A DNA stretch of 64,000 nt from Meiothermus sp. (GTDB lineage: Bacteria; Deinococcota; Deinococci; Deinococcales; Thermaceae). A model generated the notes under the pieces. It saw only the letters and a list, made by a program, of their open reading frames with translations, did no database searches and had not been told where the DNA came from. This document shows, one piece after another, positions 1 through 64,000 of this stretch (positions are counted from its first letter, which is position 1; every line of letters starts with the position of its first letter). Location of the stretch: the NCBI RefSeq assembly GCF_026004055.1, contig NZ_BPIJ01000001.1:62001-126000 (forward strand). Direction: 5' to 3'. Position numbers and translations under genes: made by a program.

Positions 1-16
1 GAGCCGGTTCGCTGCA

Positions 17-475
17 ATGGCCGCCAAGGCCAGCCAGGGTGCCGACAAGCTGGAAGCTTTGTTCCTCCAGGGGAAATCCGCGTATGCCCAACGCCGCTAT
101 ACCGAAGCAGTCGAAGCGCTCTCGCAGGTAATACGGGAAAAACCCGATCAGGCCGAGGCCTGGTTCTTCCTGGGGGTCTCACAGTTCAACCTCAAAGACT
201 TTGCTGCTGCAGCAGAATCACTGGAAAAGGCCCAGGCTTTGGCACCTAGCGCCTCGACTGCGGCCAACCTGGGCGCGGCCTTGTACTCTGCGGGTAAATA
301 CTCCGATGCAGAGCGGGTGCTTTCGCAAGCGGTAGCCCTGGATGGTCGGAACCCGGTGGCGTGGTACAACCTAGGTTTGGCGCTTCGCTCCTTGGGCCGG
401 GTATCCGAGGCCCGGCGGGCCTGGCAGCGCTCCGCCGACTTGGGCTATGCCCCTGCCCGCGAATTATTGCGGTAG
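17..475 (+). CDS. TPR-repeat protein, 5' end possibly outside window
   Basis: About 150 residues made almost entirely of tetratricopeptide-type helix pairs: roughly residues 13-46, 47-80 and 81-114, then a partial fourth (for example AQRRYTEAVEAL and SAGKYSDAERVL). TPR arrays are protein-protein scaffolds; I see no catalytic domain. ATG 17 is the first in-frame Met in the window, but the frame is open back to base 2, so the real protein may be longer. The gene ends 9 bp before the SPOR gene on the same strand and the pair is followed by rex, so they may be cotranscribed. A role in the cell envelope is suggested only by the neighbour. Confidence 0.75.
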   Translation: MAAKASQGADKLEALFLQGKSAYAQRRYTEAVEALSQVIREKPDQAEAWFFLGVSQFNLKDFAAAAESLEKAQALAPSASTAANLGAALYSAGKYSDAERVLSQAVALDGRNPVAWYNLGLALRSLGRVSEARRAWQRSADLGYAPARELLR

Positions 476-484
476 ATTGGTGGC

Positions 485-1384
485 ATGGGTTGGCTTAGAA
501 CAAACTGGCTCGATGCGCTGATCTTTCTACTGGTAGCGGCCATCATGGCGGGCGTGGTGCTTTTTCTGACCGGGGTGAACCCATTTGGCGGCCCGCAGGG
601 GGGGCAAACAACCCCGGCGGTTCAGCCTTTGCCGCAGCCCCTGCCTCCCCCATCCTCGCCTGCGCAGTCCCAGCCCCAAACCACCCCGCCTCGCTCGCAA
701 ACCCCGCCTGCCGCGCGGCCCCAGCCCAAGCCGGAACCTGAGCCCGTGGTTACGGTGCTGCCTGTTCCGCAAGCGCCCCCGGCCCCGGCCAGCAAGCCCA
801 TCCCGGCCCCGCCCAAGGTAGAAGACAAACCCCCACAACCTACCCAATCGACGCAGCCGGTGGCCCGTCCGGCACCCCCGGTGGCCGAACGTCCCCTCCT
901 GAGCGCCGATGCACAGGGCAGTTGGCGGGTGATGGTGGGCTCCTTTGGCAACCGTGAAAACGCCGAACGCCTGGCTGCGACCCTGCGCCAGCAAGGCTAC
1001 CCGGTGCGCCTCGAGACCTCCGGCAGCCTCACCCGGGTCTGGGTGGGCCCCTACAGCAGCCAGGCTCGAGCCCGCACCATCGCCAACACGCTTGGTCAGT
1101 ACCAACCCCAAGTAGCCCGAATTGCGGCCAGCGCCCCCACAGCCCCCGCCCCCCAGCCCCAGACCGAACCTGCCCCCAGCACCGGCCGCTTCCTTCAGGT
1201 AGGGGCTTTCCGCAATGCCCAGAGCGCTCAGTCGGTGGTCGATGCTGTGCAACAAGCAGGTTACCCCGTAGTGCTGCTCGAGGAAGGTGGTTTGGTTAAG
1301 GTACGGGTAGGGCCTCTGGAAGATACCTCGAGTGCGGCTGCGGCCCTGCGGGCCAGGGGCCTCGAGGTATTGGAGGTTCGCTAG
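485..1384 (+). CDS. SPOR-domain membrane protein
   Basis: 299 residues: a short cytoplasmic N-terminus, one transmembrane segment (about residues 12-30), a Pro/Gln/Ala-rich linker (about 35-140) and two SPOR domains (about 146-212, starting WRVMVGSFGNRENAERLA, and 233-298, starting FLQVGAFRNAQSAQ). SPOR domains bind denuded peptidoglycan glycans, especially at division sites, so the likely place of action is the periplasmic side of the inner membrane at the septum. Two tandem SPOR domains on one anchor is an uncommon but known arrangement. The gene follows the TPR gene by 9 bp and precedes rex by 22 bp. The proline-rich linker creates long antisense open frames that I regard as shadows. Confidence 0.85.
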   Translation: MGWLRTNWLDALIFLLVAAIMAGVVLFLTGVNPFGGPQGGQTTPAVQPLPQPLPPPSSPAQSQPQTTPPRSQTPPAARPQPKPEPEPVVTVLPVPQAPPAPASKPIPAPPKVEDKPPQPTQSTQPVARPAPPVAERPLLSADAQGSWRVMVGSFGNRENAERLAATLRQQGYPVRLETSGSLTRVWVGPYSSQARARTIANTLGQYQPQVARIAASAPTAPAPQPQTEPAPSTGRFLQVGAFRNAQSAQSVVDAVQQAGYPVVLLEEGGLVKVRVGPLEDTSSAAAALRARGLEVLEVR

Positions 1385-1406
1385 ATGTTCCCAACAGGAG
1401 TTGTGT

Positions 1407-2048
1407 ATGGCTAAAGTACCCAGTGCGGCCATCTCCCGCCTGGTCACCTACCTGCGGATTTTGGAAGACCTCGAGGCCCGCGGCATCAACCGCACCTCCT
1501 CCGAACAACTGGCCGAGGAAGCCCAGGTTACCGCTTTCCAGGTACGCAAAGACCTCTCGTACTTTGGCAGCTACGGCACTCGAGGGGTAGGCTACACGGT
1601 GCAAATTTTACGCCGGGAACTGCGGCAAATTCTGGGCCTCAACCGTCGCTGGGGGCTTTGCATTGTGGGCATGGGCCGCTTGGGCCAGGCCATCGCCGAC
1701 TACCCTGGTTTCAGTGAGAATTTCGAACTGAAAGGCCTTTTTGACCGCGACCCTTCCAAGATCACCATGACCTTCCGGGGCCTGCACGTCGAAAGCATGG
1801 ACAACCTCCCCCGGGCGGTGGCCGAAAGACGCATCGAGTTCGGCCTTTTGGCGGTTCCTGCAGATTCGGCCCAAGCTGTAGCCAATCGTCTGGTAGAGTC
1901 GGGGATAAAGGGCATCCTGAACTTTGCCCCGGCAGTTTTGGAAGTGCCCAAGGAGGTAGCAGTGGAGAACGTGGACTTTCTGGCCGGGCTAAGCCGTCTC
2001 TCGTTCTTCGTACTAAACCCCAAATGGAGAGAGGAGATGATGGGATGA
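1407..2048 (+). CDS. rex: Redox-sensing transcriptional repressor Rex
   Basis: 213 residues, the usual Rex length. The N-terminal winged helix (about 1-80) contains the recognition region FQVRKDLSYFGSYGTRGVGY; the C-terminal Rossmann domain has the dinucleotide motif GMGRLGQAIADY and is followed by FDRDPSK. Rex senses the NADH/NAD+ ratio and, when NADH is low, represses genes for fermentative or alternative respiratory metabolism. The ATG at 1407 is chosen over upstream in-frame codons because it has an AGGAG ribosome binding site at 1396-1400 and gives the N-terminus MAKVPSAAISRL typical of the family. The TGA stop overlaps the ATG of the next gene (ATGA). Confidence 0.95.
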   Translation: MAKVPSAAISRLVTYLRILEDLEARGINRTSSEQLAEEAQVTAFQVRKDLSYFGSYGTRGVGYTVQILRRELRQILGLNRRWGLCIVGMGRLGQAIADYPGFSENFELKGLFDRDPSKITMTFRGLHVESMDNLPRAVAERRIEFGLLAVPADSAQAVANRLVESGIKGILNFAPAVLEVPKEVAVENVDFLAGLSRLSFFVLNPKWREEMMG

Positions 2049-2443
2049 AAAAGTTCACAGTGCTGGCAGCCGCCGCCGTGGTATTGGCGGGTTGTGGCAA
2101 CTTTGTCACCGATTTCGGGATTCCTTCGGTGCGTTTTCACTCGGTATCGTTTGGCCCCACCACCAGCGGCTATGAGGTGGTCTTCGAGGCACAGCCTTAC
2201 CTGGGCAGCCCTTCGGCGGTGATTACCCAGCTCAACCTGTCCGGCGCCACTACAACCCTCAACGGTTTTGGCGTACCCGAATGCCTGCCCCCCACGCTTC
2301 CCGACGCCTGCCCCAAGCAGACACAAAAGCTAGTCTTTGGCGCCAACCCGGGCACCCTGGCCATCACCGGCTATGTGGCCCAAAGCCTAAACGGCACGGT
2401 GCGCACGGTGAGCCTGCCCACCCCGGTGATTATTAACCCATAG
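2045..2443 (+). CDS. Small predicted lipoprotein
   Basis: 132 residues beginning MKKFTVLAAAAVVLAGCGN: positive n-region, hydrophobic core and lipobox LAGC, so a lipid-anchored envelope protein after cleavage before Cys17. The mature part is Ser/Thr/Pro-rich and looks like a small beta-sandwich; it contains two Cys residues (near PECLPPTLPDACPK) that might form a disulfide. I do not recognise a family. It is translationally coupled to rex (ATGA overlap, stop of rex at 2046-2048), with the purine-rich end of rex as its ribosome binding site. An in-frame ATG at 2024 exists but would destroy the signal peptide. Confidence 0.7.
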   Translation: MKKFTVLAAAAVVLAGCGNFVTDFGIPSVRFHSVSFGPTTSGYEVVFEAQPYLGSPSAVITQLNLSGATTTLNGFGVPECLPPTLPDACPKQTQKLVFGANPGTLAITGYVAQSLNGTVRTVSLPTPVIINP

Positions 2444-2559
2444 GGCTGCCCAGCATCACACCTAGCTAGGTCTAGACAGTATGTAACCCGGTGGCTGTTG
2501 AGCACACCGTTGTGAGGGTATACGGCAGATCCCCAACCCAGACTGACCCAGTTCTGGGT

Positions 2560-2565
2560 TATACT
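2560..2565 (+). promoter_or_regulatory. -10 box of a leaderless promoter
   Basis: TATACT ends 8 nt before the ATG at 2574, placing the predicted transcription start at or next to the start codon. No good -35 hexamer or Shine-Dalgarno sequence is seen. The same geometry recurs at several genes in this window. Confidence 0.6.
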
Positions 2566-2573
2566 TTGTTGGA

Positions 2574-3533
2574 ATGAGCGTGAAAGACTTCACCTACAGC
2601 CTGGATGCTTTGCTGGCAGCCTTTGAAGATCGCCTGCGCGAGGCGGTGCGCTCGGAGGTGGAGTTTGTCCAGCTCATCGAGGAAGACCTGGTAACAGCCG
2701 GGGGTAAGCGGGTGCGGCCCCGGCTGGTGTTTTTGGCCAGCAATGCCCTGGGTGGGGTTCCACATGCAATGGAGCTGGCCCTGGCAGTGGAGCTATTGCA
2801 CTCGGCCTCGCTCCTGCACGACGACCTGGTAGACGATGCCGAGACAAGGCGCGGCAAAGAGGCGGCCTTTCGCAAGTATGGCAACGCGGTCTCGGTGCTT
2901 TCGGGCGACTACCTGCTTTCGCGCCTGATGGCCTTGCTGGCCCAGACCGGCCGGATGGAGCTGGTGGCGATGTTTGCCGAGACCGCCCGGCAGCTCTCCG
3001 AGGCCGAGGTCTTGCAGTTTCAGGTGGCGGCTTTGCACGACTACTCACTGGAAAACTACGAGCGCATCATAGATGGTAAGACGGCCTCGGTGATGCGGGT
3101 GGCCTGTGAAGGGGTGGCGGTGCTGGGCGATGCGCCGGTGGAAGAGCGGGAGGCCTTGGCCCGCTTTGGCTCCCTGTACGGACAGGCTTTCCAGATGCGC
3201 GACGACTACCTGGACTTGATGGGCACCCCGGAGGTGTTGGGTAAACCGGCGGGTGGTGATGTGCGCGAGGGCAAGGTGACGCTCATCACCTTGCGGCTTC
3301 TGGAGGTTTACCCCAACGAAGTGGAGGCCATCTTCAAGCGCAGGGCCAGCGAGCCGAGCGATATTGCCCGCCTGCAGGAACTGGCGGTGCTTTCGGGGGC
3401 CGACCTCGAGGTTAAAGAGGCCATTGCGGCCCGGGTGGAGCAGGCCATTGCGGCCTTGCGTGTGTTGCCCCCCTCCAGCTACCGTGATGAGCTTGAATCC
3501 CTGGCCCGCCGTGAGCTAGTACGTGTAAGGTAG
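2574..3533 (+). CDS. Long-chain polyprenyl diphosphate synthase
   Basis: 319 residues of the trans-isoprenyl diphosphate synthase family. The first Asp-rich motif is in HDDLVDDAETRRGKE and the second in FQMRDDYLD; GGKRVRPRLVFL near residue 43 is the conserved diphosphate-binding stretch. Members condense isopentenyl diphosphate onto an allylic primer. Small residues ahead of the first Asp motif (ELLHSASLLHDD) fit a long-chain enzyme (heptaprenyl to solanesyl type) making the menaquinone side chain rather than farnesyl or geranylgeranyl diphosphate; this is inferred. Start ATG 2574 is preceded by a -10 box and not by a ribosome binding site, so it is probably translated from a leaderless message. 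It converges with the thioesterase gene. Confidence 0.88.
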   Translation: MSVKDFTYSLDALLAAFEDRLREAVRSEVEFVQLIEEDLVTAGGKRVRPRLVFLASNALGGVPHAMELALAVELLHSASLLHDDLVDDAETRRGKEAAFRKYGNAVSVLSGDYLLSRLMALLAQTGRMELVAMFAETARQLSEAEVLQFQVAALHDYSLENYERIIDGKTASVMRVACEGVAVLGDAPVEEREALARFGSLYGQAFQMRDDYLDLMGTPEVLGKPAGGDVREGKVTLITLRLLEVYPNEVEAIFKRRASEPSDIARLQELAVLSGADLEVKEAIAARVEQAIAALRVLPPSSYRDELESLARRELVRVR

Positions 3534-3553
3534 TCGGTGGTGCAGACCGTGTT

Positions 3554-3913
3554 CTACCCATCCACAGGGGTGGGTTTTCCCTGTTCATCAACCGCCACAT
3601 ACGTCAGGTTGCCCTTGGTCGCCAGCATCCGGGGTTCGCGCAGGTTCTCGCGGTAGACCTCGACTTCCACGGTGAGCGAGGTACGGCCTACTTTGGCGAC
3701 CCTGGCCACGACCTCGAGCAAATCGCCGACCTTGATGGGCACCTCGAATACCACCTCGCCGACCCGCACCGTCACGCAGCGCTTGCGGGCCCGGCGGATG
3801 GCCGCATAGGAGCCCACCTTGTCCATCAGGCCCAGCACAAACCCCCCAAAGGCATTGCCCCCAGGGTTGGCGTGTTCGGGAAAAACCAGTTCTAGGGTAC
3901 GGGCTTCGCTCAT
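3554..3913 (-). CDS. Hotdog-fold acyl-CoA thioesterase
   Basis: 119 residues, one hotdog domain of the BACH/YciA type: VFPEHANPGGNAFGGFVLGLMDKVGSYAA carries the conserved Asn/His-region and the catalytic-side Asp (LMDKVGS), followed by CVTVRVGEVVFEVPIKVGDLLEV. Such enzymes hydrolyse medium- to long-chain acyl-CoA in the cytoplasm. The C-terminus (TYVAVDEQGKPTPV) matches the family. A GAGGG-type purine stretch lies about 10 nt before the ATG. It faces the polyprenyl synthase gene (gap 20 bp) and diverges from gdhA. Confidence 0.85.
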   Translation of the reverse strand: MSEARTLELVFPEHANPGGNAFGGFVLGLMDKVGSYAAIRRARKRCVTVRVGEVVFEVPIKVGDLLEVVARVAKVGRTSLTVEVEVYRENLREPRMLATKGNLTYVAVDEQGKPTPVDG

Positions 3914-4215
3914 AGCATCACCGCCCTCAGCCTACCGGTTTGCTGCTGCACTCGGCAATGTGCCTATAACCGCATCTACAGTACCCACTGAAAGCTTCAC
4001 GTCTTGAGTTGGCTCGGCCCACCCCAATCTTTCCGGCGGTGTGTCGATAAATCGATAATCGCTTCCTGCAGGGGCCTTGGATGTAAGGAAAAACAAGCGA
4101 AGCGCACTTGGTTTCATCTCAAACCGGCCTCCAGGTATACTCAACGTCGCAATTAGGGTCAAACGCCCATGCGGGCTATGACAAAATGGCCCAAGACTGT
4201 AACGGAGGTTTCTAA
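3914..4215. other. Divergent intergenic region before gdhA
   Basis: About 300 bp without a convincing gene. It holds the start region of the thioesterase gene, a direct repeat CGATAA (4045-4050 and 4053-4058) inside a locally A/T-rich patch that could be an operator, and a -10 hexamer TATACT at 4136-4141 for gdhA with a roughly 68-nt leader. A 96-codon antisense frame crosses it but has no family features. Confidence 0.5.
4136..4141 (+). promoter_or_regulatory. -10 box for gdhAB
   Basis: TATACT with a predicted start near 4148 and a leader that contains GGAGG at 4204-4208, well placed for ATG 4216. The -35 region (TTTCAT near 4112) is weak, which may mean activator dependence. Confidence 0.45.
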
Positions 4216-5490
4216 ATGCCACTCAGAAACGCCTACCGCCCCCCCGGAGATGCAAGCCTGTGGGATAGCTTTTTGCGCCGCCTCGAGGCTACCATCCGGG
4301 TCGCCAAGATTCACCCCGCCACCATTCAGTACCTCACCCACCCCAAACGGGTAGTGGGCGTCTCGTTGCCGGTGGTGATGGACGACGGGGGGGTGCGCAA
4401 CTTTACCGCCTACCGGGTGATCCACAACATCGCCCGGGGCCCTGCTTTGGGGGGGGTGCGCTATCACCCAGAGGTGGGGCTGGGCCAGACCTGTGGCATG
4501 GCCGCCTGGATGACCCTGAAATCGGCGGTGTTTGGCCTGCCTTTTGGGGGGTCGGCGGGTGGGGTGGTGGTAGAACCTGCCAAGCTCTCGAGGCGCGAAC
4601 TCGAGCGCCTTTCGCGCCGCTACGTGACCGAACTGATCGAACTGATCGGGCCGGACGAAGACGTGCTGGCCCCCGACGTGGGCACCAACGAATTCATCAT
4701 GGCCTGGTTCCAGGACACCTTTACCATGACCCGGGGCCAAACCGCCCTGAGCGCCGTGACCGGTAAGCCGACCCAGCTCGGGGGGGTAGCGGTTCGGGAT
4801 GAAGGCGGTGGGCAGGGCTTGGTGTATGTGCTTTCTGACTTGGCCCAGGTTAACGGGTGGCCGGTGCAGGAGGCTAGCGTAGCCATCCAGGGCTTCGGGC
4901 AGGTGGGCAGTGCGGTAGCCCGGTATGCAGTCAGGGAAGGGCTCCGGGTGGTGGCCGTCTCCACCAGCCGGGGTGGAGTGTACAACCCCGAAGGGCTGGA
5001 TGTGGCGGCCCTCGAGCAGCACTATGCCCAGCAGGGGCACCTAGAAGGCTTCCCTGGCGGCCAGTACATCACCAACTACGAGCTTTTGACCCTGAAGGTA
5101 GACTACCTGGTGCCGGCGGCTGTGGAGGGCGTCATCAACGAGCGCAATGCCCAGCAAATTGCAGCCCGGGTGGTGCTCGAGGGAGCCAATGGGGCCATTA
5201 CCCCGGAGGCCGAATACCTGCTAAAGCTCCAGGGCACCCAGATTGTGCCCGACATCCTGGCCAACGGCGGCGGGCTGGTGCTCTCGTACCTCGAGTGGGT
5301 ACAAGACCTCTCGATGCTTTTCTTTGAAGAGGGCGAAGTGCAGCAAAAGCTGCGCGAGTTCATACACCAGAGCTTGCAGGCGGTGCTCGAGCGGGCCAAA
5401 CCCCTGCAGGGCGACCTGCGGGCGGGGGCCTATGCGCTGGCCTTAGAGCGCATCAACGAGGCCAGCCGTCTGCGCGGCGTGTATCCGTAA
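4216..5490 (+). CDS. gdhA: Glutamate dehydrogenase homologue GdhA, probably regulatory subunit
   Basis: 424 residues of the Glu/Leu/Phe/Val dehydrogenase family, with the NAD(P) fingerprint GFGQVGSAVARYAV near residue 230. Two of the three active-site lysines are lost: the Lys of PAKGGIRYH is Leu78 and the Lys of GGGKGG is Ala114 (GGSAGG); Lys102 and the catalytic Asp154 (APDVGT) remain. In Thermus thermophilus GDH is a hetero-oligomer in which GdhA is the regulatory, non-catalytic partner of GdhB and takes part in leucine activation; this gene has the same order and the same kind of losses. RBS GGAGG at 4204-4208 supports ATG 4216. The intact catalytic gene follows 70 bp downstream. Confidence 0.85.
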   Translation: MPLRNAYRPPGDASLWDSFLRRLEATIRVAKIHPATIQYLTHPKRVVGVSLPVVMDDGGVRNFTAYRVIHNIARGPALGGVRYHPEVGLGQTCGMAAWMTLKSAVFGLPFGGSAGGVVVEPAKLSRRELERLSRRYVTELIELIGPDEDVLAPDVGTNEFIMAWFQDTFTMTRGQTALSAVTGKPTQLGGVAVRDEGGGQGLVYVLSDLAQVNGWPVQEASVAIQGFGQVGSAVARYAVREGLRVVAVSTSRGGVYNPEGLDVAALEQHYAQQGHLEGFPGGQYITNYELLTLKVDYLVPAAVEGVINERNAQQIAARVVLEGANGAITPEAEYLLKLQGTQIVPDILANGGGLVLSYLEWVQDLSMLFFEEGEVQQKLREFIHQSLQAVLERAKPLQGDLRAGAYALALERINEASRLRGVYP

Positions 5491-5560
5491 GAGGCCCCTT
5501 GCCTGGCTTTAGTACGCAAACTTCTGTTAGCAATGAACCATCCGCTTTGTGGAGGCGTGC

Positions 5561-6838
5561 ATGAAATCCGAACCCCTTTCCTACCTTTGCAACGACAATA
5601 TCGGCCCCTGGGAAATCTATCTGGCCCAGGTTGACCGCGTCACCCCTTATCTGGGCAAACTGGCTTTTTGGGTCGAAGACCTCAAAAGGCCCAAGCGCAT
5701 TCTGATTGTGGATGTGCCCATCCAGATGGACGACGGTTCGGTGGCCCACTTCGAGGGCTACCGGGTTCACCACAACACCTTCCGGGGCCCCGCCAAGGGC
5801 GGCATTCGCTACCACCAGGACGTAACCCTCTCCGAAGTGATGGCCCTTTCGGCCTGGATGACCATCAAGAACGCCGCCGTGGGCCTGCCCTACGGGGGTG
5901 GCAAGGGAGGCATCCGGGTAGATCCGCGTAAGCTCAGCCCCGGCGAGATCGAGCGCCTGACCCGCCGGTATACCTCCGAAATCGGGATCATCATTGGCCC
6001 GGACAAAGATATTCCCGCCCCCGATATGGGCACCGGGGCCCGCGAGATGGCCTGGATGATGGATACCTACTCCATGAACGTGGGACGCACGGCCCCGGGG
6101 GTGGTTACCGGAAAGCCCATTGCGGTGGGCGGTTCGTTGGGCCGGCAGGATGCTACCGGGCGCGGGGTGTTCGTGACGGCGGCGGTGGCAGCGGAAAAAA
6201 TCGGCCTGCCCGTGGAAGGTAGCCGGGTAGCGGTACAGGGCTTTGGCAATGTGGGCAACGCAGCCGCCCGCATTTTCCACGACCACGGCGCCAAAGTGGT
6301 GGCGGTTTCGGATGTTACGGGCGGCCTTCGCAATGACGCGGGCATAGACCCCTACGACCTGACTGCCTACGTCCGGCAGATGGGAGGGGTGAAGGGTTAC
6401 CCCAAAGCCGAGCCCATTCCTGCCGCCGAGGTGCTGACCACCCCCTGCGAGTTTTTGGTTCCTGCAGCGCTCGAGAAGCAGATTACCGAAGCCAACGCCT
6501 GGAAGGTACAGTGCAAAATCGTTGCCGAGGGGGCCAACGGCCCCACCACCCCCGCCGCCGATGATATTCTGGCCGAGCGGGGGATTCTGGTCATTCCCGA
6601 TGTGATTGCCAACGCAGGCGGCGTCACGGTGAGCTACTTTGAATGGGTGCAGGACTTCAACAGCTTTTTCTGGACGGAAGATGAAATTAATGCCAAGCTC
6701 GAGCGCCTCATGCGCCAATCGTTTGAGGCGGTCTGGCAGGTCTCTCAGGATAAAAAGGTCTCTCTACGCACGGCCGCTTACATTGTGGCGGCCACCCGGG
6801 TACTGGAAGCACGCTCGCTGTTGGGGCTCTACCCGTAA
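5561..6838 (+). CDS. gdhB: Glutamate dehydrogenase catalytic subunit GdhB
   Basis: 425 residues. All family catalytic residues are present: Lys79 (PAKGGIRYH), Lys103 (MTIKNAA), Lys115 (YGGGKGGI) and Asp155 (APDMGTG), plus the dinucleotide-binding motif [13 protein letters not shown]. The enzyme interconverts glutamate and 2-oxoglutarate plus ammonia with NAD(P). ATG 5561 follows GTGGAGG (5549-5555), which is better read as the ribosome binding site than as an earlier GTG start. The gene lies 70 bp after gdhA on the same strand and very likely shares its message, so the two subunits can assemble into the mixed hexamer known from Thermus. Confidence 0.93.
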
Positions 6839-6850
6839 GGCGAGGCTTCT

Positions 6851-7621
6851 TCAGGACTGGGCGGCTTGGGGTTTGGGCTTGACGCCCACATAACGCGTGG
6901 CGGTCCAGATCAACACCGCTGCAAACACCAGCCGTAGCCAGAACTCGGGCAGTTGATTGGCCACCAGACCACCCGCAAAGGCCCCCGCCAGAATGCCTAC
7001 CACCAGGCCCGGTACATACGCCTGGGCCAGGTTGCCGTGGCGGTAGTGGGTATAAGACCCCACCAGGGCCGAAGGAATCATGGCCAGCAGGGAGGTACCC
7101 TGGGCGGTGTGCTGCTCGAGGCCTACCAACAGCACCATAATCGGCACCGTGATGGTGCCGCCCCCCACCCCCAGCAGGCCCGAGGCAAAACCGGCAGCGG
7201 CCCCGGTAATCAGCAAGGGTATGATGCGAAGCCAGCCCTGCAAGGGCTCTTCGACATGGGGGATGTAGGGCTTGAGCAAAAGGCTCAGGGCGACCACCAC
7301 CAGATACCAGCCAAACACCCGCTTGAGCCTCCACTCGGGCAGGCGGTTGGCGTAGCGGGCGCCCCAGTTGGCGGTGACCATGGCGCTCGGGAAAATGAGC
7401 AGGGCAGCCAGCCAGTCCACGGTGCCATGGGTGGCATAAGAGAAGGCACCGGCCAGGCCGGTGAAAACCACCATCACCAGGCTGGTAGCCACCGCTTGGT
7501 GCTGGCTTAGCTTCAAGAATGCCGACATTAGCGGAACGGCCACGATACCGCCGCCTAGCCCAACCAGTCCCCCAAATGCGCCCGCTACCAGGCCGATCCA
7601 CAGACTCGATAGATTCACCAT
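6851..7621 (-). CDS. TauE/SafE-family membrane transporter
   Basis: 256 residues, highly hydrophobic with about eight transmembrane segments and two internally similar halves, each opening with a Gly-rich stretch: GAFGGLVGLGGGIVAVPLM and GFASGLLGVGGGTITVPIM. This duplication is the signature of the TauE/SafE (DUF81) family of sulfite, sulfoacetate or other organosulfur anion exporters; the substrate here cannot be told from sequence. I chose ATG 7621 (MVNLSSLWIGLV) rather than the TTG at 7681 because the latter would overlap the dipeptidase gene and add a non-hydrophobic tail. It follows the dipeptidase by 32 bp on the same strand. Confidence 0.85.
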   Translation of the reverse strand: MVNLSSLWIGLVAGAFGGLVGLGGGIVAVPLMSAFLKLSQHQAVATSLVMVVFTGLAGAFSYATHGTVDWLAALLIFPSAMVTANWGARYANRLPEWRLKRVFGWYLVVVALSLLLKPYIPHVEEPLQGWLRIIPLLITGAAAGFASGLLGVGGGTITVPIMVLLVGLEQHTAQGTSLLAMIPSALVGSYTHYRHGNLAQAYVPGLVVGILAGAFAGGLVANQLPEFWLRLVFAAVLIWTATRYVGVKPKPQAAQS

Positions 7622-7653
7622 TCCGTTATACCACAACGGGTTGGATTTTAGAT

Positions 7654-8652
7654 TCAAAATTGCAAGGCGGTGTGCAACCAACGGAGCCAGTTTTCGCCCA
7701 GCACGCCCTGCCGGAAGGAGGTGGGCACCAGTTCACCGATTTTGTGCAGGTCGGCCGGTTGGTTCAGGCCCTCGGGGTTCTCGTGCATGCCGAAGCCCCC
7801 ATCAAAATCGGAGCCGATGCCCACTTTGTCCCAGCCGATCAGGCTAGCGGTGTGGGCCATGTGCTGCCTTACTGCCTCCAGCTTCACCCGCGGCATGCCG
7901 CGCTGCCAGGTATGATCCAGGAAAAACCCGAAGAGCACCGTGCCGATCACGCCGCCCCGCTGCCCGATGGCCCGAATCATGGCGTCGCTCAGGTGGCGGT
8001 TGGCAAAAGGGGGCTCTTCGCCCCCCAGCAAGGCCCGAGGGTTGCTGTGGGTGGCGCAAACCGACCCCTCAAATACCTCCAGGGCCTGCCAGAAGGCCTG
8101 TTCGTCCATGTGGGAAAAGTCCAGGATCAGGCGGCTCTCGTTCATGGCGTGCATCAGTTCAAATCCCAACTCGCTCAGGCCGCCGGGTTCGCGGGTGCCG
8201 CCCGAGTAGCGGGTGCGGTTCCAGGCCGGGCCCACAAGGCGCACCCCCTGCGCCTTCCAGAACCCTACCTCGCTTGGTTCGCGGATGCACTCGGCGCCCT
8301 CGATCAGGATGACCAGAGCGGTCACATGGTCTTCCGGCCACAAAGCCAGGTGCTTTTGCAGGTTGGTCTGATCGCGCAGAATGCGTACCCACCCCTGTTC
8401 TTCCCAGCGCAGATACACCTCGAGTTGCTTCAGAGCTTGCTGGTGCGCGCTCTGGGGGCTGGTGTACTTGCGCGGATCTACCCAGAGGGTCGCAAAACAG
8501 ATGCCTACGTTGCCTTCTCGAAGGGCAGGGAGGGTCACGACGGGCACATCAGGGTGGGCGTTCTGTTCGCGCAACACTGCAAGCGGCAGGGTGAGGTCGC
8601 GCCCCAGGTCTACTACGTTGTGGGCCAGGTCGAGGTGGGCATCAACGATCAT
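7654..8652 (-). CDS. Membrane-dipeptidase family (peptidase M19) enzyme
   Basis: 332 residues with the M19 zinc-binding pattern: the HxD pair in MIVDAHLDLAHN, the bridging Glu in LIEGAEC, His residues in DFSHMDE and ATHSNPRAL, and the C-terminal IGSDFDGGFG. M19 enzymes hydrolyse dipeptides, including D-containing ones, with two zinc ions; bacterial homologues are cytoplasmic and no signal peptide is seen. A TATGAT box ends 7 nt before the ATG, with no ribosome binding site, suggesting a leaderless transcript. The exporter gene lies 32 bp downstream. The pair diverges from the photolyase gene. Confidence 0.9.
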   Translation of the reverse strand: MIVDAHLDLAHNVVDLGRDLTLPLAVLREQNAHPDVPVVTLPALREGNVGICFATLWVDPRKYTSPQSAHQQALKQLEVYLRWEEQGWVRILRDQTNLQKHLALWPEDHVTALVILIEGAECIREPSEVGFWKAQGVRLVGPAWNRTRYSGGTREPGGLSELGFELMHAMNESRLILDFSHMDEQAFWQALEVFEGSVCATHSNPRALLGGEEPPFANRHLSDAMIRAIGQRGGVIGTVLFGFFLDHTWQRGMPRVKLEAVRQHMAHTASLIGWDKVGIGSDFDGGFGMHENPEGLNQPADLHKIGELVPTSFRQGVLGENWLRWLHTALQF

Positions 8653-8659
8653 GGCTCAC

Positions 8660-8665
8660 ATCATA
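8660..8665 (-). promoter_or_regulatory. -10 box of leaderless dipeptidase promoter
   Basis: On the minus strand TATGAT (8665 to 8660), then exactly 7 nt, then ATG at 8652. The predicted transcription start coincides with the start codon. No recognisable -35. Confidence 0.5.
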
Positions 8666-8763
8666 TCTTTATCGGTTTGTGCCCCTTGGTTTCTTCAGGT
8701 AGGCCTCACAGATTAGGAGCCTGGCCCCAAGTTTTGCTTGGAATTATCGAGAAAAATGCGCGT

Positions 8764-10095
8764 ATGAATCTGGTCTGGCACCGCGCCGATCTTCGTTTGC
8801 ATGACAACCCCGCCCTGGGCGAAGCCCTGAAAGCGGGCCCGGTGGTGGGTCTGGTGGTGTTTGACCCCAACATTCTGCAAAACACCAGCCCGCGTCGGCG
8901 GGCCTGGTTTTACCAGAATGTGGCCGCGCTGCGTGAGGGCTATATGCGGCGGGGAGGTAGCCTGCTGGTTCGTACCGGCCTTCCCTGGGAGGTGTTGCCC
9001 CAACTGGTGGGTGAACTGGGGGTTAAGGGTGTTTTTGCGATCCGCAACTCAACCCCTTATGCCCGGTTTCGGGATCGGAAGGTACAGGAAGCCTTGCCGG
9101 GCTGTGTTCGTTGGCTCGAGGGCCAGTACATCCATGAACCGGGCACCATTCTGAAGCCCGACGGAGGTTCCTACACCGTTTTTACGCCCTTTTCCAAACG
9201 CTGGTGGGCCGCCCAGGAGCCGATTTTGCTCGAGGCCCCTGCCCACTTTCCTAGTGTGACCCTTCCGCCCGGCTACGATCTGGGCAACATCCCCGAAGAA
9301 GTCTCGGATGTGCCGCTTCCGCCGGTAGGCGAGGAGGCTGCGCTGGAGGCGCTCGAGGCCTTTCTGCACAATAAATTGCCCCAATACCACCAGACCCGCG
9401 ATGGGCTGGCGGGGGAAGGGGTCTCGAGGCTCTCTTACTACTTCACCCTGGGGGTGCTCTCGCCCCGCCTGGCTGCCCGGCGGGCCCTGCAGACTGGGGG
9501 CGAGGGCGCCCGCAAATGGGTAAACGAGCTGTGTTGGCGCGACTTCAGCGGCGATCTGCTCTACCACCGCCCCGAGATGCTCACCCAGGCCTTCGACCCC
9601 CGCTGGGAAGCCCTGCCCTGGAACGACGACCCCGCGCTTTTTGAGGCCTGGCTAACGGGCCAGACCGGTATTCCGGTGGTGGATGCGGCCATGCGCGAAC
9701 TGCGGGCTACCGGCTTTTTGTCCAACCGGGGCCGCATGGTGGTGGCGCAGTTTGCGGTCAAGCTGGCCCTTCTGCCCTGGCAAAAGTGCGAGCGGGCTTT
9801 TCGCGACCTGCTCCTGGACGGCGACAACGCCTCCAACCTGCAAGGCTGGCACTGGGCGGGGGGCTTGGGGGTAGACGCAGCGCCCTATTTCCGGGTTTTT
9901 AACCTGATTACCCAGGCCGAGACCCACGACCCCGGCGGCCTATGGCTCCGGCGCTGGGTGCCCGAATCCAATGGCCGCGCCCAGCCCTACAAACCTTCGG
10001 CGCTGGATCTGGAATTGGCCCGAAGGCGTTACCTGGCCGCCGCTGAGAAGATTGCCCAAAAGCCGAGAGCCGAACGCCCTGAGAGAGAAAGTTAG
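8764..10095 (+). CDS. phr: Class I deoxyribodipyrimidine photolyase
   Basis: 443 residues. N-terminal antenna domain (about 1-130) begins [18 protein letters not shown]; the C-terminal FAD-binding helical domain holds [32 protein letters not shown] and the family hallmark [17 protein letters not shown] followed by RRWVPE. The enzyme repairs cyclobutane pyrimidine dimers with blue light and reduced FAD; the Trp residues used for photoreduction appear conserved. The frame is open for more than 1.2 kb upstream, but that part is antisense to the dipeptidase and exporter genes and is not coding; homology starts exactly at ATG 8764. It is followed by the DUF2256 gene after 32 bp. A cryptochrome-type photoreceptor role cannot be excluded. 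Confidence 0.93.
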
Positions 10096-10127
10096 TACGG
10101 CTTTCCTGCGACCTACAAGGACTGCTT

Positions 10128-10283
10128 ATGCGGTTGAGAGGTTTCAAAGTGCACTTGCCGGTGAAGGTATGTGCAGCATGTGGCCGGCCTTTTCAGTGGC
10201 GCAAGAAATGGGCAAGGAATTGGGATGAAGTCAGGTACTGCTCGGAACATTGCCGGGGCCAGGCCAAGGGGAGGAAGGGGTGA
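10128..10283 (+). CDS. DUF2256-type small zinc-binding protein
   Basis: A 51-residue gene below common length cut-offs. It has the full DUF2256 pattern: Cys15 and Cys18 in [20 protein letters not shown], then Cys38 and Cys42 in VRYCSEHCR, with the basic/aromatic core RPFxWRKKW. The four cysteines probably hold one zinc ion. DUF2256 proteins are repeatedly found beside photolyase/cryptochrome genes; their function is unknown. ATG 10128 lies 32 bp after the photolyase stop with CAAGGA just upstream. The stop TGA (10281-10283) overlaps the GTG start of the next gene, so all three are probably one message. Confidence 0.85.
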
Positions 10284-10648
10284 GCGAACTGCTAGGCGAA
10301 CGCATAGCCCAGCAACTGCTGCTGTGGGCACTGGTGTGTTTGGGGGGTGCTCTGGTTGGTTTGTGGCGCACGCGGCACAGCTTTTGGAGGTCGTTCTGGT
10401 TTATGACTGGGGTCTGGGCGTTGGTCAATGCGGCGATTGCCTATGCGGGTTGGTTGGGAGCCGAACCTGACCCGGAGAACCTCCGCCAACTTCTGTGGAT
10501 TAATGCGGGCCTCGACACCCTCTACGTGGCGGTAGGTTGGGCCCTATGGGCGCGATTAAATCCGATGTACAAGGGGTTTGGGCTCGCTATTATGCTGCAA
10601 GGATTTTTTCTATTGGCCTTCGATGTGTTCCATGCCCTACAAATATGA
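10280..10648 (+). CDS. Small four-helix membrane protein linked to photolyase
   Basis: 122 residues with about four transmembrane helices (roughly 10-28, 34-56, 68-86, 96-116) and very few charged residues. I do not recognise an annotated function. The start GTG 10280 overlaps the stop of the DUF2256 gene (GTGA) and is preceded by GGAGGAAGGGG; an upstream in-frame ATG at 10250 would overlap DUF2256 further and is less likely. The position as third gene of the photolyase unit suggests a light- or damage-related role, but that is inference only. Confidence 0.7.
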
Positions 10649-10655
10649 ACGTATC

Positions 10656-10684
10656 TTGGACAAAGATTGTACTAACATTATACG
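10656..10684 (+). promoter_or_regulatory. Promoter for the FAS1-domain gene
   Basis: TTGGAC (10656-10661), 17-bp spacer, TATACG (10679-10684). The predicted start near 10691 leaves a leader of about 115 nt before ATG 10808, which ends in a strong AAGGAGG ribosome binding site. TTGTAC occurs at 10667-10672 and again, as the palindrome TTGTACAA, just before the ribosome binding site. Confidence 0.55.
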
Positions 10685-10807
10685 TATAGCCTATAAATGG
10701 AAGTTGCGAGGTAGGAACACGTATGTCCAAGGCCGATATCCGTCGGCTGTGGCGCAGATAACGGCTTACCTTGTAACCCAACCCAAGTTGTACAAGGAGG
10801 TAGGGAG

Positions 10808-11302
10808 ATGAAGCTCAAAGCATTGTTCGTGGTAGGAAGCCTAGCCCTGGCCGCTTTAGGTCTGACCCTCACCAGCGCTCAGAGCACCACCCAGAACCAG
10901 ACCATCGCGCAAATTGTGGCCACCAACCCCAACTTCAGCACCCTGCTGGCCGCAGTACAGGCTGCTGGACTGACCCAAACCTTGTCCGGCCCGGGCCCCT
11001 TTACGGTCTTTGCGCCTACCAACGAAGCCTTTGCTAAGATTCCCAAGGCCGACCTGGACAAACTGCTGGCCGATAAGGCAGCCCTGACCAAGGTGCTCAC
11101 CTATCACGTGGTAGCGGGGCGGGTGCCCTCGAGCCAGGTGGTTACCCTCAAAGAGGCCAAAACCGTGGAGGGTCAGAGCGTGACCATCGAGGTCAAAGAC
11201 GGCAAGGTCATTTTGAATGGTAATTCCACCGTGACCGCGGTAGACATCCAGGCCAGCAACGGGATCATTCACGTGATTGATACCGTACTGCTGCCCAAGT
11301 AA
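10808..11302 (+). CDS. Secreted fasciclin (FAS1) domain protein
   Basis: 164 residues: Sec signal peptide (MKLKALFVVGSLALAALGLT, cleaved near TSAQS) and a single FAS1 domain with both signature blocks, FTVFAPTNEAFAKIP (H1) and the C-terminal NGIIHVIDTVLLPK (H2), and the central YHV box in LTYHVVAGRV. FAS1 domains mediate adhesion or matrix binding at the cell surface. The protein is exported with no membrane anchor. It has a strong ribosome binding site (AAGGAGG, spacing about 8) and its own promoter. A hairpin-rich repeat starts about 10 bp after the stop and could act as its transcription end. Confidence 0.93.
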   Translation: MKLKALFVVGSLALAALGLTLTSAQSTTQNQTIAQIVATNPNFSTLLAAVQAAGLTQTLSGPGPFTVFAPTNEAFAKIPKADLDKLLADKAALTKVLTYHVVAGRVPSSQVVTLKEAKTVEGQSVTIEVKDGKVILNGNSTVTAVDIQASNGIIHVIDTVLLPK

Positions 11303-11312
11303 GGGCAATTTT

Positions 11313-11591
11313 CAGAGCGCTCGTCGCATATTTTGAGCCATTCGACTTCGAGAAAACTTTTTCCTGAACGAGACAGTGGCCGCCTGGAAACTTGAAACCC
11401 AAGCACCTGTGGGCCGGGCCCGGCCCACGCTTGGGTGCGTAACATGCCTCTGCCAGGGAATGGCTTATGCCATAGCCACAACGTGGCTAACCTGGCCCAG
11501 ACGCAACGCAGGCAAGCGTGCCTCACCTCGGTGAGGCACGTCTGCTTGTCCCTTCACGTTTTCGCAGGCGGCCACGTCTGTGAAGAGCGCG
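11313..11591 (-). mobile_element. Hairpin-rich MITE, family 1, copy 1 (degenerate)
   Basis: Reverse-complement copy of the repeat also found at 42451-43050 and 62533-62803. Its minus-strand left end reads GCGCTCTTCACAGACGTGG like the others; the other end (near 11313-11325) has decayed and keeps only GAGCGCTC. It retains the conserved hairpins GTGCCTCACC/GGTGAGGCAC and GCCACGTTGTGGC, and, like copy 3, an inserted ATGGCATAAGCCAT hairpin that copy 2 lacks. It fills the space between the FAS1 and DUF4397 genes and carries no credible reading frame, so it would need a transposase from elsewhere. The remaining 11592-11717 holds only the DUF4397 leader, with TATAAC at 11687-11692. Confidence 0.8.
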
Positions 11592-11717
11592 GTTTGTGGT
11601 GCGGGCACCTACCCCCAGGGCACAAGCTTTGTAAGCCAGAGTAGTTGCCGGGCTCCATACTTCACGCTACCATAACCTGGCAAGTTTATAACCCAAGCTG
11701 GTAGAAAGGAGCGTCGT

Positions 11718-12371
11718 ATGCGGTGGATGAAGTGGATCGCAGGCCTGGTAATTGTGCTAGGTTTTGCGCTGGCGCAGGAGGGCTCGGCTTATGTGCGCTT
11801 TGCCCATCTGGTACCCGATGCGCCGGCGGTGGACATCCTCTCCGGCGGTAACAAAGTTTTTGAGGCCCAGGGTTTCAAGGATGTAACCTACTACGCCGAG
11901 GTGCCTGCCGGCAGCCTGACCCTGACCGTGCAGACTACCGGGCAGAACCCGGCTAAGGTCGCCGACGTGGCCATTCGGGTGCAGGCGGGCAAGTACTACA
12001 CGGTTATGGCGCTAGGCATGGCCTCGAGCCTCAAGGCCCGCCTGGTCGAAGACCGCATCGCCCCCGCCGAAGGGGTGGCCAAGGTTCGCGTCGTCCATGC
12101 CTCGCCAGACGCTCCGGCGGTAGATGTGGCGCTCAAAGGGGGGCCGGTGCTGTTCCGCAACCTGGCCTTCGGCCAGATTTCGGGCTACGGCACCGTTCCG
12201 GCGGCGGCCTACAACCTCGAGGTGCGCCCCACCGGCACCACCACGGTAGCGTTGCCGCTCGAGGGGGTGGCTTTTGAGGGCGGCAAGGTCTATAGCGTTT
12301 TTGCAGTAGGCTTGCTGGCCGGCGAGACCCTCGAGGTGATCGTGGTCGAGGATAGTTTTGGCAGTCCCTAG
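11718..12371 (+). CDS. Secreted DUF4397-domain protein
   Basis: 217 residues: signal peptide (WIAGLVIVLGFALAQ) followed by two homologous DUF4397 units, each opening with the typical motif: YVRFAHLVPDAPAVDIL (about 25-41) and KVRVVHASPDAPAVDVAL (about 122-139). DUF4397 proteins are predicted extracellular beta-sandwich proteins of unknown role, abundant in Deinococcus-Thermus envelopes. Ribosome binding site AAAGGAG at 11704-11710. A perfect GC hairpin followed by T6 lies 20 bp after the stop. Confidence 0.9.
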   Translation: MRWMKWIAGLVIVLGFALAQEGSAYVRFAHLVPDAPAVDILSGGNKVFEAQGFKDVTYYAEVPAGSLTLTVQTTGQNPAKVADVAIRVQAGKYYTVMALGMASSLKARLVEDRIAPAEGVAKVRVVHASPDAPAVDVALKGGPVLFRNLAFGQISGYGTVPAAAYNLEVRPTGTTTVALPLEGVAFEGGKVYSVFAVGLLAGETLEVIVVEDSFGSP

Positions 12372-12390
12372 ATTGAAAGCTGGCTAGAGC

Positions 12391-12414
12391 GGGGGCTTCG
12401 GCCCCCCCTTTTTT
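12391..12414 (+). terminator. Rho-independent terminator
   Basis: GGGGGC, tetraloop TTCG, GCCCCC, then CCTTTTTT. A textbook stem with a stable UUCG loop and T-tract directly downstream of the DUF4397 gene. Confidence 0.92.
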
Positions 12415-12464
12415 GTGGGCCCTGGTCAAGTCTTTACCCCGTGGTGGCCTCAGGATAAAAGAGT

Positions 12465-13754
12465 ATGCGTGGGTGGATGCTTCTGGCTTTGGTTCTGTTG
12501 GGCATGGGGCTGGCCCAGACGGCGCGCTGGACAGGTCAGCCCGAGTATCGGGCTATTCCAGGCGCACCGACGACCGCGGGGGCGGCCCTGGATAAGAGTT
12601 ATGTGCTGATCTACCCGGCCCAGGGAACCCCGCGCGGCACCATCGTTTTTGTGCCGGGGTTCTTGGGGGGTGCCACCAATTTTGATGCCCTGGCCCGGCG
12701 GCTGGTGCTGGCAGCCCCAGGCTGGGCGGTCTGGGCCTGGGATCGGCGGGCCAACGGCCTCGAGGATCGCCGGGGCTTTACCTCACCCGACCCCTGGGCC
12801 TACTACCAGAACTACCCGTTGCCCGATTTTCCCTTCCTCAAGGACTGGGGCTTGAGGGTACACCTGGACGACCTCGAGCGGGTGGTAGACCAGGCCCAGA
12901 GCAGCGGCCCGGTGGTGCTGGCCGGGCACTCGCTGGGTGCGAGTTTGGCCTCGCTCTTTGCGCTGTACCGGGGGGATAAAATCAGCGGTCTGATTTTGCT
13001 GGATGGTGCGCCGCGCCTGGTGCCCCTCACCCGCGAGCAATACTTTGGCGGTACCGAAGGGGGTTTTGGCCGCCTGGCCGGCCTGGACGAACTGCTGCAA
13101 GGCAAGGCCCCGCCCTACATCAACGCTTTCGGGCTCAACCCGGTGGGCTTTGCCCAGGCCGAAGCCCAGGCCTTCATGACCGCAGAGAACCCCCAGGCCG
13201 ATGCCCCGCCTGGCTGGGTGCCTTTCCGGGCGAGTCGGCTGGCGGCGGCCCTTTCCCGCGTGGACGACCGCTATGCCTTGTCGCCCATTTTCTCGGTCTC
13301 GGTGGGGCAGTCTACCGGGCGCGAGGGGATTAGCCTGCTCAGCTTTTTTGTGGGCAGTGTGGTCTACACCATCCGGGGTCCAAGAGGGGGGCGGGTGGAG
13401 TGGCGCGATAGCGGCGAGGCCACCGACCCGCTGGAGTTTATTTCGCTGTACGCCAACCCCACCACCGGTTTCTCGGAGTGGTTTTTTCCCTACCGCCTCT
13501 CCCTCGACATCTCGGCCTACGAGGTGGCCATGCCCGAGCTGAGGCCGCGCTCGGTGGCGTATCCGGTGCTGGCCCTGGGGGCAGGGCGGGGCTTGCTGCC
13601 GCAGACCGGCAACTTTCGCAGTGTGGGGGAGGTTTTCCCCCATACTCGAGTAGACATCCGAATCCTGCCGGGCCTCACCCACCTGGACATTCTGACCAGC
13701 CGCACTGGCGCTGCGGTGGGCCCTATTTCGGCCTACCTGCAAGGGGTGCGCTGA
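12465..13754 (+). CDS. Secreted alpha/beta-hydrolase (lipase/esterase-like)
   Basis: 429 residues: signal peptide MRGWMLLALVLLGMGLAQ, then an alpha/beta-hydrolase fold. The oxyanion region is in GTIVFVPGFLGGATNFD, the nucleophile elbow is GHSLGASLA (catalytic Ser near residue 153), and a plausible His is in PGLTHLDIL near the C-terminus. The enzyme is probably exported and hydrolyses an ester; the substrate is unknown. The protein is longer than a minimal hydrolase, with about 150 residues of cap or insert between strands. The start lies about 50 bp after the terminator. No good ribosome binding site is visible. The photolyase-remnant gene begins 42 bp after its stop. Confidence 0.85.
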   Translation: MRGWMLLALVLLGMGLAQTARWTGQPEYRAIPGAPTTAGAALDKSYVLIYPAQGTPRGTIVFVPGFLGGATNFDALARRLVLAAPGWAVWAWDRRANGLEDRRGFTSPDPWAYYQNYPLPDFPFLKDWGLRVHLDDLERVVDQAQSSGPVVLAGHSLGASLASLFALYRGDKISGLILLDGAPRLVPLTREQYFGGTEGGFGRLAGLDELLQGKAPPYINAFGLNPVGFAQAEAQAFMTAENPQADAPPGWVPFRASRLAAALSRVDDRYALSPIFSVSVGQSTGREGISLLSFFVGSVVYTIRGPRGGRVEWRDSGEATDPLEFISLYANPTTGFSEWFFPYRLSLDISAYEVAMPELRPRSVAYPVLALGAGRGLLPQTGNFRSVGEVFPHTRVDIRILPGLTHLDILTSRTGAAVGPISAYLQGVR

Positions 13755-13796
13755 GCGAACCTGGCCTACGATTGGCCCCAGACCCTCGAGCTCTGC

Positions 13797-14198
13797 ATGA
13801 CCCTCTGGATTCTTGGCGACCAGCTCAACCATGCCGCCGTACGACAGATATCGCCCCGACGGGTGCTGCTGGTAGAGGCCTACGAGTTGGGGCGTACCCC
13901 GCCCATGCATCCGCAGAAGCTGGTGCTCTTCTTCAGCGCCATGCGCCACTTTGCCCAGGAATTGCGGGAGGACGGCAGAGAGGTCATCTACCTGCAGGCT
14001 GAGACCCTGGCCGAGCAAGCCTGTCCCTTCAACAGCCTGTACTGGGATTTCATGGCCCAGCACCGTGCCTTGCTGGAAGGCAATCCTCGTCTGGGGGTAC
14101 TGTACAAATCCTGGGACAAGCGCAGTCCAATAGAGCAAAAGGCCCTTCGCCATCAGGCCCAGACCCTACGGCAACAGATCGCCCAGGGTGAGGTTTGA
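13797..14198 (+). pseudogene. Internally deleted iron-sulfur photolyase (FeS-BCP/DPRP) remnant
   Basis: 133 residues that join the two extreme ends of the iron-sulfur bacterial cryptochrome/photolyase family, normally about 500 residues. Residues 1-66 match the N-terminal domain (LWILGDQLNH, MHPQKLVLFFSAMRHFAQEL); residues 67-133 match the very C-terminus (ACPFNSLYWDFMAQHR, then NPRLGVLYKSWDK). The middle, with the FAD-binding helical domain and three of the four [4Fe-4S] cysteines, is absent, and only the last Cys (ACPFN) is kept. The junction is in frame near 13995-14000. Such a protein cannot bind FAD or the cluster as known members do. It is most likely a decaying gene, though an assembly deletion or a reduced protein cannot be excluded. 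Confidence 0.75.
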
Positions 14199-14327
14199 AT
14201 GACAGCAGCCTCAAAAAAGCCTGAACGCCGCGTTACCGGTCAACTCTTCGAACCGCTTGCTTTGAGCGAAAAAGCCCGTTCAGATAAGAGGTTGGCCAAC
14301 GTGACTACCGGGGTGTCCTGGGCGTGA
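14199..14327 (+). CDS. Possible 42-residue protein, unknown
   Basis: A short frame starting MTAASKKPERRVTGQLFEPL, whose ATG directly abuts the stop of the photolyase remnant (TGAATG). It is basic at the N-terminus and has no recognised family. It may be a real small gene coupled to the old photolyase, a fragment of a lost downstream gene, or chance. The remaining bases to 14464 hold only the leader of the GGDEF/EAL gene. Confidence 0.25.
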   Translation: MTAASKKPERRVTGQLFEPLALSEKARSDKRLANVTTGVSWA

Positions 14328-14464
14328 CCTTGGCCTGGGGTGTGAATAACGCTTTGGGAAGGAGTAATTTGTGAGTAGAATCACCGGGTGAAACCAGGAC
14401 GCCCCACGGTTCTAGGTTGTGCTGTTTGCAGCAGCTCTAACCGGGTTTGTGGGAGGTTAATTTT

Positions 14465-16957
14465 TTGACACGGGTACTGAACTGGTTGAGGCCGCGCTGG
14501 CTCGAGCTGTTTTTGGGTCTGGGGTTTACCTTGGGTTACGCCCTGGTTTTCCCCACCTTGTACCAGAGCCTCGGCCACGGGGCGTTGCACCTGGTACTGC
14601 CGGGGGTGGCCCTGCTGAGCTGGGCCCTGGGCCTTTGGGGTGCCGTGGGGGTCGGTTTGTTGTTACCGCCTTTCCAGATCGCACTGCTGAGCACAGCAGG
14701 GGCGTCCTGGGATGGGAATCTGCGGGATGTGCTCTGGCTAACGGGTGGAGTGGGACTGCTTTCCTCCTGTGTAGTAGGGCTTTTTCGTTTCCAGTACGAC
14801 CGCCGCTCTGCGGCCGAGGTGGCCATGCGAAAAAGCCAAGCCCACGCCGAGGATCGCAACCTCGAGCTGGCCCTCTTCTCCAAGGTGCGTGATGGCTTGG
14901 CCCGCGACCTCGAGCCCGAAGCTTTGATGCGGGGGGTGGTGGACACCCTGCACGAACACCCGCGCTTCGATAGCGTGGCCGCCTATCAACCCATGGGTGA
15001 GGGGCTGCGCCTGGTCTGGTCGGGGGGGAAGCAAACCCTGCCCGAGCATTTTGATTCCACCCACGAAATCGTGCTACGGGCGGCCCGCTCCGCGGAAACG
15101 GTGGTGTTTTTTAGCACCGAAGAACGCAGCAAAGCGGGTTTGTTGGGGAAGCAGCGCCTGATTGCCGTGCCGTTGCTGGTCAAAGGCAGTGTGCAGGGGG
15201 TGTTGGTAGCCAGCGGCGCCCCCGACCTCGAGCAGCGCGAGGTGCAATTTTTGGAGGGGGTGGCAGGGCAGCTCAGCCTGGCCATTGACCGGGCCCAGAT
15301 CTACGAAGCCCTGCGCGAGCAGGAGGCCATTTATCGTACCCTCCTGGAAACCTTGCCCGACGCAGTCGCCCTCTACGATGGGTCGAAGGTGCTTTATCTC
15401 AATCCGGCGGGTTTGCGTGGGCTGGGGTATCAGCACCTGGAGGAGGTGGTGGGGCAGCCCCTGACGCGTTTTGTACACCCCGATTCGTTGCCCAGGGTGG
15501 CCGAGCGGGTGCAGCGGATTCTGGGGGGCGAGCCCGACACGGTGGAGGAGATTCGCCTGGTAGCTCAGGGGGGGCGCGAGCTCGAGGTCGAGGCTGTGGG
15601 CGTGCTGGTTCAGATTGCGGGTCACAAGCAGGTCATGATTTCCATCCGTGATGTGGGTGAACGCAAACGCCAGCAGGCCCGTATCGAGTACCTGGCCTAT
15701 CACGACCCCCTTACCGACCTGCCCAACCGCCGCAGGCTGTGGGAGGTGGCCGAGACGGTTTTCGTGGCCGACCGCCGCAAGCGCGAAACCCCGGCCCTGA
15801 TCTACCTCGACCTAGACAACTTCAAGGTCGTCAACGATACCCTAGGCCATCAGGCCGGTGATGAGTTGTTGCGCCAAATTGCCCAGCGGATCAAGGAAGT
15901 GCTGCGCCAGGGCGATCTGCTGGCCCGCATGGGGGGCGATGAGTTTGCGGTGCTGCTCCCCTCCGCCGACCGCGCCTCGGCTACTGCTGCCGCCCGCCGG
16001 GTGAATGGGGTGTTCGACACCCCCTTTACCCTGGACAACCACACCATTCATATCCAGGCCAGCCTGGGGGTGGCGCTCTACCCCGAACACGGCCAGACCC
16101 TCGACGAGCTGGCCCGCGCCGCCGATGTGGCCATGTACCAGGCCAAGCACGCCCGCACCGGGATTGCCATCTACGACCCCGCCCAGGACATCAACTCCCT
16201 CGAGCGCCTAAACACCCTTCTGTACCTGCGCAAGACCATCCAGGAGGGCCGCTTCCTGCTTCAGTACCAGCCCATCCTGAATATCCAGAGCCGCTATGTA
16301 GATAAATGGGAAGCCCTGGTGCGCTGGGAGCACCCGACCCGGGGGCTTCTGCACCCGGCCGAGTTTGTGCCCCTGGCCGAAGAGGCCGGTCTGATTGGCG
16401 AACTTGATCTGGCCGTGCTCAAACAAGCGGTGCAGGATCAGCGGCGGTTGGGCGGCGAGCTGGCCATCAACTTTTCTGCCGTCACCCTGGCCCACCCCAA
16501 CTGGGTGCGCGAGGTAGTGCGTTCGCTGGTAGACGAGACCCTGCAACCCAGCATGCTTTGGCTCGAGATTACCGAGTCGGCCTTGCTGCCCGAGCGGCAG
16601 AAATGGCTGGGGGGGCTGGTAGCGCTTCGCGGGCTGGGGGTGCGGGTGGCTCTGGATGACTTCGGCATGGGCTACTCCTCGCTGGCCCACCTCAAGCAGG
16701 TGCCAATAGACCTGATCAAGATAGACAAGAGCTTTGTGGCAGAGATTGGGCAGAGCCAGACCTCGGAAGACATTTTGCAGGCCATGCTGCAACTGGCCAA
16801 TGCCTTCGGCCTCAAGACCCTGGCCGAGGGGGTCGAGAATCGCGTCCAGCTCGAGTGGCTGGCCCGCCATGGCTGCCACTATGCCCAGGGCTACTACATC
16901 GGCCTGCCTATGTCGGTTGAACAGGCTGCCGAGCAGGTGTTCTCCGAGGTTTTTTAG
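14465..16957 (+). CDS. Membrane GAF-PAS-GGDEF-EAL c-di-GMP sensor
   Basis: 830 residues. Order: about five N-terminal membrane helices (1-105), GAF (about 125-275), PAS (about 285-400), GGDEF (about 410-575) and EAL (about 590-825). The diguanylate cyclase site is intact (RMGGDEFAVLLP) with a product-inhibition RxxD motif five residues before it (RQGD). The phosphodiesterase site is also intact: WEALVRWEHP, DDFGMGYSS, KIDKSFV and AEGVE. It may therefore both make and degrade c-di-GMP, with the balance set by the GAF/PAS input. I chose TTG 14465 because GGGAGG (14451-14456) is correctly spaced; a TTG at 14447 would overlap that site. It has eight CTCGAG hexamers in about 2.5 kb, typical of this genome. 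Confidence 0.9.
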   Translation: MTRVLNWLRPRWLELFLGLGFTLGYALVFPTLYQSLGHGALHLVLPGVALLSWALGLWGAVGVGLLLPPFQIALLSTAGASWDGNLRDVLWLTGGVGLLSSCVVGLFRFQYDRRSAAEVAMRKSQAHAEDRNLELALFSKVRDGLARDLEPEALMRGVVDTLHEHPRFDSVAAYQPMGEGLRLVWSGGKQTLPEHFDSTHEIVLRAARSAETVVFFSTEERSKAGLLGKQRLIAVPLLVKGSVQGVLVASGAPDLEQREVQFLEGVAGQLSLAIDRAQIYEALREQEAIYRTLLETLPDAVALYDGSKVLYLNPAGLRGLGYQHLEEVVGQPLTRFVHPDSLPRVAERVQRILGGEPDTVEEIRLVAQGGRELEVEAVGVLVQIAGHKQVMISIRDVGERKRQQARIEYLAYHDPLTDLPNRRRLWEVAETVFVADRRKRETPALIYLDLDNFKVVNDTLGHQAGDELLRQIAQRIKEVLRQGDLLARMGGDEFAVLLPSADRASATAAARRVNGVFDTPFTLDNHTIHIQASLGVALYPEHGQTLDELARAADVAMYQAKHARTGIAIYDPAQDINSLERLNTLLYLRKTIQEGRFLLQYQPILNIQSRYVDKWEALVRWEHPTRGLLHPAEFVPLAEEAGLIGELDLAVLKQAVQDQRRLGGELAINFSAVTLAHPNWVREVVRSLVDETLQPSMLWLEITESALLPERQKWLGGLVALRGLGVRVALDDFGMGYSSLAHLKQVPIDLIKIDKSFVAEIGQSQTSEDILQAMLQLANAFGLKTLAEGVENRVQLEWLARHGCHYAQGYYIGLPMSVEQAAEQVFSEVF

Positions 16958-17021
16958 GGGAATGGCCGAGATTTGCTTCTGCCCCACGGTCTAAGAACCA
17001 CAACAACCGTACGCTCAAACC

Positions 17022-17654
17022 GTGAATACCCTATTGATTGGCGCCACGGGCGGCATTGGGCAGGCGTTAGCGCGTCATCTGGCAGGCCGGGCAAGCCGAT
17101 TGTGGCTCTCCGGGCGCAATGGGCAGATTCTGGCCGGCCTAGCCCGCGACCTTAGCGCGCTGGCGGTTCCCGCCGAGCTCGGCCACGAACTCGAGGTTCA
17201 GGCCCTGGCCGAAGAGGTAGGGCCGCTGGATTTGCTCTTGTATGCGGCGGGCGCGGTGCAGAAGGCCGGGGTGCGCGAACAGAACCTGGCCGACCTCGAG
17301 CGGCTCACCACCGCCAACCTGACCGGCCTGGCTTTGCTGCTCAAATACGCCCGCTTCAACCCCCAGGCGCGGGTGGCCGTGCTGGGCGTCTACCCCGATC
17401 TGGTCAGTGTTCCTGGGCTTTCTGCGTACGTAGCGACCAAACTGGGGGCCGAGGGCCTGGTGAACGTGGCCCGCAAGGAGTTCCGCCGCGAGGGGGTGCG
17501 TTTCTGCTTGGTACGCTTGCCGGCCGTTGCTACCGATCTCTGGGCTCCTCTGGGTGGGGCCCCCAAAACGGCCCTGCATCCAGAAGTGGCGGCGGTGCGT
17601 ATTTTGGAAGGAGTTCTGGCCGAGCCCATGGCGGACATGCTCGAGATTCGGTAG
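17022..17654 (+). CDS. Short-chain dehydrogenase/reductase (SDR)
   Basis: 210 residues, a compact SDR: nucleotide-binding motif LLIGATGGIGQAL at the N-terminus, then YAAGAVQK at the NAG position and the active-site YVATK (Tyr-x-x-x-Lys). Substrate unknown; it probably uses NADP because of the basic residue after strand 2 (SGRNGQ). The start is GTG 17022, preceded at 6 nt by TACGCT (17010-17015), so it may be leaderless. It is immediately followed by the YceI gene. Confidence 0.85.
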   Translation: MNTLLIGATGGIGQALARHLAGRASRLWLSGRNGQILAGLARDLSALAVPAELGHELEVQALAEEVGPLDLLLYAAGAVQKAGVREQNLADLERLTTANLTGLALLLKYARFNPQARVAVLGVYPDLVSVPGLSAYVATKLGAEGLVNVARKEFRREGVRFCLVRLPAVATDLWAPLGGAPKTALHPEVAAVRILEGVLAEPMADMLEIR

Positions 17655-17681
17655 ATGCTCTTCAAGAAGGGAAGAGGAACC

Positions 17682-18218
17682 ATGAATCATTGGAAATTGC
17701 TTTTCCTCCTGCTGGTTGGCGCTGCCGGCGGGTCGCAGGCCCAGACCAACCAGTATGCCATTGAAGGGCGCGTGATCTACGCGGCCAGCTACAACCTGGG
17801 CCGCTGGGAGGGCACCAACACCAGCGTGCGGGGTGTGGTGCGTTGGAACAGCCAGACCGGCGAGGCCTCGGGCCAGGTGTGCGTGGAGCTGGGCCGCTTC
17901 GACTCCGGCAATCCCTTGCGCGATGCCGATGCAAGGGGGGTTTTCGACATCAACAGGTTCCCCCAGAGCTGCCTCGAGGTCGAACGTCTGGTACAAACCG
18001 GCGAGGATGCCGTGCTCAGCGGTACCCTGGAAATCAGCGGCACCCGGCGGGCGGTGCGGATTAGCGGCAAACTGACCCGCGAAGGCAATAGCTATCGGTT
18101 TGTCGGCGGATTTAACACCAGCTTTTCGGAGTGGAAACTGAACCCGCCCAGTTTGTTGTTCCTGCGGGTCAACGATCCGGTCGAAGTGCGCCTCGAGGCC
18201 CGGGCCACGCTGCGTTAA
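17682..18218 (+). CDS. Secreted YceI-like domain protein
   Basis: 178 residues: signal peptide MNHWKLLFLLLVGAAGGSQAQ, then a YceI-like lipocalin-type beta-barrel (NTSVRGVVRWNSQTGEASGQ, RDADARGVFDINRFPQSCLEVE, SGTLEISGTRRAVRISGKL). YceI barrels bind polyisoprenoid or fatty-acyl molecules in the periplasm. ATG 17682 has AGAGGAA as ribosome binding site; the ATG at 17655 would spoil the signal peptide. It is close behind the SDR gene (27 bp) and may be cotranscribed with it. Confidence 0.8.
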   Translation: MNHWKLLFLLLVGAAGGSQAQTNQYAIEGRVIYAASYNLGRWEGTNTSVRGVVRWNSQTGEASGQVCVELGRFDSGNPLRDADARGVFDINRFPQSCLEVERLVQTGEDAVLSGTLEISGTRRAVRISGKLTREGNSYRFVGGFNTSFSEWKLNPPSLLFLRVNDPVEVRLEARATLR

Positions 18219-18291
18219 GTAAAGCAAAGTTAAAGGATCCGTTGAACTTAGCTTGTGGGATAGGTTGATAGGCTCAGGGCAGGAGGTTCCC

Positions 18292-19308
18292 ATGCAGAAA
18301 CAAACCCTCCTGCTCTGGCTCTTGGTCTCGTTGCTGGGATGCAACGCACCGGAGGCCAGGCCCCCCGTACTTCCACCCGGTCAGCCCGCCCCGGTGGCCG
18401 GGCAAACCTGCCCCGACTGGGTACACAACCGCCACACGGTGCGCGGCCCCGATGGTGAAATCTACCCCACCTGGCACCCCCAGGTAGACCCCGAATATGG
18501 GTGCTACTTCACCCACGAACACGGCGACGACCCCCGTACCAGCCTGGCCAACCCCGAACTGCCGCCCTTTGGCTACGTGGGCAAGCTGGCCGGCATGCCC
18601 GAGGCGCACGAGGGCTTCAAGGTGTTTGTGGCCAATCGGGGCACCCGCAACGACGAAGACCGCATCGCCCTGACCAGCACCCGCATTGTGGCCCACATGG
18701 GCACCGGAGGGGTGCGACGCTACAGCGTGCGCCAGCACTCCCTGATGTTCGACCTGGTAGCCCCCAGTGGACACCGGGTAAGCGTGCAGGGCATGGCCGA
18801 CACGGGCCTGGTGGGCTCCATCTGCGAGCGCGACCCCACCCTCAACGATGCCGACCCGAGCAACGATATTGGCCGCAGCGTGATGACCCTCCCTGGAACC
18901 GGCTGCCACAGCCAAAACCCCGGTTCGCTCTACGAAATCTGGGCCTTCAAACTGCGCCTGGCTGACAAAGCGGAGGTTATTGCTTCGACTGCCGTCTTCG
19001 ACCCCATCACCACCATGAACCCGGCCAACCTGAGCGAGTTGCACTACACCGAGCAGGTGTTCAGGGGCTTTGCCGGCTTACGCGGCTGTGACCGCGAGGC
19101 CTACCACGGGCCAGTCTACTGGTACAACCCAAGCGGCCCCGAGGTGTTTTTCACCGATGCTTTCGGCAAGGCGGGGGGCCCCCTCCGGCAACTCGTCTCC
19201 CGTCACAGCGACATCGGCATCTGGATGTCGCAGCGTTCGGACGGCTTTCAGAACCAATTCAAGCTGCCTAGAAACCACTGCGCGCCGGGGCTGGGTCTCC
19301 TAAACTAG
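18292..19308 (+). CDS. Predicted lipoprotein, unknown function
   Basis: 338 residues. N-terminus MQKQTLLLWLLVSLLGCNAP is a lipoprotein signal with lipobox SLLGC; AGGAGG (18282-18287) is a good ribosome binding site for ATG 18292. The mature part is His/Asp/Trp-rich early on (CPDWVHNRHTV, GCYFTHEHGDDPR), a possible metal-binding surface, and has a later WYNPSGPEVFFTDAFG region. I do not recognise a family. It is convergent with glcF, which ends only 8 bp beyond its stop. Confidence 0.7.
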   Translation: MQKQTLLLWLLVSLLGCNAPEARPPVLPPGQPAPVAGQTCPDWVHNRHTVRGPDGEIYPTWHPQVDPEYGCYFTHEHGDDPRTSLANPELPPFGYVGKLAGMPEAHEGFKVFVANRGTRNDEDRIALTSTRIVAHMGTGGVRRYSVRQHSLMFDLVAPSGHRVSVQGMADTGLVGSICERDPTLNDADPSNDIGRSVMTLPGTGCHSQNPGSLYEIWAFKLRLADKAEVIASTAVFDPITTMNPANLSELHYTEQVFRGFAGLRGCDREAYHGPVYWYNPSGPEVFFTDAFGKAGGPLRQLVSRHSDIGIWMSQRSDGFQNQFKLPRNHCAPGLGLLN

Positions 19309-19316
19309 CGTGTCTT

Positions 19317-20588
19317 TCAAGTTTGTACAGCAGCCTGTTCGTAGGCCCGCTCGAGCAACTCCACCGTATGCAGCACCGGAATCTCTCGGCCCAGTTTGCG
19401 CAGCTGGCTCTGGATCTGGGTAAAGCAGCCGATGTTGCCCGTGACCACCACCTCGGCCCCGGTGGCCAGGATGTGGCGGGCCTTGCGCTCGCCCAGGGTG
19501 GCGGCAATGGCGGGTTGCTCGAGGTTATACGTACCTGCCGAGCCGCAGCAAAGCTCGCCCTCGGGAATCTCTACCAACTCCACCCCGGGAATGCTGCGCA
19601 GCAGCTGGCGCGGTTCGGCCCGCACCCCCTGGGCATGGGCCAGGTGGCAGGCGTCGTGGTAGGCCACCTTGAGGGGCCGCGGTAGGGGTGGCACTTCCTT
19701 CAGGCCCAGCTCCACCAGGAAGACCGAAACATCCTTGACTCTGGCGGCCAGTTGGGCGGCCTGGGCTTGCTCGGGCTCGCCGTGGAAGAGCACCGGATAC
19801 TCCTTGAGGCCCGAACCACAGCCGGCGGCATTGGTGAGGATGGCGTCGTAGTCGCCGGCAAAGGCTTTGAGGTTGGTGCGGGCAAACTGCAAGGCCCGCC
19901 CCCGTTCGCCGGTGTGCAGGGCCAGCGCCCCGCAGCAGCCCTGGCCTTTGGGAATCACCACCTCGACCCCGTTGTGGGCCAACACCCGCAGGGTGGCACG
20001 GTTGAAACCGGGCTGCAGAACCTGCTGGGCGCAACCCGCCAGGAAGGCCACCCGGGCCCGCCGCTCGCCCACAGGGGGAACAACCTCCGGTAGCGGCTCG
20101 CTTGCCGGTAGGGTGTCGGGGAGGAGCTCGAGGGGGGCCTTTAGCATGGGCGGCAGCAGCGGCTTCAATAGCTTGCCCAGCCGGCCCAGCATGGCCGCTG
20201 CGCGGAAGCGGGCCGGGTAGGGGAGGGTTTCCTGCAGGCCAATGCGAAAGAGCTTTTGGAAGGGGGAGCGGTGGCGTTTGGGCTCGCTAAAGCCTCGGTA
20301 GGTGGAGATAAGTTCGCCGTAGGGCACCCCGCTCGGGCAGGCCGTCACACAGCCCTGGCAGCCCAGGCATTTGTCCAGATAGGGTTGGGCTTCCTCCATC
20401 TGGAGGTGGCCCTCCAGCACCTCCTTCATCAGAAAAATGCGCCCGCGGGGCGAGTCCATCTCCTCGCCCAACACCTGGTAGGTGGGGCAGGCCGGCAGGC
20501 AGAAGCCGCAGTGCACGCAGGCCTCGATGGCGTGGGCCATAATCTCGCCCTGGGGGCCTAGTTGTTCGACATCAATCTTGTGCTGCAT
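19317..20588 (-). CDS. glcF: Glycolate oxidase iron-sulfur subunit GlcF
   Basis: 423 residues. Two [4Fe-4S] clusters are seen near the N-terminus ([15 protein letters not shown] and [16 protein letters not shown]), followed by two cysteine-rich CCG domains ([10 protein letters not shown]...[11 protein letters not shown] and [12 protein letters not shown]...[10 protein letters not shown]). This is the electron-transfer subunit of the GlcDEF glycolate dehydrogenase, which oxidises glycolate or lactate to glyoxylate or pyruvate and passes electrons to the quinone pool. It is the last gene of the glcDEF unit, 15 bp after glcE. Confidence 0.92.
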
Positions 20589-20603
20589 AGGATATGTGGG
20601 TTT

Positions 20604-21677
20604 TTATCGGGCAAACTTGCCCTGGGGGTCGAGGGCTTGGGTCACCTTGTAGCCCATGGCCTGCTCCAAGTCTATTCCAATCCGGGGTCGATGCGTAGAA
20701 CCTCTTAGAACCAGGCCAGATAAGCCGTGAGCCTTGAGCAGCCGGTCAAGCACATCCAGTGCGTCGTTCCAGGCCAAGTAGAGCAGGTGGCCCGCGCTCA
20801 GGTAGCGCCGTGGGGCCCGGCCCAAGGCCGGTTCCAGGGCCGGGATGCGCCGGGGGGTGAGGGCCACTTTCACCAGAGCCCCTTCGCCCAGGTTTAGGTC
20901 GTTCAGGCTACGCCAGTAGGTGGTTTCAGCCTCTCCTTCGAGCAGCTCGCCGCCCCGCCCCAAAAAAGCTTGCAGCCGTTCCAGCCGGGCAGGCAGGGCT
21001 TCGGCCAGGCCCCCCAGGCGCAGGATAAGGGTAGTGGGGGGTTGTAGGTCGAGTGCGTAAAGCTCAATCGGAGAGCCTGCCAGCCTGTAGAGGGTCTCGA
21101 GGGCCCCTTCCAGACTCGGAAAAGCCACCTGCAGGGTGGCGGTGGCTTTGGGGGCGGGAAACACCTTGAAAGCCAGCTCGGTCAGGATGCCCAGCCGCCC
21201 CAGGCTGCCCACCATCAGCTTGGGCAGGTCGAACCCGGCGGCATTCTTGACCACCTTGCCCCCACCCCGCACCAAGTTCCCCTCGCCATCCACAAACTGC
21301 ACCCCCAAAATGAAGTCGCGCACCCCGCCGTAGCGCTGGCGCATGGGGCCTGAGAGCCCGGCGGCCACCGTGCCCCCTAGGGTGGCGCCCTGTTCGACGA
21401 ATGGGGGGTCAAAGGGCAGGTACTGCCCGTGCTGGGCCAGCAGGGCTTCTATTTCAAGGAGCCGGGTGCCTGCCTGGGCCACCAGTACATACTCGCCGGG
21501 GTCGTACTCCAAAACCCCACTCAGGCCGGTCATGTCCAGCAAGGTCTGGCCCTCGCCGGGGGTGGAGAGGGCAGGTTTGCTGCCGCCGCCTCTGGGCAGA
21601 AGGGTGCGGTGTGCTTTGACGGCCTCCTGGACTTCGGCCACGCGGGTGGGTCGGAGGGTCCAATAGCTCACTTCCAC
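20604..21677 (-). CDS. glcE: Glycolate oxidase FAD-binding subunit GlcE
   Basis: 357 residues with a PCMH-type FAD-binding domain: LLPRGGGSKPALS near the N-terminus, LGGTVAAGLSGPMRQRYGG and VVKNAAGFDLPKLMVGS, all typical of GlcE, which is shorter than GlcD. It pairs with GlcD and GlcF. The start is the GTG at 21677, 27 bp after the glcD stop. Confidence 0.9.
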   Translation of the reverse strand: MEVSYWTLRPTRVAEVQEAVKAHRTLLPRGGGSKPALSTPGEGQTLLDMTGLSGVLEYDPGEYVLVAQAGTRLLEIEALLAQHGQYLPFDPPFVEQGATLGGTVAAGLSGPMRQRYGGVRDFILGVQFVDGEGNLVRGGGKVVKNAAGFDLPKLMVGSLGRLGILTELAFKVFPAPKATATLQVAFPSLEGALETLYRLAGSPIELYALDLQPPTTLILRLGGLAEALPARLERLQAFLGRGGELLEGEAETTYWRSLNDLNLGEGALVKVALTPRRIPALEPALGRAPRRYLSAGHLLYLAWNDALDVLDRLLKAHGLSGLVLRGSTHRPRIGIDLEQAMGYKVTQALDPQGKFAR

Positions 21678-21704
21678 CCCCCTACCTGTTGGGTACTCGA
21701 GCCC

Positions 21705-23144
21705 CTACTCACGCGAGATCACCCCCGCTTTTTCCAGCGGGTGCGCTCCGCGGAAATGAAGGGCCGGGGCCTCACCGGGAAACATCTTGCCCCGGTTGGC
21801 CAGCTCCAGCGGGTCGAGGGCCAGGCGGATGCGCCGCATGGCCTCTAGGTCGGCCTCGGCGAACATCTCGGGCATGTAGGCTTTTTTCTCCATCCCCACC
21901 CCGTGCTCGCCGGTGATGGAGCCGCCTAAGGCCACGCACAGCTTCAGGATTTCCCCGGCCAGCGCCTCGGCGCGGTGCAGCTCGCCCTCGAGGCGCCCGT
22001 TATAGAGAATCAGGGGGTGCAGGTTGCCGTCACCGGCGTGAAAAACATTGGCCACCCGCAGGCCGTAGCGGGCCGATAGCTGCTCAATTTCGGCCAGGGC
22101 CTGGCCCAGCTTGGAGCGGGGCACCACCCCATCCTGCACGATGTAGTCGGGCGAGAGCCGCCCCACCGCCGAGAAGGCCGCCTTGCGCCCTTTCCAGATT
22201 TTCAGGCGCTCTTCGGGGCTTTGGGCCACCCGCACTTCGTAGGCCCCCGAGCCTCGGATGACCGCGTCCAGGTAGCGCGCCTCGGCCTCGACCTGCGGGG
22301 TCTCGCCCTCGAGCTCCACAATCAAGAGGGCCCGGGCCGCCTGGGGATACCCTGCCTTTACCGCCGCCTCGGCGGCCTCGATGGCCAGTGAGTCCATAAT
22401 CTCCATGGCCCCCGGCAAGAGCCCCGAGGCCACCACCGCTGCCACGGCGTCGCCCGCTTTGGCCAGCGAGTCGTAGGCGGCCAGCACGGTGTGGTAGGTC
22501 TCGGGCTTGGGCAACAGGCGCAGCGTCACCTCGGTAGCAATGCCCAACAGCCCCTCGCTGCCCACAAACAAACCCAGCCAGTCGGGGCCGGTGTTTTCCA
22601 GGCTTTCGCTGCCCAGCTCCACGGTCTCGCCATCCGGCAGCACCACCCGGGCGGCCAGCACGTGGTTGGAGGTCATGCCGTATTTGAGGCAGTGGGCCCC
22701 GCCGGAGTTGAAGGCCAGGTTGCCCCCAATGGTCGAGACCGGCTGGGAGGAGGGATCCGGAGCGTAGTAGAGACCATAGGTCGCGGCGGCATTGGAGACC
22801 TGGAGGTTAATGAAGCCCGGCTGCACCACCGCGATGCGCTCCTGGGGCTCGAGCCGCAGCAGCTTGTTCATACGGTTGAGGCCAATGATGAGCCCCCCCT
22901 CGATGGGCAACGAACCCCCCGAAAGGCTGGTGCCGGAGCCTCGCGCTACGTAGGGAATCTGGTGATGCGCGCACCAGCGCACGGCCTGCACCACCTCTTC
23001 GTGGGTCTCGGGCAGCACCACCGCCAGGGGCCGGGCCCGGAAGGCCGTGAGCGCGTCCGACTCGTAAGGGGCCAACTCGCCCGGCTTGTGTAGCAAGCGA
23101 CCGGGGGGGAAGAGGCGCTCGAGCTCGGCCAGCGCAGGGCTCAT
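21705..23144 (-). CDS. glcD: Glycolate oxidase catalytic subunit GlcD
   Basis: 479 residues of the FAD-linked oxidase family. The PCMH domain has [20 protein letters not shown], the dinucleotide-proximal [17 protein letters not shown] and [15 protein letters not shown]; the C-terminal domain has [15 protein letters not shown] and [14 protein letters not shown], which hold the flavin and substrate His residues. It starts the glcDEF operon, with ribosome binding site GAGGAAG and a good sigma-A promoter about 70 bp upstream. Confidence 0.93.
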
Positions 23145-23211
23145 ACGGCTTCCTCACCGATGCAAACATTCCCAGACTTCTCCGCCATCTTGAGCCTCCC
23201 GCTCTGCTCTG

Positions 23212-23240
23212 AAGCTAGCCGCTACTAGATGTTTTGTCAA
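23212..23240 (-). promoter_or_regulatory. Sigma-A promoter of glcDEF
   Basis: Minus strand: consensus -35 TTGACA (23240-23235), 17-bp spacer, -10 TAGCTT (23217-23212). The predicted start near 23205 leaves a leader of about 60 nt. The A/T-rich stretch just upstream (ACTTTTTTTACTATTCG region) may act as an UP element. This is the cleanest -35 in the window. Confidence 0.75.
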
Positions 23241-23265
23241 TAAATGAAAACTTTTTTTACTATTC

Positions 23266-23295
23266 GAAAAACAAATAACCCAGGGTGGGCCTGGG
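23266..23295 (-). terminator. Terminator after the Wzz/tyrosine-kinase gene
   Basis: Minus strand: CCCAGG, 5-nt loop CCCAC, CCTGGG, then TTATTTGTTTTT. The stem is short but perfect and lies 18 bp after the stop of the gene at 23314. Confidence 0.6.
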
Positions 23296-23313
23296 TCTTG
23301 GGGTGGGCCGGGT

Positions 23314-24870
23314 TTAGGCCTTTTCTTCAGCAGCGGGCTTGAAAATGCCGGTGCTCTTACTGCTGCCCTCGTACGCCTTGTCGGGCTTGGGCAGGGTCTG
23401 GCCTTCACGTACCCGGTTCATCACCAGGCCCAGGGTCTGGGCGCCCACCCGCTTGAGGATCTCGAGGGCCGAGCGCAGCTGGCGCCGGTCGGTCTGGCCT
23501 TCACGCACCACCAGCAACACCCCGGAAACATAAGGGGCCATGATCAAGGTATCGGTCACGCTTAGCACCGGCGGGGTGTCAAGGATGATAATGTCGTACA
23601 GGCCGCTTTCCTTGAGGTGGGTGATGAAGGGACGGAACAGCTCGGAGAGCAGGCGGGAGGGGTTCTCGAGCGGCTGCAAGCAGGGAATCAGGTACAGGTT
23701 GTTTTCGACCAGGTTGGGCTGGGGAAACATACGCGGTAGATTCACCAGCGCGCTCACAACGTCTGGGCCGTGGGCAATGCCAAACTCCTGGTGCAGCACC
23801 GGTCGGCGGCTGTTGAGGTCGATGAGCAGGGTGCGCCGGCCCGCGCGGGCGCAGGCCCGTGCCAGGCTGATGGCCACACTGCTTTTGCCCTCGAGGGCCG
23901 CCGGGCTGGTAATGGCGATAATACGCGGGTTGGCGTCGCCGGTGGTGTGGGCTAGGTTGATGTCTAGGTAGCTGGCTACCTCGGGAGACAGGTTGCGCCC
24001 GGATGCAGCGGGTACCTCGGGAAACTCGCCCAGGATGGGCAAGGAAGTCAGGCGGAAAGCCTCATCGGTGTTGCGCACGGTTCGAACGGTGGACTCGCGC
24101 AACAGCAGCCAGCCAAGGGCTAGCACCAGACCAACAGCAAAGGCGATGGCCGTATACAACACCGGGCGGGGGCTCACCGGCCGAGCAGGTATGACGGCTC
24201 GATCTATAAGCGAAAGCTGCCCACTCGCACTGCGCTCCAAGGCCCGTAGCAGGTCGATGTCGCGCTGCAGCGAGGCTTGTAGGCTCAGGAGACCGGCCAG
24301 GTTTTCTCTCTGGCCGGAGGCCTGTCTGAGCTGGTTGTTGACCACAGCAAGCTGGGCCTGGAGGGACTCCCGGTAGCCACCAAAACTACCCCGAACCCGT
24401 TCCGCATCCCAGCGAATCAAATTCTCGGCCCACAAGTTGGCCAGAGTGGCCGATTTTTCGGGGTTGGTATCCCGGACGCTCAAAATTACCACGCTGGAGT
24501 TTTGGCCCTCGATGGTTCGCACCCGCGCCCGGCGAGTAAAAGCCTCGAGGTCTTGGGGTCGACTGTCCAGCCCCGCGGCTTTCAAAGTGCGTTCTAGCAC
24601 CACATTGCTAAGGGCTGCCTCGCGGTAGGCATCGGCATCAATGAGGCTTTGGGAGGGTACTGTTCCCAAGAGGTTGCTGGAAAAAGCGCTGCTTTGCGCC
24701 GCCAAGAGTCGGGAGCTGGCCTGGTAGGTAGGCACCAACAATACCGAGACCAGCCATGTCAATAAAGCCAGGGTTGCAGCCACCGAGAGCAGCGTCCAGA
24801 AGTTGCGGCGCAGTAGCTGGCCCAGGCGGCCCACATCGATCTCTGGCTCTTGAGGAATTTGTGGCATCAT
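23314..24870 (-). CDS. Wzz-type chain-length regulator fused to BY-kinase-like domain
   Basis: 518 residues. N-terminal Wzz domain with one membrane helix (about 30-50) and a PxxP-containing second helix (VSPRPVLYTAIAFAVGLVLALGW), enclosing a periplasmic loop; then a cytoplasmic bacterial tyrosine-kinase (ParA-like) domain with Walker A (ALEGKSSVAIS), Walker A' (LLIDLNSRRP) and Walker B (DIIILDTPPVL). It controls polysaccharide chain length and export. Two oddities: Walker A' has Asn where most BY-kinases have a second Asp, and the C-terminal tail has one Tyr (KAYEGS) instead of a Tyr cluster. Start ATG 24870 is preferred: the upstream TTG overlaps a TATACT -10 box (24887-24882). It diverges from the flippase gene. 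Confidence 0.85.
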   Translation of the reverse strand: MMPQIPQEPEIDVGRLGQLLRRNFWTLLSVAATLALLTWLVSVLLVPTYQASSRLLAAQSSAFSSNLLGTVPSQSLIDADAYREAALSNVVLERTLKAAGLDSRPQDLEAFTRRARVRTIEGQNSSVVILSVRDTNPEKSATLANLWAENLIRWDAERVRGSFGGYRESLQAQLAVVNNQLRQASGQRENLAGLLSLQASLQRDIDLLRALERSASGQLSLIDRAVIPARPVSPRPVLYTAIAFAVGLVLALGWLLLRESTVRTVRNTDEAFRLTSLPILGEFPEVPAASGRNLSPEVASYLDINLAHTTGDANPRIIAITSPAALEGKSSVAISLARACARAGRRTLLIDLNSRRPVLHQEFGIAHGPDVVSALVNLPRMFPQPNLVENNLYLIPCLQPLENPSRLLSELFRPFITHLKESGLYDIIILDTPPVLSVTDTLIMAPYVSGVLLVVREGQTDRRQLRSALEILKRVGAQTLGLVMNRVREGQTLPKPDKAYEGSSKSTGIFKPAAEEKA

Positions 24871-25088
24871 AGGTTGATACAAGTATAGGGTTTTGATTGG
24901 GTTTTGGGGGTGACCGGGTGTAACCTGGCGGATGGGTTTGGTTAGGCAATGCTTTTGGACAAGCGACCGGGGTTGTAACGTCTGGTAGAGTTTAGTTAAC
25001 TGCTTAGGAAACGGCGGAGTCTGGCCCTGGCCGACCTATTTGGTCTATTTTGCCGATTCTCCCGATAGCATGGGGTTGGGATATTGAT

Positions 25089-26381
25089 GTGGCACACCAG
25101 TGGCAAAAAATTGCGACCTTAAGACGGCGGATTCCCCAAAATGCCGTATGGGCGTTGTTGGATCAGGCGCTATACGGCATCTCTAATTTCCTTGCCAATA
25201 CCCTCATGGCGCGCTGGCTCGAGCCCACCGAGTACGGCGCTTTTGCGGTAGGCTGGATGATTTTACTGATAGGCTACCAGGTGCAAAATCCGCTCATCAC
25301 CGAACCGCTGACGGTGTACACCCCCAACCGGTTTCGTACGGCTCCAGAGCTGTACCAGCAAATCGTACAGTACTTGCACTGGTTTCTTACCGGCCTTGCT
25401 GCGTTGGTGTTTGTGTTGTTGGCAGGGCTACAAAACGATGGGGTTTTCAAGGGTCTGTACCTGGGACTCGCCTTTGCCCTACCTTTTGTTCAATATGCCA
25501 TGCTCATCCGACGGATCTGCTATGCCAACCTGGCTCCCAGGCTTTCGGCCCTGGGAGGTTTTTTATACCTGCCCCTATTTGTGCTATCGGCTTTTATCCT
25601 GCACAACGCTTCTTTACTCAATGCTTTTACGGCGATGCTGCTGATGGGCGCTGCTTCGCTGATATCGGGCTACTGGGTGTGGTGGCAGTGGAGCCGCGTC
25701 TCCCAGCAACGGGTATATGGTGCTACTTTGCCCTTCCAGGCCCAGGTGAAGCTATTTTGGGCGGTGCTTCGTTACCACTGGCGGTACGGTCGCTGGGGTT
25801 TGCCGGCCAGCCTGCTGTGGATACTGGTCACCAGCCTCCCGTATGTTTTGCTGGTGCGTTTCCACGGCCTCGAGTCGGTTGCGGGTTTGCGGGTGCTGGA
25901 AAACACCGTGGCTCCGGTGAACAGTTTTTTTTCGGCCTTCAACTCCCTTATGCTGCCTTCCTTTGCCCGAGCCTCTTCCCCTGCCAACCTCGAGCGCATG
26001 ATGCGGCGCTATCTGCTTTTGTTTACCACCTTAGGCTTTTTGTTCTGGTTGGTGCTGGCCCTGCTGCACGAACCGATTTTTAGACTGCTGTACGGTGCCA
26101 ACTATCAAGACATCGGTCGCCTCTTGTACCTGTTTGCCCTGGTTCCGATGGCGACCTGGTTTGCCGAGGTGTTTTTTAGCGCCTTCCGGGCTCAAGAGCA
26201 GCCTCGCTGGATTACCTGGCTCTATGTACTGGCGTCTTTCTCAACGGGTGTACTGGGCTGGTTGCTCATCCAACGAATGGGATTACAAGGGGCGGTTGTT
26301 ACCGTTCTTTGTACCCAGGCTTTGCTGGCCATCGCCGCCCTGATTTTTTGGTTTAGGCTGGGGCGCCAGCGTACCTTTTGA
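25089..26381 (+). CDS. Polysaccharide flippase (Wzx/MATE-like)
   Basis: About 430 residues with 12 or so hydrophobic helices, in the polysaccharide-export/O-antigen flippase superfamily (ALLDQALYGISNFLANTLMARWLEPTEYG style N-terminus). It would flip lipid-linked sugar units across the inner membrane. The start is uncertain: GTG 25089 is my choice because the hydrophilic N-terminal segment then has normal length; TTG 25050 would add 13 residues. No clear ribosome binding site. It is the first plus-strand gene of the exopolysaccharide locus. Confidence 0.8.
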   Translation: MAHQWQKIATLRRRIPQNAVWALLDQALYGISNFLANTLMARWLEPTEYGAFAVGWMILLIGYQVQNPLITEPLTVYTPNRFRTAPELYQQIVQYLHWFLTGLAALVFVLLAGLQNDGVFKGLYLGLAFALPFVQYAMLIRRICYANLAPRLSALGGFLYLPLFVLSAFILHNASLLNAFTAMLLMGAASLISGYWVWWQWSRVSQQRVYGATLPFQAQVKLFWAVLRYHWRYGRWGLPASLLWILVTSLPYVLLVRFHGLESVAGLRVLENTVAPVNSFFSAFNSLMLPSFARASSPANLERMMRRYLLLFTTLGFLFWLVLALLHEPIFRLLYGANYQDIGRLLYLFALVPMATWFAEVFFSAFRAQEQPRWITWLYVLASFSTGVLGWLLIQRMGLQGAVVTVLCTQALLAIAALIFWFRLGRQRTF

Positions 26382-26516
26382 TTACACAAACGCTGTTGGT
26401 AGGGGTCAACCAAAGTTTCATCAAGGCCTGGCAATCGTAACCCATGCGGGGTAGTCCAAAGGAATATAGTTTTAACATGATTCTGCAAATCAACTTTTAT
26501 AGGAAATGGCCGTGAC

Positions 26517-28175
26517 ATGTTTGCCCAGAGTAGAAACCTGCGCCAGCTAGCCGACGTTTTGCATTCTCGAACCACCCGGTCGCCGCGATGGATGTCCTTC
26601 CTACGTATACTCATGAATAGTACCGCTTCGATCTTAACTCTGGTTCTTTTGGGTTCCTGTGGTCAGGGGTTATTGCTGGTGACACCTCCCGGCAACGACC
26701 CGCCCCCCCGGGTTATCTATGTGCGGGCCGGAGCGACGGGCGGGAATGGCGGCGAGGAGAAGCCCTTTGGCTCTATTGCACAGGCTGTGCAGGCCGCCCC
26801 ACCGGGTTCTACCATCCGGGTAGCGGCGGGTACCTACCGCGAGAGCGTACGGATTACCAAACCCCTCACCCTGATCGGCGAGCCCGGCGCAACCATCAAG
26901 GGTTCCGACGTTTTTACGGGCTGGACGCGGGAAGGCAACTACTGGGTTCGGGCCTACACGCCTGGCTTCAACCGGATTCTTAGGGGAGAGTGTCGCCTAG
27001 GCAGTAACGCACGCTGTAAGCTACCCGACCAGGTTTTTATAGACGGAGAGCCCTTGTTTCAGGAAACCCTTTTGAGCGAGGTGGGGCCGGGGGACTTCTT
27101 TGTAGGGGATGGCAAAATTTATCTGGGCAGCGATCCTACCAACCGTACTGTCGAGGTTACCAACCGCTACCGCTGGATTGAAGGGGTCAACCGGGTGGGG
27201 GATGTTCGCATCTCAGGTTTTGTTTTTCGGCATGCTGGAGTAGATGCCCAGCACGGCGGTATTTTCGATGGAGGCGGGCCGCGTTGGATCATCGAAAACA
27301 ACGACGTGGCCTATGCGCATGGGGCGGGCATAGAAACCAACGGAGATGGTGCTCAGGTGCTGAACAACCTGATTCATCACAACGGTCAGCTAGGGCTCGC
27401 AGGCGATACCGGTGTTGGCATGGTTATCCGAGGCAATAAGGTTTACCGTAACAACACCGAAGATTTCAGTACCGACTGGGAAGCCGGGGGCAGCAAATGG
27501 GCGCTGGTCAAAAATTTGCTGGTCGAGGATAACGAGTCGTATGAAAACCTCGGTTCGGGTTTTTGGTGCGACATTCATTGCGATGGGGTAGTTTTCCGCA
27601 ACAACCGCTTGCACCACAACTGGAAAGCCGGCCTCCAGTACGAGGTCAGCAAAAACTGTACCATCGAGGGGAACCAGGCCTGGGAAAATGGTTTTGGATA
27701 TCCGCTTTGGGGTTGGGGCGCAGGTATTTTGGTGCAAAACTCCTCGAGCTGTGTGGTAAGAAACAACCTGGTAGCCTGGAATGCCGATGGGATATCGGTA
27801 GTCCAGCAGATCCGGGACGACCACAACGCCACCGAGGTAAGCAATGTGCGGGTAGAAAACAACCTTATTGCCGTAAAAGCCATCGGTGTGCTGGACTACG
27901 CCCTGGGATGGCTTAGCGACACCGATAACCGCACGCTATACAGCAACGGCACCAACTCCGGCGATAGCAACCGTTTTTTCCGCGAGCCCACCGTAACCGC
28001 CCAGAACGTAACACACCGGGTCAACTATGCCTGGGCGGGCGAGATATCCGACATTGATCGCTTCAGAACAACCCCGGGCGGAGGTGGTAATAGCCAGGAA
28101 ATCGGTCGTACAGAGCTGGAAAATGTCCTCCGTGCTGCGAACCTGCCCTTACAACCCGAACGCAGCAGCCCTTGA
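26517..28175 (+). CDS. Secreted right-handed beta-helix lipoprotein
   Basis: 552 residues from ATG 26517, but the true start may be ATG 26592, which gives MSFLRILMNSTASILTLVLL followed by GSC, a clean lipoprotein signal. The mature protein has a DUF1565-like start (IYVRAGATGGNGGEEKPFGS, IQAVQAAPPGSTIRVAAGTY type) and then many parallel beta-helix repeats (WIIENNDVAYAHGAG, VLNNLIHHNGQLG, VFRNNRLHHNWKAG, VVRNNLVAWNADG). Such folds occur in polysaccharide lyases, epimerases and surface glycan-binding proteins, and a role on the exopolysaccharide is likely. It overlaps the 3' end of the convergent acyltransferase gene by 27 bp. Confidence 0.82.
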   Translation: MFAQSRNLRQLADVLHSRTTRSPRWMSFLRILMNSTASILTLVLLGSCGQGLLLVTPPGNDPPPRVIYVRAGATGGNGGEEKPFGSIAQAVQAAPPGSTIRVAAGTYRESVRITKPLTLIGEPGATIKGSDVFTGWTREGNYWVRAYTPGFNRILRGECRLGSNARCKLPDQVFIDGEPLFQETLLSEVGPGDFFVGDGKIYLGSDPTNRTVEVTNRYRWIEGVNRVGDVRISGFVFRHAGVDAQHGGIFDGGGPRWIIENNDVAYAHGAGIETNGDGAQVLNNLIHHNGQLGLAGDTGVGMVIRGNKVYRNNTEDFSTDWEAGGSKWALVKNLLVEDNESYENLGSGFWCDIHCDGVVFRNNRLHHNWKAGLQYEVSKNCTIEGNQAWENGFGYPLWGWGAGILVQNSSSCVVRNNLVAWNADGISVVQQIRDDHNATEVSNVRVENNLIAVKAIGVLDYALGWLSDTDNRTLYSNGTNSGDSNRFFREPTVTAQNVTHRVNYAWAGEISDIDRFRTTPGGGGNSQEIGRTELENVLRAANLPLQPERSSP

Positions 28176-29240
28176 ACGCCAGCGCCGGTATAGCAGAATT
28201 GAGCCCAGAATCACCAGCAGAATAAGAAAGTGAAATCCTGTGCCCAACCATATATTCGAACTGAGCGCGGGGTAGTCGAGCAGGTTATAAAGCGGCAGCA
28301 TAATCAGCAGATGCCAGGTGAACGTCCATAGTGAGGCCGAACCCAGCGGAATCAGCAGCCAGCCGGTAAGCCTGTAGAGGGGTTTCCAGAACCAGGTGAT
28401 GAGCAGGTAAAAAGCCTGAAGGTACAAAGCAACCAGAAGCAGCCGAGGCCAGACGAGCTTTTGTTGGGGCTCGCTGCCTACCACCCAATGGTCGAGCTGA
28501 GGCCACAGGCCCCTGACCTTTACCACAATGAACAAGACCGCCGCTAACATCACTGCCAAACTGATCCCGTCGCGCAGCATCCGGTTTTGAGACCAGAGGC
28601 GGGCTAGGTCTTCGCGGTGAAAGCCGATGATCAGGCCCCCAAAAAACAAGAGCTGCCAGGGAGCCTCGAAAAACAAGGTGCTGATGGGTACTTCTACGGT
28701 TTCGGGGTAAGTTTGGCTGATGATATACGTGGCCACGCTGGCCAGCAGCACCGCCCAGGTGTAGCCGCGAAACATGAAAAATAAAGCCAGCGGGGTGAGC
28801 AGCATAAAAAATACGTAAAGCGCCAGGATGCCGGAGCCGTTGTAGTCGTTGTAGAGGGTGATAGCCCCTACGGCGAACTCGAGCAAGTTTTGCGACTTAT
28901 CCCAGTCGTCGTACCAGACCTCGAGGCCCACATAGCTGGCCAGCACAGAGCCCAAGCAGATTAGAACCGTGGTTCGGTACAAGACCCAGGTGCGCATTAG
29001 GATGTGCTCGAGGGAGCGGTGTAAGCCTTGGCGCGCTGCCAGGATGCCTAAGGTTAGGCCCGAAATAAAATAGAACCCCTCAGCCGCGCTGATATAAAAC
29101 TGGGCTCGTCCGGTCAGCGAATAAAACAGCGAAGCCTCGCCCCCCACATGGTCGATCACCATCACAAATAGAGCGAACCCGCGCAGCCAGTCTATTCTTA
29201 AATCCCGTTTGGAGGTGCTCGGGTAATGCCAGGACTGCAT
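28149..29240 (-). CDS. OpgC-type membrane acyltransferase
   Basis: 363 residues with about ten membrane helices. The N-terminus RDLRIDWLRGFALFVMVIDHVGG is the OpgC/acyltransferase-3 signature with catalytic-type His (VIDHVGG), and FYISAAEGFYFISGLTLG follows. OpgC proteins transfer succinyl or other acyl groups to periplasmic glucans; here the likely acceptor is the exopolysaccharide. The frame extends 80 codons further upstream without homology, so I start at ATG 29240 (or 29249). It is one of two minus-strand genes inside the otherwise plus-strand sugar locus. The 250 bp before it up to 29492 are the divergent promoter region, in which I see nothing specific. Confidence 0.8.
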   Translation of the reverse strand: MQSWHYPSTSKRDLRIDWLRGFALFVMVIDHVGGEASLFYSLTGRAQFYISAAEGFYFISGLTLGILAARQGLHRSLEHILMRTWVLYRTTVLICLGSVLASYVGLEVWYDDWDKSQNLLEFAVGAITLYNDYNGSGILALYVFFMLLTPLALFFMFRGYTWAVLLASVATYIISQTYPETVEVPISTLFFEAPWQLLFFGGLIIGFHREDLARLWSQNRMLRDGISLAVMLAAVLFIVVKVRGLWPQLDHWVVGSEPQQKLVWPRLLLVALYLQAFYLLITWFWKPLYRLTGWLLIPLGSASLWTFTWHLLIMLPLYNLLDYPALSSNIWLGTGFHFLILLVILGSILLYRRWRSRAAAFGL

Positions 29241-29492
29241 GCAGTACATTCTATTGGCATCAAGTGCGATTTTTGGTTTGCCGTAAAGGAGGGCGTAGGT
29301 TGGTTCTTTCGCAAACGCGGACTCGGCCCCAAGATGATGCGATCCTGTTTGGGCTCCTCGCAATGGGGGGTGATGGTGTTTGCTGCACTTTGGAATTTCC
29401 AACATAAAGGAAAACAACCACAGAAGAGCGTTGTTGGTTTGTTTGAATAAACGGGCTTCAGCGGGTCGGATAAAATGCAACCAGAGGGTTGA

Positions 29493-30866
29493 ATGCTAAA
29501 GCTTTTTGTTCTATCGATGGCCTTTATTTTTTTGGGCTATACCCTGATGGGTAAAGGTTTTGCTTACCTGGGTGTGGCGCCGCTATTTGTGGCAGAGTTG
29601 GTTTTGCTGCTGGGCCTCCTGGTGGCTTTTTTGAACCCCAGCATCCTGCGCCGGGCCTTTACCTGGCCGGTGGTGCTGGTGGTGCCTTTTGTCTTTTGGA
29701 GTATGTTGCAAACCCTACCCTACCTGGGCGAGTACGGCCTCAATGCCTTGCGCGATGCGGCTCTTTGGGGCTATGCCCTTTTTGCTTTTCTGATTTACGG
29801 CTTAATCCTCAAAAACCACGCGGTTTTTTTTATGCTTATTCGGTACTACCGCAGTTTTGCCCTGTGGTTTCCGTTGCTGGTCATACCGGGTGTATTGGTA
29901 GATTTGTTCAACCTGCCCTTGCCCCATGTTCCGGGGAGCACGGTTCCCTTGCTGGCACTGAAGTTTGGCGATGTTGGGGTGCATCTGGCCGGTGTGGTGG
30001 TGTTTGTGTTGTTGGGCTTGGTTCTGAGCTGGCGCTGGATGGTGGTGCATGCCCCGCTTTGGGTACTGAGCGTAACCGCCGTGCTGGGTTTTACCGCCTC
30101 GGCCAACCGAGGGGGAACCTTGGCATTTGTGATGGCTGCTTTTACGGCTCTCTTGGCGATATTTCCCAAAATCAATGCCCGGATAGTAGGTTTTGGGGTA
30201 GGTTTTGTGCTCAGTGTGGGCGTGTTCGCCCTGGGTTCGTTGGTGTTTTTTTCCTCTACCCAGCTGGTGGGCTCGAGGTCTGTGAGCCTCGAGCAGATCA
30301 CCACCAACCTGGTAAGCATTGTGCTGCAAACCGATACCGATGCCGGAAATGTTAATGCCAACCGCCGCTGGCGCATTATGTGGTGGGAGAAAATCATCGG
30401 CTATACCGTCCAAGGCCCCTATTTCTGGACTGGAAAAGGGTACGGCATCAACCTGGCCACCGACGACGGCTTCCAGGTGGATCGGCAGGAGTCTTTGCGC
30501 AGCCCACACAACAGCCATATGACCATTCTGGCCCGCTCGGGTGTTCCGGGCCTGACGCTTTGGTTGCTGCTTTTGCTGGGGTGGGCCTGGGTTGTGCTGA
30601 AGTCGGGCCTCCGGGCGCATAGAAACCAAGACCCCCTTTGGGCAAGGTTGTTTTTGTGGATGTTTTGTTACTGGCTGGCGTTTTTGGTCAATGCAAGCTT
30701 TGATGTGTTCCTGGAAGGCCCCATGGGCGGTGTGCCTTTCTGGTTGTTGATGGGTTTGGGTTTTGCCGCCACGGTGGTGTATGCCAACCCCTCGAGCCGA
30801 GCGCAACTGGCCAAGGCCCTGGGAGCCAGGCCTGCGGCAGGGTTGCCGGCTTATACCGCTGGGTAA
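29493..30866 (+). CDS. O-antigen ligase/polymerase family membrane protein
   Basis: 457 residues, about 11 membrane helices with a large periplasmic loop before the last ones. The Wzy_C hallmark is present: RSPHNSHMTILARSGVPGL (Pro-His-Asn and Gly-x-x-Gly). These enzymes polymerise or ligate lipid-linked glycans on the periplasmic face. Start ATG 29493, with GAGGG about 7 nt upstream. It is the polymerase candidate of the exopolysaccharide locus. Confidence 0.85.
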   Translation: MLKLFVLSMAFIFLGYTLMGKGFAYLGVAPLFVAELVLLLGLLVAFLNPSILRRAFTWPVVLVVPFVFWSMLQTLPYLGEYGLNALRDAALWGYALFAFLIYGLILKNHAVFFMLIRYYRSFALWFPLLVIPGVLVDLFNLPLPHVPGSTVPLLALKFGDVGVHLAGVVVFVLLGLVLSWRWMVVHAPLWVLSVTAVLGFTASANRGGTLAFVMAAFTALLAIFPKINARIVGFGVGFVLSVGVFALGSLVFFSSTQLVGSRSVSLEQITTNLVSIVLQTDTDAGNVNANRRWRIMWWEKIIGYTVQGPYFWTGKGYGINLATDDGFQVDRQESLRSPHNSHMTILARSGVPGLTLWLLLLLGWAWVVLKSGLRAHRNQDPLWARLFLWMFCYWLAFLVNASFDVFLEGPMGGVPFWLLMGLGFAATVVYANPSSRAQLAKALGARPAAGLPAYTAG

Positions 30867-30998
30867 AGGTTTATTTGGACGTGGCTTTGACTTTCGCCTC
30901 GAGTACAATCGAAGCAGCAATTGCCCTGTCGGCTTTAAAAGGTCGGGCTTGATCCGCAAGACCTACTTCGAAAACCGCCTCAACAAGAGAACATTGCT

Positions 30999-31898
30999 AT
31001 GGAACCTTATACATTGTCACTGCAAGCCCTACGAAAGTTGCTTTTCGGCGGTTTTGGGCTGCTAAAGCCTTGGTTGTCCGGCCCGCGAAAGGTGGTGCTG
31101 GCCTACCATTCGGTGTGCCCCAGCAGGCTTTTTTATAACTTGACCCCTACGGCAGTTTTCGAAGACCACCTGGCCTGGTTGGCGTTCAACTGTGAGGTAG
31201 TGGGGTTTGATGAGCTAGCCTTGCCCTATAGCGGAGCTCGTCCGAGGGTGGCCCTGACCTTCGACGATGGCTTTTTGGATAACCTGGAATACGCGGTTCC
31301 GTTGTTGATCAAATATGGCCTCAAGGCCAGCTTTTTTGTGACTACGGGCCTTTTGCAACGCGATCCGGTGGCGCTGGGTATTTTTGCCCGCAGCTTTCAG
31401 ACCGCGTCGGCAGACTTTATGGATGAGGCCGCGCTCAGGGAACTGGTTGCTGCCGGGATGACGGTGGGTGCGCACTCCCATACCCATCGCAACCTTAAAA
31501 GCCTTACTCTTCCCGAACAAAAAGAGGAACTGACGCGTAGCAAGCACACCCTCGAGCACATCTTGCAACGCCCGGTGGATACCCTGGCCTATCCCTTTGG
31601 CGTACCGGACAAGGCCTTCGACCTACGCACCTGCGCACTGGCCGAGTCGCTGGGCTATACCCTGGCCGGCACGGTGTGCTGGCGGGGGGTCAAACCCCTG
31701 GATATGCCCTTACGGATTCCGCGTATAACGGTAGTGGATGAATCGGTGGCGCAGCTCGAGGCTATGGTGTATGGTGCGCTGGATACCATTGGGCATCTAC
31801 AAGACCGGCGTTTGGAGCGGATACGAGCCTTGGAATCCGCGGCTTTGTGCATGGGCGATATTGCCACAGGCATCGGCCCGGGTATGCTTGTGGTATAA
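30999..31898 (+). CDS. Polysaccharide deacetylase family protein
   Basis: 299 residues with a NodB-type domain: VALTFDDGFLDN holds the catalytic Asp and metal-ligand Asp, GAHSHTHRNL provides the two metal-binding His, and LAYPFG matches motif 3. It would remove N-acetyl groups from a sugar polymer or an intermediate. No signal peptide is evident; the first residues are amphipathic. The ATG has only a weak upstream AGAGAA. The glycosyltransferase gene follows after 76 bp. Confidence 0.88.
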   Translation: MEPYTLSLQALRKLLFGGFGLLKPWLSGPRKVVLAYHSVCPSRLFYNLTPTAVFEDHLAWLAFNCEVVGFDELALPYSGARPRVALTFDDGFLDNLEYAVPLLIKYGLKASFFVTTGLLQRDPVALGIFARSFQTASADFMDEAALRELVAAGMTVGAHSHTHRNLKSLTLPEQKEELTRSKHTLEHILQRPVDTLAYPFGVPDKAFDLRTCALAESLGYTLAGTVCWRGVKPLDMPLRIPRITVVDESVAQLEAMVYGALDTIGHLQDRRLERIRALESAALCMGDIATGIGPGMLVV

Positions 31899-31974
31899 GG
31901 GTTGGTTGAGTCCGGCTCGGTACGAACAGAGCAGGGCCTACAATAGCGCTGCGGCACAAAAGGAGATATTTTGA

Positions 31975-33159
31975 ATGGCGCCAATTCGGGTTTTGATTGT
32001 GCATAACTTTTACCAGCAGCCGGGGGGCGAGGATCAGGTTTTCAAGGCCGAAAAAACCATGCTGCAAGAGGCCGGGGTGGAGGTCATCGAGCACACGGCC
32101 CACAACGATGGCCTGAACCAGATGGGGCCGCTAAAGTTGGCCCAGGTCACCTTGTGGAACCGGGAGGCCTACCGCCAGATGCGGGCTTTGGCCGCGCAAC
32201 ACAAACCCCACGTGGCCCACATCCACAACACCTTCCCCCTGCTTTCTCCGGCTGTCTACCATGCCCTCAAGGCCGAGGGTGTGCCGATTGTGCAGACCCT
32301 GCACAACTACCGGCTTTTGTGCTTGGGGGCAACTTTGCTACGTGAAGGACGGGAGTGTGTGGAATGTTTGGGGAAAAGCATCCCTTGGCCGGGGGTATGG
32401 CACGCTTGCTACCGTAACCACGCGGCCTCGAGCGTGGTGGCTTCTATGCTGGTGCTGCACCGCTTGCTGGGCACCTGGGCCCACAAAGTAGACCGCTTTA
32501 TTGTACTCACGGAGTATGAGCGCTCGGTGTTTGCTAAAGGTGGCCTCGAGGCCAACAAAATTACCCTCAAACCAAACTTTGTCCACCCCGATCCGGGAGC
32601 CGGAACGGGTCAGGGAGGCTATGCCTTGTTTGTGGGCCGGCTTTCTCCCGAAAAGGGCATCGACGTGCTGCTGGAGGCCTGGAAGGGGCTCGACTTCCCC
32701 CTCAAGATTGCCGGTGATGGGCCCCTGGGCCCGCAGGTGGCTGCAGCAGTGCAAAGCCTACCCCAGGTAGAATGGCTGGGCCGCCAGCCACGCGAGCAGA
32801 TTTTCTCCCTGATGCAGAATGCGGCCTTTTTGGTCTTTCCTTCGATTACCTACGAAGGTTTCCCGATGACCCTGGCCGAGGCCTTCGCTACGGGCCTACC
32901 GGTGCTCGCCAGCAACTATGGCTCCATGTCGCAATTGGTGCGTCCGGCGGAAAACGGCTTGTTGTTTGAGGTAGGCAACCCAGCCGACCTGGCTGCGCAA
33001 GCCCGTTGGTTGGTCGGCCACCCCAACGAGCTACTGGCCATGCGGCAAAAAGCCCGCCTCGAGTTTGAACAACGCTACTCGGCCAAACAGAACCTACACA
33101 TGCTGCTCAACATTTACCGCGAAGCAGCAGGGTCTAGATGGCCAGCCTTAGCGCAGTGA
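31975..33159 (+). CDS. Family 4 glycosyltransferase
   Basis: 394 residues, GT-B fold. The N-terminal domain begins IRVLIVHNFYQQPGGEDQVF with the Gly-rich acceptor loop; the C-terminal domain has FVGRLSPEKGIDVLLEAW and FPSITYEGFPMTLAEAFATG, the E-x7-E motif that binds the sugar nucleotide. It is a retaining glycosyltransferase that likely builds the exopolysaccharide repeat unit. AAAGGAG lies 10 nt before ATG 31975. Its end overlaps the convergent transporter gene by 12 bp. Confidence 0.92.
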   Translation: MAPIRVLIVHNFYQQPGGEDQVFKAEKTMLQEAGVEVIEHTAHNDGLNQMGPLKLAQVTLWNREAYRQMRALAAQHKPHVAHIHNTFPLLSPAVYHALKAEGVPIVQTLHNYRLLCLGATLLREGRECVECLGKSIPWPGVWHACYRNHAASSVVASMLVLHRLLGTWAHKVDRFIVLTEYERSVFAKGGLEANKITLKPNFVHPDPGAGTGQGGYALFVGRLSPEKGIDVLLEAWKGLDFPLKIAGDGPLGPQVAAAVQSLPQVEWLGRQPREQIFSLMQNAAFLVFPSITYEGFPMTLAEAFATGLPVLASNYGSMSQLVRPAENGLLFEVGNPADLAAQARWLVGHPNELLAMRQKARLEFEQRYSAKQNLHMLLNIYREAAGSRWPALAQ

Positions 33160-33825
33160 AAACGGATTGAAGCGGGTGTGGTAGTCGTAGTAGTCTTCGT
33201 TTTCGGCCCGCTTTAAATAGCCCACCACGGCGTAGGTCAGGGGGGTGAGGAGCACCTCCACGCCTACCTTAAAGACATAGTTCGATACGAACACCGTCCA
33301 GAGCAGGTCATTGTCCCAGACGCCATAAAAGGCTACCAATAGAAAAATGGCGGTGTCCAAACCCTGGCCCACCACCGTAGAACCGATGGTGCGCAGGGCC
33401 AGCCAGCGCCCCTGGGTGGCCAGCTTGAGCTTGGCCAGGATGTAGCTATTGGCAAACTCCCCTACCCAGTAGGCTACCAGGCTGGCCAGCACGATGCGCG
33501 GCACCAGCCCCAGGATGGTGGCAAAGGCCTCGGCGGACTTTTGGCTAAACTCGTCCGCAGGCGTAGGTAACGCATTGACCAGGCCGAAGGTGAGGGTAGA
33601 GAGCAGCAATAAGAAGAATCCCGTCCAGATCACCCGGCGGCTTTTTTTGTAGCCATACACCTCGGTCAGCACATCGCCAAAAATGTAGGCCAAGGGAAAC
33701 AAAAGCGTGCCCCCATCAAAAGTGAAGGGCCCTAAGAGCACCACTTTGGTCGAGGCGATGTTGGAGACGATCAGCACCACCACAAACAGGGCGGTAATCA
33801 GGTCTAGATAGCGATAGCTTTTCAT
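33148..33825 (-). CDS. Queuosine precursor transporter (YhhQ/VUT family)
   Basis: 225 residues, six or seven membrane helices, with the family blocks LLFPLAYIFGDVLTEVYGYKKSRRVIW, YWVGEFANSYILAKLK and WLALRTIGSTVVGQGLDTAIF. VUT/DUF165 members import preQ0 or preQ1 for queuosine tRNA modification. There is no preQ1 riboswitch-like sequence in the short upstream region. The bases between 33826 and 34009 hold no gene I can support. Confidence 0.88.
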   Translation of the reverse strand: MKSYRYLDLITALFVVVLIVSNIASTKVVLLGPFTFDGGTLLFPLAYIFGDVLTEVYGYKKSRRVIWTGFFLLLLSTLTFGLVNALPTPADEFSQKSAEAFATILGLVPRIVLASLVAYWVGEFANSYILAKLKLATQGRWLALRTIGSTVVGQGLDTAIFLLVAFYGVWDNDLLWTVFVSNYVFKVGVEVLLTPLTYAVVGYLKRAENEDYYDYHTRFNPFSLR

Positions 33826-34009
33826 GGGCAGTTTTCTTGGCGCTTCGGTTTTTATCGTTTAGAAACAGGGGGCTTTGGGCGGACGGAGCGGCTGACCCTG
33901 AATTGCCGCAAGTGGAATTTTGGGCACCAACAGTTGGAGCGGGGGCCAGGCCTTGGAATCCTGGGGTACTACCGGGTCTGCAGCGAGGGCCCTTGCCAAG
34001 CTGCCCCCC

Positions 34010-34540
34010 CTAGTCCTGAGAGGTGATGAAGGGAAGATTGCGGTCGAACTGACCCCGGTCGAGACCGTAGCCGTAGACGAAGGCATCTTCAATTTCAAAG
34101 CCCAGGTAGTGGATGGGAACCTCGATTTGGCGCCGCGAAGGTTTGGAGAGCAAGGCGGCGATCTTGAGCGAGGCGGGCTGGCGGGCTTCCAGCATGCGCA
34201 GGAGGTAGTTGAGGGTGATGCCGGTGTCCACGATATCCTCCACCACAATCACCTGGCGGTTGGCGATGGGCATACGCAGATCCTTCAAAAGCTCCACCTC
34301 GCCGCTGGTTTTCTGGGCGTTGCCATAGGACGAAACCGCCAGGAAGTCTAGGGTAAGGGGTAGATCGATGGCCCGCACCAAGTCGGCCATGAAGATGAAA
34401 GCTCCGTTCAGCACACAGACCAGATGGGGTTCCTGGCCGCGGTAGTCACGACTTATCTGTGCGCCCAGTTCGCGCACTCGAGCGGCGATTTGGGCTTCGC
34501 TGAGTTGTACTTTGCCGTTTCCGGGTAGAAAGACGCTCAC
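34010..34540 (-). CDS. hpt: Hypoxanthine phosphoribosyltransferase
   Basis: 176 residues, type I PRTase. The PRPP-binding loop is IVVEDIVDTGITLNYLL, the flexible loop region is AVSSYGNAQKTSGEV, and LVCVLNGAFIFMADLVRAI is typical of bacterial HPRT. It converts hypoxanthine (and guanine) to IMP (GMP) with PRPP. The start is GTG 34540, lying inside the 3' end of the pseudouridine synthase gene (95-bp overlap). It is functionally linked to the purine transporter and deaminases further right in the window. Confidence 0.92.
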   Translation of the reverse strand: MSVFLPGNGKVQLSEAQIAARVRELGAQISRDYRGQEPHLVCVLNGAFIFMADLVRAIDLPLTLDFLAVSSYGNAQKTSGEVELLKDLRMPIANRQVIVVEDIVDTGITLNYLLRMLEARQPASLKIAALLSKPSRRQIEVPIHYLGFEIEDAFVYGYGLDRGQFDRNLPFITSQD

Positions 34541-35390
34541 TGCTCGATTCTACGCTACTCTTTTGGGCTCGTACATTGGCCGGGGGGTGTGCCGCTTTGG
34601 GCTTAGCTGTGCGTTGTTTGGGACTGGCCTTGGTAACGGGGGTGACACGGCGGACTGCCTTGGGGGGCTTCTGATGCTGATCCGGGGCCGGTTTGCGCAG
34701 TCCGGTGCTGGTATACAGTAGCTTGATTTCCTCTGGGGTCAGGTAGCGCCACTGGCCAGGCTCGAGGTCGCCTAGCTCGATGGGCCCTATGGCCAGCCGC
34801 ACCAGCCGCTCGACCGGATACCCCACCTTGCCCAGCATCCGGCGCACCTCGCGTTTGCGCCCTTCGGTCAGTACCAGCTTGACCCCATCCTTGACCGGCC
34901 GGGCCTCGAGGGCCCTCGCCGGCCCATCCCCCAGCATTACCCCCTGCACCAGTTGCAAGCAGGCCTCCTTGCTAACTTTGCCGTTTTTGCACCAGGCCCG
35001 GTAGAGCTTGGGCACCTGGTTGCGGGGGTGGCTGAGGAACTGCGTAAGGTGGCCGTCGGTGCTTAGTAGTAGCAATCCTTCGGTGTCCTTGTCCAGTCGC
35101 CCTACCGAGTGCAGGCCGGGATGCTTGGGCACTAGTTCATAGACCAGCTTTTCGGCGTGGGTATCCTCGTGGGTGGTGGTGTAGCCCTTGGGTTTGTTTA
35201 GTGCGATGACCACATTTTTTTGGGGCATTCGTACTCGCTCACCATCCAGCCGCACCGTGTCGCCGGGCTGTACCACCGCGCCGATGCCGGCCACCTGATG
35301 GTTGATGGTAACCCTCCCTGCCCGTATTAGATCCTCGGCTTTGCGACGGCTGGCAATTCCGGCACGGGCTAAAAACTGCTGTAAGCGCAT
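34446..35390 (-). CDS. RsuA/RluB-type pseudouridine synthase with basic tail
   Basis: 314 residues. S4 RNA-binding domain at the N-terminus (MRLQQFLARAGIASRRKAED), then the RsuA/RluB catalytic domain with the active-site Asp in VGRLDKDTEGLLLLS and the family's VTEGRKREVRRMLG-like stretch. It probably modifies a uridine in 23S or 16S rRNA. The last 85 or so residues are a Lys/Arg/Ser/Thr/Pro-rich tail of low complexity that runs into hpt. ATG 35390 is preferred because TATGAT (35403-35398) ends 7 nt before it, a leaderless layout; in-frame starts further upstream would lie inside or before that box. Confidence 0.87.
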   Translation of the reverse strand: MRLQQFLARAGIASRRKAEDLIRAGRVTINHQVAGIGAVVQPGDTVRLDGERVRMPQKNVVIALNKPKGYTTTHEDTHAEKLVYELVPKHPGLHSVGRLDKDTEGLLLLSTDGHLTQFLSHPRNQVPKLYRAWCKNGKVSKEACLQLVQGVMLGDGPARALEARPVKDGVKLVLTEGRKREVRRMLGKVGYPVERLVRLAIGPIELGDLEPGQWRYLTPEEIKLLYTSTGLRKPAPDQHQKPPKAVRRVTPVTKASPKQRTAKPKAAHPPANVRAQKSSVESSSERLSTRKRQSTTQRSPNRRSSARTGRTDKS

Positions 35391-35397
35391 AAGTCCC

Positions 35398-35403
35398 ATC
35401 ATA
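35398..35403 (-). promoter_or_regulatory. -10 box of leaderless pseudouridine synthase promoter
   Basis: Minus strand TATGAT followed by GGGACTT (7 nt) and ATG 35390. It decides the start codon of the gene. Confidence 0.55.
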
Positions 35404-35562
35404 GGGCAAGGGTGGGCTGAACGCACGGCAAGAGCGCCCGATTCGAGGAGGGGGCCGGCGGAAAACCATGCCAGCCCAACCCGAGAAAAGGAGGTTCATA
35501 CGGAAAAGAGCCGTCGTAACGTTTGAGCGGCCAAGGTAACAAAGGGTAACGTCGAATATAGT

Positions 35563-35590
35563 TTGCTGAGCTGCTAAGGTTTTGTACCAT
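35563..35590 (+). promoter_or_regulatory. Promoter of the DegT aminotransferase gene
   Basis: TTGCTG (35563-35568), 16-bp spacer, TACCAT (35585-35590), then 5 nt to ATG 35596. Predicted leaderless; no ribosome binding site is present. Confidence 0.55.
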
Positions 35591-35595
35591 AGGGT

Positions 35596-36750
35596 ATGCG
35601 CTCCAATTTTTTGCCATTTTCGCCTCCATTGATCGGCGAAGAAGAAATTGACGAGGTTGTGGATACCCTGCGCTCCGACTGGATTACCACCGGGCCCAAA
35701 ACCAAGCGCTTTGAAGCCGAGTTCGCCCGGCGCTTTCAGGCCCCCGCTGCGCTGGCCCTGAACTCTTGTACGGCTGCTTTGCACACGGCTTTGATGGGGC
35801 TAGGGATTGGCCCCGGTGACGAGGTTATTACCACCACCCTTACCTTCGCAGCCTCGGTAAACGTGATTGAGCATGTGGGGGCCCGCCCGGTACTGGTGGA
35901 TGTGGAGCCCGATACCCTCAATATAGACCCAGCCGGTGTGGAGCGGGCTATTACCCCCAAGACCAAAGCCATCCTGGTGGTGCACTATGCCGGGCATCCG
36001 GTAGACCTCGAGGCCATCCGGGCCCTGGCCGAACCCCGGGGCATTGCCATTATCGAAGATGCGGCCCACGCCGTGGCAGCCCGCTACAAGGGGCGGCCCA
36101 TCGGTTCGGGCAACAACCCGACTGCGTTTAGTTTCTACGCCACCAAAAACCTCACCACTGCCGAAGGGGGGATGCTGACCGGCGAGCCCGAGTTCGTGGA
36201 GCGCTGCCGGGTGCTCTCGCTGCATGGAATGAACCGTGACGCCTGGAAGCGGTATGGGCAGGGTGGGAGCTGGTACTACGAGGTGGTGGCGCCGGGCTTT
36301 AAGTACAACATGACCGACCTACAAGCGGCTTTGGGCTTGGTTCAACTGCGCAAGCTCGAGGTCATGCAGCAGCGTCGTTGCCAGATTGTGGCCGCCTATC
36401 AGGCAGCTTTTGGCCCACTGGAGGCCTTTCAGACCCCGGTGGCCCGCCCCGAGGTAGACCATGCTTGGCACCTGTATGTGCTGCGCTTGTGGCCTAAACG
36501 CTTGGGTATGGAGCGCGACCGTTTCATCGAAGAGCTAAAATCCCGCAACATCGGGACTTCGGTACACTTCATCCCCATTCATCTGCACCCTTACTACCGC
36601 GACAAGTACGGTTACCAACCCCACGACTTTCCGGTGGCGCTCGACAACTTCCAAAGAATGGTCAGCCTTCCGCTTAGCCCGCGCATGACCGACCAGGACA
36701 CCGCCGACGTTATAGAAGCGGTGCTCGAGCTAGCGTCTTTGCGGGCCTGA
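35596..36750 (+). CDS. DegT/DnrJ/EryC1/StrS-type sugar aminotransferase
   Basis: 384 residues, PLP fold type I. Family blocks: [20 protein letters not shown] at the N-terminus, [43 protein letters not shown] (Asp stacks on PLP), and the Schiff-base Lys in [15 protein letters not shown]. Members transaminate 4-keto or 3-keto nucleotide sugars such as UDP-4-amino-4-deoxyarabinose precursors; the exact sugar is unknown. It may feed the nearby exopolysaccharide locus. It converges with the crotonase gene with no spare base between the stops. Confidence 0.9.
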
Positions 36751-37557
36751 CTATAAAGGGGAGCTCTTCTGGAAGCGGGGCTTGCGTTTTTCGCGCAGAG
36801 AAGCCAGCCCTTCTCTGGCATCGGGGCCCAAAAAGCCCATAAACTCCAGCGCCAGCGAGGTGTCGAAGTTGGGCCCCATCATGCGCAACCAGTTGTTGAG
36901 GGCGTACTTGGTGAAGCGGATGGCAGTCGGGGAGCCCTGGGTTAGTTTTTGCGCAATTTTGAGGGCTTCGGCATAGACCTCCTGGTCTTCCACACACCGA
37001 GACACCAGCCCGATGCGCTCGGCTTCTTCGCCCGAAAGCGGCTCGTTTAGCAGGAGATAATACTTGGCCTTGCTCAGCCCACAGAGCAACGGCCAGACCA
37101 TCACCGAGTGGTCGCCCGCCGCTACCCCCAGCCGCACGTGCCCATCCACGATACGGGCGGTTTTGCCAGCCACGCTGATGTCCGCCAGCAGCGCCACGGC
37201 CAACCCGGCCCCCACCGCCGGGCCCTCGATGGCGGCCACAATGGGCTTCGAGCAGTTCACCACGCCGTACACCAGGTCGCGGGCTTCCTTCCAGACCCGC
37301 AGCAGGGTCTCGTAGTCCTGGATCATGGCCTCGATCATCTCGAAGTCGCCGCCGCTGCTAAAAGCCCCGCCCTCGCCCCGTACCAGCACCGCCCCGATGG
37401 TTTCATCGGCATCGATATCCCGCCAGACATAGGCCAGCTCCCGGTGCATGGGGTGGTCGGCGGCATTGAGGCGGCCGGGGTTGGAAAGAACGACTTCCAG
37501 GACGCCCTCGCTGGGTCTATCGAACTTCAAACGCTGGTAGGTTTGTTGCCAGTCCAT
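36751..37557 (-). CDS. Crotonase-fold protein lacking both catalytic Glu
   Basis: 268 residues with a clear enoyl-CoA hydratase/isomerase fold: the oxyanion loop is [16 protein letters not shown] and the second loop [19 protein letters not shown]. In hydratases two Glu residues act on the substrate, one in the GGGCELALA-type helix and one in the E-x-x-LG-x-x-PG segment. Here these positions read GAGLAVALL and [10 protein letters not shown], so neither Glu is present. The protein probably performs another crotonase reaction (isomerase, decarboxylase, thioesterase or ligase type) on a CoA ester. It is a single gene, divergent from xdhA. Confidence 0.82.
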
Positions 37558-37866
37558 GCCAGCAGTTTACGCAATTGGCCAGAAGCAACGCGCAAGCCGG
37601 GGCGATACCAGCGCATACTCCCACAGCCGCTTTTGCCGGAGTGTGGGCTTCCCTCGAGGTGTAAAAGTGGGATTCGTGCTGGATACAACGCTGTGGAGAT
37701 GTTTTTGGTGTACCTGCACCGAGTCGCTCTCGGGCTGCCGGCCAGGCTACCCCAGGGTCGGCAAGGCTCCAAGCCTGCCCTGTGGGGTTTGTTGCCTCAC
37801 GGAAATATGGGTTTACTGGGTAGTACAATAAACAGCTATAAGCAGTTCCGCCTCTGGAGGGCTTGG
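37558..37866. other. Intergenic region before xdhABC
   Basis: About 310 bp. I find no convincing gene. It holds the region upstream of the crotonase-fold gene and, near xdhA, a TACAAT hexamer at 37824-37829 that could be a -10 box (no clear -35), followed by GGAGG at 37856-37860, the ribosome binding site for GTG 37867. Confidence 0.4.
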
Positions 37867-39252
37867 GTGGTTGAAATCAGCTTTTTGTTGAATGGGCAAA
37901 CCGTTCGGGTTTCCAATATAGATCCGCACACCACGGTGCTCTCCTGGCTGCGCCAACAGGGCTTAATCGGTAGCAAAGAGGGCTGTGCCGAGGGGGAGTG
38001 TGGGGCCTGCGCGGTACTGCTTTTGCGGCCCGACGGTCAGGGTTCGCGCTTGGAAGCCGTAAACGGCTGCTTGCTGTTTTTGCCGAGCCTGGCGGGTCAG
38101 GAGGTCTGGACGGTGGAGGGGCTGGCCCAGGGGGATAGGCTCCACCCGGCACAGGAAGCCATGCTCCAGGGGGGCTCGCAGTGCGGCTACTGCACGCCGG
38201 GTTTTGTGGTGAGCATGGCCGCGGAGTACTACCGCAAGGGGCGGCAGGGCTTTGACCTCGAGGCCCTCTCCGGCAACCTCTGCCGCTGCACCGGTTACCG
38301 CCCCATCCGGGATGCCGCCCTTTCCTTGGGGGAGCCTCCACCGAGCGACCCCCTGGCCCGGCGGCTGGAGCAGCCCGCGCCCCCGCTGGGCCCGGTGCGC
38401 TACACCGCTCAGCGTACCTACTTGCGCCCAACCTCCTTAGCCGAGCTTTTCCAGATGCAAGCCGAGTACCCCCAGGCCCGGCTGCTGGCCGGGGGCACCG
38501 ACCTGGCGGTGGAAGCCAACCAGCGCTTTGTCCGGGCCGAAGCCCTCCTTGACCTGAGCACCCTCCCTGAGCTGAAGACCCTGCGCTGGGAACCGGCCTA
38601 TGTGGAGCTTGGGGCCGGCCTGACCCTCTCGGAGCTCGAGCGCGCCCTGCAGGGCCGCATTCCCCTTCTTTCGGCCTGGTTTCCCCTTTTCGCCTCCCGC
38701 TTAATCCGCAACCGGGCCACCCTGGGGGGCAACCTGGGGACGGCCTCGCCCATCGGCGATGGGCCCCCGGTGCTGCTGGCCTTGGGGGCCGAGGTGGTGC
38801 TGGGCGGCCCGTCAGGGGAGCGCACGCTGCCGCTGGAGGCTTTCTTTACCGGCTACCGCAAGACCGCTCTGGTGTCTGGCGAGCTCATCCGGGCGGTGCG
38901 GATACCCCTGCCTCTGGCCCCCCTAGCCCGCTTCTTCAAGGTGGCCAAGCGCACCCTGGACGACATCTCCACCGTGGCCGCGGCCTTCGCGCTGGAACTG
39001 GAGGAGGGCCGGGTGAAGCGGCTTCGCATCGGGCTGGGTGGGGTGGCCCCCACCCCGGCGCGGGCCTATCAGACCGAGGCCTTCCTCTTGGGCAAGCCCT
39101 GGGAGGAGCGCACCGTGCGGGCCGCCGCGGAGGTTTTGCGGGGCGAATTCCAGCCCATCAGCGACCACCGGGGCAGCGCAGCCTACCGCAGGGCGATGCT
39201 TGGGAGCCTGCTTTTGAAGTTCTACCAAGAGACCCAGGAGGTGTGGGTATGA
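37867..39252 (+). CDS. xdhA: Xanthine dehydrogenase small subunit (2Fe-2S plus FAD)
   Basis: 461 residues. The N-terminal plant-type ferredoxin domain has CAEGECGACAVLLL, and the second cluster domain has GGSQCGYCTPGFVVSM and NLCRCTGYRP, giving two [2Fe-2S] centres. The FAD domain (about 180-340) has LLAGGTDLAVE and RNRATLGGNLGTASPIGD, and a CO-dehydrogenase flavoprotein C-terminal domain ends the protein. Together with XdhB it oxidises hypoxanthine/xanthine with NAD as likely acceptor. Start GTG 37867 is 6 nt after GGAGG; the long open frame upstream is antisense to the crotonase gene and not coding. The stop overlaps the xdhB ATG (ATGA). Confidence 0.9.
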   Translation: MVEISFLLNGQTVRVSNIDPHTTVLSWLRQQGLIGSKEGCAEGECGACAVLLLRPDGQGSRLEAVNGCLLFLPSLAGQEVWTVEGLAQGDRLHPAQEAMLQGGSQCGYCTPGFVVSMAAEYYRKGRQGFDLEALSGNLCRCTGYRPIRDAALSLGEPPPSDPLARRLEQPAPPLGPVRYTAQRTYLRPTSLAELFQMQAEYPQARLLAGGTDLAVEANQRFVRAEALLDLSTLPELKTLRWEPAYVELGAGLTLSELERALQGRIPLLSAWFPLFASRLIRNRATLGGNLGTASPIGDGPPVLLALGAEVVLGGPSGERTLPLEAFFTGYRKTALVSGELIRAVRIPLPLAPLARFFKVAKRTLDDISTVAAAFALELEEGRVKRLRIGLGGVAPTPARAYQTEAFLLGKPWEERTVRAAAEVLRGEFQPISDHRGSAAYRRAMLGSLLLKFYQETQEVWV

Positions 39253-41558
39253 GAGCGGTCGGAAAGGCTATTCCTCACGAGTCGGCCCCCCTGCACGTGA
39301 CCGGGCGGGCCCTCTACACCGACGACCTGCTGCCCCGCTACCCAAACGCCCTCCACGCCTGGCCGGTGCAGGCCCCCCATGCTCACGCCCGTATTGTGCG
39401 GCTGGAGGTTCAGCCTGCTTACGGGGTACCGGGGGTGGTGCGGGTGCTCACCGCGAAGGACGTGCCGGGCCTCAACGACTCGGGGCTCAAGGGCGACGAG
39501 CCGCTGTTCCCCGATGAGGTGATGTACTTCGGCCAGGCGGTGGCCTGGGTGCTGGCCGAGAGCGAGGAAGCCGCCCGGCTGGGGGCCGAGCGGGTGGAGG
39601 TGGAGTACGAGCCGCTGCCAGCCATTCTGAGCATTCAGGAAGCCATCCGGCAGGGGAGCTTCCAGGGCGCGATGCTACATGCCAGGCGTGGCGATGTGGA
39701 ACGGGCTTTGCAGGAATCGGCGCGGGTACTGGAGGGCGAGCTCGAGCTCGGTGGGCAGGAACACTTCTATTTGGAAACCCAGGCCTCGCTGGCCCTGCTC
39801 GATGAGGCCGGCCACCTGCTGGTGCATTCCTCCACCCAGCACCCTTCCGAAACCCAGGAGATTGTGGCGCAGGTGCTGGGCCTGCCGCGCAACCGGGTCA
39901 CGGTGCAGTGCATCCGGATGGGCGGGGGCTTCGGCGGCAAGGAGGTTCAAGCCAACCCCTATGCGGCGGTGGCGGCCCTGGGGGCCTATCTGACTCACCG
40001 CCCGGTGCGGGTGCGGCTCAACCGGCTTCAGGACATCACCCTCACCGGCAAGCGCCATCCCTTTTATGCCCGCTGGAAGGTGGGTTTTTCCCAGGATGGC
40101 CTGGTGAATGCTCTTCAGATGGAACTCTTTTCCGACGGCGGCTGGTCGCAAGACCTGAGCGAGCCGGTGATGGCCCGGGCGGTCTGTCATGCCGACAACG
40201 CCTATTACATCCCCCACATGGATGTGAAAGGCCGGGTCTGCAAGACCCACAAGACCTCGCAGACGGCCTTCCGGGGCTTTGGCGGGCCGCAGGGGATGGT
40301 CTTTATCGAAGAGGTGATGGACCGGGTGGCCCGCAGCCTGGGCCTGCCCCCCGAGGTGGTGCGGGAACGCAACTTCTACCGGCAAGAGGGCGGCAGGAAC
40401 ATCACTCCCTACGGCCAGGAAGTAAAGGATGTGGAGCGCATCCAACTCATCTGGGAAGAACTCAAGCAGAGCGCCCTGTTTGAGCGGCGCCGGCTCGAGG
40501 TAGCCGAGTTCAATCGGCAAAACCCCCACCGCAAGCGGGGCCTGGCCATCACCCCGGTCAAGTTTGGCATCTCCTTCAACTTCACCACCTACAACCAGGC
40601 CGGGGCGCTGGTGCTGATCTACCAGGACGGCTCGGTGCAGGTCAATCACGGCGGCACCGAGATGGGCCAGGGACTGCACACCAAAATCCAGCAGATTGCC
40701 GCCGAGGCCCTGGGGGTGCCGCTCGAGGCCATCCGGGTGATGCCCACCCGCACCGACAAGGTGCCCAACACCTCGGCCACCGCGGCCTCTACCGGGGCCG
40801 ACCTGAACGGCGGGGCCGTGCGGGATGCTTGCGAGAAAATAAAAGCCCGCCTGGCCGTGGTAGCGGCGCAAAAGCTGGGGGTTCATCCCGCCGATGTGGT
40901 CTTCGAGGACGGCCAGGTATGGAGCCTCTGGAAGCCCCAAGAGCGGCTGAGCTTTACCGAGGTTGTAAAGACCGCCTATGCCCAGCGGGTGCAGCTCTTT
41001 GCTGACGGCTTCTACCGCACCCCGGGGCTTCACTGGGACAAGACCCGCATGTGGGGTAAGCCTTTCCACTACTTCGCTTTTGGGGCAGCGGTGAGCGAGG
41101 TGGAAGTGGATGGCTTTACGGGGCAGTACGCCCTGCGCCGGGTGGACATCCTGCACGACGTGGGCGACTCGCTTTCGCCCTTGGTGGACCTGGGCCAGGT
41201 GGAAGGGGGATTCATCCAGGGCCTGGGCTGGCTCACCCTGGAGGATCTGCGCTGGGACGAGAAGGGCCAGGTGGCCACCCGCTCGGCCAGCACCTACAAG
41301 CTGCCCAGCTTCTCCGAGCTGCCCGAGGTCTTCAACGTGCGGCTTTTGCCCCGGGCCACCGAGCCAGGGGTGGTGTACGGCTCCAAAGCGGTGGGGGAGC
41401 CCCCCCTGATGCTGGCCATCTCGGTGCGCGAAGCCCTGAAGGACGCGGTGGCGGCTTTTGGGGGGGGCATCGTAGAACTGGCCTCGCCGGCCACGCCCGA
41501 GGCGGTCTACTGGGCCATCGAGAAGGTGCGGCAGAGGGCCTTGGTTACGGGGGATTGA
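39249..41558 (+). CDS. xdhB: Xanthine dehydrogenase molybdopterin subunit
   Basis: 769 residues. Molybdenum-hydroxylase motifs: MGGGFGGKEVQ (Moco pocket and substrate Glu), TAFRGFGGPQG (with the purine-orienting Arg), GGTEMGQGLHTKIQQIA, and the C-terminal GEPPLMLAISVREALKDA, which carries the catalytic Glu. The combination with Arg and two Glu fits true xanthine dehydrogenases better than aldehyde or CO dehydrogenases. ATG 39249 has AGGAGG 9 nt upstream and overlaps the xdhA stop. The maturation gene xdhC follows immediately. Confidence 0.92.
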   Translation: MRAVGKAIPHESAPLHVTGRALYTDDLLPRYPNALHAWPVQAPHAHARIVRLEVQPAYGVPGVVRVLTAKDVPGLNDSGLKGDEPLFPDEVMYFGQAVAWVLAESEEAARLGAERVEVEYEPLPAILSIQEAIRQGSFQGAMLHARRGDVERALQESARVLEGELELGGQEHFYLETQASLALLDEAGHLLVHSSTQHPSETQEIVAQVLGLPRNRVTVQCIRMGGGFGGKEVQANPYAAVAALGAYLTHRPVRVRLNRLQDITLTGKRHPFYARWKVGFSQDGLVNALQMELFSDGGWSQDLSEPVMARAVCHADNAYYIPHMDVKGRVCKTHKTSQTAFRGFGGPQGMVFIEEVMDRVARSLGLPPEVVRERNFYRQEGGRNITPYGQEVKDVERIQLIWEELKQSALFERRRLEVAEFNRQNPHRKRGLAITPVKFGISFNFTTYNQAGALVLIYQDGSVQVNHGGTEMGQGLHTKIQQIAAEALGVPLEAIRVMPTRTDKVPNTSATAASTGADLNGGAVRDACEKIKARLAVVAAQKLGVHPADVVFEDGQVWSLWKPQERLSFTEVVKTAYAQRVQLFADGFYRTPGLHWDKTRMWGKPFHYFAFGAAVSEVEVDGFTGQYALRRVDILHDVGDSLSPLVDLGQVEGGFIQGLGWLTLEDLRWDEKGQVATRSASTYKLPSFSELPEVFNVRLLPRATEPGVVYGSKAVGEPPLMLAISVREALKDAVAAFGGGIVELASPATPEAVYWAIEKVRQRALVTGD

Positions 41559-41559
41559 G

Positions 41560-42432
41560 GTGCGTTGGTTTGAGCACCTTTCCCGCCTGACCGAGCAAAA
41601 AGTGCCGCTGGTGTTGGTCACGCTGCTTTCGGTGCGGGGCCACGCGCCGCGGGAGGCCGGGGCCAAGATGCTGGTGACTGAGGATGCAGCCTACGGAACC
41701 ATCGGCGGGGGGAACCTCGAGGCCACCGCCATCGGGCTGGCCCGGAAGATGCTGGAGGAGGGGGGCCGGGCCCCGCAGGTGCACACCCTGCGCCTCACCG
41801 AGAACGCCCCCGCCGAGCACGGGGTGCAGTGCTGCGGAGGGGAGGTGCAGGTTTTGCTCGAGGCCATCCATCCCAATCGCCCCACGGTGGCCCTCTTTGG
41901 GGTGGGGCATGTGGGCTGGGCCCTGGCCAAGGTACTCTCGATCCTGCCCATCGAGCTATGGCTGGTGGACTCGAGGGCCGACATGCTGCACGAGGAGCGC
42001 CTGAAGCCCCTGCAGGACGCGGCAAGGCTACGGGTCTTCCAGGCCCCCATCCTGGACAGCGTTGTTCAAGACCTGCCGGCGGGGGCCCACCTGGTGGTTA
42101 TGACCCACGACCACGCCGAGGATTTGTTCGTGCTCGAGGCCGCCTTGCGCCGGGGCGACCTGGGCTTTATCGGCCTGATTGGCTCGGCGGTCAAGTGGCG
42201 CAACTTCCAGCACAAGCTCTTGCAGCAGGGCCTATCCCAGGCCGATTTGGCCCGGGTCACCTGCCCCATCGGCTTACCCCTCACCCGGAGCAAGGCTCCG
42301 GAGGCCATCGCTATTGCGGTGGCGGCGCAACTGCTGCCTTTGCTGGTGGGCAGGGGAGAGGCTCAGAGCCCAACGCCCAAGGCCGAAAGCGCCAGCGAGG
42401 ATGAGCGGCAGCGGTCTACAGCCGATGGCTAG
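41560..42432 (+). CDS. xdhC: XdhC-family molybdenum cofactor insertion factor
   Basis: 290 residues. N-terminal XdhC/CoxI domain (VRGHAPREAGAKMLV, GTIGGGNLEATAIG, and the conserved Cys in EHGVQCCGGEVQV) and a C-terminal Rossmann domain (VALFGVGHVGWALAKVL, VMTHDHAEDLFVLEAALRR, GLIGSAVKWRNF). XdhC binds sulfurated Moco and loads it into XdhB. GTG 41560 starts 1 bp after the xdhB stop. A hairpin-rich element begins 18 bp beyond its stop codon. Confidence 0.93.
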   Translation: MRWFEHLSRLTEQKVPLVLVTLLSVRGHAPREAGAKMLVTEDAAYGTIGGGNLEATAIGLARKMLEEGGRAPQVHTLRLTENAPAEHGVQCCGGEVQVLLEAIHPNRPTVALFGVGHVGWALAKVLSILPIELWLVDSRADMLHEERLKPLQDAARLRVFQAPILDSVVQDLPAGAHLVVMTHDHAEDLFVLEAALRRGDLGFIGLIGSAVKWRNFQHKLLQQGLSQADLARVTCPIGLPLTRSKAPEAIAIAVAAQLLPLLVGRGEAQSPTPKAESASEDERQRSTADG

Positions 42433-42450
42433 GGTGAGCGAGGCCCAGCT

Positions 42451-43050
42451 TACAGCGCTCTTCACAGACGTGGCCGCCCACGAAAACGAGAAGGGACAAG
42501 CAGACGTGCCTCACCGAGGTGAGGCACGCTTGTCTGCGTTGCGTCTGGGCCAGGTTAGCCACGTTGTGGCTAACCTGGCAGACGCATGTTACGCACTGGG
42601 GCCCGGCCCACGGGTGCTTGGGTTTCGAGTTTCCCGGCGGCCCCTGTTCAGTCCAGGGCAAAAGATTCTTAGTGCTCTGGTAACAAAATACGCAGTATGG
42701 GGTTTAGCCTTCAGAACGCGCCGTGTCTCGTAAACCTGGGCCTTCGGTGCCTTGCCTGTACGGTCATGCAAAAAGCACCCCACCCCGCTTCGCCCCTTCC
42801 CTCCCCTACTGCGTAGGGGAGGCCAGGTGGGGTGGCTGACCTGGCCCTTCACGCAGCGGATTGGGGGCCTTGCCTAATACCCTCCTCCACCCTCCCTACG
42901 CGGTAGGGAGGGCGTTTTTAGGCCATCTCGGGGGCCGAAGTGGGATGGAATCTCTACATCGATGTATTCAGTGTGCGGTACAAAACTTCGGAAATTTAGT
43001 TACCAGACCACTTAGTCCCCGATGGCTCAATATTTGTGAAGAGTGCTCTA
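42451..43050 (+). mobile_element. Hairpin-rich MITE, family 1, copy 2 (interrupted)
   Basis: Left end TACAGCGCTCTTCACAG; right end, read on the minus strand, TAGAGCACTCTTCACA. The outer TA on each side fits a TA target duplication of the IS630/Tc1-mariner kind. Inside are the hairpins GTGCCTCACC-GA-GGTGAGGCAC and a perfect 13-bp stem CCAGGTTAGCCAC/GTGGCTAACCTGG. The element is split at a CTTAG by a second element (42673-43010). Without that insert and one CTTAG it would be about 257 bp. Its right end supplies the stop codon of the next minus-strand gene. The whole 42433-43047 gap is accounted for by these two elements. Confidence 0.85.
42673..43010. mobile_element. MITE family 2, 338 bp, nested in family 1 copy 2
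   Basis: Inverted ends match at 15 of 17 positions: TGCTCTGGTAACAAAAT at 42673-42689 and, on the other strand from 43010, TGGTCTGGTAACTAAAT. It is flanked by the direct repeat CTTAG (42668-42672 and 43011-43015), which occurs once at the equivalent uninterrupted place in copy 3 (62764-62768). The inside has two stem-loops (CCCCTACTGCGTAGGGG near 42812 and CCTCCCTACGCGGTAGGGAGG near 42892, the second followed by GCGTTTTT and able to act as a terminator) and no transposase frame. Confidence 0.85.
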
Positions 43051-43734
43051 CTTTGAGCAGTCTAGCTTGAAGCGCAGGCTGGGGTTGGGGGTGCTGAAGG
43101 CCAGGTTGTACTTCTGCTTGATGTTGTTGGTGTCCATCTCGATCAGGAGCTTGGTTGGGGTGTCGGTGCGGTTGCTGGTGAACTTGAGCTTGGTGCTAAC
43201 GCCAGCACCTTGAGGAATGGCGGCGTTGTAGATTTTGGCTTCGTAGGATTCGCGGGCCAGGGCGTTTCCCTCCATGCGCTGGGTGGTACCGTCGGCAAAG
43301 GCCAGGGTAAGGCTGCTGGGGTCTTTGAAGCCGGCGTTCCAGGCCTCGAGGGTTTTGGCGGTGGCGTTGCGCACCTCAAAGTCTATGGCCCAGCCCTTGA
43401 GGCCGTTTTCGTCAAACGCCTCAACCTTGGTAGCTCGGGCCCGCCAGATGCCGTTGTTGAGCCACTCGTTCAGGCAGCCCTCGAGGCTGGCCCGCTGGTC
43501 GGCCCCGGCTACCGGCGAACCGCTCAGGCTCACGGTATTGCCCGAGACCGAGGCCGTAACGCCCAAAGCCCGCAGGGCGCTCACCGGTACATAGGTCTGC
43601 CCGCCCACCACGAGGGCCTTGCTGCTCTGGGCCTGCCCATTCACCACCAGGTTGAGCTGCCGCTGCACGGCCTGGGCCAGCACCAGCCCCAGCACGCCCA
43701 CCCCTAGCCAAGCCAAAATTCTGCGGTTGTTCAT
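43048..43734 (-). CDS. Secreted stalk-domain (Cu-amine-oxidase N-like) protein
   Basis: 228 residues. Signal peptide MNNRRILAWLGVGVLGLVLAQA, then a copper-amine-oxidase N-terminal-like (stalk) domain (LNLVVNGQAQSSKALVVGGQ, then YVPVSALRALGV), then an immunoglobulin-like region with RMEGNALARESYEAKIY. These domains are found in exported, often wall-bound proteins and do not bind copper. ATG 43734 has AAAAGGAG upstream. The stop TAG (43050-43048) lies exactly in the terminal TA of the inserted element, so the original C-terminus may have been altered. It is the last gene of the minus-strand secreted-protein block. Confidence 0.75.
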   Translation of the reverse strand: MNNRRILAWLGVGVLGLVLAQAVQRQLNLVVNGQAQSSKALVVGGQTYVPVSALRALGVTASVSGNTVSLSGSPVAGADQRASLEGCLNEWLNNGIWRARATKVEAFDENGLKGWAIDFEVRNATAKTLEAWNAGFKDPSSLTLAFADGTTQRMEGNALARESYEAKIYNAAIPQGAGVSTKLKFTSNRTDTPTKLLIEMDTNNIKQKYNLAFSTPNPSLRFKLDCSK

Positions 43735-43843
43735 AGTTGCTCCTTTTAGAGGTCTATTGTCCATAGTTTATAGCCGATAGCCGTTAGTAACCGTCCTCTG
43801 ACCCAAGACTATGGACTATCGACCATTCACTATCGAACCTAGC

Positions 43844-44416
43844 TTACGGGCTTTGCACCGTCCCCATGCCGGTTAGGAAGGTGGCGGTGAGGGTGCGGCT
43901 CGAGATGGTGCCCTGTACAACGCTATTTTCCTCGGCAATCAGATAAAAGGTTTTGGGGCCCGCGCTGTCCACCGGAAATACCCGCTCGCTGCTTACGATA
44001 TAGCGATAAGTCCAGGCGGGCAGCCCGCCGGGAAGCGAGATGCGCTTGTCCTGGTCGGGGCGGATGGTATCGGCGGTGTTGGAAACCGCCAGGGTGAACA
44101 TGGCGCTCGAGGTGCCGGTGTATTCCACATTGAGCTGGGCCGTGGCGCTCACCCTCACATACCCCGGCCCCGGCACATTGATGGTCACGCTGTCCACAGC
44201 CGGGGTATCGGTGATGGCGATGGCGTTGGACGCGGCGGTCTGAGCTACGCCGGGCAGGGCGTTGTTCAGCGCGGCAAAGTTGGCATTGACCTCGGCGGCC
44301 CGGATGGGACTACCAGCGCTAAAGGTATGCGGCAGATTAATGCCGGCCAGGGCCCAAAAGCCGAGGCTGGACAAGCCGCTGCCAAGGGCCAAAAAGAAGA
44401 GGTTTTTGTTGGACAT
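43844..44416 (-). CDS. Secreted protein with FSAGxPIxAxEVNxNF domain
   Basis: 190 residues: a signal-anchor N-terminus (MSNKNLFFLALGSGLSSLGF) followed by a short motif TFSAGSPIRAAEVNANFAAL that is shared with the gene at 44888-45219, and a C-terminal beta-rich domain (VTINVPGPGYVRVSATAQL). The shared motif is seen in many exported or tail-fibre-like proteins, where it precedes a variable domain. Function unknown. It begins 9 bp after the barrel-like gene on the same strand. The 109-bp gap after it contains short repeats of TATCGA and an inverted repeat GTCCATAGT (43759-43767) / ACTATGGAC (43808-43816). Confidence 0.7.
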   Translation of the reverse strand: MSNKNLFFLALGSGLSSLGFWALAGINLPHTFSAGSPIRAAEVNANFAALNNALPGVAQTAASNAIAITDTPAVDSVTINVPGPGYVRVSATAQLNVEYTGTSSAMFTLAVSNTADTIRPDQDKRISLPGGLPAWTYRYIVSSERVFPVDSAGPKTFYLIAEENSVVQGTISSRTLTATFLTGMGTVQSP

Positions 44417-44425
44417 ATCCCATCC

Positions 44426-44875
44426 TCACAAACGCACGTTGACTCCGCCCCGCAGGCCAAAACCGGCGCCCGGCCCGTTGAAGGTGAAGACCCCCTCCAA
44501 AAAGGTATACACGTTGCCGGTGGGCAGCTCGAGGCCCGCGGCCAGGGCGAAGATGGGGCCGCTCACGCCCCCTCCGGAGAACCCCAAACCCACGCTGGGG
44601 CCGGCATAGATTTGCAGCGGCTCGAGGTTTAGGCTCACCAGCGGCCCTGCGCTCAGGGTGGCGGCAAAGCTGCTGCTCAGGGCGGCATCGGCCACCGCCC
44701 GCAAGTGCACAGAAACCGGGGTGGCCTGCACCAGATTGCGCACCGTAAACTGCAGGTTACCCTGGGCCGAGGAGCCGCCGCTCCCGGCGCTGAAGCTGAG
44801 CCCGCCCCCCAGGCTAAAATCGGCGGCCCAGGCCCAGGAGAGGAGCAAAAACCCGAGAATCCAAGCGTTTCTCAT
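44426..44875 (-). CDS. Small secreted Gly/Ser-rich beta protein
   Basis: 149 residues with signal peptide MRNAWILGFLLLSWAWA and a mature part of alternating small and hydrophobic residues (FSLGGGLSFSAGSGGSSAQG, LQIYAGPSVGLGFSGGGVSG), ending GAGFGLRGGVNVRL with an aromatic-free but hydrophobic C-terminus. This resembles a small outer-membrane beta-barrel or a self-assembling surface protein. No family recognised. It lies between the two FSAG-motif genes on the same strand. Confidence 0.65.
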   Translation of the reverse strand: MRNAWILGFLLLSWAWAADFSLGGGLSFSAGSGGSSAQGNLQFTVRNLVQATPVSVHLRAVADAALSSSFAATLSAGPLVSLNLEPLQIYAGPSVGLGFSGGGVSGPIFALAAGLELPTGNVYTFLEGVFTFNGPGAGFGLRGGVNVRL

Positions 44876-44887
44876 GCCTACCCTCGA

Positions 44888-45219
44888 TCAGAGTTGCTTG
44901 ATGACCAGCACGTTGAACCTGGCCCCATCGGGCATATTGTTCCCATCGGCCCGGAAGATGCGCCAGCGGCCTCATTGCGGATCGTGAAGCCCGCAGTGCT
45001 GGCATTGCTGCCCGTCAGGTTTGCCCCAAAGCTGAGAGAGGGTCGGCCTTCGAGGGCCTCGACCGCCGTTCTGAGGGTGGTGAAGTTTTGGTTGACCTCG
45101 CTGGCCTTGATGGGCGTACCCGCGCTGAAGCTGGTGAGCGACCCCACACTCAGGGCCCAGAGTCCAGAGGCCACGATGCTCGCACCCAACACAAAAAAGA
45201 ACAGGTTTTTTCCACGCAT
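44888..45219 (-). pseudogene. Frameshifted FSAG-motif secreted protein
   Basis: From ATG 45219 the frame reads [20 protein letters not shown] and [18 protein letters not shown], clearly paralogous to the gene at 43844-44416, up to TIRNEA. There, near 44970 (a GGCC run), the continuing frame turns into [14 protein letters not shown] and unlikely sequence to 44878, while the neighbouring frame gives [15 protein letters not shown] followed by [11 protein letters not shown] and a stop at 44890-44888, which looks genuine. One missing base (a C in the minus-strand GGCC) would restore a protein of about 110 residues. It could be a real mutation or a sequencing error. Confidence 0.7.
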
Positions 45220-45229
45220 ATCCACACCC

Positions 45230-45361
45230 CTACTGCCAGTTGGCCTGATCCCACCGGCTGTTGTCCCAGATGCCTGCGTTGCCGCCGCCCCCACCCCCGC
45301 AGGCCACCAAGGTAGCGAGCATTAAGGCCAGAAGAGCGAGCCGTCCAAGGGTTTGTTTCAT
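45230..45361 (-). CDS. Tiny lipoprotein, 43 residues
   Basis: Too short for usual gene finders. It starts [20 protein letters not shown] followed by Cys21, a complete lipoprotein signal with lipobox LVAC; the mature peptide is six Gly and then [16 protein letters not shown]. The ATG is preceded by AAGGGAGCAACCC (minus strand), a good ribosome binding site. It is placed 10 bp before the start of the frameshifted gene and follows the 64-residue gene by 23 bp. The Trp/Asp/Asn-rich tip on a Gly linker could be a surface or partner-binding tag; function unknown. Confidence 0.7.
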
Positions 45362-45384
45362 GGGTTGCTCCCTTGGTGATGGGG

Positions 45385-45579
45385 TTAGCGAATCCCAAAC
45401 ACCCGACCCCCAGAGGCCCGGCAGAGCTGCTCCAGGTACTGCAACAACTCTAGTGGGCTGTTGAAAACCTGCTCTTCCTGGGTCTCGGGGTCGAGCAAAA
45501 CCGCCCGCCAGGGCTGCTGAGGCGCAGAAGGCTCGAGGTGCAGCACCAGGTCGAGGGGTTTGGGGGGCTTGGGCTCCAT
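45385..45579 (-). CDS. Small cytoplasmic protein, unknown
   Basis: 64 residues: a Pro-rich start (MEPKPPKPLDLVLHLEP) then WRAVLLDPETQEEQVFNSPL, and LLQYLEQLCR. The pattern of a strand, DPETxEEQxF turn and a leucine helix is common in small proteins encoded next to large SARP-type regulators. No signal peptide. ATG 45579 is chosen over the GTG at 45582. It starts 28 bp after the regulator's stop, same strand. Confidence 0.6.
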   Translation of the reverse strand: MEPKPPKPLDLVLHLEPSAPQQPWRAVLLDPETQEEQVFNSPLELLQYLEQLCRASGGRVFGIR

Positions 45580-45607
45580 CACCGAGCCAAGGGTAGCAAG
45601 GGGTGCG

Positions 45608-48598
45608 TCACTCCATCGTCATTGCCAGTCGGGTTCGGAGGGCTTGCTCGCTGACGCATTGAAGACGGGGCCGGCTTTCGTGCAGGGTAAGGGCCTGCTC
45701 GAGGTCGGCCCGGGCATTCTTGAATGCACCCAAAGCCAGCCAGGCTCCGCCCCGGCTGTACAGCGCGTTGATCTGCTGGGCTTCGGTCTGAGCAGCCTCC
45801 AGGGCTTGCTGGGCCAGGCGCAGGGCGGCCTTGGGGTTTTGTTGCCTAAGCTCGAGCTCGGCGTAAAGCTGCCGTACTTCGGCCCCGCCCCAGTGCAGCG
45901 CCTCCGAAAGCGCCAAAGCCCGCTCGAGGTCGGCGGTGGCCTGGGCAGTCTGGCCCTGCCCCAGCCAGGCCTGGGCCCGCACCAAGAGGGCCGCCAGCTC
46001 CTGGCGCTGCACCCCGGCCTGGCGGGATTTTTCTACCAGGGCCTCCACCTGCGCTGCTGCCTCGTCGAACCGCCCCAGGCTGTTAAGCACCCGGGCCCGC
46101 GCCCCTCCAACGCGCTCTTGCAGAAGCCAGAAACTCGAGGGTGCCGGGCTGTGCCGTTGCATCTGGGCTTCGGCCTGCGCGACATGGGCCAGCGCCGTCT
46201 CCGGCTGGCCAGAGAGCATCAGGGTCAGGCTGTGGCAAAGCAGGGCCTCGATTTGGTGGTAGGGGGTGAGGCTTTGGGCCAGCTGGAGCGCCTCCAGCCC
46301 GCCCTGATGGGCCTCCTCCAGCAACCCTAGGTCGCGCTGGTAGTGGGTCACAAAGACCAGCGGATAGAAGGCCTCGGCCGCGGAGACCTGCAGCGCGTAC
46401 CGGTAGGCCTGGCGGCTGGCCTCCAGGGCGCCTGTCAGGTCGTGCCGATCGTCGAGAGCCATGCTGCGAAAAAACCAGACCTGGGCCTGCTCGAGGGCGG
46501 TCTGGGCCATTTGCTGCAGACCCTCGAGTTGCTCGAGCTGGGCCTCGGGGCTGCAGAGGCCCACCTGGCGGCCCAGGTAGAAGCGCCGGGAGGCGGCCTC
46601 GAAGCGCCGGGGATGCCCTGAGGGCATGGCTTCCAGAGCTTGCCGGTAGTACCCGTCGGCCTCGCAGAAGGCCCGTAGGTCGTGGGCCTGCTGAGCAGCC
46701 TGAAGCCACCAGCCCACGGCTTCCTGGGGCTGTCCTGCAGCCTCGAAGTAGCCTGCCACCCGGGCCGGATGGGCGCCCCGTCCGGCGTAGTGCCGGGCCA
46801 AGCGGGCCGAGATGAGCCGGCGGCGGTCGGGCCCCAGGGCCTCGGCGATGGTGCGGGCCATTAGGTCGTGGCTAAAGCGGTAGCCCTCCGGGGCCGGGTC
46901 AATCAGCCGGGCTCGCCGGGCCTGTTCCAGCGCCTCGGAGACCTCCCAGTCCGAAAGCGCGGTGGCCTCGGACAGGAGGGTGCAGTCAAAGCTGCCGTCG
47001 GCGACCAGGGCGGCCACCTCCAGGCAGCGCCCTACTGCCGCACCCTGGCGTTCTAGGCGCCTCAGGATGGTTTGGCGCACGCTGGGCGCGATGGGCAGTT
47101 CGGCGTAGTCGTGGGTGGTTTCGTCGTAGGGGGTCTCCCAGATGTCGCCCTCGCCCAGGCGCAAAGCTCCCGACTCGAACAGGCCGCGCAGGGTCTCTAC
47201 CACAAACAACGGGTTACCCCCCGTGGCCTGGTAGAGCCGCCGGGGAAAAAGCTGTGCGGGTCGCCCCGAGAGCCGGGCCACCAACTCGGCCACCTGGGGC
47301 TCGTTGAGGGGCTCGAGCTCGAGCCAGAGTGCCGCCTGGCTTTGGCGCCAGTCCTGGTAGCGCTGGGCTACCTCGGGTGCTAGCTCGTCGGGCCGGAAGG
47401 TGGCGATGAGCCGGGCGCCTCCCAAACCCGCCGCCAGGGCCCGCAGGCTCCAGGGGTCGCTGTAATGTGCGTCTTCGCTTAGAAATACCGGGCTGCCGGC
47501 CAGGGTCAACAGCTCCCGCAGCGCAGCAAAAAACCGCATCTGCCCGGCCTCGTCCAGGGGTGGCGGGGGGGTGTCCGAAAGCCCGGGAACCAGCCGGGAG
47601 GCCTCGAGGCGTACCCAGCTTTTGAGGCTTGCCTCCGGGTTCGTGTCCAGGGCCCGGTGCAGCCATCGGGTCATGGAGGCGTAGGGGGTGGGGCCGTCGC
47701 CTGGCTGCCCCTCGAGCACGGTGCAGGGCCCTTTGTCGGCCAGAAACGCCTGGGCCAGGCGGGTCTTGCCCACCCCGGCGGGCCCGGCGATGAGCAGGAT
47801 GCTCCCCGCCTGCCAGGCCACCTCGAGCTGCTCCAGGGCTGCCTCGCGCCCCACCAGCGGGGGGTAGAGGAAGGGGCCCTGGGAGGCTTTGGGCTGAACC
47901 TGGGGAGCCGCTTTGCGCCGGCGGATCTGCTCGGCTAAGGCCTGGGTTTCGGGCAGGGGCTCCAGGGCCAGTTCCTGCTGCAAAACCTCACAAAGCCGCC
48001 GATACTGGCCCAGCGCCGCCTCGGTCTGCCCTAGCGCCGCATAAAGCCGCATGGCCTCGCGGTGGAAGTGTTCTTGCAGCGGGTCGTGGCGGATAAGCTC
48101 GAGGTAGTGTTCCAGGGCTGCCGGGGTCTGCCCACTGGCCAGGAGCGCTCCCGCCCGGCCCTCTTGGGCCTTGGCCCAAAGCCGCCCCAGCCGCTCGCGC
48201 CACTCCTCCAGCCACAGGGCGAAGCCCTCTTCCCCCAGCTCAAAGCCCTCCAACAAGGTCCCTCGGTACAGGGCCAGGGCCGGGGGCCAGTCCTGTTTTT
48301 CTACCCGCTCCCTAAAAACCTGCACGTCCAGCCAAAAGTCTTCTAGTCCCAGCCGCTCACGCGCGGCCCGCAGATGGGGCCCGGCGGAGCTTTTGCCGAT
48401 CTGGTAGAGCACCTGCCTCAAGCTGTGGCGGGCCTCGGTCTCGGCCTGGCTCCCCCACAAAAGCCCCACCAGCCGGCTGCGGGGCTGGTCGCCCTCGAGG
48501 GCCAGATAGGCCAGCAGTGCCACCGCTTTGCGGGGTAGGGAAACTTCCTGCCCTTCACGGGTTATGCGTGGAAAGCCCAGGAGCTCAATTTGCAGCAT
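45608..48598 (-). CDS. SARP/BTAD-AAA-TPR transcriptional regulator
   Basis: 996 residues. N-terminal winged helix of OmpR type (about 1-90, MLQIELLGFPRITREGQEVS), bacterial transcriptional activation domain of helical repeats (about 95-240, ending CEVLQQELALEPLPET), a STAND/AAA ATPase (about 250-560) with Walker A AGPAGVGKTRLAQAF and the Walker B-like VFLSEDAHY, and a long C-terminal TPR region (about 620-990). This is the SARP-type activator layout, controlled by nucleotide and an unknown ligand. It heads the minus-strand block of small secreted proteins and probably controls it. ATG 48598 diverges from the purine transporter operon across 190 bp. Confidence 0.88.
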   Translation of the reverse strand: MLQIELLGFPRITREGQEVSLPRKAVALLAYLALEGDQPRSRLVGLLWGSQAETEARHSLRQVLYQIGKSSAGPHLRAARERLGLEDFWLDVQVFRERVEKQDWPPALALYRGTLLEGFELGEEGFALWLEEWRERLGRLWAKAQEGRAGALLASGQTPAALEHYLELIRHDPLQEHFHREAMRLYAALGQTEAALGQYRRLCEVLQQELALEPLPETQALAEQIRRRKAAPQVQPKASQGPFLYPPLVGREAALEQLEVAWQAGSILLIAGPAGVGKTRLAQAFLADKGPCTVLEGQPGDGPTPYASMTRWLHRALDTNPEASLKSWVRLEASRLVPGLSDTPPPPLDEAGQMRFFAALRELLTLAGSPVFLSEDAHYSDPWSLRALAAGLGGARLIATFRPDELAPEVAQRYQDWRQSQAALWLELEPLNEPQVAELVARLSGRPAQLFPRRLYQATGGNPLFVVETLRGLFESGALRLGEGDIWETPYDETTHDYAELPIAPSVRQTILRRLERQGAAVGRCLEVAALVADGSFDCTLLSEATALSDWEVSEALEQARRARLIDPAPEGYRFSHDLMARTIAEALGPDRRRLISARLARHYAGRGAHPARVAGYFEAAGQPQEAVGWWLQAAQQAHDLRAFCEADGYYRQALEAMPSGHPRRFEAASRRFYLGRQVGLCSPEAQLEQLEGLQQMAQTALEQAQVWFFRSMALDDRHDLTGALEASRQAYRYALQVSAAEAFYPLVFVTHYQRDLGLLEEAHQGGLEALQLAQSLTPYHQIEALLCHSLTLMLSGQPETALAHVAQAEAQMQRHSPAPSSFWLLQERVGGARARVLNSLGRFDEAAAQVEALVEKSRQAGVQRQELAALLVRAQAWLGQGQTAQATADLERALALSEALHWGGAEVRQLYAELELRQQNPKAALRLAQQALEAAQTEAQQINALYSRGGAWLALGAFKNARADLEQALTLHESRPRLQCVSEQALRTRLAMTME

Positions 48599-48773
48599 GG
48601 TGGGGGATTTTTGGGACTACGGAAGACAGGCTTGTAGGCTCGCCGAAACTGCTTGCCTCGAGGATAGCAAAGAGGTTGGGTTGCTCCGGTGATACAGTAC
48701 CTACGATTCGCCTTGGCGGCATCCCGGTAAAAGCCCCATCGCCTCGGACTCGTCCACATTCGAGCCTTTGCTT

Positions 48774-48779
48774 TATGAT
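48774..48779 (+). promoter_or_regulatory. -10 box of leaderless purine-transporter operon promoter
   Basis: TATGAT, then 7 nt, then ATG 48787. No ribosome binding site. It sits in the divergent region shared with the SARP regulator (48599-48773), which otherwise shows nothing I can name. Confidence 0.5.
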
Positions 48780-48786
48780 TCTCCCA

Positions 48787-50286
48787 ATGGGCGAGCCCCT
48801 ACTGCAGCTACGCAACATCACCAAGCGCTTCCCGGGGGTGCTTGCCAACGACAGGGTGAGCCTCGAGGTCTACCCCGGCGAGGTGCTGGCGTTGTTGGGC
48901 GAGAACGGGGCGGGCAAATCCACCCTGATCTCCATCCTATACGGTCTGTATCGTCCCGACGAAGGCGAGATTTTCATAGAAGGCCGCCCGGTCAAAATAG
49001 CATCGCCCATGGACGCCCTCAGGCTGGGCATCGGTCTGGTGCCCCAGCACCCAACGCTGGTAGGCCGCCACACGGTGGCCGAGAACCTGGCCTTAGGCAT
49101 CGGAACCCCCTGGCTGCCGGCCCGGCGCATCGTGCCCCTGATTGAGCGGATTGCGCAAGGGTACGGTCTACAGATAGACCCGCAGGCCCGCATCTACCAG
49201 CTCTCGCCCGGCGAAAAACAGCGGGTCGAGATTGTGCGGGCCCTTTTGCGGGGCGCCAAGGTGCTGATCCTCGATGAGCCGACCAGCGTGCTCACTCCGC
49301 AGGAGGCCGAGGCCTTGTTTGGGGTGATGCGCGGGCTGCGTGCGGCGGGCAAGTCACTCATCTTTATTTCCCACAAGCTCGAGGAGGTGCTCTCCATCGC
49401 CGACCGCTGTACGGTACTGCGCCGGGGGAAAGTAGTGGGCAGCCTGCTTACGTCCGAGGCCAGCAAAGCCAAACTGGCCGAGATGATGGTGGGGCGCAGC
49501 GTGAGCTTCGAGCGCAAGCGGGGTCTGCCCCAGATGGGCGAGCTGTTGCTCAATGTTCAGGACTTGCACGTTTCCTCTAACCGCAACCTGCCTGCCCTGC
49601 GGGGGGTCAGCTTTGAGCTTCGCTCCGGCGAGGTGCTCGGCATCGCGGGCGTGGCCGGCAACGGTCAGAGCGAGCTGGTGGAGGTGCTGGCGGGTTTGCG
49701 AAAAAGCGAGGGGGGTACGGTGCGATTTGCCGGGCAGCCCCTGGTTGCCAACCCGGCGCAGCTCTTTGGGCAGGGGGTGGCCCACATTCCCGAAGACCGC
49801 ATCCACATGGGCACCGTACCCAGTATGAACGTGGCCGAGAACCTGGCCCTGCGCTCCTTTGACCGCCCCCCCTTTGCCCGGGGCCTTCTCCTAAACCCCG
49901 CGGCTATTGTGGCTTTTGCCGAGGCCAAAATTCGGGAGTATGCGGTCGCTACTCCCAGCCTGCACACCCCCTCGAGGCTCTTGTCGGGGGGCAATATCCA
50001 GAAGGTGATCCTGGCCCGCGAGCTGGCCGGACAATCCCGCTTGATCCTGGCCGTACACCCCACCTACGGCCTCGACATCGGGGCTACCGAGCAGGTGCAC
50101 CGGGTGCTGCTCGAGAAAACCTACCAGGGGGCCGCGGTGCTCCTGGTCTCGGAAGACCTGGAGGAGCTTTTTTCGCTCTGCGATCGAATTGGGGTGCTCT
50201 ACCACGGGCGGCTCCAGGGGCCTTTTGCCGTAGACCAGATCTCGCGCGAAGAAATTGGCCTGCGCATGACCGGAGGTGCCGCATGA
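48787..50286 (+). CDS. BMP-type nucleoside/purine ABC transporter, ATPase
   Basis: 499 residues, two fused ABC domains as in the sugar/nucleoside (NupO, BmpB, RbsA-like) class. Domain 1 has Walker A GENGAGKSTLISILYG, signature LSPGEKQRVEIVRAL and Walker B VLILDEPTSVL. Domain 2 has GVAGNGQSELVEVLAG and LLSGGNIQKVILAREL, typically degenerate. It powers uptake through the two permeases that follow. The leaderless box at 48774-48779 supports ATG 48787; an in-frame ATG at 48775 would lie inside it. The stop overlaps the start of permease 1 (ATGA). Confidence 0.92.
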   Translation: MGEPLLQLRNITKRFPGVLANDRVSLEVYPGEVLALLGENGAGKSTLISILYGLYRPDEGEIFIEGRPVKIASPMDALRLGIGLVPQHPTLVGRHTVAENLALGIGTPWLPARRIVPLIERIAQGYGLQIDPQARIYQLSPGEKQRVEIVRALLRGAKVLILDEPTSVLTPQEAEALFGVMRGLRAAGKSLIFISHKLEEVLSIADRCTVLRRGKVVGSLLTSEASKAKLAEMMVGRSVSFERKRGLPQMGELLLNVQDLHVSSNRNLPALRGVSFELRSGEVLGIAGVAGNGQSELVEVLAGLRKSEGGTVRFAGQPLVANPAQLFGQGVAHIPEDRIHMGTVPSMNVAENLALRSFDRPPFARGLLLNPAAIVAFAEAKIREYAVATPSLHTPSRLLSGGNIQKVILARELAGQSRLILAVHPTYGLDIGATEQVHRVLLEKTYQGAAVLLVSEDLEELFSLCDRIGVLYHGRLQGPFAVDQISREEIGLRMTGGAA

Positions 50287-51335
50287 AACTCGAGCCTTTG
50301 GGGCATGCCTCCCCCTGGCGGGCGCTGGGGGTCACCCTGTTGGCCTTGGGGCTGGCCTTTGGTCTGGTGGGGGTAGTGTTCTTGGCCTATGGACAGAACC
50401 CGCTCGAGGTCTACCGGGTGATGTTCTTTGGCACCTTGCTAGAGGCTAAGGGCTGGCAGGAAACCCTGCGCCGCAGCATTCCCCTGCTGCTGGTGGGGGT
50501 AGGTCTTACCCTGGCTTTCCGCACCCAGTTCTACAATATCGGGGCCGAGGGACAGCTTTTGCTGGGGGCGGTGATGGCCGCCGGGGTGGCCCTCTTTCTA
50601 CCGGTGCCCCCCGCCTTGAGCCTGCCGCTGATGGGGCTGGCCGGGGCTCTTGGGGGAGCGCTGTGGTGTGGCCTGGCGGCCTGGTTGCGGCTTCGCTTCA
50701 GCGTAAACGAAATCCTTTCCACCCTGATGCTCAACTATGTGGCCCAGTCGCTGGTCATCTACCTCATCAACGGCCCCTGGCGGGGCAAGGATGTGCGGGG
50801 CTACATCTACTCCGACCGCTTTGCCGAGTACCAGCAGCTGCCGGTATGGCCGGGCTCGAGCGTTCACTGGCCCACCCTGCTGCTGGGGGTGCTGCTGGCT
50901 TTGGTGCTCCAGTTTGTGCTCTTCCGCACCACCCTGGGCTTCCGCATGCGGGTGGTGGGGGAGAACCCCGGCGCTGCCCGCTATCTGGGTCTGGCCGAGG
51001 GCCGGGTGCTCTTGGGGCTGGCTTTGCTCACTGGGGGTATGGCCGGCCTGGCCGGGGTGGGGGAGATTGCCGGTATCCACCACCGCCTGATTGAGCCCGG
51101 TCAGCTCTCCTCCGGCTATGGCTTCACTGCCATCATCGTGGCCTGGCTGGCCCGGGGCCACCCGGCCCTGGTGCTGCTCACGGCCCCCTTGATGGGCCTC
51201 ATTCTGGCCGGAGGTGACTTGCTCAAGGTAAGCCTCAACATGCCCTTCCGCATTGTGGATGTGTTTAGCGGGGTCATCCTCTTCTGTCTGATCGGCTCAG
51301 AGCTTTTTTTGCGCTACCGTTTGCGCCTTAGGTGA
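50283..51335 (+). CDS. BMP-type ABC transporter permease 1
   Basis: 350 residues, about nine membrane helices, BPD_transp_2 family. Conserved segments: RSIPLLLVGVGLTLAFRTQFYNIGAEGQLLLG and LSSGYGFTAIIVAWLARGHP. Permeases of this class work with BMP-family binding proteins for nucleosides or purine bases. ATGA overlap with the ATPase gene and GTGA overlap with permease 2 show tight coupling. Confidence 0.92.
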   Translation: MKLEPLGHASPWRALGVTLLALGLAFGLVGVVFLAYGQNPLEVYRVMFFGTLLEAKGWQETLRRSIPLLLVGVGLTLAFRTQFYNIGAEGQLLLGAVMAAGVALFLPVPPALSLPLMGLAGALGGALWCGLAAWLRLRFSVNEILSTLMLNYVAQSLVIYLINGPWRGKDVRGYIYSDRFAEYQQLPVWPGSSVHWPTLLLGVLLALVLQFVLFRTTLGFRMRVVGENPGAARYLGLAEGRVLLGLALLTGGMAGLAGVGEIAGIHHRLIEPGQLSSGYGFTAIIVAWLARGHPALVLLTAPLMGLILAGGDLLKVSLNMPFRIVDVFSGVILFCLIGSELFLRYRLRLR

Positions 51336-52207
51336 GTATGGAAGAAGTCCTGAACGCGCTGGCTCGAGCCCTTTCCTTCGGCACCCCCCTGCTCATTGCC
51401 TGTTTGGGGGCCATCCTTAACGAGCGCGCCGGGGTGGTGAACCTGGGCGTGGAGGGCATGATGGCCCTGGGCGCCCTAGCCGGTTTTGCGGTGGCCTACG
51501 GCAGTGGGGGGGATGGCAACCTCTGGCTGGCGGTGCTGGCGGCCATGCTGGCCGGGGCGTTGGCTGCTTTGCTGCATGGCTTTGTAACCATTACCCTGCA
51601 GGCCAACCAGTTTGTCTCGGGCCTGGCCTTGACCATGGTGGGCCTGGGCACGGCGGGCCTACTGGGGAAGCGCTTTGAGGGGCTGCCCCTGTTCAACCAG
51701 CCCCCCGAGTGGCCCTTCACCCTGGGAGCCATCGGGCTGGCTTTGTTGCTGGCCCTGGTTTTCCAGGCCACCCACCTGGGCCTTTCGTTGCGCTCGGTGG
51801 GGGAAAACCCTGCTGCCGCCGACCTGCTGGGCATCCATGTACTGGCGGTGCGCTATGCGGCGGTGGCTGCTGGGGGTGCCCTGGCGGGGCTGGCGGGGGC
51901 CTATTTATCCTTGGTCTACCGCCCTTCCTGGACCGACGGCATGACCGCGGGGCTGGGCTGGATTGCGGTGGCGCTGGTGATTTTCGTGGGGTGGAGCCCG
52001 ATAAGGGCCGTGTTCGGTGCAGTGTTTTTTGGGTTGCTGTACTACTTACAGTTTCGGCTTCAAGGCCAGGTGGCCATTCCTTCAGAGGTGTTTGCGAGCC
52101 TGCCCTACCTTCTGGTTATACTTGTGCTGGCATTGTCAGGGCTGCGTGGGCAGCAGGGCAACGCCCCTGAGGCGCTGGGCAAACCATACCGACGGGGCGA
52201 GCGCTAA
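51332..52207 (+). CDS. BMP-type ABC transporter permease 2
   Basis: 291 residues, BPD_transp_2 family with the typical start TPLLIACLGAILNERAGVVN, then LGVEGMMALGALAG, and the later GMTAGLGWIAVALVIFVGW. It forms the heterodimeric membrane channel with permease 1. Either GTG 51332 (overlapping the previous stop) or ATG 51338 is the start; the difference is two residues. The binding protein follows after 63 bp. Confidence 0.92.
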   Translation: MSMEEVLNALARALSFGTPLLIACLGAILNERAGVVNLGVEGMMALGALAGFAVAYGSGGDGNLWLAVLAAMLAGALAALLHGFVTITLQANQFVSGLALTMVGLGTAGLLGKRFEGLPLFNQPPEWPFTLGAIGLALLLALVFQATHLGLSLRSVGENPAAADLLGIHVLAVRYAAVAAGGALAGLAGAYLSLVYRPSWTDGMTAGLGWIAVALVIFVGWSPIRAVFGAVFFGLLYYLQFRLQGQVAIPSEVFASLPYLLVILVLALSGLRGQQGNAPEALGKPYRRGER

Positions 52208-52270
52208 AGTGATGGCATCGGCCCGGTCGCTCCACAAGAGCATGTTGGGTAAGGCAGTAGGAGGGGTTGC

Positions 52271-53419
52271 ATGAAAAAGACTTGGTGGATCGGCATCTTA
52301 GCGGCTTTAGCTTTCAGTTTTGGCATGGCGCAGCAGGCCAATCTCAAGGCGTGTTTTATCTATGTGGGCCCGATTGGCGACGTGGGCTGGACCTTTGCCC
52401 ACGATGAAGCCCGCCGGGCCGCCGAGAAAGCCATTCCTGGCCTCACCACGCAGTATGTGGAGTCGGTCAAGCCCGCCGACACCCTGGCCACGGTAGACCG
52501 CCTGGTTGCGGGAGGGTGCAACGTGATCTTCACCACCTCCTTCGACTTTATGGATCCGACCCTCGAGGCCGCCAAGAAATACCCCGAGGTGATCTTCGCG
52601 CATGCCTCCGGCTTCAAGCGGGCTCCCAACATGCTCACCTACATGGCCGACTTCTATCAGATTTACTACCTGAACGGCCTGATGGCGGGCGCCCTGACCA
52701 AGAGCGGTAAGGTGGGCTACGTGGCAGCCTTCCCCATCCCAGAACTCAAGCGTCACATCTCGGCTTTTGCCCTAGGGGTGCGGGCGGTGAATCCGCGGGC
52801 GACCGTCAACGTCAAATGGATCAACGCCTGGTTCGATCCCGTCAAGGCCCGCGAGGCCGCCGAAGCCCTGATGGCCGAGGGCAACGACATCCTGGCCTTC
52901 ACCGAAGACACCGCTACGGTTGTCCAGACGGCAGCCCGCCGCAAGGTGCCCAGCTTTAGCCACTACAACTCGATGTACAAGTACGCCCCCGACTATGTGG
53001 TCTCGGGCCAACTAGTAGACTGGAGCGTAATCTACATCGACATCCTGAAAAAAGTGCAGAACGGCACCTACACCCCCAAAAACCTGCAGAATGTGGACTA
53101 CTGGTGGTTGGCCCGCGAAAAAGCGGTCATGCTCGGGGCCCAGGTGGGTATGCCCATCAACCCCAAGTTTGAACCCGCCCTCAAGCAGGCCACCATGGTG
53201 GTCAACGGCAAGCGGGTGAGCGTCTACGACCGGGTAATGGAGCTCTACAAGGACATCCAGAGCCCAAACCCCAAGTGGGATCCCTTCACCGGCCCCATCC
53301 GCGACCGCAACGGTGTGTTGCGCGTGCCCGCAGGGCGCAAGATGACCGTCAAGGAGCTCAACGAGATGCAGTGGGTAGCGCCGGGAGTGGTGGGCCCGGT
53401 GCCCGACGAGCCTAAATAA
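52271..53419 (+). CDS. BMP-family substrate-binding protein
   Basis: 382 residues: signal peptide MKKTWWIGILAALAFSFGMA followed by a BMP (PnrA-like) periplasmic binding fold, ACFIYVGPIGDVGWTFAHDE, SFDFMDPTLEAAKKYPEV, GLMAGALTKSGKVGYVAAF. BMP proteins bind nucleosides or purines; no lipobox Cys is seen, so this one is probably soluble in the periplasm, unlike many relatives that are lipoproteins. AGGAGGGG lies before ATG 52271. A strong terminator follows and closes the transporter operon. Confidence 0.92.
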   Translation: MKKTWWIGILAALAFSFGMAQQANLKACFIYVGPIGDVGWTFAHDEARRAAEKAIPGLTTQYVESVKPADTLATVDRLVAGGCNVIFTTSFDFMDPTLEAAKKYPEVIFAHASGFKRAPNMLTYMADFYQIYYLNGLMAGALTKSGKVGYVAAFPIPELKRHISAFALGVRAVNPRATVNVKWINAWFDPVKAREAAEALMAEGNDILAFTEDTATVVQTAARRKVPSFSHYNSMYKYAPDYVVSGQLVDWSVIYIDILKKVQNGTYTPKNLQNVDYWWLAREKAVMLGAQVGMPINPKFEPALKQATMVVNGKRVSVYDRVMELYKDIQSPNPKWDPFTGPIRDRNGVLRVPAGRKMTVKELNEMQWVAPGVVGPVPDEPK

Positions 53420-53435
53420 GCTAGGTTTTTGGATC

Positions 53436-53469
53436 GGGGGGCAGACTACAGGTCTGTCCCCCGTTTTTT
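53436..53469 (+). terminator. Rho-independent terminator after the transporter operon
   Basis: Stem GGGGGCAGAC (53437-53446), loop TACAG, GTCTG-T-CCCCC (53452-53462) with one bulged T, then GTTTTTT. It separates the transporter from the deaminase genes. Confidence 0.88.
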
Positions 53470-53542
53470 GCCGAACTTCACCGCCGAAAGCCCAAAGTCG
53501 AGGCTTGAACGCTGAATAGGAGCCTACCCGTGCAACCTCAGC

Positions 53543-53572
53543 TTGCGATGGCAGAGGGCTGCCCGTTAGGAT
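53543..53572 (+). promoter_or_regulatory. Promoter of the deaminase operon
   Basis: TTGCGA (53543-53548), 18-bp spacer, TAGGAT (53567-53572). ATG 53582 is 9 nt after the -10 box, so the leader is absent or 1-3 nt long. Confidence 0.55.
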
Positions 53573-53581
53573 GCACAGAAC

Positions 53582-55327
53582 ATGAGCATCACCCTATCCG
53601 ACCTCCAGTACGCAGTGGACGCAGCGATGGGCCGCCGGCCTGGAACCCTGCTTTTGAAAAACGCCCGGCTGCTCAACGTCTTCAGCCTGACCCTCCAGCC
53701 CACCCACATCCTGCTGGCGGGGCCCCTGGTGGCGGCGGTGGGCCTAGAGTACGCCGAGGCCGAGGCCCAGGAGGTTTTGGATTTGCAGGGCCGGGTGGTG
53801 GCCCCGGGGTTGATTGACGGGCATGTCCACCTCGAGAGCTCCTTGGTCACCCCCGCCGAGTACGCCCGGGGGGTGGTGCCCCGGGGCGTGACCGGGGTGG
53901 TGACCGACCCCCACGAGATTGCCAACGTGGCCGGGGTGGCGGGCGTGGAGTGGCTGGTGGAGGCCAGCGAAGGGCTGCCGCTGGAGGTCTGGGTCACGGT
54001 GCCCTCCTCGGTGCCCTCCACTCCGCTGGAGACCAGCGGCGCGGCGCTGGGCCTGGCGGAAATCGAGCGGCTGCTGGGCCACCCGCGGGTGGTGGGGGTG
54101 GCCGAGCTGATGAGCTTCCCGGCCATTCTGGCGGCCGAGGCGGGTGAGCTCGAGAAGGTGCGGCTGGCCGAGCGCTTCGGCAAGTCGCCCGAGGGCCACG
54201 CCCCCACCCTGACCGGCCGGCCCCTGCAAGGCTACCTGGCCACCGGCATCGCCTCCGACCACGAGAGCACCACCTTGGAGGAGGGGCGGGCCAAGCTCGA
54301 GGCGGGTTGCTTTCTGATGGTGCGCGAGGGCTCCACCACCCGCAACCTGGCGGCGTTGGCCCCCCTGCTCCGCCCCGAGCACGCCGACCGCATCGGTCTG
54401 GTGACGGACGACCGGCTGCCCTCGGACTTGCTGCAAGAAGGCGGGGTGGACTTCCTGGTGCGCAAGGCCATCGCCCTGGGGGTAGACCCGGCCTACGCGG
54501 TGCGGGCCGGGAGCTACAACGTGGCCCGGCACTTCGGCCTGCGGCGCCGGGGTGCGGTGGCCCCGGGTTTCCAGGCTGATTTGGTCGTCCTGGACGATTT
54601 GCAGAACTTTGTGGCGGCCCAGGTCTACCAGCGGGGCCGCTTGGTGGCCGAACAGGGACGCCTCCGGGTTGAACTGCCCAAAACCAAGCTCTCGGCGGCA
54701 GTGGCCCGTACCGTAAAACTGCCCGAGCTGCAACCCCACGACCTGCGGATTCCGGCCCAGGGAGGCCGGGTTCGGGTGGTGCGGGCCATCCCCCACCAGG
54801 TGCTCACCGCCGAGGAGCGCCTCGAGCCCACCGTTCGCGACGGCGAGGTGGTGGCCGACCCCACGCGGGATTTGGCCAAGCTGGTCTGCATAGAGCGCCA
54901 CGGCAAAAATGGGCGGATTGGCAAGGGGCTGGTCACGGCCTTTGGCCTGCAAAAAGGGGCCCTGGCCTGCACGGTGGGCCACGACCACCACAACCTGATG
55001 GCCGTGGGGGTCTCGGACGCCGATATCCTGTCCGCCGCCAGAAGGCTCGAGGCCCTGGGTGGGGGCATGATCGCGGTGGCCGACGGCCAGGTGCTGGCCG
55101 AGCTGGCCCTGCCCATCGCGGGCCTGATCACCGACGAGCCCCTGGAGGAGGTGGACGCCAAGCTCCAGGCCCTCGAGGCCGCCGCCCGGGGGCTGGGCGT
55201 CACCCTGCCCGACCCCTATATGGCCCTCTCCTTCCTCGGCCTGGCGGTCATCCCCGAGCTGCGCCTGACCGACCATGGGCTGGTGGATGTGCGGCAGGGG
55301 GCCTTGGTGGGGCTCTTTGTAGAATAG
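53582..55327 (+). CDS. ade: Adenine deaminase
   Basis: 581 residues, amidohydrolase family (Ade type). Metal and active-site blocks: VVAPGLIDGHVHLESSLV, GVTGVVTDPHEIANVAG, GIASDHESTTLEEG and LVTDDRLPSDLL, plus the C-terminal GHDHHNLMAVGVSDADIL, which is specific to adenine deaminase. It converts adenine to hypoxanthine and ammonia. It lies just after the purine transporter and 6 bp before guaD. Confidence 0.93.
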   Translation: MSITLSDLQYAVDAAMGRRPGTLLLKNARLLNVFSLTLQPTHILLAGPLVAAVGLEYAEAEAQEVLDLQGRVVAPGLIDGHVHLESSLVTPAEYARGVVPRGVTGVVTDPHEIANVAGVAGVEWLVEASEGLPLEVWVTVPSSVPSTPLETSGAALGLAEIERLLGHPRVVGVAELMSFPAILAAEAGELEKVRLAERFGKSPEGHAPTLTGRPLQGYLATGIASDHESTTLEEGRAKLEAGCFLMVREGSTTRNLAALAPLLRPEHADRIGLVTDDRLPSDLLQEGGVDFLVRKAIALGVDPAYAVRAGSYNVARHFGLRRRGAVAPGFQADLVVLDDLQNFVAAQVYQRGRLVAEQGRLRVELPKTKLSAAVARTVKLPELQPHDLRIPAQGGRVRVVRAIPHQVLTAEERLEPTVRDGEVVADPTRDLAKLVCIERHGKNGRIGKGLVTAFGLQKGALACTVGHDHHNLMAVGVSDADILSAARRLEALGGGMIAVADGQVLAELALPIAGLITDEPLEEVDAKLQALEAAARGLGVTLPDPYMALSFLGLAVIPELRLTDHGLVDVRQGALVGLFVE

Positions 55328-55333
55328 GTCGGC

Positions 55334-56623
55334 ATGATTATTCTGCGCGGCCTAATCGTTCACACCCCCAAGAACCCCTTCCGTGAGGCCGGCGCTTTGC
55401 AGGCCTTTTCCGATGGGGGTCTGGCCTTTCGGGAAGGTCGCATTCTCGCTTTGGGCAGCTTCGCCGAGGTGCGGGCCCAGTTTCCCAATGCAAGCGTGCA
55501 GGACTGCCGCGGGGGGGTCTTGCTGCCGGGGCTGGTGGACACCCACGTGCACTACCCCCAGACCCGGGTAATCGGGGCCATGGGCTACAGCCTGCTGGAC
55601 TGGCTGCAAAAGCGCACCCTGCCCTTAGAAGCCCGGCTTTCCGACAACAAGCTGGCCCGCGAGCTGGCCCGGGAGTTCGTAAAGCTCCTTCTGCGCAACG
55701 GCACCACCACTGCCTTGGTCTTCGGCTCGCACTTCCAAGGGGCCACCGCCAACCTCTTCGGGGCCGCCGAGGACGTGGGGCTCCGCGTCATCGCCGGGCA
55801 GGTGTGTTCGGATCGGCTCCTACTCCCCGCGCTCCACACCACCCCCGAGCGGAGCTACGCCGAGCAGAAGATGCTCATCCAGCGCTTTCATGGCCGGGGC
55901 AAGCTGCGCTACGCGGTCACCCCGCGCTTCGCGCTTTCGGCCTCGGAGGGGCTGCTCGAGGTCTGCCAGGCCCTATTGCAAGAGCACCCCGACCTGCACT
56001 TCACCACCCACCTCAACGAGAACCTCGAGGAAATCCGCACCGTGGCCGAGCTCTTCCCCTGGAGCGAGCACTACCTCCAGACCTACGACCGCTTTGGCCT
56101 GGTGGGGGAGCGCTCGGTCTTCGCCCACAACGTCCATCCCACCGAGGCCGAGCTGCTTCGCCTAGCCGAGGCCAGGGCCGCGGTGGCCCACTGCCCGAGC
56201 TCCAACGCCTTCATCGGCAGCGGCCTTTTTCCCATGCGACGGCACCTCTCGTATGGGGTGCGTTTCGCCCTGGGCTCCGATGTGGGAGGCGGCACCGGCT
56301 TCAGCCTGCTCAAGGAGGGGCTGATGGCCTACCTAACCCAACGCCACGCCCCGGACGGGGTGAACCTGACCCCGGCCCACCTGCTCTACCTGGCGACCCA
56401 GGCGGGCGCCGAAATTCTGGGCTTGGGCGAGGAGGTCGGTAGTTTTGTGCCGGGCAAGGCCGCCGATGTGGTCTGGGTCAGGCCGGAGCCGGGCAGCACC
56501 CTGGAGGTGCACTTCCGCCACCTGGACTCGGTGGAAGACCTCCTGGGCTCGCTTTTTACCCTGCACGGCGAGGCCAAGGTGCAAAAGGTCTGGCTGGACG
56601 GCCGGGAAGCGCCCCTGGATTGA
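55334..56623 (+). CDS. guaD: Guanine deaminase
   Basis: 429 residues, amidohydrolase fold. Motifs: LVDTHVHYPQTRVIGAMGYS (zinc HxH), TTHLNENLEEIRTV, VFAHNVHPTEAEL and ALGSDVGGGTGFSLL (metal Asp); CPSSNAFIGSG is typical of guanine deaminase. It produces xanthine and ammonia, the substrate for the xanthine dehydrogenase encoded upstream. It starts 6 bp after ade and is cotranscribed with it. Confidence 0.93.
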   Translation: MIILRGLIVHTPKNPFREAGALQAFSDGGLAFREGRILALGSFAEVRAQFPNASVQDCRGGVLLPGLVDTHVHYPQTRVIGAMGYSLLDWLQKRTLPLEARLSDNKLARELAREFVKLLLRNGTTTALVFGSHFQGATANLFGAAEDVGLRVIAGQVCSDRLLLPALHTTPERSYAEQKMLIQRFHGRGKLRYAVTPRFALSASEGLLEVCQALLQEHPDLHFTTHLNENLEEIRTVAELFPWSEHYLQTYDRFGLVGERSVFAHNVHPTEAELLRLAEARAAVAHCPSSNAFIGSGLFPMRRHLSYGVRFALGSDVGGGTGFSLLKEGLMAYLTQRHAPDGVNLTPAHLLYLATQAGAEILGLGEEVGSFVPGKAADVVWVRPEPGSTLEVHFRHLDSVEDLLGSLFTLHGEAKVQKVWLDGREAPLD

Positions 56624-56626
56624 TGG

Positions 56627-56632
56627 TATCTT
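56627..56632 (+). promoter_or_regulatory. -10 box of leaderless Nudix promoter
   Basis: TATCTT, 7 nt, ATG 56640. It lies just after the guaD stop, so the Nudix gene may have its own message besides read-through. Confidence 0.45.
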
Positions 56633-56639
56633 GGGCCGC

Positions 56640-57221
56640 ATGGAACAGGTCTACGTGCTCCCCGCCTCGGCTTTTCCGCCCGCGCAGGCAAAGCTGATGC
56701 CCCTCGAGCCCGACCTGCTCAAAAAAATGCAGCTCGAGGGCTTCTTCCTGGAGCGCGCCCAGGCCGAAGAAGACCCCACCCATAGGCAGATCATCCCCTA
56801 TGCGCTGGTGCGCCACAGGGGCCGCTACTTGCTGATGCGGCGCACCAAGGGAGGGGGCGAGGCCCGGCTGCACAACCTCTACACCCTGGGGGTGGGGGGG
56901 CATATCAACCCCGAAGACCAGAGGGTCAATCCCTTGCTGGACGGCCTGCGCCGCGAGCTGCTGGAAGAGGTGGGGGTGGGGCGCTACACCGCCGAGCCGG
57001 TGGGCCTGATCGTGATGTCCGATACGCCGGTGAGCCGGGTGCACGCCGGGGTGGTGTTCGTGGTGGACGCCGAGGACGAACCCCGGGTGGTGGAGGCCGA
57101 AAAGCTGGAGGGCCGGCTGGCCAGCCTGGAGGAGGTTTGTGCGGTCTACGAGCGGCTCGAGGGCTGGTCGCAGGTGGTGGTGGACTGGCTTAGGGTTCAG
57201 AGGTGGGAGGCTAAACTTTGA
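56640..57221 (+). CDS. Nudix-fold hydrolase
   Basis: 193 residues. A Nudix box is seen around GGHINPEDQRV with LLDGLRRELLEEVGVG (REL-x-EE-x-G metal-binding core), with about 20 residues before it (GRYLLMRRTKGGGEARLHNL) and a C-terminal extension. The family (phosphoesterase-like Nudix proteins) hydrolyses nucleoside diphosphate derivatives; substrate unknown. ATG 56640 follows a leaderless -10 box; the frame upstream is antisense-like read-through of guaD. The stop overlaps the TTG start of the next gene (TTGA). Confidence 0.85.
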   Translation: MEQVYVLPASAFPPAQAKLMPLEPDLLKKMQLEGFFLERAQAEEDPTHRQIIPYALVRHRGRYLLMRRTKGGGEARLHNLYTLGVGGHINPEDQRVNPLLDGLRRELLEEVGVGRYTAEPVGLIVMSDTPVSRVHAGVVFVVDAEDEPRVVEAEKLEGRLASLEEVCAVYERLEGWSQVVVDWLRVQRWEAKL

Positions 57222-57991
57222 CACCCATGCATATCGAGATGATTTCTTCTCCCGAGTCCACCGAAAGCTGGATTCGAGAGGGCGTATTGGGCGCCAAGGA
57301 GTCCGTTCTGGTAGCCGCACCCTATGTGGGAAAGATATTGCGCGATCTCTTGCTTATGCGTTCTCACAGCTTGCCCACCACGCTCATTACCAGCCTCCGG
57401 ATAGGCGATGTTTTAGGAGGAGCGTCCGACCTTCAGGCCATCTACGAACTTTCACAAAACCAGGTGCGGGTTCAGAGCATCAGCAGCCTTCACGCCAAGG
57501 TTTACATGGTTGACCGTAGCCGGGTGCTGATTACCTCGGCCAACCCGACCCAAAACGGCTGGCGATGGAACCTCGAGATCGGTCTGGCAGTGCAAAGCCG
57601 CCAGATTGCCCGGCAGGTTCTACAAACCCTGCGGGCAGCTAAACCCTACCCATGGATCTCGGCCCAACTCAGGCAGTATGCCGACTGGGCAGCGCGCCAG
57701 CCCAAAGTTTCGAGGCCTAGGATACTTCCCCTAGAGCGGGTGCACCTGGGTTTTGGGGGATGGTTGGGGCTGGTGATGCGGGCCGTGGCCCATCTGCCGG
57801 AGGAGTTTACCCTGGCAGAAGCCTACCAGAGCGCGTTGCCGCTGGCTGCAGAAGCATACCCGAACAATCACCATCCCAGAGACAAAATTCGCCAGCAGTT
57901 ACAGGGCTTGCGCGATCTGGGTTTGCTCGAGTTTGTGACACCGGGCCGTTACTGGCGGGTGAATGTAGACCTGGCGACTTTTCTGCGTTAG
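57218..57991 (+). CDS. PLD-fold protein with DpnI-like winged helix (putative nuclease)
   Basis: 257 residues. The N-terminal two thirds are a phospholipase-D/nuclease fold with one HKD motif, HAKVYMVDRSRVLITSANPT (His and Lys plus Asp in HxKx4D, then the Ser/Asn that closes the site), as in dimeric nucleases such as BfiI and Nuc. Residues about 175-257 form a winged helix (FTLAEAYQSALPLAAEAYP, then HHPRDKIRQQLQGLRDLGLL) closely resembling the C-terminal DNA-binding domain of DpnI and related restriction enzymes. A DNA endonuclease for restriction or repair is my inference. No methyltransferase gene is adjacent. TTG 57218 has GGAGG 8 nt upstream; ATG 57227 is the alternative. Confidence 0.75.
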   Translation: MTPMHIEMISSPESTESWIREGVLGAKESVLVAAPYVGKILRDLLLMRSHSLPTTLITSLRIGDVLGGASDLQAIYELSQNQVRVQSISSLHAKVYMVDRSRVLITSANPTQNGWRWNLEIGLAVQSRQIARQVLQTLRAAKPYPWISAQLRQYADWAARQPKVSRPRILPLERVHLGFGGWLGLVMRAVAHLPEEFTLAEAYQSALPLAAEAYPNNHHPRDKIRQQLQGLRDLGLLEFVTPGRYWRVNVDLATFLR

Positions 57992-58048
57992 CCTTTTTTT
58001 CGAAGTCCACCACCGGCAGTCAAATACTCGCCAGCCTTGCTTTTGCTT

Positions 58049-58144
58049 AGAGCGGCTCCCACGAATAGTCTTTACTGCGGTTTTTGCTGTAGGGACTACA
58101 ATACGAGCCACAGCGTGGATCGTATTAATGGGAACCGCGATAGG
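58049..58144 (+). repeat. 95-bp repeat, copy A
   Basis: Shares with 62356-62450 an unbroken block of 30 identical bases (58077-58111 region, GCGGTTTTTGCTGTAGGGAC and on) and similar flanks. Ends are inverted: AGCGGCTCCCACG on the left and, read backwards, ATCGCGGTTCCCA on the right. Inside is a hairpin around GCGGTTTTTGCTGT. It lies upstream of the beta-oxidation operon. The surrounding 57992-58285 holds no gene. Confidence 0.75.
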
Positions 58145-58192
58145 TGCCGCATTGCTTGGAGTCGCATATGCCTCGGTATCTTGAAGCAAGGC

Positions 58193-58220
58193 TAGACGGG
58201 CATCGCGGGTATGTTATAAA
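58193..58220 (+). promoter_or_regulatory. Possible promoter of the beta-oxidation operon
   Basis: TAGACG (58193-58198), 16-bp spacer, TATAAA (58215-58220); a second TATAAA is at 58232-58237. The leader ends with GGAGGAAACA before ATG 58286. Confidence 0.4.
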
Positions 58221-58285
58221 CTTTGACTCGGTATAAAAATAATCTGCTGGCAACCCGCGCGGATTGTGGGCCTCTGGAGGAAACA

Positions 58286-60577
58286 ATGCGAATCAAGAAG
58301 ATCGGTGTGGTGGGATCTGGAACGATGGGTGGAGCGATTGCTGCACTGGCTGCCTCGGCAGGGGTGCCGGTGGTCATGCTGGACATACCGGGGAGGGAGG
58401 ACAAGCTCGAGCTGGTCAAAAAAGGCCTGGAGCGACAGCTCAAGAGCAAGCCCGCGAGCTTTATGGACAAGGGCCGGGCGGCCCTCATCGAACTGGGCAC
58501 CACCGAGGAGCTGGAGAAGCTCAAGGACTGCGACTGGATTGTGGAGGTGATCATCGAGAAGCCTGAGCCCAAGCAGGAGCTTTTTGCCCGCTTGGAGGCT
58601 TTGGGCACCAGGGCCATCGTGAGCTCCAACACCTCCGGCATTCCCATGAAAACCCTCTTGGAGGGCCGGGGCGAGGCCTTCCGTAAGCGCTTCCTGGGCA
58701 CCCACTTCTTTGCCCCGGTGCGCTACTTGCACCTGCTGGAGCTCATTCCCACCCCCGAGACCGACCCGGCGGTGCTGGAGGCCATGCGCCGCTTTGGCGA
58801 GCGCATCCTGGGCAAGGGCACCGTAATCTGCAAGGACGCCCCTGGCTTCATCGCCAACCGACTGGGGGTCTACGGGATGTCCCAGGCCATGCGCCTGATG
58901 ATGGAGGAGGGCCTTACCATCGACGAGGTGGACGCCCTCACCGGCCCCCTGGTGGGCCGCCCCAAAAGCGCTACCTTTCGCACCGGCGACATCTCCGGCC
59001 TGGACGTGCTGAAGCTGGTCTCCACAGAGCTTTCCCAGACCACCGGTGAAAACTTCGCCATGCCCGAGTGGGTGGAAGGCCTCATCGCCCAGGGCCATCT
59101 AGGCGACAAGACCGGGGCCGGCTTCTACAAGAAGGTAGGCAAGGACATCTACACCTACGATTACCAGACCGGGGAGTACAAGCCCCAGCAGAAGCTGCGC
59201 CTGGACGAAATCGCCGCCATCAAAGACCTGCCCCTCGCCGAGCGGCTTAGAAGGGTGGGCGAGCTGCCCGGCAAGTACGGCGCCTTTGCCAAAAAACTCT
59301 TCCTCACCACCGCCCACTACACCCTGCAGAAGGCGGAGGAAATCGCCTACGACATCGTTTCCATAGACCGCGCGCTGGAGTGGGGCTTCGCCTGGGAGCA
59401 GGGGCCCTTCAAGAACATGGACGCGGTGGGCCTAGACTACCTCCGCCAGGGTTTTGCCGAGCTGGGCCTTCCCGAGCCCGAGCTATTGAAGAAGGCCCAG
59501 GGCGGCTTCTACAAGAATGGGACGTACCTCGGCTTTGACGGGCAGTACCACCCCATCCCCAAGGAGGAAGGGGTCATCCGGCTGGCCCAGGTGAAAAGCG
59601 AGGGCAAGACCCTCCTGGAGGGCAAGGAGTACGCCCTGCTCGACCTGGGCGATGGGGTAGCCCTCTTCGAGAACCGGGCCAAGATGGGCACCTGGGGCGA
59701 GGGCTCCATCTCGGGGCTGCACAAGGCCCTGGACTGGGTGGAGGCCCAGGGCTACGCCGGGCTGGTGCTGGGCGGCGAAGACCCCCGCACCTTTAGCGCC
59801 GGGGCCAACCTGGCCCTGGTGCTGATGGCCGCGCAAGAGGGGGCCTGGGACGACCTCGAGCTCGCCACCCGCCGCTTCCAGCAGACCTCCATGCGCCTGC
59901 GCCGCTCGCCTTTCCCGGTGGTGGCGGCCCCCTTTGGCCTTACCCTGGGCGGTGGAGCCGAATTCAGCCTGCACGCCAGCGCCATCCAGGCCCACGCCGA
60001 GCTCTACATGGGCCTGGTGGAGGTGGGGGTGGGCCTCCTGCCGGGTGGGGGCGGTACCAAGGAGATGCTCTTCCGCTTCACCCGCGAGCTCTCGGCCTAC
60101 GGCCCCGAAATAGACCTGTTTGAAGGGGTCAAGCGGGCCTTCCAGCTCATCATGTTGGCCCAAACCTCCACCAGCGCCCTCGAGGCCCGCAACATGGGCT
60201 TCTTGCGCCAGAGCGACGGCATCAGCATGAACCGCGACCGCCTGATCGCCGACGCCAAGCGTCGGGTGCTGTTCATGGCCCCCGACTTCGTGCCCGAGCC
60301 GCCCATGCGCGTCCGGGCTTTGGGCAACCAGGCCCTGGGCAACCTGCGCTACGCCCTGTGGCAGTTCCACGAGGCCCGCCAGGCCAGCGAACACGACGTG
60401 TTCATCGGCAACCAGGTGGCCTACGTGCTCTGCGGGGGCGACGGCCCGCCCCGCGAGGTGAGCGAGCAAGACATTTTGGACTTGGAACGCGAGGGCTTCC
60501 TTAAGCTCTTGGGCACCAAAAAGACCCAGGAGCGCATCGCCCACACCCTCAAGACCGGGAAGCCCCTGCGGAACTGA
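58286..60577 (+). CDS. 3-hydroxyacyl-CoA dehydrogenase / enoyl-CoA hydratase
   Basis: 763 residues, fused two-activity beta-oxidation enzyme. N-terminal NAD domain (about 3-185) with VVGSGTMGGAIAALAASAG, GTHFFAPVRYLHLLEL and the 3HCDH C-domain (GFIANRLGVYGMSQAMRLM); C-terminal crotonase domain (about 470-670) with FSAGANLALVLMAAQ, and both catalytic Glu present in LTLGGGAEFSLHAS and GLVEVGVGLLPGGGGTKEML. It hydrates enoyl-CoA and oxidises the 3-hydroxy product. Ribosome binding site GGAGG, 8 nt before ATG 58286. The DUF4442 and thiolase genes follow. Confidence 0.92.
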   Translation: MRIKKIGVVGSGTMGGAIAALAASAGVPVVMLDIPGREDKLELVKKGLERQLKSKPASFMDKGRAALIELGTTEELEKLKDCDWIVEVIIEKPEPKQELFARLEALGTRAIVSSNTSGIPMKTLLEGRGEAFRKRFLGTHFFAPVRYLHLLELIPTPETDPAVLEAMRRFGERILGKGTVICKDAPGFIANRLGVYGMSQAMRLMMEEGLTIDEVDALTGPLVGRPKSATFRTGDISGLDVLKLVSTELSQTTGENFAMPEWVEGLIAQGHLGDKTGAGFYKKVGKDIYTYDYQTGEYKPQQKLRLDEIAAIKDLPLAERLRRVGELPGKYGAFAKKLFLTTAHYTLQKAEEIAYDIVSIDRALEWGFAWEQGPFKNMDAVGLDYLRQGFAELGLPEPELLKKAQGGFYKNGTYLGFDGQYHPIPKEEGVIRLAQVKSEGKTLLEGKEYALLDLGDGVALFENRAKMGTWGEGSISGLHKALDWVEAQGYAGLVLGGEDPRTFSAGANLALVLMAAQEGAWDDLELATRRFQQTSMRLRRSPFPVVAAPFGLTLGGGAEFSLHASAIQAHAELYMGLVEVGVGLLPGGGGTKEMLFRFTRELSAYGPEIDLFEGVKRAFQLIMLAQTSTSALEARNMGFLRQSDGISMNRDRLIADAKRRVLFMAPDFVPEPPMRVRALGNQALGNLRYALWQFHEARQASEHDVFIGNQVAYVLCGGDGPPREVSEQDILDLEREGFLKLLGTKKTQERIAHTLKTGKPLRN

Positions 60578-60671
60578 GTACCCTACCGGAACGCCACAGC
60601 CTACGCCGATTGAATGCCCATATTCCGGTCGCTGGAAAAACGCTTTCCGCAGGGCTTTGGAGGAAAATCAC

Positions 60672-61187
60672 GTGACATCTAACGTGGAGGCCGAGTTGAC
60701 ACTGCCTTTCCCAAGACCCAAGGCCGAGTCCTGGCGGAGCCGCCTGTGGCGCTGGGGCTTCAACCTCTTCCCGGCCTACCGGGGCACCGGCGGACGAGTG
60801 GTCTACATCGCCCCGGACTGGCGGGAGGTGCACGTGGCCCTGCCCCTTAGTTGGCGCACCCGCAATTACGTGGGCACCCTCTTTGGGGGCAGTATGTACG
60901 GTGCGATTGACCCCATCTACATGCTGATGCTGATCCACAACCTGGGGCCGGGCTACGTGGTGTGGGACAAAGCGGCCACCATCCGCTTCCGCAAGCCCGG
61001 CAAAACCACGCTTTACGCGCGGTTTGTGCTCACGGAAGAGGAGCTTCAGACCATCCGCCGCCTGGCCCTGGAGCGCCCTTCGCTCGAGCGGGTGTACCCG
61101 GTGGAGCTTTTAGATAGCTCGGGGGTGGTGCACGCCAGCTTCGAGAAGACCCTCTACATCAGAAAAAATAAAAAGGAGTTGCAATGA
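60672..61187 (+). CDS. DUF4442 hotdog-fold protein
   Basis: 171 residues with a hotdog domain of the DUF4442/PaaI-like group: [37 protein letters not shown] (substrate-binding helix) and [13 protein letters not shown]. Likely an acyl-CoA thioesterase or acyl-CoA-binding helper of beta-oxidation. GTG 60672 is preferred because GGAGGAAAATCAC precedes it; the TTG at 60657 lies in that site. The stop overlaps the thiolase start (ATGA). Confidence 0.8.
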
Positions 61188-62356
61188 AAGAAGCCGTTAT
61201 CGTCAGTGCAGTTCGCAGTGCTGTGGCTCGTGGCAAAAGTGATGGTTCTTTGGCCACGGTGCACCCCATCGACCTTTCGGCAGCGGTAATGAAGGCCGCG
61301 GTTGAAAAGGTGGGAGTGAACCCGGCCCTGCTCGAGGACATCCAGTGGGGCTGCGCCATGCCCGAGGCCAGCCAGGGCCTCAATGTGGCCCGGCTCTCCA
61401 TGCTGCGGGCCGGGTTCCCGGTCGAGGTCTCGGCGGCTACCATCAACCGCTTTTGCTCCTCGGGCCTCCAGAGTGTGGCGTATGCGGCTCAGGCCATTAT
61501 GTCTGGCATGAACGAGGTGGTGCTGGCCGGGGGGGTGGAGATGATGAGCCGGGTGCCCATGTCCGGCTACCACACCGAGCTTCATCCCGAACTGACCGAA
61601 GCCTATATCGGTATGGGCTTTACCGCCGAGCGGGTGGCCGAGCGCTGGGGCGTGAGCCGCGAAGACCAGGACGCCTGGGCCCTGCGCAGCCACCAGAAGG
61701 CGCTGGAGGCTCAAGCCCGGGGAGCTTTTGATGAACAAATCGTGCCCATCCCGGTCAAGAAGGTGCACTGGAAGGGGAGCAAAAAGCAGGTCGAGGAGTT
61801 TCTTTTCGCCAAGGACGAGCTGCCCCGCGCCGACACCAGCCTAGAACGCCTGGCCAAGCTCAAGCCGGCCTTCAAGGAAGGGGGCACCGTGACCGCCGGC
61901 AACGCCTCGCCCTACTCCGACGGGGCGGCGGCTCTGCTGGTGATGAGCGGAGAAAAAGCCCGGGAGCTGGGCCTGAAGCCGCTGGCCCGCTTTATTTCTT
62001 TTGCTACTGGCGGCGTTGACCCGGGCATCATGGGCGTGGGGCCCATCAAGGCGGTGCCCAAGGCCTTAGCCAAAGCCGGTATCGGCATGGACGACCTGAA
62101 GCTGATCGAGTTCAACGAAGCGTTTGCCGCCCAGGTGCTGGCGGTAATGGGGGAACTTCAGATGAACCCCGATAAGGTCAACGTCAATGGCGGTGCAATT
62201 GCCCTGGGGCACCCCTTGGGCGCCACGGGCGCCAAGCTCACCACTCAACTGGTGCATGAACTCGCAAAGCGCGGGGGCGGGTTGGGGATGGTGACTATGT
62301 GCATCGGCGGCGGGATGGGCGCGGCGGGGGTCTTTGAGGTGTATCCCGGCGTGTAA
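61184..62356 (+). CDS. Acetyl-CoA acyltransferase (thiolase)
   Basis: 390 residues, thiolase family. Acyl-accepting Cys in [15 protein letters not shown], second-site His in [18 protein letters not shown] and catalytic Cys in [16 protein letters not shown]. The sequence [20 protein letters not shown] at the start fits FadA-type beta-oxidation thiolases. AAGGAG precedes ATG 61184. It completes a three-gene fatty-acid degradation operon. The 95-bp repeat copy B begins at its stop codon. Confidence 0.93.
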
Positions 62357-62450
62357 GAGCGGTTCCCACGAATAATTCCTACAGCGGTTTTTGCTGTAGG
62401 GACTACAATACGAGCCACCGCGTGGGCCCTTTTGGTGGGAACGCAATAAG
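62356..62450 (+). repeat. 95-bp repeat, copy B
   Basis: Direct copy of the repeat at 58049-58144. Left end AGAGCGGTTCCCACGAATA, right end TGGGAACGCAATAAG (inverted to the left end), central hairpin CTACAGC-GGTTTTT-GCTGTAG. It starts at the last base of the thiolase stop codon and might also terminate transcription. Confidence 0.75.
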
Positions 62451-62532
62451 TTGTTTCGCTGTGGTTCTAGCTTTTGCTGCGACAAACCGGGCGCAGGGCA
62501 ACCTGCACCCTTTACTTTTGGCGAGGAGAGCC

Positions 62533-62803
62533 TACAGCGCTCTTCACAGACGTGGCCGCCCACGAAAACGAGAAGGGACAAGCAGACGTGCCTCACCAAG
62601 GTGAGGCACGCTTGTCTGCGTTGCGTCTGGGCCAGGTTAGCCACGTTGTGGCTATGGCATAAGCCATTCCCTGGCAGACGCATGTTACGCACTGGGGCGT
62701 GGGCCACGGGTGCTTGGGTTTCGAGTTTCCCGGCGGCTACTGTTTTGTCCAGGACAAAAGATTCTTAGTCCCCGATGGCTCGATATTTGTGAAGAGCGCT
62801 CTA
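62533..62803 (+). mobile_element. Hairpin-rich MITE, family 1, copy 3 (intact)
   Basis: The best-preserved copy, 271 bp with the flanking TA dinucleotides. Ends: TACAGCGCTCTTCACAGACG and, from the right, TAGAGCGCTCTTCACAAATA, i.e. 13-bp perfect inverted repeats AGCGCTCTTCACA. It has the GTGCCTCACC/GGTGAGGCAC stem (loop AA), the GCCAC/GTGGC stem and a separate ATGGCATAAGCCAT hairpin. It keeps the single CTTAG (62764-62768) that is duplicated around the insert in copy 2. No coding capacity. The remainder of the 62357-62950 gap holds repeat copy B, a spacer (62451-62532) without features, and a promoter. Confidence 0.88.
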
Positions 62804-62836
62804 TTGTTGGCGCACCGGCGGCTTGGTCTGGCAGAC

Positions 62837-62873
62837 TTGCGAGAAAGTCGGGAAAGGGGTATTATGTACATAA
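62837..62873 (+). promoter_or_regulatory. Strong promoter with overlapping palindromic operator
   Basis: TTGCGA (62837-62842), 17-bp spacer, TATTAT (62860-62865). A perfect 12-bp palindrome TTATGTACATAA (62862-62873) overlaps the -10 box and the start region, the position expected for a repressor site. It drives the DUF1801 and dihydrofolate-reductase-fold genes. Confidence 0.65.
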
Positions 62874-62950
62874 CATAAAATTGCGTGGATAAAATCCCCT
62901 AGTTGAAGCAGTTTTCAGACCCAAGGCACACAGATACCCGGAGGGAGCCA

Positions 62951-63304
62951 ATGAGGGCGAGATTCAACTCACACGAAGCGTATTTTCAAAGCGTTGGGCC
63001 GGAGATTCGGGTTCTATTGTCGTCTATTCAGTCCAGGGTCGAGTCCCTGATCCCCAATGCATCGCGCTGCATTGCCTACAACATACCCGCGTTTAGACAA
63101 AAACGGGTTTTTTTCTACTTTGCGGCATTCAAAAAACACATTGGTATCTACCCCCCGGTTACCCGGGATGCCGCGCTCATCAAGGAACTCGAGCCATACA
63201 GAAACGAGAAAGGCAATCTGGCGTTTTCGCTCGATCAACCATTGCCCCTGGAGTTGATCGGGCGGGTGGCGGTTGCCCTAAGCCAAGAGTACGCGAACGA
63301 ATGA
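62951..63304 (+). CDS. DUF1801-family protein
   Basis: 117 residues of the DUF1801 (YdhG-like) family: the start FNSHEAYFQSVGPEIRVLLS and the core CIAYNIPAFRQKRVFFYFAA and KKHIGIYPP are typical. The family has a compact TBP-like fold; some members are called iron chaperones, but the function is not settled. ATG 62951 has GGAGGGAGCC upstream. A second DHFR-fold operon partner follows after 37 bp. Confidence 0.85.
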   Translation: MRARFNSHEAYFQSVGPEIRVLLSSIQSRVESLIPNASRCIAYNIPAFRQKRVFFYFAAFKKHIGIYPPVTRDAALIKELEPYRNEKGNLAFSLDQPLPLELIGRVAVALSQEYANE

Positions 63305-63341
63305 GTGTGCTCATCCAAAGCCCGCACTGCAGGGAGAGCCT

Positions 63342-63968
63342 ATGAAGACCCTTATCACCGAGTTCATCAGCCTGGACGGGGTTGTCCAAGCGCCCGGCGC
63401 CCCAGACGAAGACACCGAGGGCGGGTTTGCCCATGGCGGCTGGATGATGAAGTATTTCGACCCGGAGGTCATGGGCGGGACGTTCGACGCACTGGCCCAG
63501 CAGAGCGACGCGCTCTTGCAAGGACGGCGCACCTATCAAGTGTCGGCTGCTGCATGGCCTGAGCGGTCTGGCGATCGCTTCGCCGACTGGATCAACCGCG
63601 TGCAAAAGTATGTGGTCTCCGACACGCTCACCGAAGACGAGATCACTTGGAACCCCACCACCATCATCCGCGGCAAGGACTTTCTGAAGACCGTGGCCGA
63701 TCTACGGGCGCAGCCGGGTGGCTACATCTATGTGTATGGCAGCCCCACGATGGTGCAATCCCTCCTCGCCGCCGATCTGGTGGATGAGCTGCTGCTCACG
63801 GTCGTGCCCCTCGTCATCGGGAGCGGCAAGAAGCTCTTCCCGGCAATGGCCGGGCCCCTGCCATTCGAGCTGGTTTCTGCCGTGAAGGCCAGCACCGGGG
63901 CCCAGGTCTGCCGGTATGTGCGGGCTAATGTAGGGCCAGTTGCGAGTTCCGCGAAAGGAGCGGTATGA
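63342..63968 (+). CDS. Dihydrofolate-reductase-fold (RibD C-terminal-like) protein
   Basis: 208 residues, RibD_C family: KTLITEFISLDGVVQAPGA at the N-terminus, DALLQGRRTYQVSAAAWPE (NADP-loop region), YIYVYGSPTMVQSLLAADLVDELLLTVVPLV and IGSGKKLFP. Such stand-alone proteins are NADPH-dependent reductases of unknown substrate; a folate role should not be assumed. Ribosome binding site AGGGAG. It overlaps the next gene by 4 bp (ATGA). Confidence 0.9.
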   Translation: MKTLITEFISLDGVVQAPGAPDEDTEGGFAHGGWMMKYFDPEVMGGTFDALAQQSDALLQGRRTYQVSAAAWPERSGDRFADWINRVQKYVVSDTLTEDEITWNPTTIIRGKDFLKTVADLRAQPGGYIYVYGSPTMVQSLLAADLVDELLLTVVPLVIGSGKKLFPAMAGPLPFELVSAVKASTGAQVCRYVRANVGPVASSAKGAV

Positions 63969-64000
63969 GCAAAGTGTTCGTGAACATCGCCCTCAGCCTC
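63965..64000 (+). CDS. Start of a second DHFR-fold gene (cut by window edge)
   Basis: Only 12 codons are visible, MSKVFVNIALSL, starting at an ATGA overlap with the previous gene. This start closely resembles the N-terminus of RibD_C/dihydrofolate-reductase-like proteins (FVNIALSLDG type), so a paralogue of the upstream gene is likely. Confidence 0.5.
   Translation, partial: MSKVFVNIALSL

Follow-up and report, generated by a model that had tools for sequence, protein, structure and literature searches.

The DNA analyzed here, referred to as the window, is a 64,000-nucleotide stretch of a Meiothermus genome (G000), and the gene of interest lies on its forward strand at positions 57218 to 57991. 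This gene encodes a putative endonuclease, abbreviated PLD-wH, in which a PLD nuclease domain is followed by a winged helix of the DpnI type. The product is 257 amino acids long when read from a TTG at 57218 and 254 amino acids long when read from an ATG at 57227. On the left, a NUDIX hydrolase gene (56640 to 57221, forward strand) is also present in genomes without PLD-wH. On the right, the gene for a 3-hydroxyacyl-CoA dehydrogenase/enoyl-CoA hydratase (HADH; 58286 to 60577, forward strand) occurs as one copy per genome, in conserved synteny across the genus. The interval from the NUDIX stop to the conserved HADH promoter (57222 to 58210) is variable and is termed slot 1. The promoter itself (58211 to 58242) contains a conserved element, TTATAAACTTTGACTCGGTATAAAAATA, which precedes HADH in almost every Meiothermus genome read and may be an operator of a regulon for fatty-acid degradation. 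Positions 48517 to 56620 hold a nucleoside/purine uptake and salvage cluster. It comprises an ABC ATPase, a pair of permeases, a lipoprotein of the BMP type and two proteins that are widely conserved in the genus, one adenine-deaminase-like and the other an amidohydrolase.

The TTG start of the PLD-wH gene overlaps the NUDIX stop and has a GGAGG 7 bases upstream. The in-frame ATG, 9 bases past the TTG, aligns with the start of the orthologue in G040 and, judging from this alignment, may be the true start. Full-length orthologues with 76% (G040) and 58% (G032) identity indicate that the gene in the window is real. Both domains were recovered by Pfam above the curated cut-offs: the PLD nuclease domain (PLDc_2, PF13091; amino acids 26 to 137, positions 57293 to 57628) with E=2.3e-13 and the winged helix (DpnI_C, PF17726; amino acids 181 to 245, positions 57758 to 57952), a predicted m6A reader, with E=1.3e-17. 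The HKD motif HAKVYMVD (57491 to 57514) is complete (H92-x-K94-x4-D99, followed by S107-A-N109, N118 and E120) and invariant in four full-length PLD-wH proteins; an earlier sequence-only reading had proposed an HKD-type active site. The winged helix contains a conserved motif, YPNNHHPRDKIRQQLQ, at 57857 to 57904, and YPNNHHPRDKIRQQLQGLRDLGLLEF of PLD-wH aligns with VKNNHIKEKIRQQLQILRDKEIIEF of DpnI. K223 and R225 within this motif correspond to K229 and R231 of DpnI (numbered by counting along the alignment, with three extra residues allowed at the chain start), and the pair is invariant in the aligned PLD-wH and DpnI relatives. Alanine variants of these two DpnI residues impair the enzyme (PMC4117772).

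Searched against solved structures, a profile built from four PLD-wH orthologues matched DpnI (6e-9) and gave weak matches to Nuc, NucT, PLD3 and BfiI (2c1l, E=1.1). An AlphaFold2 model built from 18 alignment rows reached a pLDDT of 87.5 and a pTM of 0.75, while a model from 3 rows was poor (pLDDT 48.5). The top PDB match of the better model in Foldseek was Salmonella Nuc (1BYR; TM 0.81 when scaled to the target). NucT came next, SauUSI and DpnI (4kyw, E=1.2e-6) stood lower down, and BfiI was absent among the 50 matches listed. Members of the PLD family such as Nuc carry one HKD motif per chain, and a second chain must complete the active site. The single HKD motif per PLD-wH chain implies that its active site would have to be completed in the same manner. 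Pfam and the structural comparison thus agree with the sequence-only reading on a PLD fold joined to a DpnI-like winged helix. Its assignment of the protein to the BfiI/NgoFVII type held in part. Those metal-independent restriction enzymes share the layout of an N-terminal PLD nuclease and a C-terminal DNA-binding domain, but the PLD fold of PLD-wH is nearest to Nuc and NucT and its similarity to BfiI is weak. BfiI has a B3-like domain, recognizes unmodified DNA and has cognate methylases.

Since DrmC profiles pick up the PLD part and the gene begins within the end of the NUDIX gene, PLD-wH might supply the nuclease of a defence system made up of several genes, resembling DrmC of DISARM, or be a partner of the NUDIX hydrolase. 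However, the DrmC match (52 bits against a cut-off of 133) spans the HKD stretch only, and no other DISARM gene was found among the ORFs around PLD-wH; identity with DrmC was rejected on these grounds. Furthermore, relatives keep the NUDIX gene without PLD-wH, for which a partnership with it was rejected as well, and the PLD-wH copy of G036 has other neighbours. An explanation of this kind appears highly improbable.

In a set of 111 genomes from the phylum, the complete PLD-wH architecture was found only in the genus of the window, in 4 of 18 Meiothermus genomes. The holders are G000, G040, G032, whose locus is the same as that of Meiothermus rufus DSM 22234 recovered by a profile search of genome contigs, and G036, whose copy is divided between two contig ends, the gap between them taking out the HKD part. 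In the genome-contig scan, a single protein query returned no match and an alignment query returned M. rufus and one Brocadiia MAG. This MAG, from beyond the phylum, encodes a full-length relative with 33% identity, the sole one found among the 392 genomes that were sampled for its phylum. Searches of phages, plasmids and viral contigs gave no full-length match, and a phage or plasmid origin was rejected for this reason.

This distribution bears on the possibility that PLD-wH is a non-specific nuclease of the Nuc/NucT type or a DNA-processing enzyme acting in repair or competence, its winged helix serving for general DNA binding. Nuc of Salmonella and NucT of H. pylori, the top fold matches, share with PLD-wH the single-HKD PLD fold and the expected homodimer. 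NucT acts in transformation in H. pylori, and Thermaceae are often naturally transformable. On the other hand, neither Nuc nor NucT has a winged helix, both are exported or located at the cell surface, and a soluble cytoplasmic nuclease lacking specificity would be toxic. PLD-wH occurs sporadically in the genus and nowhere else in the phylum sampled, its winged helix belongs to the DpnI m6A-reader family, and a housekeeping nuclease would not be expected to alternate with a Dam methylase, as described below for PLD-wH. Such a role is therefore considered very doubtful.

The surroundings of PLD-wH were compared in 18 Meiothermus genomes at two separate, unlinked chromosomal slots. Slot 1 holds PLD-wH in three of them (G000, the G040 chromosome and G032). 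The same interval is occupied in G027, G029, G031 and G038 by a Dam-type D12 methylase together with a 138-amino acid PD-(D/E)XK protein (PDDEXK_11), in G033, G035 and G036 by riboflavin synthase, and in G041 and G042 by almost nothing. Riboflavin synthase in several genomes indicates that other cargo can also occupy slot 1. Slot 2, between ispH and dusA, holds PLD-wH in G036 only and a Dam methylase with a PDDEXK_11 nuclease in G033 and G035. The slot 2 Dam gene is interrupted, truncated or cut by a contig end in G030, G041 and G042, and the slot is empty in the remaining 12 of 18 genomes; no cargo other than Dam or PLD-wH was seen there in the 18 genomes. The partner nucleases belong to PDDEXK_11 at both slots, and at both the orientation of PLD-wH is opposite to that of the Dam cassette. 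It is very unlikely that both PLD-wH slots would coincide with Dam slots by chance, unless the slots are general insertion hot spots. In slot 2 of G042 and G030 (L075, L086), the frame of the partner nuclease is still open beside the interrupted or truncated Dam gene; unless it is inactive, a PDDEXK_11 nuclease that has lost its methylase should be detrimental to the cell.

No methyltransferase was found in the PLD-wH flanks of G000, G040, G032, G036 and L122. The sequence-only reading had remarked that no methyltransferase is nearby and had guessed from this that the enzyme acts on modified DNA. The remark is accurate within the window, but it does not extend to sister genomes, in which a Dam-type methyltransferase sits in the same slot, as the survey of gene neighbours at the two loci revealed. 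The guess itself is now well supported.

All four slot-mate methylases tested matched TIGR00571 'dam', and two tested against solved structures were nearest to DpnM (2DPM, E~1e-32) and then to EcoDam. Intact copies retain the segment NGLCRFN...GxFNVPFG, which is common to the GATC enzymes DpnM and EcoDam. At a third cassette site (L035 1396-2899, G034:C225), a Dam gene is paired with a MutH-like nuclease. The nearest structures, the retained segment and the MutH-like partner in G034 suggest that GATC is the likely target of the Meiothermus Dam-type methylases. The D12 genes in G000, G032 and G036 belong to types other than Dam. A conserved D12-like protein of about 365 amino acids (GSKRALLPWI...DPPYNQHSYLGN; L042, L055, L057, L060; G000:C1:1652653-1653411 and counterparts) occurs in most Meiothermus, every PLD-wH holder among them, and is probably not a GATC methylase. 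Self-conflict in G000 was rejected since its D12 proteins are of another type and its PF01555 matches have no assignable target. It was likewise rejected for the Brocadiia MAG, whose single D12 protein lacks the Dam motif.

Dam-type genes were absent from the chromosomes of all four PLD-wH holders and present, remnants included, in 10 of the 14 other genomes (Fisher p=0.023). With nine instead of ten Dam genomes p rose to 0.08, and with G040 counted as a Dam holder it was 0.25; significance is lost on dropping the broken copies as well as on counting G040 as a Dam holder (p=0.08-0.25). On an ispH tree of the 18 genomes, the states PLD-wH, Dam and none require at least 8 changes, and G040 (PLD-wH) and G029 (Dam) are sisters. 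The G040 assembly also includes a separate 35.5 kb contig, C3 (L068, L117, L118), in which slot 1 is occupied by an intact Dam cassette, methylase plus nuclease, where the chromosome has PLD-wH. Because C3 is collinear with the 128.6-171 kb region of the G040 chromosome at 79-99% identity, it was taken as the likely haplotype of a second strain in the sample; if its Dam cassette shared a cell with the PLD-wH of G040, the two would conflict. Identity between C3 and the chromosome is 95-99% beside the slot, as recombination around the slot would leave. GATC is under-represented in the window (135 found versus 209 expected from trinucleotides; observed/expected about 0.65), and the ratio is about 0.67 on a Dam-bearing contig and similar in relatives with and without Dam. 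Depletion of GATC as a trace of restriction was rejected because holders and non-holders show a similar ratio.

The borderline Fisher test would also fit a PLD-wH nuclease directed against another modified sequence, either m6AT in a different context or a non-m6A mark, with slots that are merely permissive and an exclusion that is due to chance. The riboflavin synthase in slot 1 of several genomes points in the same direction. Furthermore, a recent survey reports that the full GATC/m6A motif is present in only about 10% of wH fusions, which leaves some 90% without a strict one (PMC11037411). However, the winged-helix motif of PLD-wH is very close to that of DpnI, and PLD-wH shares two unlinked slots with Dam, one of which accommodates only Dam or PLD-wH in 18 genomes. 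A target other than GATC is accordingly regarded as unlikely, though it is the least improbable of the alternatives.

The reading that we favor, and consider quite probable, is that PLD-wH is a stand-alone type IV restriction endonuclease directed against Gm6ATC-methylated DNA and exchanged against a Dam system. The genomes and the model provide both domains, intact motifs, the predicted fold, the sharing of slots at two loci and the absence of Dam from the chromosomes of the holders; the strongest clue to the target is the Dam methyltransferase in the same slot of sister genomes. The predicted mechanism would involve several steps. First, the C-terminal DpnI-type winged helix would bind duplex DNA at Gm6ATC methylated on both strands, or at a closely similar S-m6AT-S site. 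Second, the N-terminal Nuc-like PLD domain would dimerize, bringing two HKD motifs together in a single active site that needs no metal, and the dimer would cut close to the bound site by way of a covalent intermediate on histidine. Third, the enzyme would restrict incoming phage, plasmid or transforming DNA from Dam-methylating cells, and it would be tolerable only in a cell without GATC methylation. The alternating partner at the slots, a DpnM-like Dam methylase with a PD-(D/E)XK nuclease, would restrict unmethylated GATC. Since a cell with PLD-wH could not tolerate Dam, the two systems would be expected to alternate, presumably by exchange at the slots.

The architecture itself is already known, and what is new here is its genomic setting. 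PLD-wH fusions were reported in 2024 by Helbrecht et al., who described 27 proteins predicted to be m6A-dependent type IV enzymes and cloned and tested two of them, Aba4572I and CbaI, in E. coli (PMC11037411). The sequence-only reading was therefore mistaken in calling the protein undescribed. CbaI was toxic to Dam+ but not to Dam- E. coli, while Aba4572I was toxic in Dam- cells too, a pattern that is unexplained; neither could be purified (PMC11037411). No member of the class is known to have been purified or to cleave DNA in vitro. Aba4572I and CbaI have the same two domains in the same order, stand alone and carry a DpnI-type winged helix. Unlike the Meiothermus protein, which alternates with a Dam-type restriction-modification cassette at the same slots, they come from Chloroflexi/Anaerolineaceae, and one lies beside a CGATCG methyltransferase.

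Compared to the pneumococcal dpnI/dpnII locus, whose logic is known with a DpnI-type enzyme (PMC3573125, PMC4263131), the Meiothermus slots show a homologous winged helix and a predicted methyl-directed enzyme that alternates at one locus with a DpnM-type Dam restriction-modification system. They differ in that the catalytic domain is PLD rather than PD-(D/E)XK, so that the second m6A pocket of DpnI would be absent, and in that two slots are involved instead of one. No DpnA-like methylase was seen adjoining the PLD-wH gene, unlike at the dpnI/dpnII locus. Similarly, the Neisseria 'dam replacing gene' drg (NmeBII) encodes a DpnI-type enzyme (PMC4269198), and in both cases a winged-helix enzyme against Gm6ATC, with cleavage in drg and by prediction here, replaces dam at one locus. 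A PLD enzyme in a dam-replacing role was not found in the open-access literature searched.

PLD-wH is the only published class of wH fusion endonucleases that lacks a member both purified and active. The Meiothermus proteins are of thermophilic origin and might purify more easily, and the natural counterpart Dam at the same locus makes their predicted target directly testable. For the genus, we lean toward the view that Meiothermus has assembled an epigenetic switch like DpnI/DpnII from unrelated parts, with two slots, repeated replacement and mutually restricting populations, and that this would represent a third 'dam-replacing' origin with a new catalytic fold. If this is true, loci at which methyl-directed restriction alternates with Dam methylation would have evolved repeatedly, with different nuclease folds.
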